DNA from: Pseudomonadota bacterium
GTDB lineage: Bacteria; Pseudomonadota; Gammaproteobacteria; Burkholderiales; Rhodocyclaceae
Direction: 5' to 3'
Length of the DNA stretch: 64,000 bases
Assembly: GCA_018240785.1 (NCBI GenBank)
Contig: JAFEFC010000031.1
Span: 124,001-188,000 of the forward strand
Below are positions 1 through 64,000 of this stretch, piece by piece. The translations under genes were made by a program, and so were the position numbers. The stretch's first letter is position 1, and every line of letters begins with the position of its first letter. The notes below the pieces were generated by a model, which saw only the letters and a program-made list of their open reading frames with translations, made no database searches and was not told the DNA's origin.

Positions 1-764
1 GCAGGCAGCTCGTCGAGCGCCACCGGCAGCTCGACGTCGGTCGCCACCGTCACCAGCGTGCGGCCGAGCGGCAGGAAGTCCAGGTGCTTGCGCAGGTTCT
101 CGCCGACCTTGCCGCCGACCTTGTCGGCGTTGGCGACTAGGTTGTCGAGCGTGCCGTATTCGGTGAGCCACTTCACCGCCGTCTTGGGGCCGCACTTTTC
201 CACGCCGGGCACGTTGTCCACCGTGTCGCCGACCAGCGCGAGGTAGTCGACGATGCGCTCAGGCGGCACGCCGAACTTGGCTTCCACGCCGGCTTCGTCG
301 AGCACTTCCTCGCTCATCGTGTTCACCCACTTCACACCGGGGCGCACGAGCTGGGTGAGGTCCTTGTCGCCGGTGGAGATCACCACCTCCCAGCCGCGCT
401 CGTGTGCCTGGCGGGTGAGCGTGCCGATCACGTCGTCGGCTTCCACGCCTTCGATCGCCAGCAGCGGCCAGCCTTCGGCCTGCACCGCCTCGTGCAGCGG
501 CTCGATCTGCGCGCGCAGGTCGTCGGGCATGGGCGGGCGGTGCGACTTGTATTCCGGGTACAGGTCGTCGCGGAAGGTCTTGCCCTTGGCATCGAAGACG
601 CAGGCGCGGAATTCTGCCTTGTAGTCGCTTTCCAGCCGACGTAGCATCGACAGCACTCCCCTGATCGCCCCGGTCGGCTCGCCCTTCGAGTTGCGCAGGT
701 CCGGCAGCGCGTGGAAGGCGCGATACAGATAGCTGGAACCATCGACGAGCAGCAGCGTGGGCAT
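1..764 (-). CDS. polA: DNA polymerase I, 5' nuclease part only (runs off the left edge)
   Basis: The gene reads leftward and leaves the window, so only about the first 254 codons are present. From the ATG at 764 it begins MPTLLLVDGSSYLYRAFHAL, the usual PolA N terminus, and continues through FDAKGKTFRDDLYPEYKSH and a helix-3-turn segment (DTVDNVPGVEKCGPKTAVKW). These are the acidic-cluster and DNA-binding parts of the 5'-3' exonuclease (flap nuclease) domain, which removes RNA primers and nicked strands in replication and repair. The proofreading and polymerase domains lie outside the window. It is divergent from the LOG-family gene, with 87 bp between the two starts. Identity is secure; the frame is intact as far as it is seen. 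Confidence 0.93.
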   Translation of the reverse strand, partial: MPTLLLVDGSSYLYRAFHALPDLRNSKGEPTGAIRGVLSMLRRLESDYKAEFRACVFDAKGKTFRDDLYPEYKSHRPPMPDDLRAQIEPLHEAVQAEGWPLLAIEGVEADDVIGTLTRQAHERGWEVVISTGDKDLTQLVRPGVKWVNTMSEEVLDEAGVEAKFGVPPERIVDYLALVGDTVDNVPGVEKCGPKTAVKWLTEYGTLDNLVANADKVGGKVGENLRKHLDFLPLGRTLVTVATDVELPVALDELP

Positions 765-851
765 CCTGAACGATCCTTGCAGGGAATCCGCCGGGCAGCG
801 GCCCGGTCGAACGGGTGTGGGCGCTTCCGGCGAGAAAATACCGAGACCAAC

Positions 852-1577
852 ATGACCGCGAAAGACAAACTCCCCCGCAGCCTGGCGGACGACAGCGCGC
901 CGCGTTTCAACGCGCGCGAGTCCTGGCGAATCTTCGGAATTATGGCAGAGTTCGTCGAGGCGACCGAACGGCTGAGTTCCATCCGCCCGGCCGTCTCCAT
1001 CTTCGGCAGCGCACGCACACCGGCCGACCACATGTACTACATGCTCGCCGAGAAGATCGCGCGCCAGTTGTCGGATGCCGGCTTCGCGGTCATCTCCGGC
1101 GGCGGCCCGGGCATCATGGAAGCTGCCAACAAGGGCGCCTATTTCGGCAAGAGCCCGTCGGTGGGGCTCAACATCCAGTTGCCGATGGAACAGGGCTCCA
1201 ACCCCTACCAGGACATCTCGCAGACGTTCCAGCACTTCTTCGCGCGCAAGTTCATGTTCGTGAAGTTCGCCGCGGCCTACGTGGTGATGCCGGGCGGCTT
1301 CGGCACGCTGGACGAGCTGCTCGAGGCGATGACGCTGATCCAGACGAGGAAGAGCCGGCAGATGCCGATCATCCTGGTGCACAGCCCCTTCTGGAAAGGC
1401 CTGATGGACTGGATCCGCGACCGCCTGGTGGCCGAGCGCATGATCAACCCCGAGGACGTCGACCTGGTGCAGGTGATCGACAAGCCGGAGGAAGTGGTCG
1501 AGGCGATCTTCAAGCACTACGAGAAGCGCGGGTTCGCCCCGCTGCCGGCAGAGCACGAGATGATGCTGAACCTTTGA
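852..1577 (+). CDS. LOG family (TIGR00730) nucleoside-monophosphate phosphoribohydrolase-like protein
   Basis: A 241-residue Rossmann-fold protein of the LOG family, whose plant and bacterial members cleave cytokinin nucleotides or other NMPs to base plus ribose 5-phosphate. The hallmarks are visible: the nucleotide-binding segment GGGPGIMEAANKGA near residues 83-96 and the catalytic PGGFGTLDE near 147-155. The segment before residue 50 (ESWRIFGIMAEFVEATERL) is the helical lead-in of the longer proteobacterial subgroup. I chose the ATG at 852 because the frame upstream of it overlaps the polA 5' end. The substrate in this organism is unknown; 'lysine decarboxylase', an old label for the family, is not supported. 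Confidence 0.88.
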   Translation: MTAKDKLPRSLADDSAPRFNARESWRIFGIMAEFVEATERLSSIRPAVSIFGSARTPADHMYYMLAEKIARQLSDAGFAVISGGGPGIMEAANKGAYFGKSPSVGLNIQLPMEQGSNPYQDISQTFQHFFARKFMFVKFAAAYVVMPGGFGTLDELLEAMTLIQTRKSRQMPIILVHSPFWKGLMDWIRDRLVAERMINPEDVDLVQVIDKPEEVVEAIFKHYEKRGFAPLPAEHEMMLNL

Positions 1578-1585
1578 AGAATCGG

Positions 1586-1655
1586 GTCGCGGTCAAGCCC
1601 GCTCCTGCGGCCGAGTGAGCGCTTTCCGCGAGGTGGGAGCGGGCTTGACCGCGAC
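1586..1655. repeat. REP-like palindrome, family GGAGCGGGCYTGACCGCGA
   Basis: Two 20-bp arms (1586-1605 and 1636-1655) are perfect inverted repeats of each other around a 30-base loop, just after the LOG gene stop. The arm sequence GGAGCGGGCTTGACCGCGAC recurs with small changes at 10879-10928 and 20777-20882, so this is a dispersed extragenic repeat and not only a local hairpin. No U tract follows, so it is not a classical intrinsic terminator. Confidence 0.85.
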
Positions 1656-1725
1656 ACGGCGACTGCGGCGCTGCAGCCTTCCCCCCGCGAACCGGCTAGA
1701 ATTGGCGCATATCCAGGAGAACACC

Positions 1726-2049
1726 ATGCGCCGCACCCTGATCGCCCTGCTGCTTGCCGCCGCGCTGCCGGCCTACGCGCAGCAGCGCCCTGCGCTCGAG
1801 CCCATTCCCGAGCCGCCCCCGCCGCCGCCCGGCATGAGCGACATCGAAGAACCGCAGGTGACCATCGTCAAGCGCGGCGAGGACACGGTGCAGGAGTACC
1901 GCATCCGCGGCAAGCTCTACATGATCAAGGTGACGCCGCCGCATGGCGTGCCGTACTACCTGATCGACAAGGAAGGCACCGGGCAGATGGTGCGCGACGA
2001 CACCGCGCCGACGCTGTCGGTGCCGATGTGGGTGATCAAGTCCTGGTGA
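1726..2049 (+). CDS. DUF2782 family secreted protein
   Basis: A 107-residue small protein with a clear Sec signal peptide (MRRTLIALLLAAALPAYA, cleavage probably before QQ), a proline-rich linker (EPIPEPPPPPPG) and a C-terminal DUF2782 domain with VQEYRIRGKLYMIKVTP and GVPYYLIDKEG. It is probably periplasmic. The ATG at 1726 follows an AGGAGA ribosome site by 6 bases. A possible -10 box TAGAAT sits at 1697-1702, but no good -35 was seen. The family has no established function; in betaproteobacteria it is commonly found near polA and thrB, as here. Its stop overlaps the next start. Confidence 0.85.
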   Translation: MRRTLIALLLAAALPAYAQQRPALEPIPEPPPPPPGMSDIEEPQVTIVKRGEDTVQEYRIRGKLYMIKVTPPHGVPYYLIDKEGTGQMVRDDTAPTLSVPMWVIKSW

Positions 2050-2612
2050 GTACTGCGCCGCAGGTCTGCAGCTTTGGGCCGGTGTGCCGTGCCGATGCGC
2101 AGGTGCTGATCCTCGGCAGCATGCCGGGCGAGGCTTCGCTGGCGGCAGCGCAGTACTACGCCCATCCGCGCAACGCGTTCTGGCCCATCATGGGCCGGCT
2201 GTTCGGCGCCGGACTCGAGCTGCCCTACGGGGAACGCCTGGCGCGGCTCAACGACGCCGGCGTCGCGCTGTGGGACGTGATCGCGCGCTGCCGCCGCCCG
2301 GGCAGCCTGGATAGCGCGATCGATCGCGACAGCGTCGAGGCCAACGACTTCGCCCGCCTGTTCGGCGCCTGCCCGCAGATCGACCTCGTGTTCTTCAACG
2401 GCAGCGCAGCCGAAGCGGCCTTCCGCCGCCATGTGCGCCTGCCGCCGGAACTGAAGCCGCTGCGCTTCGTCCGGCTGCCATCGACCAGCCCGGCGCACGC
2501 GGCGCGCGACTTCGCCGCCAAGCTCGCCGCCTGGCAGGCGGTGCGCCTCGCGCTCGCCGGCACCGACGCCGGCTCGACACCGCGCCCGCACGCACTGGCG
2601 CACGCTGCCTGA
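2046..2612 (+). CDS. Mug/UDG-superfamily DNA glycosylase (hypoxanthine-DNA glycosylase type)
   Basis: A 188-residue protein with uracil-DNA-glycosylase superfamily marks: LILGSMPGEASL near the N terminus, YYAHPRNAFWPIM, an FFNGSAAEAAF strand and the C-terminal LPSTSPAHA loop. The pattern matches the group described as DNA-deoxyinosine (hypoxanthine) glycosylases (TIGR04274) better than classical Mug, which has a different motif 1. It would excise deaminated bases at the start of base excision repair. I take the GTG at 2046, which overlaps the DUF2782 stop as GTGA and suggests translational coupling; an ATG at 2028 in the same frame is possible. Confidence 0.82.
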   Translation: MSTAPQVCSFGPVCRADAQVLILGSMPGEASLAAAQYYAHPRNAFWPIMGRLFGAGLELPYGERLARLNDAGVALWDVIARCRRPGSLDSAIDRDSVEANDFARLFGACPQIDLVFFNGSAAEAAFRRHVRLPPELKPLRFVRLPSTSPAHAARDFAAKLAAWQAVRLALAGTDAGSTPRPHALAHAA

Positions 2613-2666
2613 GCCGGTGACCAACATCCATCCTTTCGTAGCAACCCCAGCCACCATTCGCACGCC

Positions 2667-3620
2667 ATGTCCGTCTTCACTTCCGTTCCCGACTCCGTCC
2701 TCGCCGACTGGCTCAAGAATTACGCGATCGGCCGCCTCGTCGAGCTGAAAGGCATTTCGGCCGGGGTGCAGAACAGCAACTTCTTCGTCACCACGACGCT
2801 GGGCCGCTACGTGCTGACCCTGTTCGAAGGCATTCCGCGCGCCGAGCTGCCCTATTACCTGCACCTGATGGCACATCTCGCGCGCCACGGCCTGCCGGTG
2901 CCGGCGCCGATCGCCAACCGCGACAACGAATACCTCGGCACGCTGCAGGAGCGGCCTGCCGCCCTGGTCGTGCGGCTGTCCGGCGCCTCGGTGATGGAAC
3001 CCGGCACCCAGCACTGCGAGAAGGTCGGCGCCATGCTGGCCGGCCTGCACCTGGCGGGCCAGTCCTACGGCCGTCGCCAGGACAACCCGCGCGGCCCGGC
3101 CTGGCGCGCGGCCACCGCGCAGGCGGTGCGCAGCTTCCTGCCGGCCGACGAGCAGGCCCTGCTCGACGCGGAAGTGGCTTTCCAGGCCAGGGTGAATGTC
3201 GCCGAGCTGCCGGCCGGCGCGATCCATGCCGACCTGTTCCGCGACAACGTGCTGTGGGATGCCGACGAGGCCGGCAACGCGCACATCGGCGGCGTGATCG
3301 ATTTCTACTTCGCCGGCTACGACGCGCTGCTGTTCGATGTCGCCGTCACGGTGAACGACTGGTGCGCCAACGCCGACGGCACGCTGGACGCAGCCCGCTG
3401 CACCGCGCTGCTCGAGGCCTACGACGCCGAGCGCCCCTTCACCGATGCCGAGCGCACCGCCTGGCCGGCGATGCTGCGCGCGGCCGCGTTCCGCTTCTGG
3501 ATGTCGCGCGCCGCCGACTTCCACCTGCCGCGCGCGGGCGAGATGGTGCTGGTGAAGAACCCCGACGAATACCGCGACATCCTGCGCCTGCGCGCCGCCG
3601 GCGTGCCGCCGCTGCCATGA
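2667..3620 (+). CDS. thrB: Homoserine kinase (APH-fold type)
   Basis: A 317-residue homoserine kinase of the ThrB2 type used by many proteobacteria, with an aminoglycoside-phosphotransferase fold instead of the GHMP fold of E. coli ThrB. It phosphorylates L-homoserine in threonine synthesis. Visible features are the N-terminal KGISAGVQNSNFFVTT, the catalytic loop HADLFRDN at about 187-194 and the metal-binding GVIDFYFAGYDALLFDVA. Length fits the family (about 315). It follows the glycosylase by 54 bases and precedes two membrane protein genes; no regulatory leader was recognised. Confidence 0.93.
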   Translation: MSVFTSVPDSVLADWLKNYAIGRLVELKGISAGVQNSNFFVTTTLGRYVLTLFEGIPRAELPYYLHLMAHLARHGLPVPAPIANRDNEYLGTLQERPAALVVRLSGASVMEPGTQHCEKVGAMLAGLHLAGQSYGRRQDNPRGPAWRAATAQAVRSFLPADEQALLDAEVAFQARVNVAELPAGAIHADLFRDNVLWDADEAGNAHIGGVIDFYFAGYDALLFDVAVTVNDWCANADGTLDAARCTALLEAYDAERPFTDAERTAWPAMLRAAAFRFWMSRAADFHLPRAGEMVLVKNPDEYRDILRLRAAGVPPLP

Positions 3621-3737
3621 CGACCGGCCTTTGAACTCGCCCTGGCCATGGGCTAGCATCGACGGCGGGCATCATCGCCGACGGCTTTCGAACGCCAGCC
3701 CTCGCCCACCCGCCCGCCCTGAACGCCTCGGAACCCG

Positions 3738-4529
3738 ATGACCCGTACCCCGCATCCGCACAACCATCCCCAGCCCGGCACGGTGACGCCCGCACAGGCG
3801 CTGCAGTGGCTCGCCACCGGCTGGCAGTTGTTCATGAAGAGCCCGGGCGTGTGGCTGGCGCAATCGGCCGTCTTCATCGTCATCCTGGCCGCGCTCGGCT
3901 TCGTGCCCTTCATCGGCTGGGCGGTCACGCCGGTGGCGCTGCCGGTGCTGAGCGCCGGCATGCTGTCGGGCGCGCTGGCGCTGGAGCGCGGCGAGGCGCT
4001 GCGCGTGGGCCATCTGTTCGACGGCCTGCGCCGCCACGCCGGCAACCTGCTGATGCTGGGCGGCTTCCACCTGCTCGGCACGCTGCTCGCGGCGCTGATC
4101 GCCGCCGCCATCGGCGGCAGCGCGGTGCTCACCGGCATGCTGGTGGGCGCCTTCGCCGGCATGGGCCTGGCCGCGGGCGGCATGATGTTCGGCGTGCTGG
4201 TGTTCACCGTGCTGTGGTCGCTGCTGATGATGGCGCTGTGGTTCGCGCCGGCGCTGGTGATGCTGCACGACGTCGCCCCGCTCGAGGCGATGAAGCTCTC
4301 CGCCCAGGCCTGCTTCCGCAACCTGCTGACCTTCGTGGTGCTGGCCGCGATGCTCTACGTGCTGGTGTGGGTGGCGATGCTCCCGGCCGGCCTCGGCATG
4401 CTGGTGCTGGTGCCGGTGCTGGCCGGCGCCCTGCTCGAAGCCTGGCAGGACACTTTCCACGCTCGCCCCGCGCTGCCTGCGCCGACGCCCGCATCCGCGC
4501 AGGACGACGACGCGCCGCCCGCGGCCTAG
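3738..4529 (+). CDS. BPSS1780-family integral membrane protein, copy 1
   Basis: A 263-residue protein with about six hydrophobic helices, among them AVFIVILAALGFVPFIGWAV and LLMLGGFHLLGTLLAALIAA. The N-terminal pattern (LQWLATGWQLFMKSPGVWLA) is typical of the uncharacterised BPSS1780 family of betaproteobacterial membrane proteins. The Ala/Pro/Asp-rich tail (about 240-263) is probably cytoplasmic and disordered. A paralogue of the same family follows after 13 bases, so the two may be co-translated and form a pair. Function is unknown. Confidence 0.72.
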   Translation: MTRTPHPHNHPQPGTVTPAQALQWLATGWQLFMKSPGVWLAQSAVFIVILAALGFVPFIGWAVTPVALPVLSAGMLSGALALERGEALRVGHLFDGLRRHAGNLLMLGGFHLLGTLLAALIAAAIGGSAVLTGMLVGAFAGMGLAAGGMMFGVLVFTVLWSLLMMALWFAPALVMLHDVAPLEAMKLSAQACFRNLLTFVVLAAMLYVLVWVAMLPAGLGMLVLVPVLAGALLEAWQDTFHARPALPAPTPASAQDDDAPPAA

Positions 4530-4542
4530 CCTTTCAGACCCC

Positions 4543-5358
4543 ATGCAAGCAAACCAACTTCCCATGCAGCGCGGCTGGGCCTGGCTGCGCGACGGCCTCG
4601 TCCTGTGGCTGCGCAACCCCGCCCTGCTGACCTTCGCCGCCTTCGGCTACCTGCTGGCGCTGCTCGTCGTCAGCATGTTCCCGTTCGTCGGCCAGGCCAT
4701 CGCCTCGCTGCTGATGCCTGCGCTGTCGCTCGGCGTGCTCAACGCCTGCCGCGCGGTGGACGCCGGGCGCAAGGTCGGCCCAGACGTGCTGTTCTCCGGC
4801 TTCAAGGGCAACCTGCCCGAGCTGATCAAGATCGGCGGCGTCTACCTGGTGGCGAGCTTCGCGGTGCTGTTCCTCACCACGCTGGTGGATGGCGGCACGC
4901 TGATGCGGGTGATGACCGGCGGCAAGATCGACGAGGCCGCTGCAGCCGAGCCTGCGCTGACCGTCTCCCTGATCGTGGCACTGGTGCTGTCGACGCCGGT
5001 GATGATGGCCTACTGGTTTGCGCCGCTGCTGGCCGGCTGGTGGAAGCTGCCGGCGGCGAAAGCGCTGTTCTTCAGTTTCTACGCCTGCCTGCGCAACTGG
5101 CGGCCCTTCCTGGCGTATTCGATCGCCCTGGCGGTGTTCGGCGCACTGCTGCCGGGGCTGATCGTGGGCGTGATCGGCATGGTGTCGCCGACGCTGGCCA
5201 CCCTGCTGTCGGTGCCGGTCCCGCTGGTGCTGGTGCCGGTGGTGTTCGCCAGCTTCTATGTGAATGCGCGCGAGGTGTTCGGCCTGCCGGGCGATGTCCT
5301 GGCAACCGCCGTGCCCGGCGACACGCCGCCCGAGGATCACCCCGGCGATGCCGGCTGA
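4543..5358 (+). CDS. BPSS1780-family integral membrane protein, copy 2
   Basis: A 271-residue paralogue of the gene before it: the N terminus (GWAWLRDGLVLWLRNPALL) aligns with that of copy 1 and the helix layout is similar, including FAPLLAGWWKLPAAKALFF, which matches FAPALVMLHDVAPLEAMKL in copy 1. About six transmembrane segments. Its stop overlaps the nadD start by 11 bases, which links it to the nadD operon. No function is known for the family. An ATG at 4564 is an alternative start that would keep the conserved domain. Confidence 0.72.
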   Translation: MQANQLPMQRGWAWLRDGLVLWLRNPALLTFAAFGYLLALLVVSMFPFVGQAIASLLMPALSLGVLNACRAVDAGRKVGPDVLFSGFKGNLPELIKIGGVYLVASFAVLFLTTLVDGGTLMRVMTGGKIDEAAAAEPALTVSLIVALVLSTPVMMAYWFAPLLAGWWKLPAAKALFFSFYACLRNWRPFLAYSIALAVFGALLPGLIVGVIGMVSPTLATLLSVPVPLVLVPVVFASFYVNAREVFGLPGDVLATAVPGDTPPEDHPGDAG

Positions 5359-6037
5359 AACGCCCGCAGGCGGCAGCGCCGCCGGTCCGCTGGGCGTGCT
5401 CGGCGGCACCTTCGACCCCATTCACTTCGCCCACCTGCGGCTTGCCGAGGAGGCGCGCGAGGCGCTGGCGCTGGCGGGCGTGCGCCTGATCCCGGCCGGC
5501 CAGCCACCGCATCGCGGTGCCCCCGGCTCCACCGCCGATGACCGCCTGGCGATGGCGCACCTGGCGGTCGCGGGCAATCACGGCCTGGAGATCGACGACG
5601 GCGAGGTGCGCTCGGCGCAGAAGAGCTACACCGTGCTGACGCTGGAACGCCTGCGCGCCGAACTCGGCCCGCAGCGGCCGCTGGTGCTGATCCTCGGCGC
5701 CGACGCGTTTGCCGGCCTGCCGACCTGGCACCGCTGGCCCGAACTGTTCACGCTCGCCCACGTCGCCGTGGCCAACCGCCCGGGCTACGCGCCGCACGGC
5801 CGGCGCTGGCCCGCGGTGCTGTCGCCCGAGCTGGATGCGGCGTGCAAGGATCGCGTCACCAACGACGCGGCCGACTTGCGACGCCAGCCGGCTGGCCGCG
5901 TGATCCCGTTCGACATGACGCCGCTGGCGATCTCCGCGTCGCTGATCCGCGACCTGCTGTGCAACGGCCACAGCGCCCGTTACCTGCTGCCGGACGCGGT
6001 TCTCGACTATATTGATTCGCACAACCTCTATCGCTGA
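5348..6037 (+). CDS. nadD: Nicotinate-nucleotide adenylyltransferase
   Basis: A 229-residue enzyme that joins ATP and nicotinate mononucleotide to give deamido-NAD in NAD synthesis. The nucleotidyltransferase signature GGTFDPIHFAHLRLAEEA lies near residue 20 and the C-terminal ISASLIRDLL is the second ATP-binding motif (usual form ISSTxIR). The ATG at 5348 overlaps the preceding gene by 11 bases and leaves a short Ala/Gly-rich N-terminal extension (PAETPAGGSAAGP). First gene of a conserved nadD-rsfS-rlmH-maf-rng run. Confidence 0.94.
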   Translation: MPAETPAGGSAAGPLGVLGGTFDPIHFAHLRLAEEAREALALAGVRLIPAGQPPHRGAPGSTADDRLAMAHLAVAGNHGLEIDDGEVRSAQKSYTVLTLERLRAELGPQRPLVLILGADAFAGLPTWHRWPELFTLAHVAVANRPGYAPHGRRWPAVLSPELDAACKDRVTNDAADLRRQPAGRVIPFDMTPLAISASLIRDLLCNGHSARYLLPDAVLDYIDSHNLYR

Positions 6038-6054
6038 CCCCAAGCAGACACTCC

Positions 6055-6402
6055 ATGGACACACCCCAATTGCAGCAGATCGTCATTTCCGCCCTCGAGG
6101 ACATCAAGGCGCGCGACATCGAAACCATCGACACCCACAAGGTCACCGCGCTGTTCGACGCCATCGTCGTTGCGAGCGCCGAATCCGGCCGCCAGACGCG
6201 GGCGCTGGCGCGCAACGTCGTCGACAAGGTGAAGGAAGCCGGCGGCGAGGTGATCAGCGTGGAGGGCGAGGACAGCGGCGAATGGGTGCTGGTGGATCTC
6301 GGCAGCATCGTCGTGCACATCATGCAGCCGGCGGTGCGCGCGTATTACAAGCTCGAGGAGCTGTGGTCCACGACGCCGGCGAGCCGGCGCAGCGCGGCCT
6401 GA
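6055..6402 (+). CDS. rsfS: Ribosomal silencing factor RsfS
   Basis: A 115-residue RsfS/Iojap protein. The family binds ribosomal protein L14 on the 50S subunit and blocks joining with 30S when nutrients run short. Seen here: [36 protein letters not shown] and the signature segment [18 protein letters not shown]. It starts 17 bases after nadD and is followed by rlmH, the usual partner order. The C-terminal tail ([10 protein letters not shown]) is short and not conserved. Confidence 0.94.
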
Positions 6403-6439
6403 TTCCGCCGCTGTCGGCCGTCGCGCCCCTGCATCGCGC

Positions 6440-6910
6440 ATGAAGCTCTACGTCGTCGCCGTCGGCCATCGCATGCCGTCCTGGGTGGAGGCCGGCTTCG
6501 ACGAGTTCGCCCGCCGCATGCCGCGCGAGCTGCCGCTGCAGCTCGTCGAGGTGAAGGCCGAACCGCGCACCAGCGGCAAGACGGTGGATGCGATGATGGC
6601 GGCCGAAGCGACGCGCATCGAAGCTGCACTGCCGCCGCGCTGCCGCCGCGTGATCCTGGACGAACGCGGCGCCGATCTCACCACCATGGCGCTGGCGCGC
6701 CGCCTGGAGGCGTGGCAGGGCGAAGGCCAGGACGTGGCGCTCATCGTGGGCGGCCCGGACGGCCTGGCGCCGGCGTTCAAGGCCAGCGCGCATGAAGCCA
6801 TTCGCCTGTCCAGCCTGACCCTGCCCCACGCCCTGGTGCGCCCGCTGCTGGCCGAAGCGCTGTACCGCGCGTGGTCGGTGCTGCGCAACCACCCCTACCA
6901 CCGGGAATAG
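6440..6910 (+). CDS. rlmH: 23S rRNA pseudouridine-1915 N3-methyltransferase
   Basis: A 156-residue SPOUT-class methyltransferase, the usual family length. RlmH dimers methylate pseudouridine 1915 in helix 69 of 23S rRNA on assembled 70S ribosomes using SAM. The knotted SAM-binding parts are clear: IVGGPDGL near residue 107 and the C-terminal block [20 protein letters not shown] ending in HPYHRE, where the final Tyr-His is known to be needed for activity in the family. It lies 37 bases after rsfS. Confidence 0.95.
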
Positions 6911-7013
6911 GTGCTGGCCCGATCGCGGCATCCCGTCCGAATGCGCGTAAAATGACAGCAGGCCGTCAGCCCTTCCACCTTATTGTCGGTCCTGTCAGCG
7001 ACGCCGCACGCAG

Positions 7014-7628
7014 ATGAATCTTCCGCGCATCTATCTCGCCTCCAAGAGCCCGCGCCGCCGCGAACTGCTGCGGCAAATCGGTGTGCATTTCGACGTGCTG
7101 ACCTTCCGCGCCGGCGAGCGCGGTGAGGACGCCGACGTGGATGAATCCCCGCTGCCCGGCGAGGACGTCCAGCGCTATGTCGAACGCATCGCACTGAGCA
7201 AGGCCCAGGCAGGCGTGCGGCGCGTGCTGTGGCGCAAGATGCTGCGCCAGCCGGTGCTGTCGGCCGACACCACGCTCGAAGTCGATGGCGAGATCGTCGG
7301 CAAGCCGGCCGACGCGGTCGATGCCCACGCCATCCTCAGGCGGCTTTCAGGGCGCAGTCACCGCGTGCTGACCGCGGTGGCGATGAGCGACGGCGAGCGC
7401 ACGCGCAGCCGCCTGTCGGTAAGCGATGTGCGCTTCCGCACCCTCAGCGACCACGACATCCGCCACTACGTCGCCACCGGCGAGCCGATGGACAAGGCCG
7501 GCGCCTATGGCATCCAGGGCCGCGCGGCCATCTTCGTGGAGGAGATCCGCGGCAGCTACTCCGGGATCATGGGCCTGCCGCTGTTCGAAACCGCGCAATT
7601 GCTCGACGCCTTCGGCTATCCTCTGTAG
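7014..7628 (+). CDS. maf: Maf-type nucleoside triphosphate pyrophosphatase
   Basis: A 204-residue Maf protein; the family hydrolyses dTTP, UTP or modified pyrimidine triphosphates to the monophosphate. Visible motifs are ASKSPRRRELLRQIG (residues 7-21), the catalytic SADTTLEVDGEIVGKP and the C-terminal GAYGIQGRAAIFVEEIRG with GSYSGIMGLPLFET. The long motif-1 region and the Gly-Ile-Gln-Gly-Arg segment suggest the YhdE (dTTP/UTP) type more than YceF. A possible -10 TAAAAT lies at 6948-6953, without an obvious -35. Next gene is rng, its usual neighbour. Confidence 0.92.
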   Translation: MNLPRIYLASKSPRRRELLRQIGVHFDVLTFRAGERGEDADVDESPLPGEDVQRYVERIALSKAQAGVRRVLWRKMLRQPVLSADTTLEVDGEIVGKPADAVDAHAILRRLSGRSHRVLTAVAMSDGERTRSRLSVSDVRFRTLSDHDIRHYVATGEPMDKAGAYGIQGRAAIFVEEIRGSYSGIMGLPLFETAQLLDAFGYPL

Positions 7629-7726
7629 CCTCGCGCGCGACCGGGCGCGCCCCCGATGAGCCATGCGCGATGGCGCACGCAAGCCGCGCGCGCGCCATTG
7701 CGCATTTCCCATTGTCCCAGCGCACC

Positions 7727-9181
7727 ATGAGCATCGAATTCCTCATCAACTGCACGCCACAGGAAACACGAGTGGCGATCGTCGAACAGGGCGTCGTGCA
7801 GGAACTGCACGTCGAACGCACGGCCAGCCGCGGCATCGTCGGCAACATCTACCTCGGCAAGGTGGTGCGCGTGCTGCCGGGCATGCAGTCGGCCTTCATC
7901 GACATCGGCCTGGAGCGCACCGCCTTCCTGCATGTGGCCGACATCTGGAGCGACCGCCAGAACGGCGAGGGCGCGCGGCCGATCGAGAAGATCCTCGCCG
8001 AAGGCCAGAGCCTGATGGTGCAGGTGCTGAAGGACCCGATCGGCACCAAGGGCGCGCGGTTGTCCACGCAGATCAGCATCGCCGGCCGGCTGCTCGTCTA
8101 CCTGCCGCAGGAGAAGCACATCGGCATCTCCCAGCGCATCGAGGATGAAGCCGACCGCGAGGCCTTGCGCGCGCGCCTCACCCGCCTGGTGCCGGCCGAC
8201 GAACCGGGCGGCTTCATCGTGCGCACGATGGCCGAATCCGCCTCCGACGACGAGCTCGCCGCCGACATCGCCTACCTGCGCAAGCTATGGCGCGAGATCG
8301 GCAACAGCACCACCGGCGCGTTTCCGCCCAAGGTGCTGCACGAAGATCTCGGCCTGGGCCAGCGCACGCTGCGCGACCTCGTCACCGACGACACCAGCCG
8401 CATCCGCATCGATTCGCGCGAGAACTTCCACAAGTTCGGCGCCTTCGCCGCCGAATACACGCCCAAGGTGCTGCCGCTGCTCGAGCACTACAGCGGCGAC
8501 CGCCCGCTGTTCGACCTCTACAACGTCGAGGAGGAGATCCAGAAGGCGCTCGCACGGCGGGTGGATCTCAAGTCCGGCGGCTACCTGATCATCGACCAGA
8601 CCGAGGCGATGACCACCGTCGATGTGAACACCGGCGGCTTCGTCGGCGCGCGCAACTTCGACGACACCATCTTCAAGACCAACCTCGAGGCCACCCATGC
8701 CATCGCGCGCCAACTGCGGCTGCGCAACCTCGGCGGCATCATCATCATCGACTTCATCGACATGGAGAACGTCGAGCACCGCGAGATGGTGCTCGACGAG
8801 TTCCGCAAGGTCTTGTCGCGCGACCACACCAAGATGAGCATCAACGGCTTCACCGCGCTCGGCCTGGTGGAGATGACGCGCAAGCGCACCCGCGAATCGC
8901 TCGCTCACCTGCTATGCGAGCCCTGCCCCACCTGCGGCGGGCGCGGCGAGGTGAAGACGGCACGCACGGTGGCCTACGAGATCCTGCGCGAACTGATCCG
9001 CGAGGCGCGCCAGTTCAACGCCAAGGAGTTCCGCGTGCTCGCCGGGCCGGACGTCATCGACCTCTTCCTGGACGAGGAAAGCCAGTCGCTGGCGATGCTG
9101 TCGGACTTCATCGACAAGAAGATCTCGCTGCACGCCGAGGCCAGCTACACGCAGGAACAGTTCGACATCGTGCTGCTGTAG
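7727..9181 (+). CDS. rng: Ribonuclease G
   Basis: A 484-residue RNase E/G family endonuclease, the size of RNase G without the long RNase E scaffold. It matures the 5' end of 16S rRNA and starts decay of some mRNAs. Features: N-terminal S1 domain split as in the family (IVGNIYLGKVVRVLPGMQSA), the DNase-I-like catalytic domain with DVNTGGF (Asp near 299) and IDFIDME (Asp near 342), and the zinc-link CEPCPTCGGRG near 397-407. The ATG at 7727 gives the canonical MSIEFLINCTPQETRVA start. Confidence 0.95.
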   Translation: MSIEFLINCTPQETRVAIVEQGVVQELHVERTASRGIVGNIYLGKVVRVLPGMQSAFIDIGLERTAFLHVADIWSDRQNGEGARPIEKILAEGQSLMVQVLKDPIGTKGARLSTQISIAGRLLVYLPQEKHIGISQRIEDEADREALRARLTRLVPADEPGGFIVRTMAESASDDELAADIAYLRKLWREIGNSTTGAFPPKVLHEDLGLGQRTLRDLVTDDTSRIRIDSRENFHKFGAFAAEYTPKVLPLLEHYSGDRPLFDLYNVEEEIQKALARRVDLKSGGYLIIDQTEAMTTVDVNTGGFVGARNFDDTIFKTNLEATHAIARQLRLRNLGGIIIIDFIDMENVEHREMVLDEFRKVLSRDHTKMSINGFTALGLVEMTRKRTRESLAHLLCEPCPTCGGRGEVKTARTVAYEILRELIREARQFNAKEFRVLAGPDVIDLFLDEESQSLAMLSDFIDKKISLHAEASYTQEQFDIVLL

Positions 9182-9188
9182 CCGCGCC

Positions 9189-10139
9189 GTGAGCTCAGGC
9201 GCACATCCACGCGAACCACAGGCCGCGCAGTTGCGCAGCGGCCTCGCCCGCTACTTCGCCGCGACGCGGCCGGCCTTCCTGACCGTGACGCTGGTCGGCT
9301 GCCTGATCGGGCTGGCCGCCGCGCACCGCGACGGCGTGGCGATCGATGCGCTGACGGCGCTGGGCACGGTGTTGCTGGCCGTAGTCGTGCATGCCGGCGT
9401 GAATGTCATCAACGATTACCACGATGCGCGCAGCGGCGCCGACGCGGCCAACACTCGCCGCCTGTTTCCTTTCACCGGCGGCAGCCGCTTCATCCAGAAC
9501 GGCGTGCTGAGCGAGCCTGCGGTCGGCCGCTACGGCTACCTGCTGCTTGCTGCGGTGGTGCCCGCCGGGCTGCTGCTCGCCTGGCAGACGGGCGCGGGGC
9601 TGCTCGCCATCGGCGCCGCAGGGCTCTTCGTCGGCTGGGCCTACTCCGCGCCGCCGCTGGCGCTGATGAGCCGCGGCCTGGGCGAGCTGGCGATCGCCGC
9701 CGGCTGGCTGCTGGTGGTGGTCGGCAGCGATTACGTGCAGCGCCACGCCTTCGCGCCGCTGCCGCTCGCGGCGGGGCTGTCGTATGCGTTGCTGGTGGCG
9801 AACCTGCTGTTCATCAACCAGTTCCCCGACCATGACGGCGATGCCGCGACCGCGAAGCGCACGCTGGTGGTGCGGCTCGGCCCGCAGGTGGCGAAATGGG
9901 GCTACCTGCTGATCGCCATCTTTGCCTACGGCTGGCTGGTGGCGATGGTGGCGCGCAAGGTGCTGCCACAGCAGACCGCTGCGGCAGCGATGACGCTGGT
10001 GCTGTCGTTTTCCGCGGCGCGCGAGCTGCTGCACCACGCGGAGGACCCGCCGGCACTGGCGCCGGCGATCAAGCGCACGATACTCGCCACCAACCTGCAT
10101 GGCCTGCTCCTCGCCGCTGCGCTGGCCTGGGGGCGCTGA
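9189..10139 (+). CDS. UbiA-superfamily membrane prenyltransferase
   Basis: A 316-residue integral membrane protein with both aspartate-rich prenyl-diphosphate sites of the UbiA superfamily: NVINDYHDARSGAD near residues 74-87 and FINQFPDHDGDAATAKRTL near 207-225. About eight to nine hydrophobic helices. The pattern (CLIGLAAAHRDG, RLFPFTGGSRFIQNG) resembles MenA-like polyprenyltransferases and related uncharacterised proteins more than the UbiA of ubiquinone synthesis. No menaquinone genes flank it, so the acceptor is unknown. The start is a GTG at 9189, 7 bases after rng. Confidence 0.8.
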   Translation: MSSGAHPREPQAAQLRSGLARYFAATRPAFLTVTLVGCLIGLAAAHRDGVAIDALTALGTVLLAVVVHAGVNVINDYHDARSGADAANTRRLFPFTGGSRFIQNGVLSEPAVGRYGYLLLAAVVPAGLLLAWQTGAGLLAIGAAGLFVGWAYSAPPLALMSRGLGELAIAAGWLLVVVGSDYVQRHAFAPLPLAAGLSYALLVANLLFINQFPDHDGDAATAKRTLVVRLGPQVAKWGYLLIAIFAYGWLVAMVARKVLPQQTAAAAMTLVLSFSAARELLHHAEDPPALAPAIKRTILATNLHGLLLAAALAWGR

Positions 10140-10254
10140 GGCCGGCGTTGCCACCCAGGCGGTGGCGTGTGCGCCTGTACAAAGATTCACTTTCCCCGCG
10201 TAAGCCTCGGCGCGCGCTGGTAGACTTCGCGCAAACAGCCTCGCCCGGAACATC

Positions 10255-10854
10255 ATGATCGGACGCCTTACCGGCACCCTGCTGGAAAAGAACCCACCGC
10301 AGATCCTCGTCGACGTGCACGGCGTCGGCTACGAGCTGGACGTGCCGATGAGCACCTTCTACGGCTTGCCGGCCGTCGGCGCGCAGCTCAGCCTGCACAC
10401 CCACTTCGTCGTGCGCGAAGACGGACACTTCCTGTTCGGCTTCGCCACTGACGAAGAGCGCGCCACCTTCCGCCAGTTGCTCAAGGTGTCGGGCATCGGC
10501 GCGCGCATGGCGCTGGCGGTGCTGTCCGGGCTGTCGGTGAATGACCTCGCGCAGGCGGTGGCGCTGCAGGAGGCCGGGCGACTGGTGAAGATTCCCGGCA
10601 TCGGCAAGAAGACCGCCGAGCGCCTGCTGCTGGAACTGCGCGACAAGCTCGGCAAGGCGTTGCCCAGCGTCGCCGGCGCGCGCCTCGCGGCCCTGCCCGA
10701 CGCGGCGCCGGACGCCAGGAGCGACATCCTCAACGCCCTGCTGGCGCTGGGCTACAACGAACGCGAGGCGCTGGGCGCGATGAAGGGCCTGGCAGAGGAC
10801 GTGGGCGTGTCCGAGGGCATCCGCCAGGCGCTGAAGGCCTTGTCGAAGTCATGA
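10255..10854 (+). CDS. ruvA: Holliday junction DNA helicase subunit RuvA
   Basis: A 199-residue RuvA, the junction-recognition subunit that grips a four-way junction as a tetramer and loads RuvB. Domain I begins [20 protein letters not shown]; domain II has two helix-hairpin-helix motifs ([19 protein letters not shown] and [19 protein letters not shown]); domain III, which contacts RuvB, ends in the ALKALSKS tail. It is followed 103 bases later by ruvB. ruvC is not here but at 44329, although the three are often adjacent in related genomes. Confidence 0.96.
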
Positions 10855-10878
10855 GCCGGCGCGCGCCTTCTTCAAGCA

Positions 10879-10928
10879 GGAGCGGACCTGGCCGCGACCG
10901 ACCTCCCATCGCGGCCAGGTCCGCTTCC
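10879..10928. repeat. REP-like palindrome between ruvA and ruvB
   Basis: Inverted arms 10879-10897 and 10909-10928 of the same family as the repeat at 1586-1655 (here GGAGCGGACCTGGCCGCGA). The loop is only 11 bases. It sits inside what should be the ruvAB transcript and might affect message stability or relative expression; that role is inference. Confidence 0.78.
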
Positions 10929-10957
10929 ACCGTGCAGACCGCACCGTCAAGGCAGCC

Positions 10958-12016
<1,059 letters not shown>

Positions 12017-12027
12017 CGTCGCAGCCC

Positions 12028-12381
12028 ATGCGCAGCTTTCAGGTGCTGATGTTCACGCTGTGCCTGGTCGGCGGCCTCTACCTGGTGATGCAGGCGCCGG
12101 ATTTCTTCATGCCCGACCGCTGGAACCCCGCAAGCGGCTGGCAGTTCGGCGCCACCGCCTCGCGCCTGCTGGGCGGCGGCTTGCTCGCCACGGCCGCGGC
12201 AGGGGCGAACTATCTGCAGAATTTCTATTACAGCGACAGGCGCCGCCTGCCGGGTCCCGCGGCGCAACGGCGCCACTTCATGCTGCTGGCGCTGGCACTG
12301 GCGCTGATCGCCGCGGCCTTGATGACGGCCGTACCGACGCCCAACCCGGATTACCGCCCGCCGACCGCACAGCGGCAGTGA
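12028..12381 (+). CDS. Small hypothetical membrane protein
   Basis: A 117-residue protein I do not recognise. It has a hydrophobic N-terminal segment (VLMFTLCLVGGLYLVMQA), a middle segment with possible weak membrane affinity (ASRLLGGGLLATAAAGANYL) and a strong C-terminal helix (FMLLALALALIAAALMTAV), with a basic stretch (YSDRRRLPGPAAQRR) between them. It lies 11 bases after ruvB and is probably co-transcribed. Codon use and GC match the neighbours. No function can be proposed. Confidence 0.62.
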   Translation: MRSFQVLMFTLCLVGGLYLVMQAPDFFMPDRWNPASGWQFGATASRLLGGGLLATAAAGANYLQNFYYSDRRRLPGPAAQRRHFMLLALALALIAAALMTAVPTPNPDYRPPTAQRQ

Positions 12382-12426
12382 GCGGTCCCGGCCAGTTGCG
12401 TGCGCTGCAGGGCTGCGAGCGCCGGC

Positions 12427-12921
12427 TCAATCGCCCAGCAGCCGCCGAGCCCGATCCGCGGTTTCGACGATCTCGCCAAGCTGACGCGACGCGAGCAGCG
12501 AACCGAAGTGAGTCAGCGCTTCATGCGTGACGAAAAGGTGACCATTCTCGCGCCGGCTGATCCAGCCCAGCTCGATCAGGCGGGAGATCTTGCGCCGCAC
12601 CGTCTCGCGCGGCAGGCCGGTGGCGGCCGCGATCGAATAGGCATTGCAGGGGCGCAACAGACAGTCTTGCGGACCAGTACAGGGCTCCTCCGACTTGGGA
12701 TCGCGGTCGCCGTTCTCCCTCGCGCCGATATTGTGCAGCGCGATTTCGCCAAGCAGGATAGGCAGCAGGATGTCGCGATCGAACTCCTCGAACCAGCGCT
12801 TGAGGTTTCGGATCTCGTGTCGCGCGAGCAGCAGCGCGACCGGCTTGAGAAGGCGCGTGGGTGACGGCTCGGCGCAGGCCGCATCAGCAGCGACCACATT
12901 CTTATCTTTTCTCGTGGGCAT
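12427..12921 (-). CDS. Winged-helix DNA-binding protein of unknown role
   Basis: A 164-residue protein with a likely winged helix-turn-helix in its C-terminal half: SIAAATGLPRETVRRKISRL is a good recognition helix-turn-helix, followed by ELGWISRRENGHLFVT as the wing. The N-terminal half (ARHEIRNLKRWFEEFDRDI) is helical, and a cysteine-bearing loop (CTGPQDCLLRPCN, three Cys) could bind metal or sense redox; that is speculative. It is monocistronic, facing the ruvB operon tail to tail. A palindrome TTTACGGTAAA at 12929-12939, directly upstream of the start, could be its own operator. The spacer behind it is more AT-rich than the surroundings. Regulator of unknown targets. Confidence 0.6.
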   Translation of the reverse strand: MPTRKDKNVVAADAACAEPSPTRLLKPVALLLARHEIRNLKRWFEEFDRDILLPILLGEIALHNIGARENGDRDPKSEEPCTGPQDCLLRPCNAYSIAAATGLPRETVRRKISRLIELGWISRRENGHLFVTHEALTHFGSLLASRQLGEIVETADRARRLLGD

Positions 12922-12928
12922 GTCGGCC

Positions 12929-12939
12929 TTTACGGTAAA
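12929..12939. promoter_or_regulatory. Candidate operator palindrome upstream of the winged-helix gene
   Basis: An 11-base perfect palindrome TTTACGGTAAA lies 8 bases before the ATG of the winged-helix gene, in an AT-rich patch of an otherwise very GC-rich region. Position and symmetry fit autorepression, but nothing else in the window carries a second copy that I saw. Confidence 0.3.
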
Positions 12940-13090
12940 AAACGGTGTGCGCTTGACCCACCGACCGTCAATCGTGCCTTTGTCTTTGTTATTAGGTTTC
13001 GATCATTTTCTAATCTTGGAGCGCGAGGATATCCGAAGCCAGGCGGCAGCCCCTGTGACCAAGTACCCAAAGTGGGCGTTTAAATACTTC

Positions 13091-14023
13091 TTATGAAGCG
13101 GGGCCAGACTTTTTCGCCCGCGGATGGGCCGCGTCATACACCTTGGCGAGATGCTGGAAATCGAGATGGGTGTACACCTGGGTGCTGCGGATGCTGGCGT
13201 GGCCGAGCAGTTCCTGCACCGCGCGCAGGTCGCCGCTCGACTGCAGCAGGTGGCTGGCGAAGCTGTGGCGCAGCATGTGCGGATGGACATGCACGCCCAG
13301 GCCCAGGCTGCTGGCGCGCAACGCCAGCCGGCTGCGGATGGCGCTCGCGCTCATGCGCCGGCCGCTGCGGGTGACGAACAGTGCGGGCTCCGCCGCGCAG
13401 GGCAGTTGCGCGCGCGCCGCCGACCAGGCGCGCAGCGCGGCCCACGCCTTCTCGCCGACCGGCACGCTGCGGCTGCGGCCGCGCTTGCCGGTGACGGTGA
13501 CCATGCCTTCGGCCGCATCCAGGCCCTTGCCCACATCCAGCGCAGCCAGTTCGGCCAGGCGCAGGCCGGAGGAGTAGAACAACTCGAACATCGCCAGGTC
13601 GCGGACTTCGAGCACGCTGTCGGGCGCCGGGTCGAGCAGGGCCTGCGCCTGGTCCGGCGACAGCACCCGCGGCAGGCGCGCCGGCGATTTCGGCGCGCGC
13701 AGGCCATCGACCGGGTTGGCGCGCAGGCCACGGTGGCGGATCAGCCAGCGATACAGGCCGCGCCACGCCGACAGGCAGCGCGCGATGGATCGGCCTGACA
13801 GGCCTCCCGCGTGCAGGCGGCCGATGAAGCGGCGGATGTCGTGCGCAGTGAGCACGGCGACGTCGCGCCCGTCGGCGAGCCGCTGCAGCGCGGCCAGGTC
13901 CTTGCGGTAGGCCTGCAGCGTCAGCGGCGCGGCGCGGCGCTGCGTCGCCAGCCAGGCGAGCCACTCCTCGCCGGCCGGAGGCAGGGCTGCGGCTCCGGCG
14001 TCTTCGTTCAGGCGCTCACGCAC
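13091..14023 (-). CDS. xerC: Tyrosine recombinase XerC
   Basis: About 310 residues from a GTG at 14023 (VRERLNEDAGAAALPPAGEE); the frame stays open further upstream, but that part overlaps DUF484 and is not XerC-like. The N-terminal SAM-like core-binding domain (TLQAYRKDLAALQRLA) is followed by the catalytic domain with SSGLRLAELAALDV (first Arg), the beta-hairpin TVTGKRGRSRSVPVG (Lys), HPHMLRHSFASHLL (His-Arg) and GHASIRSTQVYTHLDF (His and nucleophile Tyr). With XerD it resolves chromosome dimers at dif. The dapF-DUF484-xerC order is the standard housekeeping context, so this is not a phage or integron integrase. It overlaps DUF484 by 16 bases. Confidence 0.93.
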   Translation of the reverse strand: MRERLNEDAGAAALPPAGEEWLAWLATQRRAAPLTLQAYRKDLAALQRLADGRDVAVLTAHDIRRFIGRLHAGGLSGRSIARCLSAWRGLYRWLIRHRGLRANPVDGLRAPKSPARLPRVLSPDQAQALLDPAPDSVLEVRDLAMFELFYSSGLRLAELAALDVGKGLDAAEGMVTVTGKRGRSRSVPVGEKAWAALRAWSAARAQLPCAAEPALFVTRSGRRMSASAIRSRLALRASSLGLGVHVHPHMLRHSFASHLLQSSGDLRAVQELLGHASIRSTQVYTHLDFQHLAKVYDAAHPRAKKSGPAS

Positions 14024-14655
14024 GTCAAGGCGGCGGCCACCAGGTCGCCGATGCGGCCGAGGTAGAGCGTGCCCATCTCGGGGTAGAAGCGCTCGGGTTC
14101 GGCGCTGCCCAGGGCCAGCGCGCCCACCGTCTCGCCGCGATGGCGCAGCGGGATCAACGCGATGGAGCGCACATGGGGCGCGGCTTCGCCGAACCAGCTC
14201 AGCACCTCGATGCTGTCCGGCGCGCCGCAGTAGGGATGGCGCAGGCCCTCGACATGATTGCGCACGGCCTGGCCGACTGCGGCGCCGGCATCCTCTGCAG
14301 CCGCGTCGCGCCACAGCCGCAGGGCGACATGCGGTACCGAGAAATCCTCCTGCAGGCTGGCGAACACCGCATGCCGCAAGCCGGCCAGGCTGCGCCCCTG
14401 GAGCAGCGCCACGGCGAGGTGGTGCACCTTCTCGCTGATGTCGTCGTTCTCTTCGCCGAAGCGGATCAGCTCGGACAGTTTCTGCTCGAGCTGGCCGATC
14501 TTGTCGCGCAGCGCGTGCAACTGGCGCTCGGCAAGCGAGATCGCCTGGCCGCCGTGGGTCGGATGCGGCACCGTGAGACGGGTGAACAGCTCGCCGTGCT
14601 CGCTGAGGAAATCGGGGTTGTCGCGCAGGTAGCGGGCGACGTCTTCGGCATTCAT
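14008..14655 (-). CDS. DUF484 family protein (GAF-like)
   Basis: A 215-residue DUF484 protein. The N terminus MNAEDVARYLRDNPDFLSEH and the following coiled segment (LHALRDKIGQLEQKLSELI) are diagnostic; the C-terminal part has a GAF-like fold pattern with IALIPLRHRGETVGALALGS. The family has no proven function but nearly always lies between dapF and xerC, as here. It starts 84 bases after dapF and overlaps xerC. Confidence 0.9.
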   Translation of the reverse strand: MNAEDVARYLRDNPDFLSEHGELFTRLTVPHPTHGGQAISLAERQLHALRDKIGQLEQKLSELIRFGEENDDISEKVHHLAVALLQGRSLAGLRHAVFASLQEDFSVPHVALRLWRDAAAEDAGAAVGQAVRNHVEGLRHPYCGAPDSIEVLSWFGEAAPHVRSIALIPLRHRGETVGALALGSAEPERFYPEMGTLYLGRIGDLVAAALTCVSA

Positions 14656-14739
14656 CGAGGCAGCTCCAGCCGGGCGCAGCGGGCCCGGATCAAGGCCGGA
14701 TCAGTTCCGGCCGGAAATGGCAGAAAGTTCGGTGCAGAC

Positions 14740-15573
14740 TCAGGCGAGCTCCATCTCGCCTTCGAACACGGTCGTCGCGGGGCCGGTCATCAGCACCGGC
14801 GCGCCCTCGCCCGGCCACGCGATCTCCAGCGCGCCGCCGCGGGTATCCACTCGCACCGGCGATTCCAGCAGGCCGCGCAGGATGCCGGCGACCACCGCCG
14901 CGCAGGCGCCGGTGCCGCAGGCGAGGGTCTCGCCCGCTCCGCGCTCGAACACGCGCAGGCGGATGTGATGGGCATCGACCACCTGCATGAAACCGGCGTT
15001 GACGCGCGCAGGGAAGCGCTCGTGGCGCTCGATCAGCGCGCCCTGCGCCGCGACCGGCGCGGCATCGACGTCGGCCACCACCTGCACCGCGTGCGGATTG
15101 CCCATCGACACCGCGGTCATCGCCACCGAGTCGGCGCCGACCTGCAACGGCTGCACCACCGCGTCGGACTCGGACACGAAGGGAACGTCGGCCGGCTTCA
15201 GCACCGGCACGCCCATGTCCACCGTCACCAGGCCGTCGTCGCGCAGGCGCGGCGCGATGATGCCGGCACGCGTCTCGACGCGGATCTCGCGCTTGTCGGT
15301 GAGCTTCTTGTCGTGCACGAAGCGCACGAAGCAGCGCGCGCCGTTGCCGCACTGCTCCACCTCGCCGCCGTCGGCGTTGAAGATGCGGTAGCGGAAATCC
15401 ACGCCCGGCTGGGTCGCCGGCTCGACCACCAGCAACTGGTCGCAACCGACGCCGAAATGGCGGTCGGCGATGGCGGTGACGCGCGCGGGCGTCAGCTCGA
15501 CGGCAGCGCGGGTGGCATCGATCACGACGAAGTCGTTGCCGAGGCCGTGCATCTTGGTAAAGCGCAATCTCAT
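14740..15573 (-). CDS. dapF: Diaminopimelate epimerase
   Basis: A 277-residue cofactor-independent racemase that interconverts LL- and meso-diaminopimelate for lysine and peptidoglycan. The two catalytic cysteines are in place: EQCGNGARC (Cys about 75) and [12 protein letters not shown] (Cys about 219). The N terminus [19 protein letters not shown] is typical. It lies 23 bases after the acyltransferase gene in a leftward operon lpxL-like, lpxL-like, dapF, DUF484, xerC. Confidence 0.95.
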
Positions 15574-15596
15574 CTGACAGGTCCGGAAGTTTCAGA

Positions 15597-16466
15597 TCAG
15601 TACAGCTTGGGCTCGCCGGGCGGCCGCGTCTTGAAGCGGCGATGCACCCAGTAGTACTGCTCGGGCATGGTGCGGATCACGCCCTCGAGCCAGGTGTTCA
15701 TGCGCGCCACGTCGGTGTCGACATCGGCGCCGGGGAAATTGTCCCACGCCGCGCCGATGTGCAGCACGCAGCCGCCTTCAGGCTGCAGGCGCGCGACGCA
15801 GGGCAGCACCACCGCGTCCGCCAGCCGCGCCAGCCGCGGCAGGCCGGAGATGGTGGCGGCCGGAATGCCGAAGAACGGCACGAAGATCGATTCGCGCGGG
15901 CCGTAGTCGAGGTCGGGCAGATAGTAGAAGGGCCGCCCCGACTTCATCGCCTTCACCGTGTTGCGCACGCCATCGCTGCGCGACAGCAGCAACTGGTCGC
16001 CGAAGCGGCTGCGGCCGTGGTAGAGCCAGCGGTCGAACACCTTGTTCTTCTGCCGCGCGTAGATGCTGACGGCGTTGATCTCGAGGGTGAGCCGGGTGCC
16101 GGCCATGTCGAGGCCGAGGAAATGCGGCGCGAGCAGGATCACCGCGCGCCCCTCGTCCTGCGCCCGCCGCAGATGCTCCAGGCCTTCGATGCGCACCAGC
16201 TCCCGCAGGCGTTCCGCGCTTGCCCACCACAGCAGGCCACGCTCGAGCAGGCTGCGGCCGAGCAGCGCGAAGTGCTGGCGGGCCAGGCGCCGGCGCGCGA
16301 GGTCGTCGAGTTCCGGGAAGCACAGCCGCAGGTTGGTGAGGACCACATGGCGGCGCCAGCGCGCGAACGGATACAGCAGCAGGCCGAAGCCGCGCCCCAG
16401 GCGCACAAGCAGCGGCAGCGGCAGCAGGTGCAGCAGCCAGATCAGACCGACGACGAGATGGCTCAT
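15597..16466 (-). CDS. Lipid A late acyltransferase, LpxL/LpxM family, copy 1
   Basis: A 289-residue Kdo-dependent lipid A acyltransferase family protein, inner-membrane anchored by LVVGLIWLLHLLPLPLLVRL near the N terminus. The catalytic HX4D motif is APHFLGLD; PFYYLPDLDYGPRESIFVPF and the C-terminal EQYYWVHRRFKTRPPGE are further family signatures. It adds a secondary acyl chain to the lipid A precursor. It overlaps the upstream paralogue by 4 bases (ATGA), so the pair is probably translated together and supplies the two late acyl transfers. Which one is LpxL and which LpxM cannot be read from sequence alone. Confidence 0.9.
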   Translation of the reverse strand: MSHLVVGLIWLLHLLPLPLLVRLGRGFGLLLYPFARWRRHVVLTNLRLCFPELDDLARRRLARQHFALLGRSLLERGLLWWASAERLRELVRIEGLEHLRRAQDEGRAVILLAPHFLGLDMAGTRLTLEINAVSIYARQKNKVFDRWLYHGRSRFGDQLLLSRSDGVRNTVKAMKSGRPFYYLPDLDYGPRESIFVPFFGIPAATISGLPRLARLADAVVLPCVARLQPEGGCVLHIGAAWDNFPGADVDTDVARMNTWLEGVIRTMPEQYYWVHRRFKTRPPGEPKLY

Positions 16467-17392
16467 CGCTCGCCCCCTGCGCTGCGCTCACCGCCATCGG
16501 CCGCCCCGGCACCGGCATCGCGAGCGGACGCCCCGCCATCGGCGTCTTCTTCGGAGCGCACGGAACGCGGCGTCTTGTAGCGGTTGTAGCCCCACAGGTA
16601 TTGCTCGGGACGCAGCATGATCAGGCGCTCGACTTCGCGGTTGATGGTGGCGCAGCGCGCCTCGAGATCGCCTTCCAGCGGCAGGGTCGGCGGATACAGG
16701 CGCATCACGAAACCTTCCCCGCGCGGCAGGCGCTCGACCCAGCAGTAGAGGGTGCGCACGCCCTTCACCTCGGCCAGGCGCGCCGCCAGCGTCATCGTCC
16801 ACGCCGCACGGCCGAAGAACGCCGCCCACACGCCTTCGCCCGCGCCCGGCACCTGGTCGGGCAGCATGCCGACCGCGCCGCGGCCGCGCAGTGTCTTCAC
16901 CAGCTGGCGCACGCCCGACAAATCGGCCGGCGCCGCGCGCAATTGCGGCCGGCTGCGCCCCTGCTCCATCAGCGGCGCCAGCGCCGACTTGCGCGGCGGC
17001 CGGTAGAGCACGGTGATGGGCTCGCGCGTGGCGATGTACTGCGCGTTGATCTCGAAGCAGCCCAGGTGCGGCGTGATGAACAGCAGGCCGGCACCGTCGC
17101 GGCGCGCCTCCTCGACCAGCTCCCAGCCCTCGACGCGCACCTTCTGCATGACTTCCTCGACCGGTCGCAGCCACACCCAGGCGATCTCGATGAACTGGCG
17201 GCCGGTTTCGGCGATCGCCGCGCGCAGCAGGCGCTCGTCCTCGCGCCCGAGGGCATTAAAGAGGTTCTGCCGCAGGCGACGGCGGTAGGTGGGCGACGCC
17301 GCGTACGTGATCCAGCCCGCCCAGCCACCGAGGCGGTGCAGCCAGGACAGGGGAAGACGGGCGAGAAGGCGGAACAGGGATTGGACGATCAC
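16463..17392 (-). CDS. Lipid A late acyltransferase, LpxL/LpxM family, copy 2
   Basis: A 309-residue paralogue of the next gene in the operon, from a GTG start at 17392. It has an N-terminal membrane segment (LLARLPLSWLHRLGGWAGWI), the HX4E catalytic motif in ITPHLGCFEINA, MLPDQVPGAGEGVWAAFFG and the C-terminal EQYLWGYNRYKT. The last 30 residues are an Asp/Ala/Gly-rich tail absent from most family members. First gene of the leftward operon and divergent from metK; its promoter must lie near or inside the metK promoter region (17393-17460). Confidence 0.9.
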   Translation of the reverse strand: MIVQSLFRLLARLPLSWLHRLGGWAGWITYAASPTYRRRLRQNLFNALGREDERLLRAAIAETGRQFIEIAWVWLRPVEEVMQKVRVEGWELVEEARRDGAGLLFITPHLGCFEINAQYIATREPITVLYRPPRKSALAPLMEQGRSRPQLRAAPADLSGVRQLVKTLRGRGAVGMLPDQVPGAGEGVWAAFFGRAAWTMTLAARLAEVKGVRTLYCWVERLPRGEGFVMRLYPPTLPLEGDLEARCATINREVERLIMLRPEQYLWGYNRYKTPRSVRSEEDADGGASARDAGAGAADGGERSAGGER

Positions 17393-17431
17393 GTCGATCA
17401 GCAGGAAATCACGCTCGGCGGGCCGGAGCGT

Positions 17432-17459
17432 TTGACCTCCGGATGCAGCTTCGTATAAT
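17432..17459 (+). promoter_or_regulatory. Strong sigma-70-type promoter for metK
   Basis: TTGACC (17432-17437) and TATAAT (17454-17459) are separated by 16 bases, the best promoter match seen in the window apart from that of the tRNA. Transcription would start near 17466, immediately before the first stem of the riboswitch-like leader. Confidence 0.8.
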
Positions 17460-17468
17460 TATGACTTA

Positions 17469-17548
17469 GCCGCCGAGTTAACTCGACAACTTGCAGGGCG
17501 GCCACCGCGGGGCGAAGCGTCCCGATCGGCAAAACAAGTTCTGCTAAA
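17469..17548 (+). promoter_or_regulatory. SAM-II-like riboswitch aptamer in the metK leader
   Basis: The layout matches an H-type pseudoknot of the SAM-II class. P1 is GCCGCC (17469-17474) with GGCGGC (17497-17502). Loop 1 holds AACTTGCAG, whose AACTTG (17488-17493) pairs with CAAGTT (17535-17540). The 3' side reads AAAACAAG..GCTAAA (17531-17548), which from memory matches the conserved CUUGCAG...AAACAAG..GCUAAA of SAM-II. An extra hairpin at about 17505-17529 is inserted in loop 3. Downstream, GCTGCTC (17555-17561) is complementary to GAGCAGC (17626-17632), which overlaps the metK ribosome site, so translational control is likely. SAM binding is inferred from motif and gene. Confidence 0.75.
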
Positions 17549-17635
17549 GCGTCGGCTGCTCGAAAGCATCCCCGGAGCCGGCCGCGACGCAAGGCCAGTG
17601 CGAACCGGGGATTTCGCGTTCTTTGGAGCAGCATC

Positions 17636-18802
17636 TTGAGCAATACCTACCTCTTCACTTCAGAATCCGTTTCCGAAGGCCATCCCGACAAGGTCGCCGA
17701 CCAGGTCTCCGATGGCGTCCTGGACGCCATCCTCGCCGAAGACCCGAAGGCGCGCGTCGCCTGCGAGACGCTGGTGTCCACCGGCCTCGTCGTGATCTCG
17801 GGCGAGATCACCACCACCGCCCACCCCAACTACCGCGAAATCGCGCAGGAAGTCATCCGCCGCATCGGCTACGACAACTCCGACATCGGCTTCGACTACA
17901 AGAGCTGCGCGGTGCTGGCGGCGATCAACCGCCAGTCGCCCGACATCGCCCAGGGCGTGAATGCCGCCAACGACGACCCGCTCGACCAGGGCGCCGGCGA
18001 CCAGGGCCTGATGTTCGGCTACGCCACCAACGAGACCGCGGCTCTGATGCCGCTACCGATCTACTACGCGCACCGCGTGATGCAGCGCCAGGCCGAAGTG
18101 CGCAAGGACGGCCGGCTGCCGTGGCTGCGCCCGGACGCCAAGAGCCAGCTCACGGTGAAGTACGTCGACGGCAAGCCGGTGGCGATCGACACCGTGGTGG
18201 TATCCACCCAGCACGACCCGGACGTCACCCAGGAGCAGATCCGCGAGGCGGTGATCGAGCTCATCATCAAGCCAGTGCTGCCGCCCGAGCTGATGCGGGG
18301 CAACGTGCGCTATCTGGTGAACCCGACCGGCCGCTTCGTGGTCGGCGGACCGCACGGCGACTGCGGCCTGACCGGGCGCAAGATCATCGTCGACACCTAC
18401 GGCGGCGCGGCCCACCACGGCGGCGGCGCGTTCTCGGGCAAGGACCCGTCCAAGGTCGACCGCTCGGCCGCCTACGCCGGCCGCTACGTGGCGAAGAACA
18501 TCGTCGCTGCCGGCCTGGCCGATAAGTGCGAGGTGCAGGTGGCCTACGCGATCGGCGTGGCACGCCCGGTGAGCCTGATGGTGAATACCTTCGGCACCGG
18601 CAGGATCGCCGACGACAGGATCGTGGAGCTGATCGGCCGCCACTTCGACCTGCGCCCGAAAGCGATCATCCAGACGCTGGACCTGCTGCGCCCGATCTAC
18701 TCCAAGACCGCCGCCTACGGCCACTTCGGCCGCGACGAGCCGGAATTCACCTGGGAGCAGACCGACAAGGCGGCTGCGCTGCGCGCGGACGCGGGCCTGT
18801 AA
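17636..18802 (+). CDS. metK: S-adenosylmethionine synthetase
   Basis: A 388-residue MetK that makes SAM from methionine and ATP. Signature segments are [17 protein letters not shown] near the N terminus, the ATP loop [15 protein letters not shown] and the P-loop-like [20 protein letters not shown]. It uses a TTG start at 17636 preceded by GGAG at 17625-17628; the weak start codon and a ribosome site that can be sequestered fit tight control by the leader. Length is normal. Next on the same strand, after a repeat-rich spacer, is the ahcY operon. Confidence 0.96.
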
Positions 18803-18827
18803 GAGAAAGGAAAACGCAACAAGCCAA

Positions 18828-18923
18828 GCCGGCCGTGCTGGGCATTCCTGGAAAGGGCGAGGACTGTCTGAGCCCGCAGGGCGAGTTCCGCAGCCCTTGG
18901 AAGGAATGCCCAGCGCGGCCGGC
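18828..18923 (+). repeat. Palindromic repeat element with conserved core, copy A
   Basis: Two 22-base arms (18828-18849 and 18902-18923) are inverted repeats with a single mismatch and enclose a 52-base core. The core reads GGCGAGGACTGTCTGAG then GGCGAGTTCCGCAGCCC. A second element with a related core, in the opposite orientation and with entirely different arms, lies at 18971-19076. The region is not convincingly coding, although an open frame crosses both copies on the minus strand. Confidence 0.75.
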
Positions 18924-18970
18924 GGTTTGCACCCCAGACCTCAGAGCATCCGGGTCAATCGCCCGAATCC

Positions 18971-19076
18971 GGTCTGGCTGCAGGGGAAGCGCTCCGTCAG
19001 GCTGCGCAACTCGACCTCGCTTCGCTCGGGACTCGAACAGTGCTCGCCTGCTCCACGCATCCCCTGCAGCCAGACC
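18971..19076 (-). repeat. Palindromic repeat element with conserved core, copy B
   Basis: Arms at 18971-18991 and 19056-19076 (21 bases, one mismatch) enclose a 64-base core. Read on the minus strand, the core has GGCGAGCACTGTTCGAG followed by GTCGAGTTGCGCAGCC, matching copy A's core while the arms share no sequence with copy A. Conserved core with locus-specific arms suggests a structured mobile or RNA element and not simple duplication. Confidence 0.72.
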
Positions 19077-19143
19077 TGCCGCGTTGCGAACTCCGCCCCC
19101 TCTTCTCTTCTCAACGCACACATTAAACCCAAGAATCTGAAGC

Positions 19144-19149
19144 TATAAT
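19144..19149 (+). promoter_or_regulatory. -10 box of the ahcY operon promoter
   Basis: A perfect TATAAT lies 9 bases before the first base of the SAH aptamer, so transcription would begin almost exactly at the aptamer. No convincing -35 was found about 17 bases upstream (ACATTA-like sequence). The correct placement relative to the riboswitch supports the call. Confidence 0.6.
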
Positions 19150-19158
19150 TCGACTTTT

Positions 19159-19261
19159 CCGAGGAGCGCTGCAAGGCGCCGGCTGCATCCCCTGCAGCGG
19201 CCCCCAGGCTCGGAACCCGTCACCAGCAGCAATCTGACGGGGCTGTTCAACGGCGCTCACC
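19159..19261 (+). promoter_or_regulatory. S-adenosylhomocysteine (SAH) riboswitch
   Basis: The element carries the hallmark strings of the SAH riboswitch: CCGAGGAGCGCTGCAA at the 5' end (19159-19174), CCAGGCTCGG in the middle (19204-19213) and ACGGCGCTCACC at the 3' end. P1 pairs CCGAG (19159-19163) with CTCGG (19209-19213), and the pseudoknot pairs GAGCGC (19164-19169) with GCGCTC (19253-19258). It is followed by ahcY, its classic target in betaproteobacteria. SAH binding normally turns expression on. No U-tract terminator lies between it and ahcY, so control is probably translational through the 90-base region 19262-19351. Confidence 0.93.
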
Positions 19262-19351
19262 TGGTACTACCTCTCAACCCTGCCGGGTTCGGGATGTCGG
19301 GTGAGCATGCTGCCGTACCCCCTCCCTCCCGGCCATAGCACGGAGCTTCAC

Positions 19352-20761
<1,410 letters not shown>

Positions 20762-20776
20762 GCGGCACCGACCAGC

Positions 20777-20882
20777 GATCGCGGTCAGGCCCGCTCCTAC
20801 AGGCCGATGCCAGCACGCTGTACCGTAGGAGCGGGCCTGGCCGCGACCTTGCACCCTCGATCGCGGTCGAGCCCGCTCCTAC
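20777..20882. repeat. Cluster of three REP-like units between ahcY and tlyA
   Basis: Three copies of the family also found at 1586-1655 and 10879-10928: units at 20777-20800, 20825-20847 (inverted) and 20859-20882 (same orientation as the first). The shared sequence is about GTAGGAGCGGGCYTGRCCGCGA. The alternating orientation lets the middle unit pair with either neighbour, giving two mutually exclusive hairpins in the ahcY-tlyA message. Confidence 0.85.
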
Positions 20883-20911
20883 ACGAACCCCTCGCGCCTG
20901 ACGCCACGCTC

Positions 20912-21769
20912 ATGAGCATGAATTCCTTCCACGCCCGCCAGGGACGGCCGCGCCATGGCGTCGAGGCGAAGAAGCCGGTCGACCGCCACGGCCTGCTGCG
21001 CGTCGACCAGTTGCTGGTGGCGCAGGGCCTGGCGGCCTCGCGCACCGCGGCGCGCGCGCTGCTCGATGCCGGGCGCGTCAGCCACGAGGGCGAGCCGGTC
21101 ACCAAGGCGGCGCTGGAGATGCCGCCCGACGCCCGGCTGGAGGTGACGCCGGACGACAGCGACCGCTTCGTGTCGCGCGGCGCGCTGAAGCTCGAAGGGG
21201 CGCTCAAGCGCAGCCTGCTCGACATCCATGGCATCACCTGCCTCGACATCGGCCAATCCACCGGCGGCTTCACCGACTGCCTGTTGCAGGCGGGCGCGGC
21301 GAAGGTGGTGGGCGTCGAGGTCGGCCACGACCAACTGCACCCGCGCCTGCGCCACGAGCGGCGCTGCGTCACCCTGGAAGGGCTCAACGCGCGGCAACTG
21401 ACACCTGCCGACCTGGGGGGGCATTTTCCGCCGCATGGCTTCGACCTCCTCGTCTGCGATGCCAGCTTCATCTCGCTGGCGCTGCTGATGCCGCAGTGGC
21501 CGCCGTTGCTGTCACCGGGCGGCCACGTGCTGGCGCTGGTGAAGCCGCAGTTCGAGGTCGGCCCGCAGAACCTGGGCAAGGGCGGCATCGTGCGCGACGC
21601 CAGCCTCTACGCCGAAGTCGAGGCGCGCCTGCGCGCCGCGGCGCGCGCGGCCGGCCTGCGCATCCTGGACTGGTTCGACTCGCCCATCACCGGCGGCGAC
21701 GGCAACCGCGAATTCTTCCTTCACGCCATCCGGACACCGGCTGGCGACACGAACCTGAATACACCATGA
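20912..21769 (+). CDS. tlyA: TlyA-family rRNA methyltransferase / hemolysin-like protein
   Basis: A 285-residue protein with an N-terminal S4 RNA-binding domain (RVDQLLVAQGLAASRTAARA) and a FtsJ-like SAM methyltransferase domain (CLDIGQSTGGFTDCLLQAGA; catalytic-region DLLVCDASFISL; LVKPQFEVGPQNLGKGG). Family members make 2'-O-methylcytidine in 16S and 23S rRNA; the hemolysin label is historical. It begins at the ATG of 20912 or 20918, and its stop overlaps the metF start (ATGA). Like MetF it belongs to the SAH-riboswitch operon, and as a SAM user it produces SAH itself. Confidence 0.9.
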   Translation: MSMNSFHARQGRPRHGVEAKKPVDRHGLLRVDQLLVAQGLAASRTAARALLDAGRVSHEGEPVTKAALEMPPDARLEVTPDDSDRFVSRGALKLEGALKRSLLDIHGITCLDIGQSTGGFTDCLLQAGAAKVVGVEVGHDQLHPRLRHERRCVTLEGLNARQLTPADLGGHFPPHGFDLLVCDASFISLALLMPQWPPLLSPGGHVLALVKPQFEVGPQNLGKGGIVRDASLYAEVEARLRAAARAAGLRILDWFDSPITGGDGNREFFLHAIRTPAGDTNLNTP

Positions 21770-22599
21770 GCACTGAAATCTCGATCGAGTTCTTTCCGCC
21801 GCAGACCACCGAAGGCGCAGAGAAACTGCACGCGACCTGCGCGCGGCTGGCGGCATTGAAGCCGGCCTTCTTCTCCGTGACCTACGGTGCCGGCGGCTCC
21901 ACCCGCGAGCGCACCTTCGCCGCGGTGAGGGACATCGCCGCCGCCGGGCTGGAGGCCGCGCCGCACCTGTCGTGCATCGGCTCCACCCGCGACAGCATCC
22001 GCGAGATCCTGCACCAGTACGCCGCGACCGGCGTCCACCGCATCGTCGCGCTGCGCGGCGACCTGCCTTCCGGTGCGGGCGCGGCAGGCGAGTTCCGCTA
22101 CGCCAGCGAGCTGGTGGAATTCATCCGCCAGGAGACGGGCGACCGCTTCCACATCGAGGTGGCCGCCTATCCCGAATGGCATCCCCAGGCGAGAAGCCCG
22201 AAGGACGACCTGCTCGCCTTCAAGCGCAAGGCCGAGGCCGGCGCCAATTCAGCGATCACCCAGTACTTCTACAACATCGACGCCTACCTGAACTTCGTCG
22301 ACGCGGTGCGCAAGCTGGGCGTCACCCTCCCCATCGTGCCCGGCATCATGCCCATCGGCAGCTTCAGCAAGCTGGCGCGCTTCTCTGACGCCTGCGGCGC
22401 CGAGATTCCGCGCTGGATGCGCAAGACTTTCGAGAGCTACGGCGACGACACCGACTCGATCCGCGCCTTCGGCCTCGACGTGGTGACCCGCCTGTGCGAG
22501 AGGCTGATTGCCGAAGGCGCGCCCGGCCTGCACTTCTACAGCATGAACATGGCCGGGCCGACGACCGAGATCTGCCGGCGCCTGGGCCTGGGCGGCTGA
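21766..22599 (+). CDS. metF: 5,10-Methylenetetrahydrofolate reductase
   Basis: A 277-residue flavoprotein that supplies 5-methyltetrahydrofolate for methionine synthase. Typical segments: ISIEFFPPQTTEGAEKL, FFSVTYGAGGSTRERT, ALRGDLPSG and QYFYNIDAYLNFVDAVRKLG. It overlaps tlyA by 4 bases. Placing metF in the SAH-controlled operon joins SAH clearance to remethylation of the released homocysteine. No metH/metE lies in the window. Confidence 0.95.
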   Translation: MSTEISIEFFPPQTTEGAEKLHATCARLAALKPAFFSVTYGAGGSTRERTFAAVRDIAAAGLEAAPHLSCIGSTRDSIREILHQYAATGVHRIVALRGDLPSGAGAAGEFRYASELVEFIRQETGDRFHIEVAAYPEWHPQARSPKDDLLAFKRKAEAGANSAITQYFYNIDAYLNFVDAVRKLGVTLPIVPGIMPIGSFSKLARFSDACGAEIPRWMRKTFESYGDDTDSIRAFGLDVVTRLCERLIAEGAPGLHFYSMNMAGPTTEICRRLGLGG

Positions 22600-22757
22600 G
22601 GGCGAACGCCACTCCTGACGGCCGACGGCGGGAGCGGTCGCGCCGGGTGAGCAGAGCACTCAAGAAGGCGGGCGCGATGCCGTAACACATCGTAGCCCAA
22701 CAACATCATGCCCGGCCGCCGGTCGCATCGGCACGGACGGCATCGCGCCACCGCCTC

Positions 22758-24794
22758 ATGAATCCGGATACCCGTACGCCGGGCTGCGCCGTCCCCAGCC
22801 GCCCGCACCGCCAGACGCCACCGCAAGCTGCGGCAGCCCGACACGCGACCTGGCTGGTGGCGCTCGCGCTGCTGCACACGCCCGTGCCGTCGAACGCCGC
22901 CGAGCTGACCGAGCTCAGCCTCGAGCAACTGATGGCGGTCACCGTCGTCGGCGCGTCGAAGTACGAGCAGAAACAGAGCGAGGTCGCTGCCGCAGTCACG
23001 GTCATCACCCGGGACGAGATCCGTGCGTTCGGCTGACGCACGATCGACGAGGCACTGGCGAGCCTGCCCGGCACGCATCACACCTACGACCGCCAGTATG
23101 CCTACCTCGGCGTTCGCGGTTTCGCCCTGCCCGGCGACTACGTGACCCGCGTGCTGTTCACGCTGAACGGCAATCGGCTGAACGACAACGTCTATGACGG
23201 GGCGCCCTATGGCAACACGCTGCCGATCGACCTGAGCCTGGTCGAGCGCATCGAGTTCATCCCCGGCCCGGGCGGCGCCGTCTATGGCCAGAACGCCATG
23301 TTCGGCGTGGTCAACATCGTCACCCGCAGCGGCGCCACCGTCGACGGCGGCGAGCTGTCCGGATACTGGCAATGGCCACAGGCTGGCCGCAAGGCGCGCG
23401 CCACCTGGGGCAAGCGGCTGGAAAACGACATCGACGTGCTGGTGTCGGCCTCGGTCTTCCGTTCGCGCGGCGAAGATCTCTTTTTCGACTTCGGCGACGC
23501 CGACGTCCGCGGTCGCGCGCGCAACATGGATGGCGAAAGCAAGAAGGACTTCTACATCCGCGTCGCACGCGGCCCGTGGACCTTCGACCTCGCCGACGGC
23601 GATCGCCGCAAGGACGACCCCACTGCCGTCTATCAATCCGACCCGCTGGCGCGCGGCCAGTACCAGCAGGACCACCTCACCAACGCGCAACTGCAGTACG
23701 AGGACACGCTGAGCGACACCCTGTCGCTCACCGCGCGGGTCTTCGCCGGCCGCTACCGCTACGACAGCAAGCTCCAGTTCGACGGCGCGGCCTACGCCTA
23801 CCCGGTTGCCGGCGACTGGCACGGCGCCGAACTGCGGCTGGTGTCGAGCGCACTCGATGCCCACAAGCTGATGCTCGGGCTGGAATACCAGCGCAATGTG
23901 CGCATGGACCAGCATATCAACGCCGTGGCCGATCCGGCCAGCGACGTCGCCATCCGCCGCGACGGCTGGCGCGCTGGCCTTTACATTCAGGACGAGTGGC
24001 GGCTGGGCGACACGTTGACCAGCACGCTGGGCCTGCGCATCGATCGCAACGACATCACCGGCACCAAGCTCAGCCCGCGCGCCGGGCTGATCTGGCAGCC
24101 GAGCGCGGGCACCACGCTGAAGGCGCTCTATGGCCGCGCGCACCGCGCGCCCAATTCGTGGGAACGCGACTATGCGGAAGCGGACGTGCAGGCCGCCAAC
24201 CCGGCGCTGCGCGGCGAATCCATCGACACGCTCGAGCTGGTCGCCGATCAGCAGGTAACACGCGACTTCCAGGTGCGGGCCTCGGTATACCGCTGGGCAC
24301 TGGACGATCTGATCGGCCTCGGCACCGACCCGGCAAGCGGGCTGCCGCAGTACCAGCAGATGGGCAAGGTCGCCGCCAAGGGCATCGAGCTGTCGGCTCT
24401 GCACAACTGGAGCCAGGGCGCGCGCCTGCGCGGGAGCCTCGCCGTGCAGTCGGCCACGATGGCGGACGGCCGCACCGCCGAGAACTCGCCGCACGTACTG
24501 GGCAAGCTGCTGTTCTCCAGCCCGATTCCCACCACGGAGATGCGCCTGGGTTACACGCTGCACTACGACGGCGAACGCCGCAACTATGCCGGCGACACGG
24601 TCGCGTCGTACTGGCCCTCCGACCTGCACCTGATCGCCGACCGCTGGGCGCGCGGGCTGGAAGTCTCGTTCAGCGTGCTGAACCTGTTCGACCGCCGCTA
24701 CGAGCATCCGAGCGGCGGCCCCGGGCTGAACTGGCAGCCGGTCTTCGAGCAGGACGGCCGCAGCCTGCGGCTCGCCCTCGACTACCGCTTCTGA
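22758..24794 (+). pseudogene. TonB-dependent outer-membrane receptor interrupted by one in-frame TGA
   Basis: The frame from the ATG at 22758 runs through a signal region (WLVALALLHTPVPSNAAEL) and the start of a plug domain (SEVAAAVTVITRDEIRAFG), hits TGA at 23034-23036, then continues in the same frame (RTIDEALASLPG, YLGVRGFALPGDY) to a normal beta-barrel ending in LRLALDYRF at 24794. Read through, it would be 678 residues, a full receptor. Relatives usually have an aromatic residue (GYRT/GWRT) at the stop, so TGG to TGA is the simplest event. No frameshift or second stop is present, so the break is recent, a sequencing error or read through. It is followed 4 bases later by a yfiR-like gene. 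Confidence 0.85.
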
Positions 24795-24798
24795 GCCC

Positions 24799-25362
24799 AT
24801 GCCGGAAAGCGCTCGCACACGGCTCGCAACCGGGCGCCCCGGACGGGCACGCCTGATCTGCGGCCTGCTTGCCGCCGCCTGCCTGGCAGCGGTGCGGCCG
24901 GCAGGGGCCGACAGCGTGAGCGAGTACCGGTTGAAGGCCGCCTATCTGTTCAACTTCGCCACCTTCACCGAATGGCCCGACTCGATCGGCAACACGCTGG
25001 CCGTCTGCATCTACGGCGACGACCCCTTCGGTGCCGACATCGATGCGCTCAGCCGCCAGTCAGTCGGCAATCGCCGCATCGCGGTGCGCCGCACGGTGAG
25101 TGCCGACAACCTCGCAGGCTGCCACCTGGTGTTCGTCACCCGGCCGATGATCGGCAACCTGACGCGCGTGTTCGACCGCCTGGGCGCCACGCCGACGCTG
25201 GTCGTGGCCGACAGTCCGGGCGCGCTGCAGCAAGGCGCGATGCTGAACATGGAAACGGCGGACGGCAAGGTGAGCTTCTCCGCCAACCTGGCCGCAGCCC
25301 GACGGCAGAACCTGAACCTGAGCGCAAAGCTGCTGCGACTCGCCACCGAGGTCATCCAATGA
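24799..25362 (+). CDS. YfiR-like (DUF4154) periplasmic protein
   Basis: A 187-residue DUF4154/YfiR family protein. After an N-terminal membrane or signal segment ([22 protein letters not shown]) it shows the family pattern [36 protein letters not shown] and [24 protein letters not shown]. In Pseudomonas, YfiR is a periplasmic repressor of the CHASE8-bearing diguanylate cyclase YfiN. Here the partner is probably the CHASE8-like histidine kinase that starts 4 bases before this gene's end (ATGA overlap). It sits between a TonB receptor and that kinase, so it could relay outer-membrane status inward; this is inference. Confidence 0.85.
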
Positions 25363-28193
25363 AGCGTTCCGCTGCTGACCACAATGCGGCCCCCACGCCC
25401 GGCATCCGGCTCGCCGAGCAGGTCTGGCGTGCCAACCATCTGGCGCTCGGGGTCACGCTCGCCATCGTCGCCGTCATCGTGCTGGCGGGAAACTTCGTCG
25501 TCAGCGCCCTCACGCTCGAGTCCGACACCCGCACGATGGCCCGCGTGCTCGCCGACAACGCGTCGGCCAGCCTGCTGTTCGGCGATCCGAAGTCGGCCAC
25601 CGACGTGCTCGACACGCTGCGCAATTCGCCCAGCGTCACCCAGGCTGCGATCTACGACACCGCGCTGAAAGTGTTCGCCCGTTACGAGAACGCCACCGGC
25701 ACACCGCTTTCACCTCCCACCGGACTCGCCGAAGAGGCGCAATTCGATTTCTCCCGGCTGCGCCTGACCCAACCCATCGTCGGCGGCCAGAAGATGCTCG
25801 GCGCCATCCGCCTCGACGTCGAACTCGGGCCGCTCTACCTGCAACTCACGACCTACGCTGCGATCATGGTGCTGGCGGCGCTGCTGGCGCTGACCGCGGC
25901 CACCGCGCTGGTGCGGCGCCTGCACGGCGTGGTGCTGCGCCCGCTCGCCGCGCTGACCTCGCTCACCACGCGGGTGGCGCGCGAAGACGATTACGCGGCC
26001 CGGGCCGAGACCAGCGGCATCGTAGAGCTCGACTCGCTGGCCGAGGGCTTCAACCGCATGCTGGCGCAGATCGCAGAGCGCGACGGGCGCCTGGCGGCGC
26101 ACCGCGACCAGTTGGAAGAGGAAGTGGCGGTGCGCACGCGCGAGCTGCTGCGCGCAAAGGAGGCGGCCGAAGCCGCCAGCCAGGCCAAGAGCGACTTCCT
26201 CGCCACCATGAGCCACGAGATCCGCACGCCGATGAACGGCGTGCTCGGCATGACCGAGCTGCTGCTCGACACTTCGCTCAATGCCGAGCAGCGCCACTTC
26301 GCCGAAGCGGTGCAGAATTCGGGGCGCCACCTGCTAGGCATCATCAACGACATTCTCGATTTCTCGAAGATCGTATCCGGCCACCTGGAACTGGAAGACG
26401 TCGAGTTCGAGCCGGGCGAACTGATCGAGAACGCGCTCGCCATGTTCGCCCAGCCGGCGGAAAAGAAAGGCCTCGAACTGGTGGCCGACATTCCGCCGGA
26501 CGCGCGCCGCAGCCTGCGTGGGGACCCCTTCCGCATCCGCCAGGTGGTGGCCAACCTGATCAGCAACGCAGTCAAGTTCACCGAGCAGGGCGAGGTCGTG
26601 GCGCGGGTGCGCCTGGCCACCGAGGCGGGCGAGCGCTGCCGCCTGCGCGTCAGTGTCGAGGACACCGGCATCGGTATCCCGCTCGAGGCGCAGCGCAAGA
26701 TCTTCGAGCACTTCGCCCAGCTCGACGGCTCGACCACCCGCCAGTACGGCGGCACCGGCCTCGGCCTGGCGATCTGCCGCCGGCTGGTGGAGCTGATGGG
26801 CGGCCGCGTCGGCGTCAGCAGCACGCCGGGCGAGGGCGCGCAGTTCTGGATCGAGATCCCGCTCGAGGCCGGCACCACCGCCGTCGGCGCGCTGTGCTGC
26901 GACATCGGCCTGGCCAGCGTGCACGTGCTGGTGGTCGACGACAACCCGACCAACCGCGAGATCCTCCAGCGCCAGCTCGAAGGCTGGCACATGCACGTGG
27001 AGTGCGCGGCGAGCGGCGCGGAGGCCCTCGAGCGGATGCGGCATGCGCACCGCCGGGGCCAACCCTTCGCGCTCGCGGTGCTGGACATGCACATGCCGCA
27101 GATGGATGGCCTGCAACTGGCCAATGCGATCCAGGCCGTGCCCGAACTGGCGACGACCGGCCTCATCGTGCTGACCTCGAGCTACTCCAGCGCCAGCGTG
27201 CGCGAGCGCGAACGCGCCGGCATCCTGCGCTGTGTGCACAAGCCGATCCGTCAGGCCGAGCTGCATCAGGTGGTGTGCAGCGCATTGCGCAGCCCACGCA
27301 GGCCGCAGGCGGCCACCGCGATCAGCCCCTCGAGCAGCCCCGCGGACACGACCGTCCTTGCCGGCCGAGTCCTGCTGGCCGAGGACAATCCGACCAACCA
27401 GCAGGTGGCGCAGGCCATGCTCGCCAAGCTCGGTGTCGCGGTCGACGTGGCCGGCGACGGCCGCGAGGCGCTGCGCCTGGCGACGTCGCAAGACTTCGAC
27501 GTGATCCTGATGGACTGCCACATGCCGCTGATGGACGGCTACGAGGCCACCGCGGCGATCCGCAAGCAGCAGGGTCAGGCGCGCCACGTACCCATCGTCG
27601 CGCTCACGGCCGACGTCATGGAAGGCAACCGCAGCCGCTGCCTCGAGGCGGGCATGGACGACTTCCTGTCCAAGCCCTACGACCTCGCCCAATTGCGCGA
27701 GACGCTGCAGCGTCACATGGTGGTGCACCACCCCGCCCGGCAGGACGAGGCCGCCACGGCCCGGGTCGCGCCCGACGCCGTGCCCGAGGTCGTGCCCGCC
27801 ACGCCGATGGCGACCTGCGGGCCGGCCGATGCAATGCCGGCCGCGATCGATCGCAACTTCTTCACCCAGTTCCGCGAACTCGATCCGACGGGTGGGCTGG
27901 GCCTGGTTGCGCGCATCATGCGCGTGTATGCCGATACCAGCGGCGAGGCTGTGGACCGGCTGCGGACGGCGACGCAGGGCGGCGATGCCGAAGCCATCCG
28001 CCAGGCCGCGCACAGCCTGAAATCGAGTTCGGCCAATGTCGGCGCGACGCTGCTGGCGGCGCGGCTCAAGGACGTCGAGCTCTCGGGCAAGGAAGGGCGC
28101 GTGCAGGACGCGCGCGATGCGATCGACGATGTCGGCGACGAGTACCGCCGTGTGATCGACGAGATCGGTTCACTGCTCGCGGAAATGGGATGA
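25359..28193 (+). CDS. Hybrid histidine kinase with CHASE8-like sensor, HAMP, two receivers and HPt
   Basis: A 944-residue inner-membrane kinase. Transmembrane helices near 28-52 and 165-190 flank a periplasmic CHASE8-like region ([20 protein letters not shown]). Then follow HAMP, a coiled segment, HisKA with phospho-acceptor His286 ([15 protein letters not shown]), HATPase with DTGIGIP and [12 protein letters not shown]1 with Asp576 ([11 protein letters not shown]), REC2 with Asp719 ([11 protein letters not shown]) and a C-terminal HPt with His885 ([13 protein letters not shown]). It is thus a complete BarA/RcsC-like phosphorelay in one chain, ending in an HPt that could pass phosphate to an external receiver, plausibly the HDOD-REC-GGDEF protein downstream. 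It overlaps the yfiR-like gene. Confidence 0.92.
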
Positions 28194-28340
28194 ACTCCGC
28201 CTTGCGGGGCACGCGCCGGGCTCGCGAACGGGCGAAAGTTGCATGGCAGCGTAATGGTGCACGCACATTCCCGGCATTATTGAGTAAGCTTTGACGATGA
28301 TTACGCGCTGCCGTGGCTGGAAGGCAATTGCGCTGTTGGC

Positions 28341-30263
28341 ATGACGGCCTGCACAGAGATGAAGAAACTCGACCACATCGCCATCAGCGGCGAACTTCCC
28401 AGCCCGAAAGGGGTGGCCCTGGCCATCCTCGAGATGTGCCGCAAGGACGACACCACGGCCGCCGAGATCGCGCGCATTGCCCAGACCGACCCTGCGCTTG
28501 CCGGCCGCCTGATCCGCCAGGCCAACTCCGCTGCCCACGGCAGCGGCCGCCCGGTCGCATCGGTGACCGAAGCCATCCTGCGTCTGGGTCTCAGCACGGT
28601 GCGCAACCTGGCACTGGGATTCTCGCTGGTCGACCAGTACCAGAACGGCCCCTGCGAAGGCTTCGATTACCAGACTTTCTGGTCGCACTCGCTGCTGATG
28701 GGGCTGGCGATGCAGAAGGTCTGCGCCATGACCCGCGCCGGCACGGCCGACGAGCTCTTCGCCTGCGGCCTGCTGGCACGCATCGGCTGCCTCGGGCTGG
28801 CCACCGCCTACCCCTCGGAATACACGAACCTGCTGCGGCGGCAAGCGCCGGACCTTCAGCTCACGGCGCTCGAACAGGACCATCTCCACACCGACCACAA
28901 CGAACTGAGCGCTGCGCTGCTCACCGAATGGGGCGTCCCCAGTGCGCTGGTGGAACCCATCTATCATCACGAGACGCCGGATGCTTCAGGTTTTTCGGAG
29001 GGTTCGCGCCCGCATCAGCTCGTCCATCTGTTCTACCTCGCAAAGTGCATCGCCGATCTGGGCGTTGCCACCGAATGCGAGCGCAACGGCCGCACGGCGG
29101 AACTGCTGCTGCTGGGTGGCAAGATCGGCCTCAATGCGGACGAACTCGGCGCCACCATCGACGAACTCGTGCGCGGCTGGCGCGAATGGGGCGAGTTGCT
29201 GAAGGTCCCGGCATCGGCCCTGCCCTCGTTTGCGCAGATGTCGGCACTGCATGCCCCGCGCCCCGAGGATAGCGGCAGCGCGGCGGCGCTGCGCGTGCTG
29301 CTGGTCGACGACGACGCCACCACGCGTGCGATGCTCGAAGGCGTGCTCGGCGGCGCGCTCGGTCATTCTGTCATCTGCGCCGGCAACGGCCATGAAGCAC
29401 TGGCCGTTGCGGTGGAAGCGCTGCCGCAGATCGTCATCACCGACTGGATGATGCCGGGCATGAGCGGGCTCGAGCTGTCGCGTGCGCTGCGTGCCACCGA
29501 CTGGGGTCAGACGATCTATCTCATCATGCTGACCAGCGTCGAATCGGAAGACGAGATCAGCGAAGCCTTCGAAGCCGACGTCGACGACTTCCTCACCAAG
29601 CCGGTCAACATTCGCACCCTGCGCGCCCGCCTACGCGCCGCCTGGCACTACGTGCAATTGCTCGAAGCGTGGGAACGCGACCGTGCGCAACTCAAGCAGT
29701 TCGCGGCCGAGTTGGCGATCAGCAACCGTCGCCTCGAGCACGCGGCGATGACCGACCTGCTCACCTCGCTGCCCAATCGCCGCTCCGGCATGACCTCGCT
29801 GGCCAAGGCCTGGAGCGCGGCAAACCGCTCGGGCCAGGCGCTGTCGGTGATGGTGCTCGACGTCGACCACTTCAAGCGGGTGAACGACACGTACGGCCAC
29901 GCCATCGGCGACGCGGTGCTGCGCGAAGTGGCCCAGGCGCTGCAACGCTCCGCACGCAAGGACGACAGCGTGTGCCGCCTCGGCGGCGAGGAGTTCCTGA
30001 TGATCTGCCAGAACGCCGACCTGAAGTCGGCGCTGATGGCCGCCGAACGGCTGCGACGCATGATCGAGGGCTTGCGCATCACGGCGGGCAGCGCCGTCAT
30101 CCAGATCTCGATCAGCATCGGCATCGCCGGCCGCGAAGCAGGCATGTCCGACGCCGACGCGCTGGTGAATGCGGCCGACCGTGCGCTGTACCAGGCCAAG
30201 CAGTCGGGGCGCAACCGCAGTTGCATCTACGTTCAGGGCCAGTTGCGCACCGGTCCGCGCTGA
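28341..30263 (+). CDS. HDOD - receiver - GGDEF response regulator (diguanylate cyclase)
   Basis: A 640-residue soluble protein. Residues about 16-215 form an HDOD domain (LPSPKGVALAILEMCRKDD, LAGRLIRQANSAAHG). A receiver follows from about 320 (VLLVDDDATTRAMLEG) with Asp368 (VITDWMMPGMSG) and the KPVNIRTLRARLRA end. A coiled linker leads to GGDEF (MVLDVDHFKRVNDTYGHAIG) with active-site GGEEF at 548-552. An inhibitory I-site RxxD (RKDD) precedes it by the canonical five residues. It should make cyclic-di-GMP when the receiver is phosphorylated. The gene begins 147 bases after the hybrid kinase. An ATG at 28359 is an alternative start. Confidence 0.92.
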   Translation: MTACTEMKKLDHIAISGELPSPKGVALAILEMCRKDDTTAAEIARIAQTDPALAGRLIRQANSAAHGSGRPVASVTEAILRLGLSTVRNLALGFSLVDQYQNGPCEGFDYQTFWSHSLLMGLAMQKVCAMTRAGTADELFACGLLARIGCLGLATAYPSEYTNLLRRQAPDLQLTALEQDHLHTDHNELSAALLTEWGVPSALVEPIYHHETPDASGFSEGSRPHQLVHLFYLAKCIADLGVATECERNGRTAELLLLGGKIGLNADELGATIDELVRGWREWGELLKVPASALPSFAQMSALHAPRPEDSGSAAALRVLLVDDDATTRAMLEGVLGGALGHSVICAGNGHEALAVAVEALPQIVITDWMMPGMSGLELSRALRATDWGQTIYLIMLTSVESEDEISEAFEADVDDFLTKPVNIRTLRARLRAAWHYVQLLEAWERDRAQLKQFAAELAISNRRLEHAAMTDLLTSLPNRRSGMTSLAKAWSAANRSGQALSVMVLDVDHFKRVNDTYGHAIGDAVLREVAQALQRSARKDDSVCRLGGEEFLMICQNADLKSALMAAERLRRMIEGLRITAGSAVIQISISIGIAGREAGMSDADALVNAADRALYQAKQSGRNRSCIYVQGQLRTGPR

Positions 30264-30315
30264 CGGCGCGACCGCCGGCCCGCCGCCGCGCGGACCGCGG
30301 TGGCCCGATGCACGA

Positions 30316-31212
30316 TCAGCCCGCCTTCCGCGCCATGAACATCACCCCGCCGATCACCATCGCCGTGCCCGCGAGCTGGGCCGGGCCGATCGCCTCGCCA
30401 AGCAGCAGCCAGCCGAGCAGGATGGTGATCGCCGGCCCCAGGCTGCTGGTGAGCGACACCGGCCCGGCACCGAGGCGGCGGATCGCCTCCGAGGTGAGCC
30501 ACACCGGCGCCACCGTGCTCACCAGCGCCATCGTCAGCGACAGCGCATACACCTGCCACGGCTGCACCAGCGCCGACACCGGCCGCAGCACGAAGAACTG
30601 CACCAGGCAGCCGAGGCAGGCGAAGCTGGTGGCGTAGGCGGTGAAGCGCGCGGAACCGGTGCGGGTGACGACTTCGCCGTTGCCCATCAGGTAGAGCGCG
30701 AAGGTCACCGCGCTGGCGAACACCAGCAGGCTGCCGACGGCCACGTTGCCCGCATCGCCGGCGATCGTCAGGTCGTGGCCGACGGCGATGCCGATGCCGA
30801 TGTAACACAGCCCGAGCGCGCCCAGCATGCGACGGGTGACCGGCTTGCCGAGGAACAGCGCCGACAGCAGGATCACCAGCGTGGGGTACAGGTACAGGAT
30901 GAGCCGCTCGAGCGCGGCGCTGATGTACTTCAGGCCGAGGAAGTCGAGGTAGCTCGCGAGGTAGTAGCCGATCAGGCCCAGCCCGGCCATCCACCCCCAG
31001 TCGCGCGCGGGCAACGGCGCCGCCGCGTGGCGGCTGGCGACGATGCCCATGGCGATGAAGAAAGGCAGCGAGAAGCCCATGCGCAGCGCCAGCAACGTTT
31101 CCGCATCCACGCCGTGGCGATAGGCGAGCTTGACCAGGATGGCCTTGAAGGAGAAGCCGGTGGCGCCGAGGATCGCGAAGACCAGGCCCGCGCGCGGCGG
31201 CGCCGCGGTCAG
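30316..31212 (-). CDS. EamA-family (DMT) transporter with probable CTG start
   Basis: A ten-helix drug/metabolite-type transporter. The first conventional start in frame, a GTG at 31110, would remove the first transmembrane helix. Yet the frame upstream still encodes a good one ([20 protein letters not shown]), and no ATG, GTG or TTG lies between the preceding in-frame stop (near 31320) and 31110. A CTG at 31212 overlaps the stop of the HerA-like gene as CTGA, exactly where a coupled ATGA start is normally seen. From it the protein is 298 residues, the usual EamA length. Two EamA repeats are visible ([20 protein letters not shown] and [20 protein letters not shown]). Substrate unknown. Confidence 0.8.
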
Positions 31213-32723
31213 CGTCGCCCCCCGAGCAGCGAGCCGAGGATGCCGCGCACGATCTGGCGGCCGATGGAGCTGCCGATGGTGCGCGTGACCGTCTTGGCGG
31301 CGATCTGCACCAGGCCGTCACGCTGCCCGCCGCGCGGACCGGTGGAACCGAACAGGATGTCGCTGACCGCGCTGCCGGTCTCGCCGCCGGCCTGCTTCGC
31401 CGCCTCGCGCCCGGCCTCGATCGCCGCCGTGGTGGCGGCCTTGGCCTGCAGCAGCTCGTAGGCGGATTCGCGATCGACCGCCTTCTCGTAGTGGCCGTAG
31501 ATCACCGAGCCCTTGATCGCCGCGTCGCGCTCGGCCGCTTCGAGCGGACCGAGACGAGAATTCGGCGCGATGACGAAACAGCGTTCGGTGATCTCGGGCC
31601 GCCCCTTCTCGTCGAGGAAGGACACCAGCGCCTCGCCCACGCCCAGCTCGGTGATCGCGGTCGCAGCGTCGAAGGCCGGGTTGGCGCGCATCGTCTCCGC
31701 CGCCGTCTTCACCGCCTTCTGGTCCCGCGGCGTGAAGGCGCGCAGCGCGTGCTGCACGCGGTTGCCGAGCTGGCCGAGCACCGTGTCCGGCACATCGAGC
31801 GGGTTCTGGGTGACGAAATACACGCCGACGCCCTTGGAGCGGATCAGCCGCACCACCTGCTCGATCTTCTCCAGCAGCGCCTTCGGCGCGTCGTTGAACA
31901 GCAGGTGCGCCTCGTCGAAGAAGAACACCATCTTCGGCTTGTCCGGATCGCCGACCTCGGGCAGGTGCTCGAAGAGTTCGGACAGCATCCACAGCAGGAA
32001 GGTGGAATACAGCTTGGGCGAGTTGTACAGCTTGTCGGCAGCGAGCACGTTGATCACGCCGCGGCCGTCGCCGTCGGTCTGCATCAGGTCGGCGATGTCG
32101 AGCATCGGCTCGCCGAAGAACACGTCGCCGCCCTGCTGCTCGAGCGTCAGCAGATTGCGCTGGATGGCGCCGATCGAGGCCGCGGCGATGTTGCCGTAAC
32201 GGGTGGTGAACTCCTTCGCGTTCTCGCCGACGTACTGCACCATCGCGCGCAGGTCCTTGAGGTCCAGCAGAAGCATGCCGTTGTCGTCGGCGATCTTGAA
32301 CACGAGCTGCAGCACGCCGGCCTGGGTGTCGTTGAGGTTGAGCAGGCGCCCCAGCAGCATCGGCCCCATGTCGGAGATCGTCGCGCGCACCGGATGGCCG
32401 TGCTCGCCATAGACGTCCCAGAACACGACGGTGTTGGCGCGCGGCGTGTAGTCGTCGATGCCGAGCGCCGCCAGGCGCTCCATCAGCTTGTCGGACTTGG
32501 TGCCGGCGGCACCGATGCCGGACAGGTCGCCCTTGACGTCGGCCATGAACACCGGCACGCCGATGCTGGCGAAGCTTTCCGCCATCTTCTGCAGCGTCAC
32601 CGTCTTGCCGGTGCCGGTGGCGCCGGTGATGAGGCCGTGGCGGTTGGCCAGGCGCGGCAGCAAGCAGATGTCCTTGAACTGGTCCTTGTCGTGCGCGCGC
32701 GCGATCAGCATCGGGTCGGCCAT
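31209..32723 (-). CDS. HerA-like ATPase (DUF853)
   Basis: A 504-residue protein of the DUF853 branch of the HerA/FtsK P-loop ATPases. It has Walker A GATGTGKT at 34-41, an early [11 protein letters not shown], Walker B-like [17 protein letters not shown] and [20 protein letters not shown]. Family members are annotated as helicases by similarity, but a role in vivo is not established. The ribosome site GAGGAG precedes the ATG by 7 bases. The gene is first in a leftward pair with the EamA transporter and is divergent from yebC. Confidence 0.88.
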
Positions 32724-32870
32724 TTCATGCTCCTCGGGAATCGGTTCGTGATGCGCCGAGTTTAGCAGCCCCGCAGGCCCCCTCGTGCGCCACGACCCGA
32801 TCGCGACTTGCGCCGCGCCCGCAGGAGCCCGGACGCCGAGGGGTGGCCCCAGAGGCCTGCAGGCGGGCGC

Positions 32871-32876
32871 TATAAT
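32871..32876 (+). promoter_or_regulatory. -10 box upstream of yebC
   Basis: A perfect TATAAT lies 41 bases before the yebC start codon at 32918, in a very GC-rich spacer. No clear -35 was seen at the usual distance. Confidence 0.45.
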
Positions 32877-32917
32877 GCGCGCCTCTTCAATCGCTCGGGC
32901 AGCACAGAGGTTCCAAT

Positions 32918-33643
32918 ATGGCGGGTCATTCCAAGTGGGCCAACATCCAGCATCGCAAGGGTCGTCAGGACGAAAAGCGCGGTGCGGCGTTCTCCAAGCT
33001 GGCGAAGGAAATCACCGTCGCCGCCAAGATGGGCGGGGGTGACCCGGGCTTCAACCCGCGATTGCGCCTGGCGGTCGACAAGGCCAAGGCGGTGAACATG
33101 CCCAAGGACAAGATCGACAACGCGATCAAGAAGGGCACCGGCGAACTCGAAGGCGTGAGCTACGAGGAAATCCGCTACGAAGGCTACGGCATCGGCGGTT
33201 CGGCGGTGATGGTCGACTGCCTCACCGACAACAAGACGCGCACCGTGGCCGACGTGCGCCACGCCTTCTCCAAGTACGGCGGCAACATGGGCACCGACGG
33301 TTGCGTGTCCTTCCAGTTCAAGCACTGCGGCCAGTTGATGTTCGCGCCCGGCACGAACGAGGACGCGCTGATGGAAGCTGCACTCGAGGCCGGCGCCGAG
33401 GACGTGGTGACCAACGACGACGGCTCCATCGAAGTGATCACCGGGCCGTGGGAATTCACTGCGGTGAAGGAAGCGCTGGAAAAGGCCGGCTTCACCGCCG
33501 AATTCGGCGAAGTGACGATGAAGCCCGAGAACGCCATCGAGCTCTCCGGCGACGAGGCGACGCGCATGCAGAAGCTGCTCGACGCCCTCGAAGGCCTGGA
33601 CGACGTGCAGGAAGTGTATACCTCGGCGGAGATCGTCGACTGA
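32918..33643 (+). CDS. yebC: YebC/PmpR family protein (translation-associated, TACO1-like)
   Basis: A 241-residue YebC-type protein with the diagnostic N terminus [20 protein letters not shown]. Continuing segments are [40 protein letters not shown] and the acidic C-terminal domain ending in [10 protein letters not shown]. Members were first described as DNA-binding regulators; recent work links the family to relief of ribosome stalling. In many genomes yebC lies next to ruvC, but here it does not. It is convergent with an EamA gene, with only 7 bases between the ends. Confidence 0.94.
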
Positions 33644-33650
33644 CCGCCTG

Positions 33651-34559
33651 TCAGGCCGCTTCGGCCAACGCGTCGCGGCGGCGACCGATCAGCGGCAGGA
33701 CCTGCACTGCCAGCACGCAACCGAAGATCAGGATGCCGCCCGCCAACTGCATGCCGCTCATCTCCTCGCCCAGCACCCAGCGCCCGGCGAGCGCGGCAAA
33801 GAGCGTCTCGCAGCTCAGCAGGATGGCCGCATCCGCCGCCCGGGTGTGGCGCTGCGCCACCACCTGCAGGGTATAGCCGACGCCCACCGACAGGAAGCCG
33901 GCATAGGCGATCGAAGGCATCGCGCGCGCCAGCGCATCCAAGCTGATGCCTTCCTGCCCCAGACCCAGTGCCATGCCGAGCAGGCCGGTGACGAGGAACT
34001 GCAGCATCGCCACGGTGACGGATGCGCCCTTGCGCGCCGCCACGTGGCCGACCAGCATCACGTGCGCGGCCCAGAACACGGCGCTGGCGATCACCCACAG
34101 GTCGCCGGCCGACAGCGCGGCCAGGCTGCCGCCGCCCAGCAGGAAGGTGCCGGCGAAGCAGCCCAGGCTGGCCGGCAGCACCGACCAGTGCGAGCGCTCG
34201 CGCAGCAGCAAGGCGCCCGCCAGCGGCACCAGCGGCACATAGAGTGCAGTCAGGAAGCCGGCATTGCTCACGGTAGTGTCGACGATGCCGACCTGCTGCA
34301 GCACCGCGCCGAGAAAGAGCACCACCCCCAGGCCGCAGGCCGCCAGCAGGTCGCGCGCGTCGAGGAAGGTGCCGCGGCGACCGAGCCGGCGCAGCTCCCA
34401 CACCGCGAGCGGCGCGATCACGGCCGCACCGAGCAGGAAGCGCGTGCCGGTGAAGGCGAACGGCCCGACGTCGCGCATGCCCGTCTGCTGCGCGACGAAC
34501 GCCGTCCCCCAGATCAGCGCCGCCACCAGCAGCAGGCCGTTCGCGTGGGCGCGCTTCAT
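33651..34559 (-). CDS. EamA-family (DMT) transporter
   Basis: A 302-residue transporter with ten predicted helices in two EamA repeats; the first repeat begins LLLVAALIWGTAFVAQQTGM and the second LWVIASAVFWAAHVMLVGHV. I use the ATG at 34559 (MKRAHANGLLL), which has GGGGAG 7 bases upstream; the frame is open 13 codons further. The end of repeat 2 (CETLFAALAGRWVLGEEM) is typical of exporters of amino acids or metabolites (YdcZ/RhaT/YicL-like groups). It stands beside the arginine/ornithine genes, but a link to them is not proven. Confidence 0.85.
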   Translation of the reverse strand: MKRAHANGLLLVAALIWGTAFVAQQTGMRDVGPFAFTGTRFLLGAAVIAPLAVWELRRLGRRGTFLDARDLLAACGLGVVLFLGAVLQQVGIVDTTVSNAGFLTALYVPLVPLAGALLLRERSHWSVLPASLGCFAGTFLLGGGSLAALSAGDLWVIASAVFWAAHVMLVGHVAARKGASVTVAMLQFLVTGLLGMALGLGQEGISLDALARAMPSIAYAGFLSVGVGYTLQVVAQRHTRAADAAILLSCETLFAALAGRWVLGEEMSGMQLAGGILIFGCVLAVQVLPLIGRRRDALAEAA

Positions 34560-34716
34560 TGCACACTCCCCTGCCACTGCAGGCGGCAGAAAAACCACAT
34601 CACAAAAACTCCCGAGGGCCCAGGCCCCGCGTATTGCTCGTTGCTTCGCCTTGCGCCGCCCCAGCCGTATCGAGGGCGCATCGTGCGCCCGCTGCGGCGT
34701 GCTGTCGCGGCGGCGC

Positions 34717-35139
34717 TCACACCCGGTAGGTCTTCAGGTGGATGCTCGTCTCGCTGCTCTGGATGCCCTTGATGAGCCGGATGCGCTCGAGCGCGGTCGA
34801 CAGCTCGGTCAGGTTCACCGCACGCAGTTCGACCAGCAAGTCCCAGCGGCCGTTGGTGTCGTGCAGCTTAGCCACTGCCGGTTCGCCCAGCAGGCTGGCG
34901 ATCACGGTGCGCGTCTCATTGCCTTCCACGGCGATGCTCGTCCACGCGTGGATCTCGTTGGGCTGCGCGTCAGGCCGCAATCTTACCGTGTAGCCGACGA
35001 TGACGCCTTCGTTCTCGAGGCGCGCGATGCGGTTGGTGACGGTCCCGCGCGACACCTTGAGCTTGTGCGCGAGCGCCGCCACGCTCAAGCGCGCGTTCGT
35101 GCGCAGCAGGCCGATCAACTGCTGGTCCAGTGCATCCAT
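34717..35139 (-). CDS. Lrp/AsnC-family transcriptional regulator
   Basis: A 140-residue Lrp/AsnC protein. The helix-turn-helix lies at about 16-50 (RLSVAALAHKLKVSRGTVTN), followed by RIARLENEGVIVGYTVRL and a RAM effector-binding domain (LLGEPAVAKLHDTNGRWDLL). It is divergent from ornithine cyclodeaminase across a 158-base spacer that contains AT-rich stretches and a GCATGC palindrome near 35160, which fits a PutR/BkdR/OcdR-like arrangement. I infer it senses an amino acid such as ornithine or arginine and controls ocd and arginase. The ATG at 35139 gives the standard MDALDQQLIGLL start. Confidence 0.9.
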   Translation of the reverse strand: MDALDQQLIGLLRTNARLSVAALAHKLKVSRGTVTNRIARLENEGVIVGYTVRLRPDAQPNEIHAWTSIAVEGNETRTVIASLLGEPAVAKLHDTNGRWDLLVELRAVNLTELSTALERIRLIKGIQSSETSIHLKTYRV

Positions 35140-35297
35140 TTTTTCATTTCGCCAATTAAGGCATGCATTTTGACAAGAAACTGACGCTTTCGTTACAGAC
35201 TTGCGGATTCTGTTTGGCACGGGATTCGGCCACGATACTTCCATCGGTGCGCCACACCCTGCAGCACCGCGCAAAATGACGACGAGCGAGGTCCGCC

Positions 35298-36389
35298 ATG
35301 ACCACCACCGTGAGCGCAAAACGCCTCAGTACCCGCTACCTGAGCGCCGAGCGTGTCGCCGAGATCGTGCGCCGCAAGGGAATCGGGAACTGCATCGCCG
35401 GCGTCGCTAGCTACATCCACCATGACTTCCTGCGCTGGCACGACTTCGAGAAATGTGCCCGTGTCGCCCACCATTCCGACGTTGGCGTGATCGAGCTGAT
35501 GCCGGTGTCGGATGCGCGCAGCTACGCCTTCAAGTACGTCAATGGCCACCCGTCGAACCACCGCTTCAACTTGCCGACGGTGATGGCTTTCGGCGTGCTC
35601 GCCGACGTGGAAACCGGCACGCCCGATCTCGTCAGCGAGCTGACGCTCACCACCGCGATCCGCACCGCGGCCATGTCGGCGGTCGCCGCGCGCGCGCTGG
35701 CGCGCGACAATGTGCGCAGCATGGCGCTGATCGGCAACGGCGCGCAGAGCGAGTTCCAGGCGCTGGCCTTCCACCACCTGCTGGGGGTGCAGCGCTTCCA
35801 CCTGTTCGATCTCGATGCCGCCGCCACGCGCAAGCTGGCCGCGAACCTGACCCGCATGGCGCTCGACTTCGCCTGCTTCGACAGCGTGCGCGACGCGGTG
35901 CGCGGCTGCGACATCGTCACCACGGTGACCGCCGCCAAGACCAAAGCCGCTGTCCTCACCGCCGACATGATCGAGCCTGGCATGCACATCAACGCGGTGG
36001 GCGGCGACTGCCCGGGCAAGACCGAGCTGCATGCAGACGTGCTGCGCCTGGGCCCGGTGTTCTGCGAGTTCGAGCCGCAGTCGCGCATCGAGGGCGACAT
36101 GCAGCAGATGCCGGCGGATTTCCCGGTGACCGAGCTGTGGCAGGTGCTCGCCGGCCGCGCGCTGGGTCGCACGGCCGCCGACCAGGTCACGATCTTCGAT
36201 TCCGTCGGCTTTGCGCTGGAGGACTACTCGGCGCTGCGTTACATGCGCGACCTGGCGCAGGAGCTGGGCATGGGCGAGGAGCTGTCTCTGATCCCGGCAC
36301 TGGAGGACCCGAAGAACCTGTTCGGCTACATCCCGGCGGAGGCCCCGGCGGCGAAGGCTGCTAGGAAAGCGCCCGCTGAGGTAATCTGA
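35298..36389 (+). CDS. Ornithine cyclodeaminase
   Basis: A 363-residue member of the ornithine cyclodeaminase/mu-crystallin family that converts ornithine to proline plus ammonia with bound NAD. Features: YIHHDFLRWHDFEKCARVAH, the substrate segment FKYVNGHPSNHRFNLPTV, the nucleotide-binding MALIGNGAQSEFQALAF and INAVGGDCPGKTELHADVL. Length and motifs match the true ocd subgroup rather than alanine dehydrogenase-type relatives. GAGG lies before the ATG. Arginase follows after 5 bases, so arginine can be turned into ornithine and then proline by one operon. Confidence 0.92.
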   Translation: MTTTVSAKRLSTRYLSAERVAEIVRRKGIGNCIAGVASYIHHDFLRWHDFEKCARVAHHSDVGVIELMPVSDARSYAFKYVNGHPSNHRFNLPTVMAFGVLADVETGTPDLVSELTLTTAIRTAAMSAVAARALARDNVRSMALIGNGAQSEFQALAFHHLLGVQRFHLFDLDAAATRKLAANLTRMALDFACFDSVRDAVRGCDIVTTVTAAKTKAAVLTADMIEPGMHINAVGGDCPGKTELHADVLRLGPVFCEFEPQSRIEGDMQQMPADFPVTELWQVLAGRALGRTAADQVTIFDSVGFALEDYSALRYMRDLAQELGMGEELSLIPALEDPKNLFGYIPAEAPAAKAARKAPAEVI

Positions 36390-36394
36390 GCGGC

Positions 36395-37327
36395 ATGCAA
36401 TCCCTCAAAGTCAGTGTGATAGGCGCGCCCACCGACGTCGGCGCGGGCGTGCGCGGCGCCAGCATGGGGCCGGAGGCGCTGCGCGTGGCCGGGCTCGGCC
36501 GCGCCATTGCGGCGTTCGGTGCCGATGTGCGCGATTGCGGCAACCTCCCGGGGCCGCCCAACCCGGAACTCCCGTCGGTGGACGGCTTCCGCCACCTGGC
36601 GGAAGTGGCGCAATGGAACACCGCCGTGCACGACGCGGTGTTCGCGGAGCTGCAGGACGGCCGCCTGCCCATCATGCTGGGCGGCGATCATTGCCTCGCC
36701 ATCGGCTCGATCAGCGCCGTCGCCCGCCACTGCCGCGCAAGTGGCAAGCGGCTGCGCGTGCTGTGGTTCGACGCCCACGCCGACCTCAACACCGCGACGA
36801 TGACGCCGTCCGGCAACATCCACGGCATGCCGGTGGCCTGCCTGTGCGGCTACGGGCCGGAGGTGCTCACCGGCATCGGCGGGCACGTGCCGGCGATCAC
36901 GCCGCAGCAGATCCGCCAGATCGGCATCCGCAGCGTGGACGAAGGCGAAAAGCGTTTCCTGCACGAGCTGCAGGTCGAAGTCTTCGACATGCGCTACATC
37001 GACGAGATCGGCATGCGCGCCACCATGGAGCAGGCGCTGGCGGGTATCGACGAGAACACCCACCTGCACGTGAGCCTCGACGTCGACTTCCTCGACCCGA
37101 CGATCGCGCCGGGCGTGGGCACCACCGTGCGCGGCGGCCCCACCTACCGCGAGGCCGAGTTGTGCATGGAGATGATCGCCGACACCGAGTGCCTCGCCTC
37201 GCTCGACATCGTCGAGCTCAACCCGGCCCTCGACAACTGCAACATGACGGCCGAGCTGGCGGTGGACCTGGTCGAAAGCCTGTTCGGCAAGAGCACGCTG
37301 ATGCGCATGCACCGGCACTACCGCTGA
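36395..37327 (+). CDS. rocF: Arginase
   Basis: A 310-residue arginase of the ureohydrolase family, hydrolysing arginine to ornithine and urea with a binuclear manganese site. The metal ligands are in GGDHCLAIGS (about 96), WFDAHADLNTA (about 124) and SLDVDFLDP; NIHGMPVACLCG is the substrate-loop signature of arginases. Its partner directly upstream is ornithine cyclodeaminase, the same pair found in nopaline/octopine catabolic regions. The symbol rocF is used for the enzyme class; arcA is an alternative name. Confidence 0.93.
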   Translation: MQSLKVSVIGAPTDVGAGVRGASMGPEALRVAGLGRAIAAFGADVRDCGNLPGPPNPELPSVDGFRHLAEVAQWNTAVHDAVFAELQDGRLPIMLGGDHCLAIGSISAVARHCRASGKRLRVLWFDAHADLNTATMTPSGNIHGMPVACLCGYGPEVLTGIGGHVPAITPQQIRQIGIRSVDEGEKRFLHELQVEVFDMRYIDEIGMRATMEQALAGIDENTHLHVSLDVDFLDPTIAPGVGTTVRGGPTYREAELCMEMIADTECLASLDIVELNPALDNCNMTAELAVDLVESLFGKSTLMRMHRHYR

Positions 37328-37446
37328 CGCCTCGCCAAGACCCCGTGCCGACGCCCGAATTGCCCTCCGGGATTGTCGAATTGCACGTGAAGTCAATAAG
37401 ATGACGGGTTTAGGTCGGTCTCTCAATCAGAACTGGAATTCACGTC

Positions 37447-38868
37447 ATGCAAAACTCGGGGACACGCTCGATCTCGGTTGAAAAAATCGGCGGTACGTCG
37501 ATGTCGGCATTCGGCGATGTGCTGCGCCACATCATGCTGTACGACAAGTCGCGCATCTATGGTCGCATCTATGTGGTTTCGGCCTATTCGGGCGTGACCA
37601 ACCAGCTCCTGGAGCACAAGAAGACCGGCGAGCCCGGGATCTACGCCCTGTTCGCGAAGGGCGCGGACTACCACGGCGCGCTCAACAGCCTGGCCGCCGG
37701 CCTCAAGAAGCTCAACGCAGGCTTCGCCGAGCTGGGCCTGCCGCTGGACGTCGCCGACGCCTTCGTCGACACCCGCATCGCCGAGGTCAAGAAATACCTG
37801 GACGCAATGCAGCACGTGCTCGCCAGCGGCTACATCAGCCGCACCGACGTGCTGCTGGCCGCGCGCGAGCTGCTGGCCTCGATCGGCGAGTCGCACAGCG
37901 CATTCAACACCGTCGAGATCCTCAAGGCCAACGGCGTGAAGGCGATCCTGCTCGACCTGGCCGGCTTCGAGGACGACGAGGCGTGGACCATCGACGAGCG
38001 CATCCAGCACAGCTTCAAGGGGCTGGACCTCGACAACAACGTGATCGTGGCCACCGGCTACACCAAGGGCACGGAAGGCATCATGCGCGAGTTCGACCGC
38101 GGCTACTCCGAGGTCACCTTCAGCAAGATCGCCGTCGAAGTGCGTCCCAAGGAGGCGGTGATCCACAAGGAATTCCACCTGTCCTCGGCCGATCCCAACA
38201 TCGTCGGCCTCGAGAACGCGGTGATCGTCGGCGCGACCAACTACGACGTGGCAGACCAGCTCGCCGACGTCGGCATGGAGGCGATCCACCCGAAGGCCGC
38301 CAAGCCGATCGAGCTGGCCAACATTCCGATCCGCCTGAAGAACACCTTCGAGCCGGACCACCCGGGCACGCTGATCACCAAGGACTACGTCGGCGAGCGG
38401 GCGCGCGTCGAGATCGTCACCGGCAGCGACAAGGTCACGCTGGTCGAGATCCACGACCCGAGCATGGTCGGCACCGTGGGCTTCGACCTCGGGCTGATGG
38501 AGATCTTCTGCCGGCACGACATCTCCTACATCCTGAAGGCCACCAACGCCAACTCGATCGCGCATGTGCTGTGGGAGAGCTCGGTGACGGCGGAGCTCGT
38601 CGCCGAACTGGAAGCACGCTACCAGGTGGTGACCGTGAAGCCGAGCGCGATCGTGTGCGCGATGGGCTCCAACATCAGCATTCCGGGCGTGCTCGCGCGC
38701 GCGGCGCAGGCGCTGGCCGATGCGCAGGTGAACGTGAACTGCGTGTCGCAGACCCTGCGCCAGGTGAACATGCAATTCATCATCGAGCGCAGCGACTACA
38801 AGAAGGCGATCATCGCCCTCAACCATTCGCTGTGCGTCAGCCCCGGCACCCCGGTGCCGCTGGCCTGA
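37447..38868 (+). CDS. Aspartate kinase, ectoine-cluster-like type
   Basis: A 473-residue aspartokinase. The N terminus ISVEKIGGTSMSAFGDVL replaces the usual KFGGTSV, and GRIYVVSAYSGVTNQLLEHK with KTGEPGIYALFAKGADY is the pattern I know from the specialised Ask_Ect kinases of ectoine clusters. Two ACT-type regulatory repeats follow (VEIVTGSDKVTLVEIHDPSM and VTVKPSAIVCAMGSNISIPG). It phosphorylates aspartate at the head of the lysine/threonine/methionine/ectoine branch. No ectABC genes lie in the window; the neighbours are arginase and an amino acid transporter. It may be a feedback-insensitive second aspartokinase. Confidence 0.82.
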   Translation: MQNSGTRSISVEKIGGTSMSAFGDVLRHIMLYDKSRIYGRIYVVSAYSGVTNQLLEHKKTGEPGIYALFAKGADYHGALNSLAAGLKKLNAGFAELGLPLDVADAFVDTRIAEVKKYLDAMQHVLASGYISRTDVLLAARELLASIGESHSAFNTVEILKANGVKAILLDLAGFEDDEAWTIDERIQHSFKGLDLDNNVIVATGYTKGTEGIMREFDRGYSEVTFSKIAVEVRPKEAVIHKEFHLSSADPNIVGLENAVIVGATNYDVADQLADVGMEAIHPKAAKPIELANIPIRLKNTFEPDHPGTLITKDYVGERARVEIVTGSDKVTLVEIHDPSMVGTVGFDLGLMEIFCRHDISYILKATNANSIAHVLWESSVTAELVAELEARYQVVTVKPSAIVCAMGSNISIPGVLARAAQALADAQVNVNCVSQTLRQVNMQFIIERSDYKKAIIALNHSLCVSPGTPVPLA

Positions 38869-39052
38869 GCCATCAACCGGGCGATCCAATCCAACCGTTC
38901 GCCCTGAGCGCGTCGAACGGCACTGGCAGGGCATGGCAGAACAGGATCGGCGGCAGCGCCTCGCTCACCGTGAGGCTGCCGCCGCCCGCCAGCGCGCCAA
39001 CCCGCTCCCAGCGCATCGCGATGCCCCCGACCGTGCGCCGCGCGCTGGCGGC

Positions 39053-39831
<779 letters not shown>

Positions 39832-39835
<4 letters not shown>

Positions 39836-40569
39836 TGTGCTTCCTTGGCTTTCTGCGCCTTGCGCGGCGCAAGGTGCGCGAGCCAGCGATGCTCGGCGAG
39901 CTTGAACAGGCCCACCAGCACGAAGGTGAGCACCAGGTAGATCAGGCCGGCGAAGGCGAAGGCCTCGAAGGGGGCGAAATGGCGCGAATACACGTTGCGC
40001 GCGGCGCCGGTGAGGTCCACCAGCGTGACCGCGCTGGCGATGGCCGAACCCTGCAACATCAGGATCACCTCGTTGCTGTACGCGGGAATCATGCGCCGCA
40101 GTGCCGCGGGGATGACGATGCGGCGCAGCGACTGCAGCCGGCTCATGCCCATCGCCTTGGCCGCCTCCAGTTCGCCGTGCGGCGTGTTGCGCATGCTGCC
40201 GGCGAGAATCTCCACCGTGTAGGCGCAGGTGTTGAGGCCGAACGTGAGCAGCGCGCAGAAGAAGGGCTCGCGGAACCACGACCACAGCGGATGCTGCGCC
40301 TCCCACGCGTCGCGCATCCATTGCCACTGCGAGGCGCCGTAATACACCAGTAGCAACTGCACCAGCATCGGCGTGCCACGGAAAAAATAGGTGTAAGCCG
40401 CGACCGGCATCGACACCAGCGGATTCTTCGACAGGCGCATCACCGCCAGCGGGATCGCCACGACGAAGCCGAACAGCAGCGCCAGCCCGGTGAGCTCCAG
40501 CGTCACCCACAGGCCACGCCAGAACTCCGGCAGGTTTCCGGTGATGACCTGGATATCGAACAATTCCAT
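39832..40569 (-). CDS. Polar amino acid ABC transporter, permease (HisM/OccM-like)
   Basis: A 245-residue permease with about five helices and the conserved EAA loop ([35 protein letters not shown]). [16 protein letters not shown] is the family's N-terminal signature. It overlaps the ATPase by 4 bases and follows the other permease by 15. Together the two permeases form the membrane channel. Confidence 0.92.
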
Positions 40570-40584
40570 CGTCGTGTTCCGCCC

Positions 40585-41277
40585 TCAGATCTGCGCTTCG
40601 CGCACGCCGACGTTGTAGCGCCGCGTCAGCCAGCCCAGCACATAACCCGACAGGGCGGTCATCACCAGATAAAGCACGCACACGGCCAGATAGAAGGTGA
40701 AGGGCTGATGCGTGGAACGGCCGGCCTGGTCGGCCACGCGCGTCATGTCGGACAGCCCGATCATCGACACGATCGCCGTGCTCTTGAGCAGCACGAGCCA
40801 GTTGTTGCCGATGCCCGGCAGTGCAAAGCGCAGCATCTGCGGAAACAGGATGCGGCGGAACACCTGCCAGCCGGTCATGCCGTAGGCGCGCCCGGCCTCG
40901 AGCTGCCCCGTCGCCACGGCAAGGAAGGCGCCCCGGAAGGTCTCGGTGAAGTAGGCACCGAAGATGAGTCCGATGGTGAGCACGCCGGCGACGAAGGGGT
41001 CGATCTCGACGAAGTCCCACTCGAAACGGTCGATCACCGCATTGACCAGCAACTGGCCCCCGTAGAACACCAGCAGCATCATCACCAGGTCCGGCACGCC
41101 GCGCATGACCGTGGTGTAGAGCATGGTCCACCAGCGCAGCGGCGGAAAAGGCGACAGCTTGCAGGCGGCCCCCAGCAGGCCGGTCACCACCGCGAGGGCG
41201 ACCGACAGCAGCGCAACCTGCAAGGTGACCCAGGCACCGGCAAGCAGGCTGGGGGAATATTCGATCAGGGCATCCAT
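40585..41277 (-). CDS. Polar amino acid ABC transporter, permease (HisQ/OccQ-like)
   Basis: A 230-residue permease with the TIGR01726-type N terminus ([20 protein letters not shown]), [18 protein letters not shown] and the EAA loop [20 protein letters not shown] followed by [20 protein letters not shown]. About five helices. First permease after the binding protein, 111 bases downstream of it. Matches HisQ/OccQ more than the HisM type. Confidence 0.92.
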
Positions 41278-41388
41278 TGCGCACTGACTCCATTAACACA
41301 TTGCGCTCAGCTCCCGTCACGGCCGCGCGCACGTAGCCCGACAGAGCGCCGTCCGCTCGCGCGAACCGGCGCTTTCGTCAACCTCTCG

Positions 41389-42180
41389 TCAGTTGCCGTA
41401 GATGTCCATCGGGAAGTACTTCTTGCGGATCTCCTCGTACTTGCCGTTGGCGCGAATCGCCGCCAGCGCCTTGTTGAGGCTGTCGGTGAGTTCCTTGTCG
41501 CGCTTGCGCACCGCGATGCCGATGCCTTCGCCGATCACCGCCTTCTCCTCGGCAGTCTTGCCGAACAGGCGCTCGCCGGCCACATCGTAGCCCTCACCTT
41601 CCGGCTTGCTCAGGAAGCCGCCGTAGGCCTCGAGGTAGTCCGCAAAGGCAGCGTCCATGCGGCCCGACTTGAGGTCGAGGTAGGCCTCGTCCTGCTTGGC
41701 GTAGCGGACGATCTCGAGTCCCTTGCCTTCCCAGTACTTGGTCGCGTAGTTGTCCGACACGGTGCCGCGCTGCACGCCGATCTTCTTGCCCTTCAGCGAC
41801 GCGACATCCGGCCGCAGCGGCGAACCCTTCTTGGCGATCAGAGCCAGCGGCGACGCGTAGTAGCGATCGGTGAAGTCGACTTTGGCCTTGCGCTCGTCAG
41901 TGATCGACATCGAGGCGATGATGGCGTCGAACTTGCGCGAGATCAGCGCCGGGATCATGCCGTCCCATTCCTGCTTGACCCAGATGCACTTGGCTTTGAG
42001 CTCCTCGCACAGCGCGTTGCCGATGTCGATGTCGAAACCGCGCATCGAGCCGTCGGCTGCGGTGACGTTGAACGGGGGATAGGCCCCCTCGGACGCCATG
42101 CGGATTTCGTTCCAGTCCTTCGCGAAGCTGGCGCCGGTGGAGAGGGCGAGCATCAGGCACAGCAGAACTTGTCTTTTCAT
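41389..42180 (-). CDS. Polar amino acid ABC transporter, periplasmic binding protein
   Basis: A 263-residue periplasmic solute-binding protein of family 3 (HisJ/ArgT type) with signal peptide MKRQVLLCLMLALSTGASFA. EGAYPPFNVTAADGSMRGFD is the classic binding-site start, followed by WDGMIPALISRKFDAIIASM, DFTDRYYASPLALIAK and KKIGVQRGTVSDNYATKYW. The family's Asp and Arg ligands for the alpha-amino and carboxyl groups appear present. The ATG at 42180 has GAGGAATT upstream. It is divergent from a porin gene and is the head of the leftward transporter operon. Confidence 0.92.
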   Translation of the reverse strand: MKRQVLLCLMLALSTGASFAKDWNEIRMASEGAYPPFNVTAADGSMRGFDIDIGNALCEELKAKCIWVKQEWDGMIPALISRKFDAIIASMSITDERKAKVDFTDRYYASPLALIAKKGSPLRPDVASLKGKKIGVQRGTVSDNYATKYWEGKGLEIVRYAKQDEAYLDLKSGRMDAAFADYLEAYGGFLSKPEGEGYDVAGERLFGKTAEEKAVIGEGIGIAVRKRDKELTDSLNKALAAIRANGKYEEIRKKYFPMDIYGN

Positions 42181-42537
42181 CCAGAATTCCTCACTTGATT
42201 GTGCGCGGCACCTTCGCGACGACGCGGCCAGCGGCCTCCTGCCATGACGAGCGGTCCGGCAAGCGGAAGCGGGGCGAATGGTGGCAAAAAACGGCCCGAG
42301 CCTCAATGGATAAGATTGCGCCACATTGCCCGGCACGGCAAATGCTGGCCGCAGCGGGAACCCGCGCAGATCCGGCCGCACCGGGGTACCGGAGCGAAGC
42401 GCCGACAAATGACCGGCACTCCGGCGCAGGCCTTAGAATCCGCCGCCTGGCCGCTGGCGGGCAGGCTCGGTACCTGCGTCGACGCCGCCCGGCGAGCACG
42501 AGCGACCATCACATTGCCCACGCGAGGAGAAGACGAC
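42181..42537. other. 357-base divergent spacer between the binding protein and porin genes
   Basis: It must hold promoters for both directions. On the plus strand a possible -10 TAGAAT lies at 42434-42439, about 100 bases before the porin ATG, and GAGGAGA precedes that ATG. No gene, tRNA or repeat was seen. An open frame on the plus strand continues into the porin but is not conserved in character. Confidence 0.5.
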
Positions 42538-43878
42538 ATGCTGAAACCCGGAATCCTGTGCGCCGCCCTGGCGGCCGCCGGAATGCTGTCCACCACTGCC
42601 CATGGCGCCGACGACAGCGACCTGCGCGCCCAGATCTCCGCGCTGAAGGCGCAGCTCGAGAAGCTCGAGGAGCAGGTCAAGGCGCTCGATACCAATGTGG
42701 GCGCGGCGCCGAAGAACTTCGCGCTGGTGACGAAGGGCGACGAGGAGGGGACCTACAAGCTGCCGGGCAGCCAGACCTCGGTCGGCGTCTACGGTTTCAT
42801 CCATGTCGATGCCTACAAGGACCTCAAGGGACGCACCGCCGACTGGGCCTTCGAACCGGGCACCATCGCCATCGCCAACGATCCGTCGGGGCTGAACAAG
42901 GACACCCGCACCGGCAAGTTCAACATCACGCCGCGCGTGACACGCCTCGGCGTCAAGACGCACACGCCCACCGACATGGGCACGCTGCGCACCAAGCTCG
43001 AGTTCGACTTCTACGAGTACGGCGACAACGACTACAAGATGGGCTACAACAGCGGCTTCAACCCGCGCCTGCGCCACGCCTACGGCGAGCTCGAGGCCGA
43101 GTGGGGCACGCTGCTGGTGGGCCAGACCTGGTCGACCTTCATGAACGACGCGGCACCCGAGACCGTGGACTTCAACGGCCCGGGCAGCGTGCAGATCCAG
43201 CGCCAGCCGATGATCCGCCTGAGCCGCGAGTTCGGTGGTGCCGGCACCTTCGCCGTCGCGCTCGAGAACTCGGCGTCGATGGTGAATGGCGAGCGCCCGC
43301 AGACCCAGAACAGCATCGACAAGCGCCCGGACGTGATCCTGAGCTGGACGAAATCCGGTGACCTCGGCTTCCTCGCCGCCAACCTGCTGTCCACCCGCTA
43401 CACCTACGACGACGGCGCGAACTCGGCGGCGAAGAATGCCTATGGCTACAGCGTCGGCGCCGGCCTCAAGCTGGGCAAGCAGGACACCCTGCTCGCGCTG
43501 CACACCGGCGGCAACGGCATTGCGCGTTACCTGCCGTCGGCCAACTACAACTGGGAGGTGTACGACACGGCCGCCGACCGCATCCGCCTGAGCAAGGCCC
43601 GCGCCTATACGCTGGGCTGGGCGCGCAACTGGACCGACGCGGTGCGCAGCAACCTGTCGTACGGCGAGACCCGGCTCGACGTGAGCTCGTCCTACCTCGC
43701 CACCTACGGTGAGGAAGCCGCCAATACCAGGATCCGCCACGCCTTCGCCAACGTGTTCTGGGCCTTCACCCAGAACACCGAGCTGGGGCTGGAATACGCC
43801 TGGGCCCGGCGCGAGCTCTCCAGCGGCGACGAAGGCACCTATCGTCGCCTGCAGGGCTCGATGCGCTACACCTTCTGA
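42538..43878 (+). CDS. DcaP-like outer-membrane porin
   Basis: A 446-residue outer-membrane protein. After the signal peptide ([20 protein letters not shown]...AHG) comes a coiled-coil segment ([20 protein letters not shown]), then a beta-barrel with [53 protein letters not shown] and a terminal aromatic strand ending in YTF. The coiled coil before the barrel plus these strands matches the DcaP family of trimeric channels for anionic substrates such as dicarboxylates. An intrinsic terminator follows. Substrate here is unknown. Confidence 0.85.
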
Positions 43879-43914
43879 GCACGCCCTCGCCGCCCGCACG
43901 GGCAGCCTCCTCTC

Positions 43915-43947
43915 GCGCACGTGCCGTCCCGGCCGTGCGCTTTTTTT
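43915..43947 (+). terminator. Intrinsic terminator after the porin gene
   Basis: GCGCACG (43915-43921) pairs with CGTGCGC (43934-43940) around an internal GCC/GGC extension, followed at once by seven T (43941-43947). Confidence 0.88.
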
Positions 43948-44000
43948 GCGCCGATGGCGCAGCGGCTAGAATGGGGCCTCCCACCCCTCAGGAGCAGGCC

Positions 44001-44318
44001 ATGCTGATGACCACGACCCCGAACCTCGACGGCCAGCCCATCCGCCAATACCTCGGCGTGGTCAACGGCGAAGCCATCATCGGCGCCAACATCTTCAAGG
44101 ACATGTTCGCCTCGATCCGCAACGTGGTCGGCGGCCGCGCCGGCAGCTACGAGCGCACGCTCGCCGACGCACGCCGCATCGCCATGGAAGAGATGGAAGA
44201 GGCGGCGGCAAAGCTCGGCGCCAACGCGGTGATCGGCATCGACGTCGACTACGAAGTCCTCGGCCAGGACAACGGGATGCTGATGGTGTGCGTCAGCGGC
44301 ACCGCGGTGAAGGTCTGA
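44001..44318 (+). CDS. YbjQ-family (UPF0145) protein
   Basis: A 105-residue YbjQ/UPF0145 protein, often called a heavy-metal-binding domain protein without firm proof. It has the family pattern [40 protein letters not shown] and [20 protein letters not shown]. Members assemble into pentamer-like rings in known structures. AGGAG precedes the ATG at 44001. A weak promoter (TTTGCG, 16 bases, TAGAAT at 43967-43972) lies between the porin terminator and this gene. ruvC follows after 10 bases. Confidence 0.88.
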
Positions 44319-44328
44319 GCCACAGCGC

Positions 44329-44877
44329 ATGCGCGCCGCGTCGGCCACCGTCGCCACCCGCATCCTGGGCCTGGACCCCGGCCTGCGCATCACCGGCTTC
44401 GGCCTCATCGACACCCTGGGCAGCCAGTTGCGCTACGTCGCCAGCGGCTGCATCAAGACCCGCGACGGCGAGCTGCCCGGCCGCCTGAAGACGCTGCTCG
44501 ACGGCGTGCGCGAGGTGATCGAGACTTACCGCCCGGACGTCGTCGCGGTTGAGAAGGTGTTCGTCAACGTCAACCCGCAATCCACCCTGCTGCTGGGCCA
44601 GGCACGCGGCGCGGTGATCTGCGGTGCCGTATCGTGCGACCTGGAGGTCCACGAATACACCGCGCTGCAGGTCAAGCAGTCGGTGGTCGGCTACGGCAAG
44701 GCCGCCAAGGAGCAGGTGCAGCACATGGTGCAGCGCCTGCTGACGCTCGACGCCAGCCCCAGCCCCGATGCCGCCGACGCGCTCGCCTGCGCCATCTGCC
44801 ACGCCCACGGCGGCCACGGCCTGGCCGGCCTCACCGGCACGGGCAGCCGCCGCCGCGCCGGCCGCCTGCTCGGCTGA
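44329..44877 (+). CDS. ruvC: Holliday junction resolvase RuvC
   Basis: A 182-residue RuvC endonuclease. The four acidic catalytic residues fall in [36 protein letters not shown] and the final [15 protein letters not shown]. It cuts junctions delivered by RuvAB. It is 33 kb from ruvAB, sits behind the ybjQ-like gene and ends in a basic tail ([11 protein letters not shown]). Nothing suggests it is inactive. Confidence 0.95.
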
Positions 44878-44949
44878 GCGGCAAGGGCGCCCCACGGAAA
44901 GCCGGAGAAACGCGGTCGCCGGCGGCACGTTCATGGTCAACAAGACCTG

Positions 44950-44978
44950 TTGCAGCGCGCAAAAAACACGCATATAAT
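44950..44978 (+). promoter_or_regulatory. Promoter of the tRNA-Lys gene
   Basis: TTGCAG (44950-44955), a 17-base spacer and a perfect TATAAT (44973-44978), ending 45 bases before the mature tRNA. A near-consensus stable-RNA promoter. Confidence 0.82.
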
Positions 44979-45023
44979 CCGTGTTCTTTGATCGGGCGCC
45001 AATCCGATCCGCCGCAAGGCAAC

Positions 45024-45099
<76 letters not shown>

Positions 45100-45111
45100 A
45101 CAAATTCAAGC

Positions 45112-45149
45112 AAAAAGGCCAGTTCTCGCGAGCTGGCCTTTTTGTTTTT
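45112..45149 (+). terminator. Intrinsic terminator after tRNA-Lys
   Basis: AAAAAGGCCAG (45112-45122) pairs with CTGGCCTTTTT (45133-45143), followed by a T-rich run to 45149. The A and T tracts would also make it work on the opposite strand, for the convergent monooxygenase gene. Confidence 0.92.
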
Positions 45150-45194
45150 GCGGTGTGGGTCGCCGGACGTCCGTGACCCACACCAGCGGCACCG

Positions 45195-46409
45195 TCAAAG
45201 CCAGGTTCCGCCCTGGCGTTCGCTCGGGACCTGGGTCGCGGGGTCGAAATCGTGGATCCAGCCCAGGTTGTGCATCACTTGGTCGCGCTGGGCGAGTCGC
45301 GCATTGCGCGCGTCGGCCGCGGGCCCGTCCGGCAGGTGCAGCACGTCGGCAGTGGAGATCGATGCGAACTGGACCTTGCGCGTACGGCCGCGACGCAGGC
45401 TCTCGTAGTGCTCCAGTGCCTCGGCACAGCGGCCCGGGCCGTGATCGGCGAGGCTGGCAGCCAGCACCACCGCGTCCTCGATGGACTGGTTGGCACCCTG
45501 ACCATGGTGCGGCACCAGCGCGTGCGCCGCATCGCCGAGCAAGGTCACGCGACCGCGCGTCCAGCGACCGAGCGGCGGGCGATGGAACAGCGCCCAGCGC
45601 TGGCTCGTGGGCACCGCGCTGATCATCTGCACCACCGCTGGATGCCAGTCGCCGAAGCGCCGCAGTTGCTCGCCCTGCTCGGCCGCGGTCACCCATTCGC
45701 GCACCGGCCACGGCGACGGATTGCGCTCCACCAGCAGGAAGTTGTGGTCGCCCTTGCCGATCGGGTAGTGCAGCAGGTGGCCACCCGGACCCACCCAGAA
45801 CTGGATGGCGTCCGGGTCGGGCAGCAGGTCCAGCAGTTCCGGCGGCACGATGCCGCGGAAGCCGGAGCAGCCGGAATACAGCGCGTCGTCGTAGCCAAGT
45901 ATCCAGCGACGCACCAGCGAGCGCGCGCCGTCGGCGCCGATCACCAGGTCGGCACGCGCCGAGCTGCAGTCCTCGAACTCGAGCACGACCTCGCTGCCGC
46001 TGTCCTTCAGGTCGCGCAGGCGCTTGCTGAGGTGGATGCGCTCCATGCCCACCGCCTTCGACAGGATGGCCTGCAGGTCGGCACGGTGGATGCCCCAATA
46101 GCAGGCACCGAACTGCCGCTCGTAGCTCGGGTCGCCGCTGTGCTTGCCGATCACGCGGCCGTCGCGCCCGTCGCGGTAGATCAGCGTCGAGATCGAGAAG
46201 CACACCTCGTCGAACTGCGCGCGCAGGCCGATGCGGTCGTAGAAGCGCGTCGCATTCGCCGACAGCGCCACCGCCGCGCCGACTTCCCTCAGCTCAGCCG
46301 TCTGCTCGTAGATGTCGACTTCGATGCCGCGCTGGCGCAGCGCCAGCGCCAGCGTGAGGCCGCCGATGCCCCCACCGACCACCGCAATCTTCCAGTCTGC
46401 CTTGATCAT
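45195..46409 (-). CDS. FAD-dependent aromatic monooxygenase (salicylate / 3-hydroxybenzoate hydroxylase type)
   Basis: A 404-residue class A flavoprotein monooxygenase. The Rossmann FAD motif IAVVGGGIGGLTLALALRQ lies at about 8-26; VIGADGARSLVRR is the DG motif binding FAD and NAD(P)H; GRVTLLGDAAHALVPHHGQG is the GD motif with the flavin ribityl site. The closest pattern is salicylate 1-hydroxylase and 3-hydroxybenzoate 6-hydroxylase. No ring-cleavage genes are adjacent, so the substrate is open. It is alone, convergent with tRNA-Lys, and has an AT-rich upstream region with a possible operator. Confidence 0.85.
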   Translation of the reverse strand: MIKADWKIAVVGGGIGGLTLALALRQRGIEVDIYEQTAELREVGAAVALSANATRFYDRIGLRAQFDEVCFSISTLIYRDGRDGRVIGKHSGDPSYERQFGACYWGIHRADLQAILSKAVGMERIHLSKRLRDLKDSGSEVVLEFEDCSSARADLVIGADGARSLVRRWILGYDDALYSGCSGFRGIVPPELLDLLPDPDAIQFWVGPGGHLLHYPIGKGDHNFLLVERNPSPWPVREWVTAAEQGEQLRRFGDWHPAVVQMISAVPTSQRWALFHRPPLGRWTRGRVTLLGDAAHALVPHHGQGANQSIEDAVVLAASLADHGPGRCAEALEHYESLRRGRTRKVQFASISTADVLHLPDGPAADARNARLAQRDQVMHNLGWIHDFDPATQVPSERQGGTWL

Positions 46410-46744
46410 GCCATTTCCTTGTCAGGCCTTTCGCCTGTCCGCACTGCCAGTCGAGCCTGCCGCAACGCGTGGCGTTCGTTGTCATGCACGCAAAAAATGC
46501 TGGCGCAGCGATGAACCTGCACGCCGCTTTGGGAGCCAAAGATTAGAGATCCTGACGATATGACTCAATGCACTAGTGGTAATAGTCGCCATGATCGAGA
46601 ATCATGATCACTCAACAGGTCGCTGGCCGCCTCTGCCTTGATTTCGTTTTTCCCGAAGTATCGGTCTCGCTTTATCTGGTTTTTCTTTCGCCAGCCAGCC
46701 GTTATCCTCTACGCCGTTTGTCCCTCTTCCACGATGGAGTTGCC
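46410..46744. other. 335-base divergent spacer between the monooxygenase and Tim44-like genes
   Basis: It is more AT-rich than the surroundings. It contains an inverted repeat CATGAT-cgaga-ATCATG at 46590-46606, a candidate operator for a regulator encoded elsewhere. T-rich pyrimidine stretches lie at 46640-46735. No gene could be supported. Both flanking genes need promoters here, but I saw no close sigma-70 match. Confidence 0.45.
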
Positions 46745-47662
46745 ATGAAATCCCTCTCGCTGATGGCGGCCGTGCTCGCACTCGGCCTCACGCTGTCCGT
46801 ACCCGACGCCGAGGCGGCCAAACGCCTGGGCGGCGGCACCTCATCCGGCATGCAGCGCAGCACGACCACGCCCGACCGCTCCGCACCCGCGGCAGCCCCT
46901 GCCCAGGCGCCGACGGCGGCGGCGGCGAAGTCGCCCGCGACCGCAACCCCGGCCCAGGCCCAGCCCAAGCGTTCGTGGATGGGCCCCATCGCCGGCCTGG
47001 CCGCCGGTCTCGGCCTCGCGGCACTGGCTTCCCACTTCGGCTTCGGCGAGGAACTGGCCTCGATGATGATGATCGGCCTGCTGGTGATGGCAGTGCTGGT
47101 GGTGATCGGCCTCATCATGCGCCGCCGTGCCGGCGGAACACAGCCGGCGATGGCCGGCGCAGGCGCGGCCGGCAGCGGCATGCAGTATGCGGGCCCGGCG
47201 CCCGGCGCTCGCGACCTGGCGACACCGCGCACTGCCGATGCGGCCTTCTCCGGCGCGGGCGTCGAGCAGCCCGCAGCAGCGGCCACCGCACTGCCGGCCG
47301 ACTTCGACGCAGCGGCCTTCGTGCGCCAGGCCAAGGTGAACTTCATCCGCCTGCAGGCTTCCAACGACGCGGCCAACCTCGACGATCTGCGCGAATTCAC
47401 CACGCCCGAGATGTTCGCCGAGCTGAAGACCAACATCCTTGCGCGCGGCACTGCGGCCCAGCAGACCGACATCGTGCAGCTCGACGCCGAGGTGCTCGAA
47501 GTGGTCGAGGAAGCGTCGCGCTACATCGTCAGCGTGCGCTACAGTGGGCTGATCCGCGAGGAGCGCGACGCCCCGCCCGAGCAGATCGCCGAAATCTGGC
47601 ATCTGGTCAAACCGCGCAACGGCACCGGGGGATGGCTGCTCGCAGGCATCCAGCAAGCGTAA
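46745..47662 (+). CDS. Tim44-like domain membrane protein
   Basis: A 305-residue protein with an N-terminal signal or anchor (SLMAAVLALGLTLSVPDAEA), an Ala/Pro/Thr-rich linker, a paired hydrophobic region (MGPIAGLAAGLGLAALASHF and MMMIGLLVMAVLVVIGLIMR) and a C-terminal Tim44-like domain (about 180-305; AAFVRQAKVNFIRLQASNDA, LREFTTPEMFAELKTNIL). Bacterial members are common in betaproteobacteria and have no settled role; the mitochondrial namesake tethers the import motor. It is followed by a large hairpin and an AI-2E-family gene. Confidence 0.85.
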   Translation: MKSLSLMAAVLALGLTLSVPDAEAAKRLGGGTSSGMQRSTTTPDRSAPAAAPAQAPTAAAAKSPATATPAQAQPKRSWMGPIAGLAAGLGLAALASHFGFGEELASMMMIGLLVMAVLVVIGLIMRRRAGGTQPAMAGAGAAGSGMQYAGPAPGARDLATPRTADAAFSGAGVEQPAAAATALPADFDAAAFVRQAKVNFIRLQASNDAANLDDLREFTTPEMFAELKTNILARGTAAQQTDIVQLDAEVLEVVEEASRYIVSVRYSGLIREERDAPPEQIAEIWHLVKPRNGTGGWLLAGIQQA

Positions 47663-47680
47663 GCGGCGGCACGTCGCTGC

Positions 47681-47720
47681 ACGGGGGGTGGAGGCGCCGC
47701 AGGGGGCCTCCACCCCCCGT
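47681..47720. repeat. Perfect 15-bp inverted repeat after the Tim44-like gene
   Basis: Arms 47681-47695 and 47706-47720 (ACGGGGGGTGGAGGC and its complement) are perfectly complementary around a 10-base loop. No T tract follows, so it may be a processing or stability hairpin and not a terminator. Confidence 0.7.
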
Positions 47721-47737
47721 CACTTGGAGAACGCAAC

Positions 47738-48832
47738 ATGCTCGATCAGGTCGCCGAACGCATCGTGAGCCGGGCCATCGTCGGCTTCCTGCTCGGCGGC
47801 CTGCTGATCCTGAGCTACGCGGTGCTGCAGCCCTTCATCGTGCCGGTGGCCTGGGCGGTGATCATCGCCTTCGCCACCTGGCCGCTCTACCTCGTCCTGC
47901 GTGCCCGGCTGCCGCGCGCTCCCGGCTTGAGCGCGCTGATCATGACGCTGCTGCTGACCGCCGCCTTCGTGCTTCCCGCGCTGTGGATGGCAGCGCTGCT
48001 GCGTGGCGAGATCGGCCACGCCATCGCCGCGGTCGTGGCCCAGATCCGCCAGGGGCCGCCAACGCTGCCCGGGTTGATCCGCGACCTGCCCTGGGCGGGC
48101 GACTTCCTGCAGGGGCAGCTCGACGCGCTGACCGGCGACGTCGAGAGCTTCAAGAACCAGCTCACCGAGTGGGTGAGGCAGGGCGCCGAACGGCTGGTGT
48201 CACTGATCGGCGATGTCGGCCGCAATGCCGCCAAGCTGGGTTTCGCGCTGATCACCGTGTTCTTCCTGTACCGCGACGGCGAGCGCGTGCTGGACCAGGT
48301 GCAGCGGGTGCTGCATCGCTTCCTGGGCGCGCGGGTGGACGACTACCTCGCGGCAGTGGGCGGCATGACCAAGGCGGTGGTGTGGGGACTGGTCGCCACC
48401 GCGCTGGCGCAGGGTCTCGTCGCCGGGCTGGGCTACTGGTGGGCGGGCCTGTCGGCGCCGGTGCTGCTGGGCGCGGTGACGGCGCTGATCGCCATGGTTC
48501 CGTTCGGCACGCCGTTCGCTTGGGGCTCGATCGGCGCCTGGCTGCTGCTGCGGGGCGACACCGCCGAGGGCGTGGGCCTGCTGCTGTGGGGCGCGCTGGT
48601 GGTGAGCTGGGTGGACAACCTGGTGCGCCCGCTGGTCATCAGCAATGCGACGCGCATTCCCTTCCTGCTGGTGATGTTCGGCGTGCTCGGCGGTCTCGCC
48701 GCCTTCGGCCTGGTGGGCCTGTTCCTCGGCCCGGTGATCCTCGCGGTGCTGATGGCGGTGTGGCGGGAATGGATCGGCGACGCGCACAAGAGCCCGGCCC
48801 CCGCCTCGGCCGACGAGCCGCGCGGACAATGA
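47738..48832 (+). CDS. AI-2E family transporter (PerM/YdiK-like)
   Basis: A 364-residue membrane protein of the AI-2E/PerM family with about eight helices. Recognisable segments are LGGLLILSYAVLQPFIVPVA, VFFLYRDGERVLDQVQRVLH and the C-terminal LLLWGALVVSWVDNLVRPLV followed by RIPFLLVMFGVLGGLAAFG, close to YdiK. Family members have been linked to autoinducer export or to Na+/H+ antiport; cargo cannot be read here. GGAGAA precedes the ATG, and its stop overlaps an ATG of the DUF454 frame. Confidence 0.88.
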   Translation: MLDQVAERIVSRAIVGFLLGGLLILSYAVLQPFIVPVAWAVIIAFATWPLYLVLRARLPRAPGLSALIMTLLLTAAFVLPALWMAALLRGEIGHAIAAVVAQIRQGPPTLPGLIRDLPWAGDFLQGQLDALTGDVESFKNQLTEWVRQGAERLVSLIGDVGRNAAKLGFALITVFFLYRDGERVLDQVQRVLHRFLGARVDDYLAAVGGMTKAVVWGLVATALAQGLVAGLGYWWAGLSAPVLLGAVTALIAMVPFGTPFAWGSIGAWLLLRGDTAEGVGLLLWGALVVSWVDNLVRPLVISNATRIPFLLVMFGVLGGLAAFGLVGLFLGPVILAVLMAVWREWIGDAHKSPAPASADEPRGQ

Positions 48833-48852
48833 GGACGCGAGGGCAGGCACCG

Positions 48853-49326
48853 ATGTCGAAACTGCACGACTCCCGCCTGATGCGCGTGGCGTTCCTGTGG
48901 CTGGGCGTCGTCGCGCTGCTGCTCGGCGCGCTCGGCGTCGTCCTGCCGGTGCTGCCGACCACCCCTTTCGTGCTGCTGGCGGCAGCCTGCTTCGCCCGCG
49001 GTTCGGAGCGCTTCCACCACCACCTGCTGGCGCATCGCATCGCCGGACCGATCGTGCGCGAATGGGAAGAACACCGTAGCATGCCGCCCGGCGTCAAACC
49101 CTGGGCATTCGGACTGATGGCGTTGTCATTCGGTGTGTCGCTGCTGCTGGTGCCGACGGCATGGCACCGCCTGATGCTGCTCGGCATCGCCGCCGTGCTG
49201 GCCTTCTTCCTGTGGCGCGTGCCGGTGCGTGCGGCCGATGCGGCCGAACCGGATGTACGTACCCCCGACACACGCCCATCGTCCGCCGCGATCGCTCGCC
49301 GGCAGGCATCACGGCCTCGGCGCTGA
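48853..49326 (+). CDS. DUF454 (YbaN-like) inner-membrane protein
   Basis: A 157-residue YbaN-family protein with three helices. VALLLGALGVVLPVLPTTPF is the diagnostic DUF454 segment, followed by LLAAACFARGSERFHHHLL and PPGVKPWAFGLMALSFGVSL. I prefer the ATG at 48853 (MSKLHDSRLM); an in-frame ATG at 48829 overlaps the previous stop as ATGA and is equally possible by position. The C-terminal 30 residues are polar and poorly conserved. Function unknown. Confidence 0.85.
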   Translation: MSKLHDSRLMRVAFLWLGVVALLLGALGVVLPVLPTTPFVLLAAACFARGSERFHHHLLAHRIAGPIVREWEEHRSMPPGVKPWAFGLMALSFGVSLLLVPTAWHRLMLLGIAAVLAFFLWRVPVRAADAAEPDVRTPDTRPSSAAIARRQASRPRR

Positions 49327-49339
49327 AGACGTCACAACG

Positions 49340-50713
49340 TCAGGACTTGAGCCACGCGTTGACCGCCTCGATCTCCGGTTCGTCCAGCGAGCCGACGAGA
49401 CTCTGCAGGCGCAGGCGGGAGACGATGTAGCGGTAGCGGGCAACGGCGAGGTCGCGCTCGACGCTCACGCGCTGCTGCTGCGCATCAAGGATGTCGATGC
49501 GGCTGCGAGTACCGGCCTGGAAGCCTTTCTGGTTGGACAGCACCGCCTGTTCGGCGGAGCGTCGGGCCTGCTCCAGGGCACGCACGCGCAGGATGCCTTC
49601 GGCCACGTTCTGGAATTCCTTGCGGATTTCCTGCGCGACTTCGCGGCGACGCGCCTCGTACAACTGCTCGGCGCGCTCGATGGTGGCCAGCGCCTGGCGG
49701 GACTGCGACAGGGCGTAGCCGCCGGCGAAGAGCGGCACGTTGACCTGCACCCCGACCTGCGTGGTCAGGTAGCGCGTGTTGATGGAAACGTTGTTCTCGC
49801 TTTCGCTCTTGCTGCGCTGCGCGACGAGGTCGACCGTCGGATAGTGGCCCGCGCGCGCCTTGTCGAGCTCCTGCCGCGCAACTTCGATGTCGGCGCGCAA
49901 TGCGCGCAATTCCGCGTTCACCTCTTCGCCGCGGGCGATCCATTCCTCTGCACTGGCCGGGGTGGGCGCCTGCAACTCGAGACGCGCCGGGTCCAGCGCC
50001 GCCAGGCTGTCCACCGGCTCATTGACGATGGTCTGCAACTGGCGCCGCGTGTAGCCCAGGTTCTGGCTCGCCTCGAGTTCCTGCGCCAGCGTCAGGTCGT
50101 AGCGCGCCTGCGCGTCGTCGATGTCGGTGCGCGTGCCCTGCCCGGCCGCGAACGAGCGCTTCGACGCTTCGAGCTGGCCGGCATAGGCTTCCTTCTGCGC
50201 GATCACCAGCGCGTGCTGATCCTGCGCCAGCAGGGCCTCGAAGTAGGCGCCGGCAAGGCGCACCACCAGATCCTGCAGGCTGCGGTCGAGTGTCGCCTCC
50301 GCCCCCTCCACCTGGCGCTGCGCCTGGCGGTATAGCGCGAAGTTGTACATGCGGAACACCGGCTGGCGCAGCGACAGCGCGTAGTTGCTGCTGATGTAGT
50401 CGAAGCTGTCCCTGGCCGGGCGGCCGAAGATGTCGAGCGACTGGCGATCGGTGCTGTTGCGGCTGCGCGCGAGACCTGCCGACACGTTGGGCAGCAACTG
50501 CGCACGCGCCTGGGGCAAGGCCTCACGGCTTGCCGCCGCCTGCGCGATCGACGCCTGGTGGCGCGCATCGTTGCGCAGCGCCAGCCGGTAGCTGTCGAGC
50601 AGGTCGAGCGCGGCCGCAGGGGCGGCGAGCAGCGACAGTGCGAGGCTGCCCACCAGCGCGGCGGCGGCCCGGCACGACATGAAGGCCGCGGGGCCGGTCT
50701 TGCGCCTCGTCAT
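49340..50713 (-). CDS. Type I secretion outer-membrane protein (TolC family)
   Basis: A 457-residue TolC-family outer-membrane factor with a signal peptide ending near APAAA. Typical segments: LDLLDSYRLALRNDARHQAS, SLRQPVFRMYNFALYRQAQR, LYEARRREVAQEIRKEFQNV and QKGFQAGTRSRIDILDAQQQ, the signature of the C-terminal repeat. The length fits TIGR01844-type type I secretion partners. Last gene of a leftward operon behind two ABC ATPases and HlyD; 3 bases separate it from hlyD. Confidence 0.93.
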   Translation of the reverse strand: MTRRKTGPAAFMSCRAAAALVGSLALSLLAAPAAALDLLDSYRLALRNDARHQASIAQAAASREALPQARAQLLPNVSAGLARSRNSTDRQSLDIFGRPARDSFDYISSNYALSLRQPVFRMYNFALYRQAQRQVEGAEATLDRSLQDLVVRLAGAYFEALLAQDQHALVIAQKEAYAGQLEASKRSFAAGQGTRTDIDDAQARYDLTLAQELEASQNLGYTRRQLQTIVNEPVDSLAALDPARLELQAPTPASAEEWIARGEEVNAELRALRADIEVARQELDKARAGHYPTVDLVAQRSKSESENNVSINTRYLTTQVGVQVNVPLFAGGYALSQSRQALATIERAEQLYEARRREVAQEIRKEFQNVAEGILRVRALEQARRSAEQAVLSNQKGFQAGTRSRIDILDAQQQRVSVERDLAVARYRYIVSRLRLQSLVGSLDEPEIEAVNAWLKS

Positions 50714-50716
50714 GCC

Positions 50717-52087
50717 TCATTCCTCCTTCATCGACGCGGCCATGCGCTTGAGCAGCGGATGCAGCAGATAGGTCAGCACGGTGCGCTCGCCGGTGCGGAT
50801 CACCACCTCGGCGGGCATGCCCGCCTGTAGTTGGCGGTCGCCGAGTTCCTTCATGCCCCTGGGCGTCAGCGAGATGCGGGCGAGGTAGTACGACTGCTTG
50901 GTTTCCGGTTCGGTGATGAGGTCGGTCGACACCGAATCCACCTTGCCCTGCACGACCAGCGCCGGGGAATGGGCGAAGGACGAGAAGCGCACGTCCGTCT
51001 CCATGCCCGGCTGCACGCGGTCGATCATGTGCGGCGGCACCCGGGTCTCGAGCAGCAGGGTTTCGTCGCGCGGCACCACGTCCATCAGCTTCTGCCCCGG
51101 CGCGATGACGCCACCCACCGTCTGCGACACCAGGCCGACGACCTGGCCTTCGGCGGGCGAGCGGATCGTCGTGCGCGCCAGCTCGTTGCCCGCAGCCTTC
51201 AGCTTGTCGGCATCGGCCTGCACTTCGCGGCGGATCTCGGCGAGCTGCGCATCCACCTCCTTGCGGTATTCCTGCGTGCGCTGCACCGCGCGCAGCCTCA
51301 TCTCGGCGATCGAGCGGCGCGCGCGCTGGATGTTGCCCTGCAGGTCGGCGATCGATCCGGCCGCCTCTGCCGCCAGGCGCTGGATCTCGAGCTGCTTGTT
51401 GCGCGGCGCATAGCCTTCCTGCACCAGTTCGCGCAGGCCTTTCAGCTCGTCCTGCAGCAGCTCGAGCTGGGTCCGGCGCGCCGACAGCATGCCCTCGTAG
51501 CCGCGGATGGCCGCCTCCTCGCCCTGGATGTTCTCGCGAATGGCGTCGAGCTCCGCCTTCAGCGCGCTGCGCCGGGCGGCGAACAGGCTTTGCTGGTTGT
51601 CCATGGCCTGCCGGATCAGCGGATCGGCCGGCGCGTCCTGCAGGTCGGGGTGAAAGACGACGCTCGCGCGATCGGCCTGCTCGGCCATCAGGCGCCCTTC
51701 CATCGCGCGCAGGGTGAGGTAGTGCTGGCGCACCGATTCGTAGTTCGCCACCGCCATCGCATCGTCGATGCGCAACAGCGGATCGCCATTGCGCACGTAC
51801 TGGCCTTCCTTCACATGCACCTCGCTGACGATGCCCCCGGACAGGTGCTGCACCGCCTTGCGCTTGGTGTCGATGGCGACCATGCCGGCAGTCGGCACGC
51901 CCTCGTCGAGCGGCGCCAGCCCGGCCCACAGCAGGAATCCGCCGAAGCCCAGGCCCAGCACCCACATGCCCAGCCGCGCCGGCCGCCCGGTGTCGGTGGG
52001 CAAGCCCGGTTCGGCATCGACCACCTGCGCCGGGGACTGCCGCGCGGCGCCGGCAAGCCTGCCCGGATCGATATCACGAATTGCCAT
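50717..52087 (-). CDS. Type I secretion membrane fusion protein (HlyD/PrtE family)
   Basis: A 456-residue periplasmic adaptor with one N-terminal transmembrane segment (GMWVLGLGFGGFLLWAGLAP), the lipoyl-like QHLSGGIVSEVHVKEGQYVR, long coiled coils (about 110-320, for example QLELLQDELKGLRELVQEGY) and the C-terminal beta-barrel region DRVQPGMETDVRFSSF. It bridges the ABC exporter to TolC. It lies between the second ABC gene (54 bases) and tolC (3 bases). Confidence 0.93.
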   Translation of the reverse strand: MAIRDIDPGRLAGAARQSPAQVVDAEPGLPTDTGRPARLGMWVLGLGFGGFLLWAGLAPLDEGVPTAGMVAIDTKRKAVQHLSGGIVSEVHVKEGQYVRNGDPLLRIDDAMAVANYESVRQHYLTLRAMEGRLMAEQADRASVVFHPDLQDAPADPLIRQAMDNQQSLFAARRSALKAELDAIRENIQGEEAAIRGYEGMLSARRTQLELLQDELKGLRELVQEGYAPRNKQLEIQRLAAEAAGSIADLQGNIQRARRSIAEMRLRAVQRTQEYRKEVDAQLAEIRREVQADADKLKAAGNELARTTIRSPAEGQVVGLVSQTVGGVIAPGQKLMDVVPRDETLLLETRVPPHMIDRVQPGMETDVRFSSFAHSPALVVQGKVDSVSTDLITEPETKQSYYLARISLTPRGMKELGDRQLQAGMPAEVVIRTGERTVLTYLLHPLLKRMAASMKEE

Positions 52088-52141
52088 GAGGAACTTCCGA
52101 GTATGCGATTGAGAAATCCGGCGCCCTGCCAGCCGCCATGC

Positions 52142-53902
52142 TCAGGCCGGTTGCGGCGCCATACCACCGCCGGCGGGGAAACCCGACGCCGTGGCCGCCC
52201 CCCCGCCAGGCAGCACCTGGGCAGGCGGACCGTCACGGGTGATCACGCCGTCATCGAGGACGAGGACGCGATCGGCGATGCCGACGATGCCGCGCCGGTG
52301 GGTGATCAGGAACACCGTGCTGCCTTGCTCCCTCAGGTCCCGCACCGCACGCACCAGGGCAGCCTCGCCGACGTCGTCGAGGTTGGAGTTGGGCTCGTCG
52401 AGGACGATGATGCGCGGCTCGCCATACATCGCCCGCGCCAGCCCGATGCGCTGGCGCTGGCCGCCGGACAGCATGCTGCCCGCCTCGCCGATCTGGGTGT
52501 CGTAGCCCCTGGGGAAACGCAGGATCATGTCATGCACGCCGGCGCGCTGGCAGGCGCGGATGACCTTCTCTGCGTCCACCTCGCCGAAGCGCGCGATGTT
52601 CTCGGCGATGCTGCCCTCGAACAGTTCGATATCCTGCGGCAGGTAGCCGAGGGCGGGGCCGAGCTCCTCGCGGTCCCATTCCTCGATGGGCTCACCGTCC
52701 ACCAGCACGCGCCCCTCGCGCTGCGGCCAGATGCCGACGAGTGCGCGCGCCAGGGTCGACTTGCCCGAGCCCGACGGGCCAAGGATGGCGGTCACCTGCG
52801 CCGGCTCGAAAGCGGCCGTGAGGCCTTTCAGGATGGGCTGCGCACGCCCGGGCGCCGTCGCCACCAGATTCTCGATGCGCACGTCCCCGCGCGGCAGGCC
52901 GCGGCGCGGCGCGTCTTCGGGCAGCGGATGCGCGCCGAGCAGCGCATCGAGGTTGCGGAAGGCCTGGCGGGCTGCGAGGAAGGGCTTCCAGCTCGCGACG
53001 ATCTGGTCCAGCGGCTGTGTCGCGCGCCCCATCAGCACGTTGGCGGCGATCATCGCGCCGGCGGTCAATTCGCCCTCGATCACCAGCAACGCGCCGGCCG
53101 CCAGCGTGAGCGACTGCAGGGTGTAGCGCACGAACTTGGTCAGGGCGAGCACGCGCGCGCTGGCATCAGCTGCGCGTCCGTTGAGCGCCAGGTGCCGCTG
53201 GTGGCGCACCTGCCAGCGCCGCCTGAGGCTGCCCAGCATGCCCATCGCCTCGATCACCTCGGCATTGCGCAGCTTGCCATGCACATAGGCACCAACCTGC
53301 GAGCCGGCCTCTACGGCCGCCTCGACGGGCTGCTGCGTGATGCGGTGCGACAGCCAGGCCAGCACCGCCAGCAGCAGCACGAAGCCCACGCCCAAGAGGC
53401 CGAGCGAAGGATGCAGCATGAACAGCACGGCGATGTAGATCGGCGTCCAGGGCGCATCCATGAAGGCGAACAGGCCGTTGCCGGTCATGAACTGACGCAG
53501 GTTGGTGAGGTCGCCAAAGGTGCGCGCCGGGTTGCGGCTGCGCTCGCCCAGGCTGGACCGGAAGCTCGCCTGGAACACGCGCGTGCCCAGCAACGCGTCG
53601 AAGCGCACGCCCATGCGCACCAGCAGACGCGATCGCACCCACTCGGCGAAGGCCATCACCGCGAAGCAGAACAGCATGACCAGCGTCACCGCGGCGAGCG
53701 TGAGGCTGCTGTGGCTGACCATCACCCGGTCGTACACCTGCAGCATGTAGATGGTCGGCGTCAGCATCAGCACATTGACGAGCACGGAGAAGGCCATGCA
53801 TGCGGCGAACTCACGCCGGAATCCCCACAGGGTCGTGGCAAGGGGGCTGCGCAGGGCGGCGGCGGGCATCTTCATCCTCGATGGCTCGGGAGAGCGGTTC
53901 AT
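52142..53902 (-). CDS. Type I secretion ABC exporter, PrtD-like, second of a tandem pair
   Basis: A 586-residue permease-ATPase fusion. The transmembrane domain begins AACMAFSVLVNVLMLTPTIY with MLQVYDRVMVSHSSLTL; the ATPase has Walker A GPSGSGKST (375-383), signature LSGGQRQRIGLARAM, Walker B IIVLDEPNSNLDD and switch ITHRRG, all intact. There is no N-terminal C39 peptidase domain, so it belongs with the PrtD/LapB-like exporters of C-terminal-signal substrates. It overlaps the first ABC gene by 4 bases, which suggests equal synthesis and possibly a heterodimer. Confidence 0.92.
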   Translation of the reverse strand: MNRSPEPSRMKMPAAALRSPLATTLWGFRREFAACMAFSVLVNVLMLTPTIYMLQVYDRVMVSHSSLTLAAVTLVMLFCFAVMAFAEWVRSRLLVRMGVRFDALLGTRVFQASFRSSLGERSRNPARTFGDLTNLRQFMTGNGLFAFMDAPWTPIYIAVLFMLHPSLGLLGVGFVLLLAVLAWLSHRITQQPVEAAVEAGSQVGAYVHGKLRNAEVIEAMGMLGSLRRRWQVRHQRHLALNGRAADASARVLALTKFVRYTLQSLTLAAGALLVIEGELTAGAMIAANVLMGRATQPLDQIVASWKPFLAARQAFRNLDALLGAHPLPEDAPRRGLPRGDVRIENLVATAPGRAQPILKGLTAAFEPAQVTAILGPSGSGKSTLARALVGIWPQREGRVLVDGEPIEEWDREELGPALGYLPQDIELFEGSIAENIARFGEVDAEKVIRACQRAGVHDMILRFPRGYDTQIGEAGSMLSGGQRQRIGLARAMYGEPRIIVLDEPNSNLDDVGEAALVRAVRDLREQGSTVFLITHRRGIVGIADRVLVLDDGVITRDGPPAQVLPGGGAATASGFPAGGGMAPQPA

Positions 53903-55629
53903 GCGGCCACCGGTCGCGGCATTGCGGCAGCCTGCTGCGCACCGCGCTGCAGGCTGGCGAGAACCTCGTCGCGCGGGCCGAAGGCCTTGGCCTGGCCGTC
54001 CTGCAGCAGCAGGATGAGGTCGACCGCCGGCAGCACCGAGGGGCGATGGGTGACGATCACCACCGTCGTGCCCTGGGCCTTCAACGCAAGCAGCATCTGC
54101 AGCAGCGCCTGCTCGCCCGCCTCGTCGAGGTTGGAATTGGGCTCGTCGAGCACCACCAGCCGCGGCCGGCCATAGACCGCCCGCGCCAGCCCGATGCGCT
54201 GGCGCATGCCGCCCGACAGGATGGCGCCGTCGTCACCGATGTCGGTGTCGTAGCCATCGGGCAGCGCCATGATCAGCTCGTGCGCGCCCGACAGGCGCGC
54301 CGCGGTTTCCACCGCGTCGCCATCGGGCTCGCCGAAGCGGGCGATGTTCTCGGCGACGGTGCCGGCGAAGAGCTCAACGTCCTGCGGCAGGTATCCGACC
54401 TGGGGGCCGAGTTCGGCCTTGTTCCACGCGAAGAGGTCGGCGCCATCGAGCCGCAGCTTGCCGCTCGATGCCGGCCACACCCCGACCATCAGTCGTGCCA
54501 GCGTGGACTTGCCCGAGGCAGCCGGGCCGATCATCGCCAGCGCCTTGCCGGGCGGCACCGACAAGCTGATGCCGCGCAGGATGGGAAGCTGCGATCCGGG
54601 CGCCGCCGCGACCACGCCTTCCACCGACAGCAGGCCGCGCGGCGCGGGCAGCGGCATGCCCGGCTCACGCGCCGGGACGGCGGTGAGCAGCCGGTCGACT
54701 CGCGCCCAGGCATCGCGCGCATTGACCACCTGTCGCCAGGCGCCGATCACCTGCACGATGGGCGCCAGCACCCTCACCCCGAGCGTGGAGGCCACGATCA
54801 TCATGCCCCCGCCGCCGGGAAAATCGCCGGCGATGATCAGCCAGCACGCGCCGCCCAGCAGCAAGGACGACTGGGTGAGCTGCACGAACTTCGCCATCGA
54901 CGCATAGGACCCCGCCTTGTCGGAAGCATCCGCCTGCAGCGAGAGGAATTCGTTCTGCCGCGTGAGCCAGCGCCGCAGGATTCCTCCCTGCATGCCCATG
55001 GCTTCGATCACCTGCACATTGCGCAGGCTGTTGGCGGCGTAGTTCTGCGCCGCGATTGCGGCCTTGTTGGCCCGCTCCAGCGGCGGCCGGGTATCGCGCT
55101 CGGTCAGCCAGGCCAGCCCCACCTGCAGCAGCGCGCCCGCGATGGACAGCCATCCGAGCGCAGCATCGATGAGGAAGATCGCCACGATGTAGAGCAGGGC
55201 CAGGGGTACGTCGATCAGCGCCGTCGCGGCCGGGCTGTGGAAGAACTCGCGTACCGTGCGCAGATCGTTCAAGAGTTGCGCGCTGACCCCCGGCATGCGC
55301 CGCAGGCTCGCCTCGAACAGCGCATCGAAGGCGCGGCTGGCGATGCGCGCATCGAACTTCAGCGAGGCCTCATGAAGCATCCGGCTGCGCACCCATTCGA
55401 GCAGCTCCATCACCGCGTAGGCGAGGACGATCAGCAACGTGAGCATCGCCAGCGTCATGCCGCTGCGGCTGTTCACGACCCGGTCATACACCTCGAGCAT
55501 GTAAATGGTCGGCGTCATCACCAGCAGGTTGGTGAAGAAGCTGAAGAAGACGACCTGCTTGACCAGGGCCTTCTGCGCGTCGAGGGCGGCACGCAGTTCG
55601 GATGGCTTGTCGCCGGGCTTGACGGCCAT
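53899..55629 (-). CDS. Type I secretion ABC exporter, PrtD-like, first of a tandem pair
   Basis: A 576-residue paralogue of the next gene. Membrane domain: VVFFSFFTNLLVMTPTIYML, EVYDRVVNSRSGMTL. ATPase: Walker A GPAASGKST (368-376), signature LSGGMRQRIGLARAV, Walker B LVVLDEPNSNLDEAG and switch VTHRPS. All catalytic residues appear present, so both subunits should bind and hydrolyse ATP. First gene of the operon ABC-ABC-HlyD-TolC; a possible -10 TAGAAT is on the minus strand at 55666-55671. No RTX-repeat protein or other obvious substrate gene lies within the window. Confidence 0.92.
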   Translation of the reverse strand: MAVKPGDKPSELRAALDAQKALVKQVVFFSFFTNLLVMTPTIYMLEVYDRVVNSRSGMTLAMLTLLIVLAYAVMELLEWVRSRMLHEASLKFDARIASRAFDALFEASLRRMPGVSAQLLNDLRTVREFFHSPAATALIDVPLALLYIVAIFLIDAALGWLSIAGALLQVGLAWLTERDTRPPLERANKAAIAAQNYAANSLRNVQVIEAMGMQGGILRRWLTRQNEFLSLQADASDKAGSYASMAKFVQLTQSSLLLGGACWLIIAGDFPGGGGMMIVASTLGVRVLAPIVQVIGAWRQVVNARDAWARVDRLLTAVPAREPGMPLPAPRGLLSVEGVVAAAPGSQLPILRGISLSVPPGKALAMIGPAASGKSTLARLMVGVWPASSGKLRLDGADLFAWNKAELGPQVGYLPQDVELFAGTVAENIARFGEPDGDAVETAARLSGAHELIMALPDGYDTDIGDDGAILSGGMRQRIGLARAVYGRPRLVVLDEPNSNLDEAGEQALLQMLLALKAQGTTVVIVTHRPSVLPAVDLILLLQDGQAKAFGPRDEVLASLQRGAQQAAAMPRPVAA

Positions 55630-55763
55630 GGGGCGGCCCTTTGCATATCCTTTCGATTGCTCCGGATTCTACCCGGACGAAAGTCTGCAATGCGCGAACT
55701 AATCCCGCATCGGCCGCTCCTTCGCCGGCGATGGCGGCAGCGGCAGCCGGTGGGCGTCCCGAT

Positions 55764-56180
55764 TCAATCGCCGGCGGACGGATCGTACGGTACGACGTTC
55801 TCCTGTTCGGCCGGATCATTGCGCGCGACGATGGCACGCGCCGCTTCAGTGTCGCTCAGGTTGAACGCCTGGTGAGGCATGTCGGCCGGGATAAAGAGGA
55901 AGTCGCCGGGAGCGCTGACGACGCGCTGCTGCAGGCCCGGCCCGTAGCGGGTTTCGACGCGGCCTTCAAGCACGTAGATCGCAGTCTCGTAGCCGCGGTG
56001 CCGGTGCGGCGCAGCCACGCCGCCGGGCGGGATGACCACCATGTGCATCGACAGGCCACGACTGCCGGCCGTCTCGCCGGAAATGCCGAAGAAATACGGC
56101 AGGCGCTGCTGGGTGAGGATCTCGCGCTCGGGGCGCACGGCCACCACCGTCTGCGCTACCTGTTCGCTGGGGGATGACAT
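55764..56180 (-). CDS. Cupin-domain protein
   Basis: A 138-residue single-domain cupin. Motif 1 is APHRHRGYETAIYVLEGRVE with the metal-binding histidines and glutamate; motif 2 is PGDFLFIPADMPHQAFNLSD. The start at 56180 gives MSSPSEQVAQTVVAVRP; the frame stays open 36 codons upstream without conserved sequence. Cupins of this size bind a small ligand or act as isomerases or dioxygenases; no specific activity can be given. It is read in the same direction as recC upstream, 125 bases away, and may share its transcript. Confidence 0.82.
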   Translation of the reverse strand: MSSPSEQVAQTVVAVRPEREILTQQRLPYFFGISGETAGSRGLSMHMVVIPPGGVAAPHRHRGYETAIYVLEGRVETRYGPGLQQRVVSAPGDFLFIPADMPHQAFNLSDTEAARAIVARNDPAEQENVVPYDPSAGD

Positions 56181-56305
56181 CGTTGCCTCCGTGCCGCGCA
56201 GTGGCGGCAAGAACCCGGCCAGCTCGCGCCGGCCCGTCAATCTAACCGTAGTGCGTGCGCGCTGCGCTGTCGACCTCCAGGCCGCCACGCGGCAGATGCG
56301 GGACC

Positions 56306-59300
56306 TTACAGACGCGCGTCGTCGAGGTGCTGCAGCAGCGGGCCAAGCACGCCCGTGGCCAGTGCGCGGAAGCTGTCGTCCAGCGGCACCGCCACGCCGC
56401 GCAGGGCGAGGCGGTAAGCCGGATCACTGGCCTCGCCATGTCCCGGCCGCCCGCCCATCCAGCGCGCCTGCGCCTTGGCGAGGCTGTCACCGTTGGTCAC
56501 GTACGCCCACGCCGACTTGGGGAAGAAATGCAGCGGCCGCATCAGGCCTTCGCGGTACAGCGCCAGCGCGTCGCCCAGCAGGCAGTGCGCCTCACCCGCC
56601 TCGACGGCACGGAAGCGGAATTCGCCGTCGCGCGACAGGCCGCGCGTCGCGCACGCGACGCCGGCGACCGGCGCCGCACAGAGCGCCAGGTGCATCAACC
56701 ATGCGGCCAGGTAGTCCGCCGGGCGGGTGTCGTCGTAGCGGTGGCGCAGCAGGCCGTCGCGGCGCAGGCTGGGAAATGGCGCGGTCAGCGTCCAGCGCTC
56801 CGCACCGAGTGCGACCTCGATGCGGGACAGTTGCGGGGCCAGCGCAGGCGACGCACTCGCCGCCGACACCGCTGTGGCAAAACCGCGCAGACGGTGCAGT
56901 TCGGCCTGCAGCGCACCGTCGCCCAGCACGCCGGGCGGATACTCGCCACCCGCGCGGGCAAGCGCCAGCAGTTGTGTCGGCACGGCAGCGTCCTCGCCCG
57001 CCGCAGCATCGCCGCCGGCCAGCAGCACCGGCAGCAGGCGCTGCGCCAGCGCCTGCTGCGCCGGCCAGTCGGGGATGAAGCCCTCGACATCCGCGAGCTC
57101 CTCGTCCGCCTCGGGCAGGTCGAGGCCTACACGCTCGCGCAGCAAGTAGCGACAGGGATTGCGGAAGAAGCGGATCAACTGCTCCAGCGCGACCTCGCGC
57201 CACTCCTCGGCGGGCGGCGGCAGCGGCGCAGTGAAGAACAGGGGCTGCTGCGCGTCGCCCGACGCGCGGCCCCCGCCTTCGTCCGCCTCGCCCCCTTCGA
57301 TGTCACCCCCTTCCATGTCGCCCGCCTCCATCTCGCCCCCATCCGCTTCGCGCGCGTCTTCAGCCCCATGCGGCGGCGCCGCAAGGCGGGCGGCCAGGGC
57401 CCGGGCGTACTCCTCGTGGAAGCTGACCAGGCGCGGATCGCGCTGCGCGGAAGGCAGGAAGTAATCGGCGGCGAAGGCCTGCAGCGGGTGCTCCACGGTC
57501 AGCCGGCGGCGCGCGGCGGCGATCGATCCAGGGTCGGCGGGATCGGCCGCACAGGCCGCGGCCAGCGTGTCGAGCAGTTCGTCCACCAGCACCGACGGCG
57601 GCAACGCGCTACCGTCGCGCACGCTGCGCCCGACGCAGGACAGGTGCAACACCTCGCGCGCCGACAACAGCACGTCGAGGAACAGGTTGCGGTCGTCGAG
57701 CCGGCGCTGGCGGTCGCCGCGCCGGGGTCGTGCGGCCATGAGGTCGAATTCGGCCGGGCGGTCGCTGCCTGGAAAGGCGCCATGATCCATCCCGATCACG
57801 CACACCACCCGATAGGGCAGGCCGCGCAGTGCAGACAGCGCAGAGAAAGTGACCGTGCCGCCCGGCACGCCGCCGCGCGCCGGATCGTCGAGCAGCGCCG
57901 ACAGCGCGGGATGGACGACTTCCAGCGGCACCGGCGCGGACAGGCCGCCGCCGGCCATCGCGTCCGCCAGCGCGGTGATGGCGGCACGCACTTCACGCAG
58001 GTCGTCGGCCCAATCCACGCTGTCGCCCACCAGCGCGTCGAGCGCCTCGCCCAATGCGCTGCGCCAGCCTGCTGCGTCATGCGGGCGCCGCAGGCCGTCG
58101 CGCAGCGTGCGCAAGGTCTGCGCATAGCGCCAGAAGCGGCCGAGGGCGAGCGCGGCATTGCCCTCCGGCGCCGCGGCGCCGATGCGCCCGGCCAGCGGTG
58201 CCACCTGCGCGGCGTCGCCGGCGGCCCAGGCGAGGTAGAGGCGGTGCAGGCCCTCGTCCAGCGTATGACGGGCGGCCCCGGCGTCCTCTCCGCCCGGCGC
58301 GTCATGCGCGAGGCCCCAGCGGATGCCGGCGGCACGCATCCAGTCGTGCACCGCTTCCAGCGCCGCCTCGTCCAGCCCGAACCGTGCCGCCACCGGCGGC
58401 TGCTGCAGCAGGTCGAAGACCCGGCTCGCCGGCAGGCGGCCGGCCAGCAGCGTCAGCAGGCGGTCCAGCACCTGCGCCACCGGGTTCTCACGCGTGCCGC
58501 CGAGGCCGGTGATGCGCCAGGGGATGCGACGCCCGGCGGGCGCGGTGCCGAACACCGCCTCGATGAGCGGCGCGGAGGCGTCGAGGTCGGGCGTGAGCAC
58601 GACGATGTCGTCCGGGCGCGGCGGGTTGCGCCCGGCGAACAGCCCCAGGAGCCTATCGTGCAGCACTTCCAGCTCGCGCGTGCGCGAATGGCAGACGTGC
58701 AGCTCGACGCTGCGATCGCGCTCGGCCAGCGCCACGCTGCCCGGCTCGAGCTCCTGCAGGTCGAGGACGGCGTTGTGCAGCCGCGCCAGCACGTGGCGTC
58801 CGGGATGCGGCGCGAACACCGCCTCCTCGTCGACGACGTGCTCGCCCTCGAACAGCAGCCCGAGGTGCGCCTGCGTCTGCTGCCCCCAGGCCGCCAGCAG
58901 GCGGTTGCCGGTTTCGTGGAACATGTCCTGCTGGCGGCTCGCGAGCCAGGACAGGCGGCGCGCATCGACGATCTCGAACCAGTACTCGCGACAGGGATTG
59001 AGCGCGTACAGGCGCACCTCCACCACCCGCGCCAGCTCGCGCAGCATGTCCAGGTAGAGCGGCGGCAAGGCCGGCAGGCCGAACACATGCACCGTGCGCG
59101 GCATGCCGGCGGCCGCCAGCCCGTCTTCGCTCATGGCGCCGACGCGGCGCAGGAAGAGCGCGGCAGGATGCTCTTCGCGCAGATGCAGGCCGGCGCGGAT
59201 GCGCCGCCACAGCTCGGCCTGCCAGGCTTCGTCGGCGCGCTCGACTTCGCTCGCCCCGCCCTGCAACGCCGTCCTGCCCTCGACCCACAGCGCCAGCCAG

Positions 59301-59731
59301 CGCGGCCGGTAGGTCAGGTAATGGTCGAACACGCGCGCGATGCGCCCGGCCAGCTCGAAGCGCATCGGCGCATCCGCCCCCTCCAGGTAGGCCGCCAGCC
59401 GCGGGTGCGCCGCCAGCCAGCCGTCGGCGGACGCACTTTCCAGCAGGCCATGGATGCGCCAGGCGAGCAGCGCCGGCGCGAAGGGCGAGCGCTCGGGCAC
59501 GTCCACCACACGGCCCATCTGCGCCCACAGCCACTGCGCCAGGTAGGAGAAGTCGAGGTTGGCACACACGCCCTCGCGCGCGGCCAGCGCCAGCTCGACG
59601 CGGCGACGCAGGGCGCTGCTGGGCACCACCACACGGCGCACGCCAAACGGCCCGGGCTGCTCGTCGCCAAGGCGGTCGAGCAGCATGTCGAGGAGGATTT
59701 CGAAGCGATTCGAGAAGGCGAGATGGAACAT
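56306..59731 (-). CDS. recC: Exodeoxyribonuclease V gamma subunit RecC
   Basis: A 1141-residue RecC (E. coli: 1122), the subunit of RecBCD that splits the duplex and recognises Chi. It begins MFHLAFSNRFEILLDMLLDR after the ATG at 59731. It contains FDHYLTYRPRWLALWVEG, HVFGLPALPPLYLDMLRELA, IVVLTPDLDASAPLIEAVFG, VTFSALSALRGLPYRVVCVI and GMDHGAFPGSDRPAEFDLMA, all typical. An Asp/Glu/Gly-rich low-complexity stretch with GGEMEAGDMEGGDIEGGEAD lies near residue 810 and looks like a variable insert. recB and recD are not downstream: the next gene is a cupin. It follows the GGDEF gene by 43 bases. Confidence 0.92.
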   Translation of the reverse strand: MFHLAFSNRFEILLDMLLDRLGDEQPGPFGVRRVVVPSSALRRRVELALAAREGVCANLDFSYLAQWLWAQMGRVVDVPERSPFAPALLAWRIHGLLESASADGWLAAHPRLAAYLEGADAPMRFELAGRIARVFDHYLTYRPRWLALWVEGRTALQGGASEVERADEAWQAELWRRIRAGLHLREEHPAALFLRRVGAMSEDGLAAAGMPRTVHVFGLPALPPLYLDMLRELARVVEVRLYALNPCREYWFEIVDARRLSWLASRQQDMFHETGNRLLAAWGQQTQAHLGLLFEGEHVVDEEAVFAPHPGRHVLARLHNAVLDLQELEPGSVALAERDRSVELHVCHSRTRELEVLHDRLLGLFAGRNPPRPDDIVVLTPDLDASAPLIEAVFGTAPAGRRIPWRITGLGGTRENPVAQVLDRLLTLLAGRLPASRVFDLLQQPPVAARFGLDEAALEAVHDWMRAAGIRWGLAHDAPGGEDAGAARHTLDEGLHRLYLAWAAGDAAQVAPLAGRIGAAAPEGNAALALGRFWRYAQTLRTLRDGLRRPHDAAGWRSALGEALDALVGDSVDWADDLREVRAAITALADAMAGGGLSAPVPLEVVHPALSALLDDPARGGVPGGTVTFSALSALRGLPYRVVCVIGMDHGAFPGSDRPAEFDLMAARPRRGDRQRRLDDRNLFLDVLLSAREVLHLSCVGRSVRDGSALPPSVLVDELLDTLAAACAADPADPGSIAAARRRLTVEHPLQAFAADYFLPSAQRDPRLVSFHEEYARALAARLAAPPHGAEDAREADGGEMEAGDMEGGDIEGGEADEGGGRASGDAQQPLFFTAPLPPPAEEWREVALEQLIRFFRNPCRYLLRERVGLDLPEADEELADVEGFIPDWPAQQALAQRLLPVLLAGGDAAAGEDAAVPTQLLALARAGGEYPPGVLGDGALQAELHRLRGFATAVSAASASPALAPQLSRIEVALGAERWTLTAPFPSLRRDGLLRHRYDDTRPADYLAAWLMHLALCAAPVAGVACATRGLSRDGEFRFRAVEAGEAHCLLGDALALYREGLMRPLHFFPKSAWAYVTNGDSLAKAQARWMGGRPGHGEASDPAYRLALRGVAVPLDDSFRALATGVLGPLLQHLDDARL

Positions 59732-59774
59732 CGGCGCGGCGCTTGCTGAAGGGCGCCATTGTGCCATCCGGCGC

Positions 59775-61109
59775 TCAGGCGGGCTGCCCCGCCGGCGGGC
59801 TGCCGGCGCCCCGCTCCACCACGCGGCCGCGTCCACCGCGCTTGGCCTCGTAGCAGGCGCTGTCGGCGGCCTTGAGCACCGCCGAGGGGCTCTGCGCGTG
59901 ATCGTCGATGTAGGTCAGGCCGATGCTTGCGCCCACGCGGAAGGTCTGCCCCTCCCACGTGAAGACGTGGTTTTCCACGGCCTCGACCAGTTCGCGGGCG
60001 ATGCGCCGCGCATCATCGGGGCTGCAGCCGCGCAGGATGAGGGCGAATTCGTCGCCGCCGATGCGGCAGATCAGGTCCTGGGCGCGCACCCGATGCCGCA
60101 CCACTTCGCCGATCTCGTGCAACAGCGCGTCACCAGCCGCATGGCCGCAGGTGTCGTTGACCTGCTTGAAGCGATCGAGATCCACGAAGCACAGCGCACC
60201 GTGATCCGCCGCACGCCGCGAGGCCCTGACCGCCTCTTCCAGCGCCTGCTCGAAGGCGCGCCGGTTGGGCAGGCCGGTGAGCGCGTCGTGCAGCGCCTGG
60301 TGCGCGAGCTGGCCGGTGGCTTCGGCGATGCGGGCCTCCAGGTTGTGGGTGGCGTCGGCGATGGAACGCGCCATGTTGTTGAAACCCTGCTGCAGCTCGC
60401 TGATCTCCTGGCCCCCGCCGCCCACCGCCACGCGCACGTCGAGATCGCCGGCCGCCATGCGCCGCACCGCTTCCACCAGGCGGCTCACCGGCTGGCCGAC
60501 CGAATGCGCCAGCCGCACCGCCAGCGCGCCGGTGCCGATCATCGTCGCCAGCACGACGGCGAGCACCGTCAGCACCGTCGCGCGCCGACGCGCCACGTAG
60601 GATTTCGTGTCCAGTTCTACATAGACCCAGCCGATCACTTCCGGCACGACATCCGCCCTGGCGGCGAGCGCCCCGGAGCCGAGTTCGTCCACCGCGACCG
60701 GCTGCGAGGTGACGGCCGCTGCGAAGCCGTAACGCCCGGCGCCATGGGAAATTAGATGCGGCGCGCTGGCAGCAGCCAGCGCTTCCAGGTTGGCGATGAG
60801 CGCCGTGCCGGCGAGTGCGGCCTGCGCACCATCACGGCCATAGATCGCCGCCGCGGCAATGTCCTGCTGTGCCAGCGCAGCGTCCAGCAGACTGCGCAGG
60901 CTTGCCGCGTTACCCGAGATCACGCCGTACTCGGCGGCGGGAGCGAGGAAGCTGACGATGGCGAGCCCACGCTCGCGCGTCGCCTGCTCGGCGAGTTCGG
61001 CATCGCGGTCGAGGTAGAGCGCGCTGATCAGCAACGCGAGCAGGAAGACCGGCGCCAGCACCGTGATGAGCACGCGTTGCGTGAGCGTCATCGTGCGCAG
61101 CGGCTTCAT
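59775..61109 (-). CDS. CHASE8-like sensor - HAMP - GGDEF diguanylate cyclase
   Basis: A 444-residue inner-membrane protein. Helix 1 (VLITVLAPVFLLALLISALY) and helix 2 (TVLTVLAVVLATMIGTGALA) flank a periplasmic CHASE8-like domain (LAPAAEYGVISGNAASLRSL, AAAIYGRDGAQAALAG). Then HAMP, a short coiled coil and GGDEF with VDLDRFKQVNDTCGHAAG and the active-site GGDEF at 351-355; an I-site (RAQD) precedes it by five residues. This is the YfiN/TpbB arrangement. It overlaps the PF04392 protein gene by 4 bases, which in turn follows a TonB receptor by 5 bases, so the three are one operon. Predicted to make cyclic-di-GMP in response to a periplasmic state. Confidence 0.9.
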   Translation of the reverse strand: MKPLRTMTLTQRVLITVLAPVFLLALLISALYLDRDAELAEQATRERGLAIVSFLAPAAEYGVISGNAASLRSLLDAALAQQDIAAAAIYGRDGAQAALAGTALIANLEALAAASAPHLISHGAGRYGFAAAVTSQPVAVDELGSGALAARADVVPEVIGWVYVELDTKSYVARRRATVLTVLAVVLATMIGTGALAVRLAHSVGQPVSRLVEAVRRMAAGDLDVRVAVGGGGQEISELQQGFNNMARSIADATHNLEARIAEATGQLAHQALHDALTGLPNRRAFEQALEEAVRASRRAADHGALCFVDLDRFKQVNDTCGHAAGDALLHEIGEVVRHRVRAQDLICRIGGDEFALILRGCSPDDARRIARELVEAVENHVFTWEGQTFRVGASIGLTYIDDHAQSPSAVLKAADSACYEAKRGGRGRVVERGAGSPPAGQPA

Positions 61110-62092
61110 GACGCGCACCCCTGCACCAGCGCCCGCAACTGCGCATCGGGCGGAACCCCGATGTTGAGCGAGCGCGCCACCTGACGATTGACCGCCAGCT
61201 CGCAGGACGACCCAGGCCGCGCCGGCGGCAGGCGGCCGGTACCCGGAGCGGGCTTGCGCAGCCAATCGGCGACATCCAGCGCCACATCCTCGGGCGTGCT
61301 GAACACAGCGGCGAGCGCGCCAGCTTCGACATAGGCGCGCGAAAAGGCGAAGATCGGCCGCCGGAACCGGTAACTGGTGAGCAGGATGGAGCGCGCCGGA
61401 TTCGACGCCGACAGTATCGGATCAGGCAGCACCAGCAGGGCATCCACGTTTGGCAGCAGACGCTCCAGGCCGGCGATGACCTCGCCCGCCTGCGCAACGC
61501 CCTCGGACACGAGCTTGAGGCCGGCAGCGGTGGCGGCGCGCGCCAGCTCGGGATCGGGTTCGCCGCTCCCGCTGCTGTACAGCAGGCCGATGCGTCCACC
61601 GCGCGGCAACACCGCGCCGACCAGGCGCATCTGCCGCTCGGCCGGCTGGTCGAGGTAGATCGCCGACAGCGCCGCATGCGGGTGACGCGCGCGCAGCGTC
61701 TCCCATTGACCGCGGCTGAGCATCACCGCCAGCGTGGGACGGCGATAGTGGTCGAGCACCGTGGCGGCCGTCTGCGAGCCGGCAGCGATGATCAGGTCCG
61801 CCCGCTCCAGCACCGCCTGATCCAGACCGTCGGCGAGATTGCCCGCTGCCAGCAGCGTATGGCCGCTGCCCGCGAGCGCGCGCTGCAGCGCTTCGGCAAA
61901 AGTCTGGTGCACACCACCCGCCTGCGGCAGCGCCAGCGCCACCTGCATCGCCAGCGCCGGCGCCGCGAGCCCGGGTGCCAGCAGGCAGACGACGAAGAGA
62001 CAGAGCGCGATGGCGCGGCGAAACGCGCCCGCGGACCATCCCCAGGCCGCAAGGCTGCTGCAGATCCGGGACGGCCACAGGCTTGGTGACAT
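61106..62092 (-). CDS. PF04392-type periplasmic binding protein (orphan ABC_sub_bind)
   Basis: A 328-residue secreted protein with a hydrophobic signal region (AIALCLFVVCLLAPGLAAPA; cleavage likely near ALA-MQ). The rest matches the ABC_sub_bind family: ADLIIAAGSQTAATVLDHYR, IYLDQPAERQMRLVGAVLP, LPNVDALLVLPDPILSASNP and FAFSRAYVEAGALAAVFSTP. Usually such proteins accompany a permease and ATPase; here there is neither. It sits between a TonB receptor and a CHASE8-GGDEF protein, the slot taken by a YfiR-like protein in the cluster at 22758-30263. I infer it is a ligand-sensing periplasmic partner of the cyclase. Confidence 0.82.
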   Translation of the reverse strand: MSPSLWPSRICSSLAAWGWSAGAFRRAIALCLFVVCLLAPGLAAPALAMQVALALPQAGGVHQTFAEALQRALAGSGHTLLAAGNLADGLDQAVLERADLIIAAGSQTAATVLDHYRRPTLAVMLSRGQWETLRARHPHAALSAIYLDQPAERQMRLVGAVLPRGGRIGLLYSSGSGEPDPELARAATAAGLKLVSEGVAQAGEVIAGLERLLPNVDALLVLPDPILSASNPARSILLTSYRFRRPIFAFSRAYVEAGALAAVFSTPEDVALDVADWLRKPAPGTGRLPPARPGSSCELAVNRQVARSLNIGVPPDAQLRALVQGCAS

Positions 62093-62097
62093 CGGAC

Positions 62098-64000
62098 CTA
62101 CCAGGACACGCGCAGGCTCGCGAACAGTTGCGGCTCGGCGCGGTAGCGGCCCTCGTGGAACTCGGGATAGCGCCCGCCGACGCTCTGCGCGGTGATCGCG
62201 AATTCATTGTCCGAGCGTGCCGGACCGAAGCTACGCGCGAGCTTGAGATCCACCCGGTCTCGCGACGGCACCCGATCGCCGTCGTTGAGCCAGTACATTG
62301 CTTCATTGTGGTAAAAACCTAGGCTCGCGCGCCAGCGATAGGTCAGTTCCTTCATCAGCAGCAGCGAAGTGATCGCCTGCGGCGCACTGCGCTCGATATC
62401 CCGGTCGAGCACACCCTTGCCTGGCTCGATTTCGATGAAGGCCTGCGACAGCACCACACGGCCCCAGCCGGGGCGGCGCCAATCCACGCTGAACTCGGCA
62501 CCATCCATGACGAACGACCCGGAATTCAGGAATTCGAACGCATTCTGTGGCTTGTCTTGCCGAAAGGGAACGTAGCCCTCAGGCGGATTCGCCATGCAGT
62601 AAGCTCTATCGCCCGGAGGCCGCCGCACCTGGCCGTCTGGCGTAATAATTGGACTCAGGCATCTCCGATCGTCGAGATAGCGCTGATAGCTTTCACGGAA
62701 GACCCGAACATCCAGGTTCAGCCCGAGGTCCTTCAGCAGCGCGACATAGCCGATCTCCGCATATCGCACCCTCTCCGGCTGCAGATGCTGGGAGGCGAGC
62801 AAGCCGAGCGACCTGATCCGGCCATCCGCCCGGTACACCTCCTCGGCGTCGGTCTGCTGCAAGGTCGGCGCGCGGTAGGCGACGCCGCCGGACAGCCGCA
62901 ATGAGGACTGCGGTGACAGGGCGAGGTTGACCGCGAGCCGCGGCGAAAAGATCTCGCCACTGTAGTCGTGCTGTTCGAATGTGCCGCCGGCATTGATCTT
63001 GAGCCAGTCGATGGGCTGCCAGGTCAGGCTGCCGAAGACCTGCGCATGCCGTGCGTACAAGGTGCGCGAGGTGTTGAAGAGATCGGGCGAGCGCGCACTC
63101 TCCTGTCGCACGCCCGCACCGATCATCGCCTGCCAGGCCGCGCCGAGCCGTGTCGAATATTGCAGCTCGAGGTCGTCACGCGTGGTGTCGACATCGAAGT
63201 CGACCGCGAGAACCCGTGTCTTACCGCCACCAAGGTCGGCCACGATGAAGTTGGCCGGTCGCACATGCTCCGCCTGACGGAAGTACTGCAGCGTGAAGTC
63301 GGAGTCGCCATCGAAACTTCGTGTCCACATTAGATGCACGTAGTCGGAGCCCTGCGTCTCTTCCCGCAGCGGATCGGTCAGCGAACCCGGTGTTCCGCGC
63401 TCATAGGCGCCCCTGGTCGTTCCCACCTGGAAACGCAGTTCGTCGTGCGCGGTCAATTGGGAGGAGGCGCTGAAATTCACCGTATCGATCAGCAGGTGCT
63501 CGTACGGGGTCGCCGCACCGTCCCGCCTGACGAAGGAGCGGAAAGTCGTTGCCGCCCGCCGCGAGCCCGACAGCCGCCAGTCGACCACACCGCCGGACGC
63601 GCCACTGAGGCGAAAGCCATGGTCGTAGAAGCCGTTCTGGCCAAGGCGCGAGATCAGCGTCGCGCCATCCTCGGTCGACGGCGCGCGGGTGATGATGTTC
63701 ACCACGCCCTGAAAGGCGTTCGCACCGTAAGCCGCGCCATTGGGGCCGCGCACCACCTCGATGCGCTCGACGTCGTCGACGCGGATCGGCAGTTCGCGCC
63801 AGTTGGTGTTGCCGCGCAGCGGGCTGGTGACCGTGCGACCGTCGATCATGACCTTGATGCGGCCGTCGTAGGCATCGCCCAGGCCGTGGTTCGCGACCGT
63901 CGGCGAACCTCCCGCCCACTGCGCCACCAGGAAGCCCGGCACCAGGCGCAGCAGATCGTGGATTTCGGTGAAGCCGGAAGCGGCGATCATCTCGCGATCG
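62098..64000 (-). CDS. TonB-dependent outer-membrane receptor (5' end outside the window)
   Basis: About 634 codons of a TonB-dependent receptor; the frame is open past the right edge (DREMIAASGFTEIHDLL), so the signal peptide, TonB box and first part of the plug are missing. Plug: LLRLVPGFLVAQWAGGSPTV, VMIDGRTVTSPLRGN, RIEVVRGPNGAAYGANAFQG, GVVNIITRAPS. Barrel: many alternating strands to the terminal PQLFASLRVSW with a C-terminal aromatic residue. It has the same general type as the broken receptor at 22758. Substrate unknown; no siderophore, heme or cobalamin genes are adjacent. First gene of a receptor-PF04392-GGDEF operon. Confidence 0.9.
   Translation of the reverse strand, partial: DREMIAASGFTEIHDLLRLVPGFLVAQWAGGSPTVANHGLGDAYDGRIKVMIDGRTVTSPLRGNTNWRELPIRVDDVERIEVVRGPNGAAYGANAFQGVVNIITRAPSTEDGATLISRLGQNGFYDHGFRLSGASGGVVDWRLSGSRRAATTFRSFVRRDGAATPYEHLLIDTVNFSASSQLTAHDELRFQVGTTRGAYERGTPGSLTDPLREETQGSDYVHLMWTRSFDGDSDFTLQYFRQAEHVRPANFIVADLGGGKTRVLAVDFDVDTTRDDLELQYSTRLGAAWQAMIGAGVRQESARSPDLFNTSRTLYARHAQVFGSLTWQPIDWLKINAGGTFEQHDYSGEIFSPRLAVNLALSPQSSLRLSGGVAYRAPTLQQTDAEEVYRADGRIRSLGLLASQHLQPERVRYAEIGYVALLKDLGLNLDVRVFRESYQRYLDDRRCLSPIITPDGQVRRPPGDRAYCMANPPEGYVPFRQDKPQNAFEFLNSGSFVMDGAEFSVDWRRPGWGRVVLSQAFIEIEPGKGVLDRDIERSAPQAITSLLLMKELTYRWRASLGFYHNEAMYWLNDGDRVPSRDRVDLKLARSFGPARSDNEFAITAQSVGGRYPEFHEGRYRAEPQLFASLRVSW

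Follow-up and report, generated by a model that had tools for sequence, protein, structure and literature searches.

The metK gene lies on the + strand of the window, by which we mean the whole 64,000-nucleotide stretch of DNA that was analysed. It starts with TTG (17636..18802) and was assigned to methionine adenosyltransferase by its open reading frame and a 608-bit match to metK in NCBIfam (equivalog). Upstream, on the + strand like all features of the leader, a candidate sigma-70-type promoter with the arrangement TTGACC-16 nt-TATAAT (17432..17459) agreed with the consensus at 11 of 12 positions (mean 0.1 in shuffles). From the position of this strong promoter-like site the transcript should begin at about 17466, i.e. 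2-3 nt 5' of P1, the first helix of the leader.

Positions 17465-17554 of the leader make up a conserved H-type pseudoknot. P1 joins GCCGCC (17469..17474) to GGCGGC (17497..17502) and is backed by co-variation, so that the 6-bp helix given in a preliminary description of this DNA holds. The three strings which that description associated with SAM-II, CTTGCAG (17490-17496), AAACAAG (17532-17538) and GCTAAA (17543-17548), are all present in the leader. The third strand, GAGUUAA (17475..17481), we take to be positions 8-14 of SAM-II, with U478 and U479 corresponding to U11 and U12 and G477 occupying the place of U10 in canonical SAM-II copies. P2 is divided into P2a, CGAC (17484..17487) paired with GUCG (17551-17554), and P2b, GCAG (17493..17496) paired with CUGC (17541-17544). 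The 3' strand of P2b overlaps the conserved GCUAAA (17543-17548; together 17541..17548), while U491 and U492 of the predicted ligand site directly precede its 5' strand. Minimum free energy (MFE) folding placed a P3-like hairpin of 25 bases in loop 3 (17505..17529). Contacts to SAM were assigned by homology to the solved SAM-V as described in PMC6061858; they concern the third strand, whose letters are conserved in relatives, and the predicted contacts U545 and A548.

Between the pseudoknot and metK, MFE and co-variation pointed to a helix termed the anti-sequestor. Its 5' arm (17549..17561) includes the 3' strand of P2a (17551-17554) and an anti-Shine-Dalgarno strand (anti-SD), GCUGCUC (17555..17561), the latter examined by duplex comparison in relatives. 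Its 3' arm (17575..17590) consists of GAG (17575-17577), CGGCC (17579-17583) and GACGC (17586-17590). A hairpin AUCCCCGG...CCGGGGAU (17568..17612, MFE) is situated between the anti-SD and the Shine-Dalgarno sequence (SD). The latter, GGAG (17625-17628), is found inside GGAGCAGC (17625..17632), and GAGCAGC (17626-17632) pairs with the anti-SD.

On the other side of metK, just 3' of the gene, a long inverted repeat (18824-18927) gave sub-threshold matches to microRNA models on both strands. The neighbouring gene ahcY (19301-20761) is preceded by a SAH riboswitch (RF01057, 49 bits, 19155-19265); metK and ahcY each have an RNA element of their own.

Comparative analysis of the pseudoknot and its core

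A search of 61 related genomes turned up MetK in 58, and the regions upstream of 50 of these matches were extracted. The strict motif occurred in 34 of them, and one more (L046) contained a near variant. Letters conserved in the strict relatives were GAGUUAA, GACAACUUGC and GCUAAAGCGUCG. An alignment was made of 29 of the 34 strict leaders, the other 5 being near-duplicates, and the conserved P2 was composed of P2a CGAC/GUCG and P2b GCAG/CUGC. The preliminary description had proposed AACTTG/CAAGTT as P2. We rejected this pairing: CAAGTT occurred in no more than 5 strict relatives out of 34 (L001, L003, L004, L006, L018), and the helix would occupy both U residues of UUGC, which belong to the ligand site. 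It might serve as a SAM-free alternative pairing in the lineage of the window.

In the 29 leaders the 14 pairs of the pseudoknot (P1 and the two-part P2) were formed in 95.3% of the cells. Changes on both sides were seen in 24 cells, compared with a mean of 6.8 in shuffles and 0-6 when the strands were slid. Further pair types (11) were no more numerous than after shuffling, which gave a mean of 10.1 and reached the observed value in 176 of 500 trials. Two-sided changes in P2b of relatives comprised GCGG/CCGC, GCGU/ACGC and GCGA/UCGC. The 11 leaders from outside the genus alone contained 13 double changes versus 3.6 in shuffles. Model R2, built from these 11 leaders, scored the element of the window at 68.6 bits with an E of 4.4e-17 (short calibration, rough; next best place in the window 11.6 bits), a figure somewhat flattered because the leaders had been chosen with a search expression derived from the whole set, the window among it.

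A larger collection of loci contained 181 metK starts, 162 with the motif as defined by a regular expression and 19 without; two of the latter (L062 and L066) do match model R1. Removal of duplicates left 151 of the 162 motif-bearing leaders; the start was usable in 150, and 147 were kept as distinct. In 146 of these 147, P1 was paired in 850 of 876 cells (749 shuffled) and P2b in 583 of 584 (549 shuffled). The third pair of P2b was G-C in 85, A-U in 50 and G-U in 10 of the 146 leaders. Three pairs of P2a were nearly invariant and the first one (C484-G554) formed in 75 of 146 leaders; P2a is thus neutral, without support from co-variation. The co-variation that the preliminary description had proposed as a check among related metK leaders was accordingly found in P1 and P2b.

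The core strings of SAM-II, UU, UUGC and GCUAAA, were kept in all 75 R1 matches examined, i.e. the better-scoring ones (72 R1 loci plus L089, L095 and L110). These strings hold U11, U21, U44 and A47, which we take to be the ligand-contacting nucleotides in SAM-II numbering. Position 10 was G in 33 of the 34 strict leaders and in all 29 R1 matches listed. It was G also in 146 of the 147 leaders, most loci having been fetched with a pattern that demands this letter. Presumably U10 is typical of the canonical SAM-II third strand, and it was seen in the canonical copies here as well; G for U10 is the one clear core change with respect to SAM-II.

Positions 13 and 18 were coupled, with AA in 173, GG in 32 and other combinations in 5 of 210 motif occurrences (205 of 210 A-A or G-G). 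The metK-type RNAs had A-A and the metX/metZ-type RNAs G-G. In our own reading this fits the homopurine G-G or A-A pair of SAM-II predicted by Barrick and Breaker. A coupling of position 10 with position 18 was considered as well and was not strict.

Loop 3 (L3) was 8-126 nt long with a median of 30 nt; in 33 of 147 leaders it had 12 nt or less. Hairpins in long L3 (108 leaders) folded better than shuffles with a mean z of -2.85. The inserted hairpin of the preliminary description was reproduced in the window by MFE folding, but in relatives it varies and is sometimes absent. The extra hairpin is optional, not fixed.

Rfam scans, distribution and neighbouring elements

An Rfam scan of 15000-20000 (E<=5) detected no SAM-sensing family at the metK leader. 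With gathering scores applied across the entire window, Rfam gave a tRNA and the SAH riboswitch (19155-19265) and nothing else. The SAM-II model RF00521, which has a gathering cut-off of 36 bits, did not match the metK leader in a search of the whole genome (E<=10); it scored another place, the metX copy, at 27.4 bits. Among relatives, RF00521 scored the metK element in 1 of 13 loci of one scan (L033, 21.4 bits) and in 1 of 8 loci of another (L234, 20.9 bits), both below cut-off. It gave 19.1 bits at the element of L055, a relative with U10, and matched the R1 place in 0 of 20 loci of a further scan. The Rfam SAM-V model, presumably RF01826, had no match in the window or the relatives' loci scanned (E<=5 or E<=10), and neither SAM/SAH (RF01727) nor SAH (RF01057) matched at the metK leader. 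The preliminary description had counted a missing Rfam match against a SAM-II-like element; no significant match was obtained at the element of the window, though the co-variation of its relatives supports the motif.

The element could be an ordinary SAM-II that Rfam misses mainly through the long L3, an explanation that overlaps with our own and differs in filing. It has the same core, the same G-G/A-A pattern and the same pathway, and the two relatives with 20.9-21.4 bits have a short L3. Yet five other short-L3 relatives (L026, L027, L029, L041, L047) and 11 further short-L3 loci with R1 matches 59-63 bases long were not matched by RF00521. Moreover, position 10 was G in 33 of 34 leaders versus U in canonical copies, and in many members there is a hairpin resembling the P3 of SAM-V. 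We consider this filing unlikely, though by no means negligible, and treat the metK RNA as a variant.

Within the window's order, R1 matched 225 of 349 genomes (E<=0.01); for the class the figure was 121 of 369 and for the phylum 38 of 349 (phylum E<=0.001). These tallies mix both types because R1 also finds canonical SAM-II, including copies before metZ, metX and others. A DNA pattern demanding the core strings and G10, for which conservation among the loci is by construction, occurred in at least 119 stretches of named genomes. Among the 119 matches listed 106 were followed by metK, and 8 by a gene for a small protein starting with MYDC; 3 reached the contig end, and for 2 the following gene was not assigned. 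Titles were read for 80 of the at least 119 matches, and by these titles all 80 were betaproteobacterial or from MAGs labelled only Proteobacteria; record titles of the carriers include Burkholderia, Bordetella, Cupriavidus, Thauera and Accumulibacter. The same leader was present in L008 from the window's genus and in L175 (Thauera aminoaromatica S2). Thus the view that a betaproteobacterial metK version would be an unusual oddity did not survive: neither the R1 tally for the order, canonical SAM-II included, nor the 106 of 119 listed matches preceding metK speak for rarity.

Related elements also precede metF and non-met genes. RNAs of the G10 type are located before the MYDC protein in L092, L097, L107, L141, L160, L162, L171 and L179. 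The protein had no Pfam match (L092, L107) and no NCBIfam match (L107), and by eye its gene is followed by one for a MATE-type transporter in L107, L141 and L162. A MoxR-like AAA ATPase is encoded downstream of the element in L110 and L056 (Pfam) and in L052 and L058 (by eye). In L063, L243, L244 and L245 a related RNA with GATTTAA/GATTTAG, CAACTTGC or CTACTTGC, a P3-like hairpin and GCTAAAGCGCTGG precedes a protein of about 100 residues; it had no Rfam SAM-family match at E<=10. The genus of these four loci looks like Pseudomonas, and L063 carries the Pseudomonas sRNA P11.

A SAM aptamer was positioned directly 5' of the R1 match in 7 of 32 loci scanned. The partner was SAM-II in L053, L055, L056, L064, L097 and L107 and SAM-I/IV in L110, with scores above cut-off in L056, L064, L097 (44.8 bits) and L110 (44.9 bits) and just below it in L107 (34.3 bits). 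The second element was of the G10 type only in L097, L107 and L110; in L053, L055 and L056 it had ACAACUUGC but U10, and in L064 it was canonical. Among these tandems, SAM-II stands 5' of the element of a MYDC gene in L097 and L107, and the MoxR-type loci have SAM-I/IV before the element in L110 and SAM-II in L056 (L058 by eye). Tandem SAM-II is known, with a terminator in the first and ribosome-site control in the second position, and 44 examples are given in PMC9481103. The SAM aptamers neighbouring the element provide independent support for SAM as its ligand. Opposite the SAM-II elements of L053, L055, L056, L097 and L107 there was a match below cut-off to Bp2_287 (RF02424), a predicted Burkholderia sRNA; this family may be an antisense reading of SAM-II-type elements.

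Alternatively, the ligand might be a relative of SAM such as SAH, decarboxylated SAM or methylthioadenosine, with G10 retuning the adenine side of the pocket. G10 stands in place of a U which, in SAM-V, is in contact with the U that binds adenine (U8-U47; PMC6061858), and a SAM-aptamer variant for another ligand, spermidine, is described in PMC10853860. On the other hand, the two U with O4 facing the sulfonium were kept in all matches checked, and according to the same SAM-V text (PMC6061858) this contact is thought to discriminate against SAH. Since the gene codes for SAM synthetase and the tandem partners are SAM aptamers, such a ligand appears very unlikely, and we favor SAM.

The ribosome-site platform and the proposed switch

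The preliminary description had GCTGCTC (17555-17561) pairing with GAGCAGC (17626-17632) across the GGAG of the TTG-started metK. This pairing is present and co-varies. The SD is situated about 70 nt 3' of P2a and is paired with a separate strand, the anti-SD. In the 147 leaders the anti-SD:SD duplex had -15.10 kcal/mol with the leader's own strands, -11.34 with swapped and -10.02 with shuffled ones (controls ignore descent), and the own duplex beat the swapped one in 118 of 147. The sequences differ widely by lineage, e.g. CUGCUC/GGAGCAG and CUUCAGACUCC/GGAGUCUGAAG. A pairing of the anti-SD with strands of P1, looked for by eye, was inconsistent between lineages.

A motif of the GAGCCGGYAACGC type lies further 3' and is complementary to the stretch GCGUCGCC(U)GCUC, which runs from the P2 3' strand into the anti-SD. 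GCGU paired far downstream in the MFE structure of 82 of 147 pre-SD segments, the window's segment not being among them. The anti-sequestor had -16.97 kcal/mol with own, -15.45 with swapped and -12.57 with shuffled strands (147 leaders; controls ignore descent); own strands beat swapped ones in 107 and shuffled ones in 133 of 147. A fit of 9.5 of 11 template pairs was reached by 69 of 147 leaders with their own strands, in 27% of swapped and in 2.2% of shuffled trials, and the rate in swapped leaders means that part of the fit reflects shared sequence. Anti-sequestor sequences differ between Burkholderia, Bordetella/Achromobacter and Rhodocyclales. In the window the helix combines GCGUC/GACGC, GGCUG/CGGCC and CUC/GAG with -17.5 kcal/mol on its own. 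It was part of the MFE structure when the transcript ended at 17592 or 17600 and was displaced once the end was at 17612. At full length (17549-17640) the closed form had -40.3 kcal/mol versus -29.8 when the anti-sequestor was imposed in almost the same register.

Blocking the pseudoknot strands in a pseudoknot-free equilibrium calculation barely moved the exposure of the SD, which was 0.258 without and 0.246 with the block. The shift was within 0.05 in 110 of 146 leaders (Wilcoxon p 0.0013; p-values here overstate independence because the leaders are related by descent). This calculation does not support switching of the SD at equilibrium by the pseudoknot alone.

Taken together, the comparative data support formation of P1 and P2b and co-variation of two downstream helices, sequestor and anti-sequestor, that share strands. 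A three-way switch in which P2, anti-sequestor and sequestor compete for two strands is a plausible model. When SAM is low, the anti-sequestor (17549-17561 with 17575-17590) would form as the RNA is made; it would hold back the anti-SD and metK would be translated. With ample SAM the ligand would lock P2 and make GCGUC unavailable to the anti-sequestor. The anti-SD would be freed, the SD would be closed and production of SAM synthetase would stop. Fixation of P2 by SAM would amount to feedback repression of SAM synthetase by its product SAM. Because the full-length RNA of the window favours the closed form, the switch is probably decided during transcription.

Could the hairpin CCCCGG/CCGGGG act by terminating transcription, with SD pairing being secondary? 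U-rich stretches follow this hairpin in sister leaders of the genus (CGGGGATTTTTGTTTT). However, a scan of the window and of L013 found no terminator-like site with loops of 3-8, a range in which a large-loop stem would be missed, and the anti-SD:SD pairing co-varies. We regard termination as improbable. Still less probable is a binding site for a protein, e.g. in autoregulation by MetK, or a constitutive structure that tunes translation, either of them operating without a riboswitch. The predicted stability of the anti-SD:SD duplex with or without the pseudoknot would agree with this, but the invariant letters are those that contact SAM in solved relatives, and related elements occur before metF and non-met genes and in tandem with SAM aptamers. 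Thus we favor the view that the metK leader is a cis-acting riboswitch with a variant SAM-II/SAM-V aptamer, to which we assign a probability of roughly 0.8; comparison and folding underlie the pairings, while ligand binding, direction and timing of the response are inferred. The RNA probably lets the cell stop making the SAM-producing enzyme when SAM is plentiful.

Comparison with known SAM riboswitches

The preliminary description's main points, i.e. an aptamer similar to SAM-II, metK as its target and sequestration of the SD, are backed by the comparative evidence. SAM-II outside the alphaproteobacteria has been in print since 2005. A table footnote in PMC8814607 (2022) states that regulatory elements in the 5'UTRs of metK, metX and metZ of B. 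thailandensis were suspected and confirmed (unpublished data). The metK element is therefore not wholly unforeseen, given this footnote. Apart from it, our search of the open-access literature yielded no account of the metK aptamer as such, for which reason we rate the variant as new and keep it out of RF00521. We take the metK leader RNA to be a new and widespread variant of the known SAM-II/SAM-V kind of riboswitch.

One might go further and set up a class of its own within the SAM-II/SAM-V superfamily, defined by the G10 pocket, an optional P3 and three exclusive helices that commit during transcription, and acting in Betaproteobacteria as the principal feedback of SAM on metK, with further outliers in Pseudomonas, while being practically unseen by Rfam 15. 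We put this forward tentatively, at rather less than even odds. The metK RNA indicates that G in place of U10 and large inserts in L3 are compatible with the SAM-II/SAM-V core, and the metK leaders are well suited to testing, by comparison, the coupling of a translational platform to P2.

A second aptamer copy in the genome of the window (L081, C5:33028-33087, - strand) is of the canonical GATTTGA/CAGCTTGC type. It precedes metX (NCBIfam) and has a terminator-like hairpin by eye. For betaproteobacteria, Leyn 2014 predicted conserved regions forming a pseudoknot before metX/metZ; the L081 copy is probably this metXZ element, which would then be SAM-II.

SAM-II long loops (RF01726) resemble the metK RNA by their name, SAM-II with long loops, but are listed for Bacteroidetes and marine samples (Weinberg 2010) and were unmatched in our scans. 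SAM-II and SAM-V have a common core and recognise SAM in the same way (PMC6061858). With SAM-II (SAM_alpha, RF00521) the metK RNA has in common the H-type pseudoknot of P1 and P2, UU in the third strand, UUGC and GCUAAA. The A-A/G-G coupling, the methionine-pathway genes and a promoter just 5' of P1 agree as well (Corbino 2005; Barrick and Breaker 2007). It differs in having G for U10 and a long, often hairpinned L3, and in lying below or outside the reach of the Rfam model. In addition, it combines metK with a translational platform, whereas SAM-II of alpha- and betaproteobacteria has mostly been linked to terminators. With SAM-V it shares the binding core and, as proposed here, translational control (PMC6061858); in leaders with a long L3 a hairpin occupies the place of the SAM-V P3, 3' of P1 and 5' of the second P2 strand. 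Unlike SAM-V, the metK RNA has no match to the Rfam model and keeps the SD outside P2a, where it would be closed by the separate anti-SD helix.
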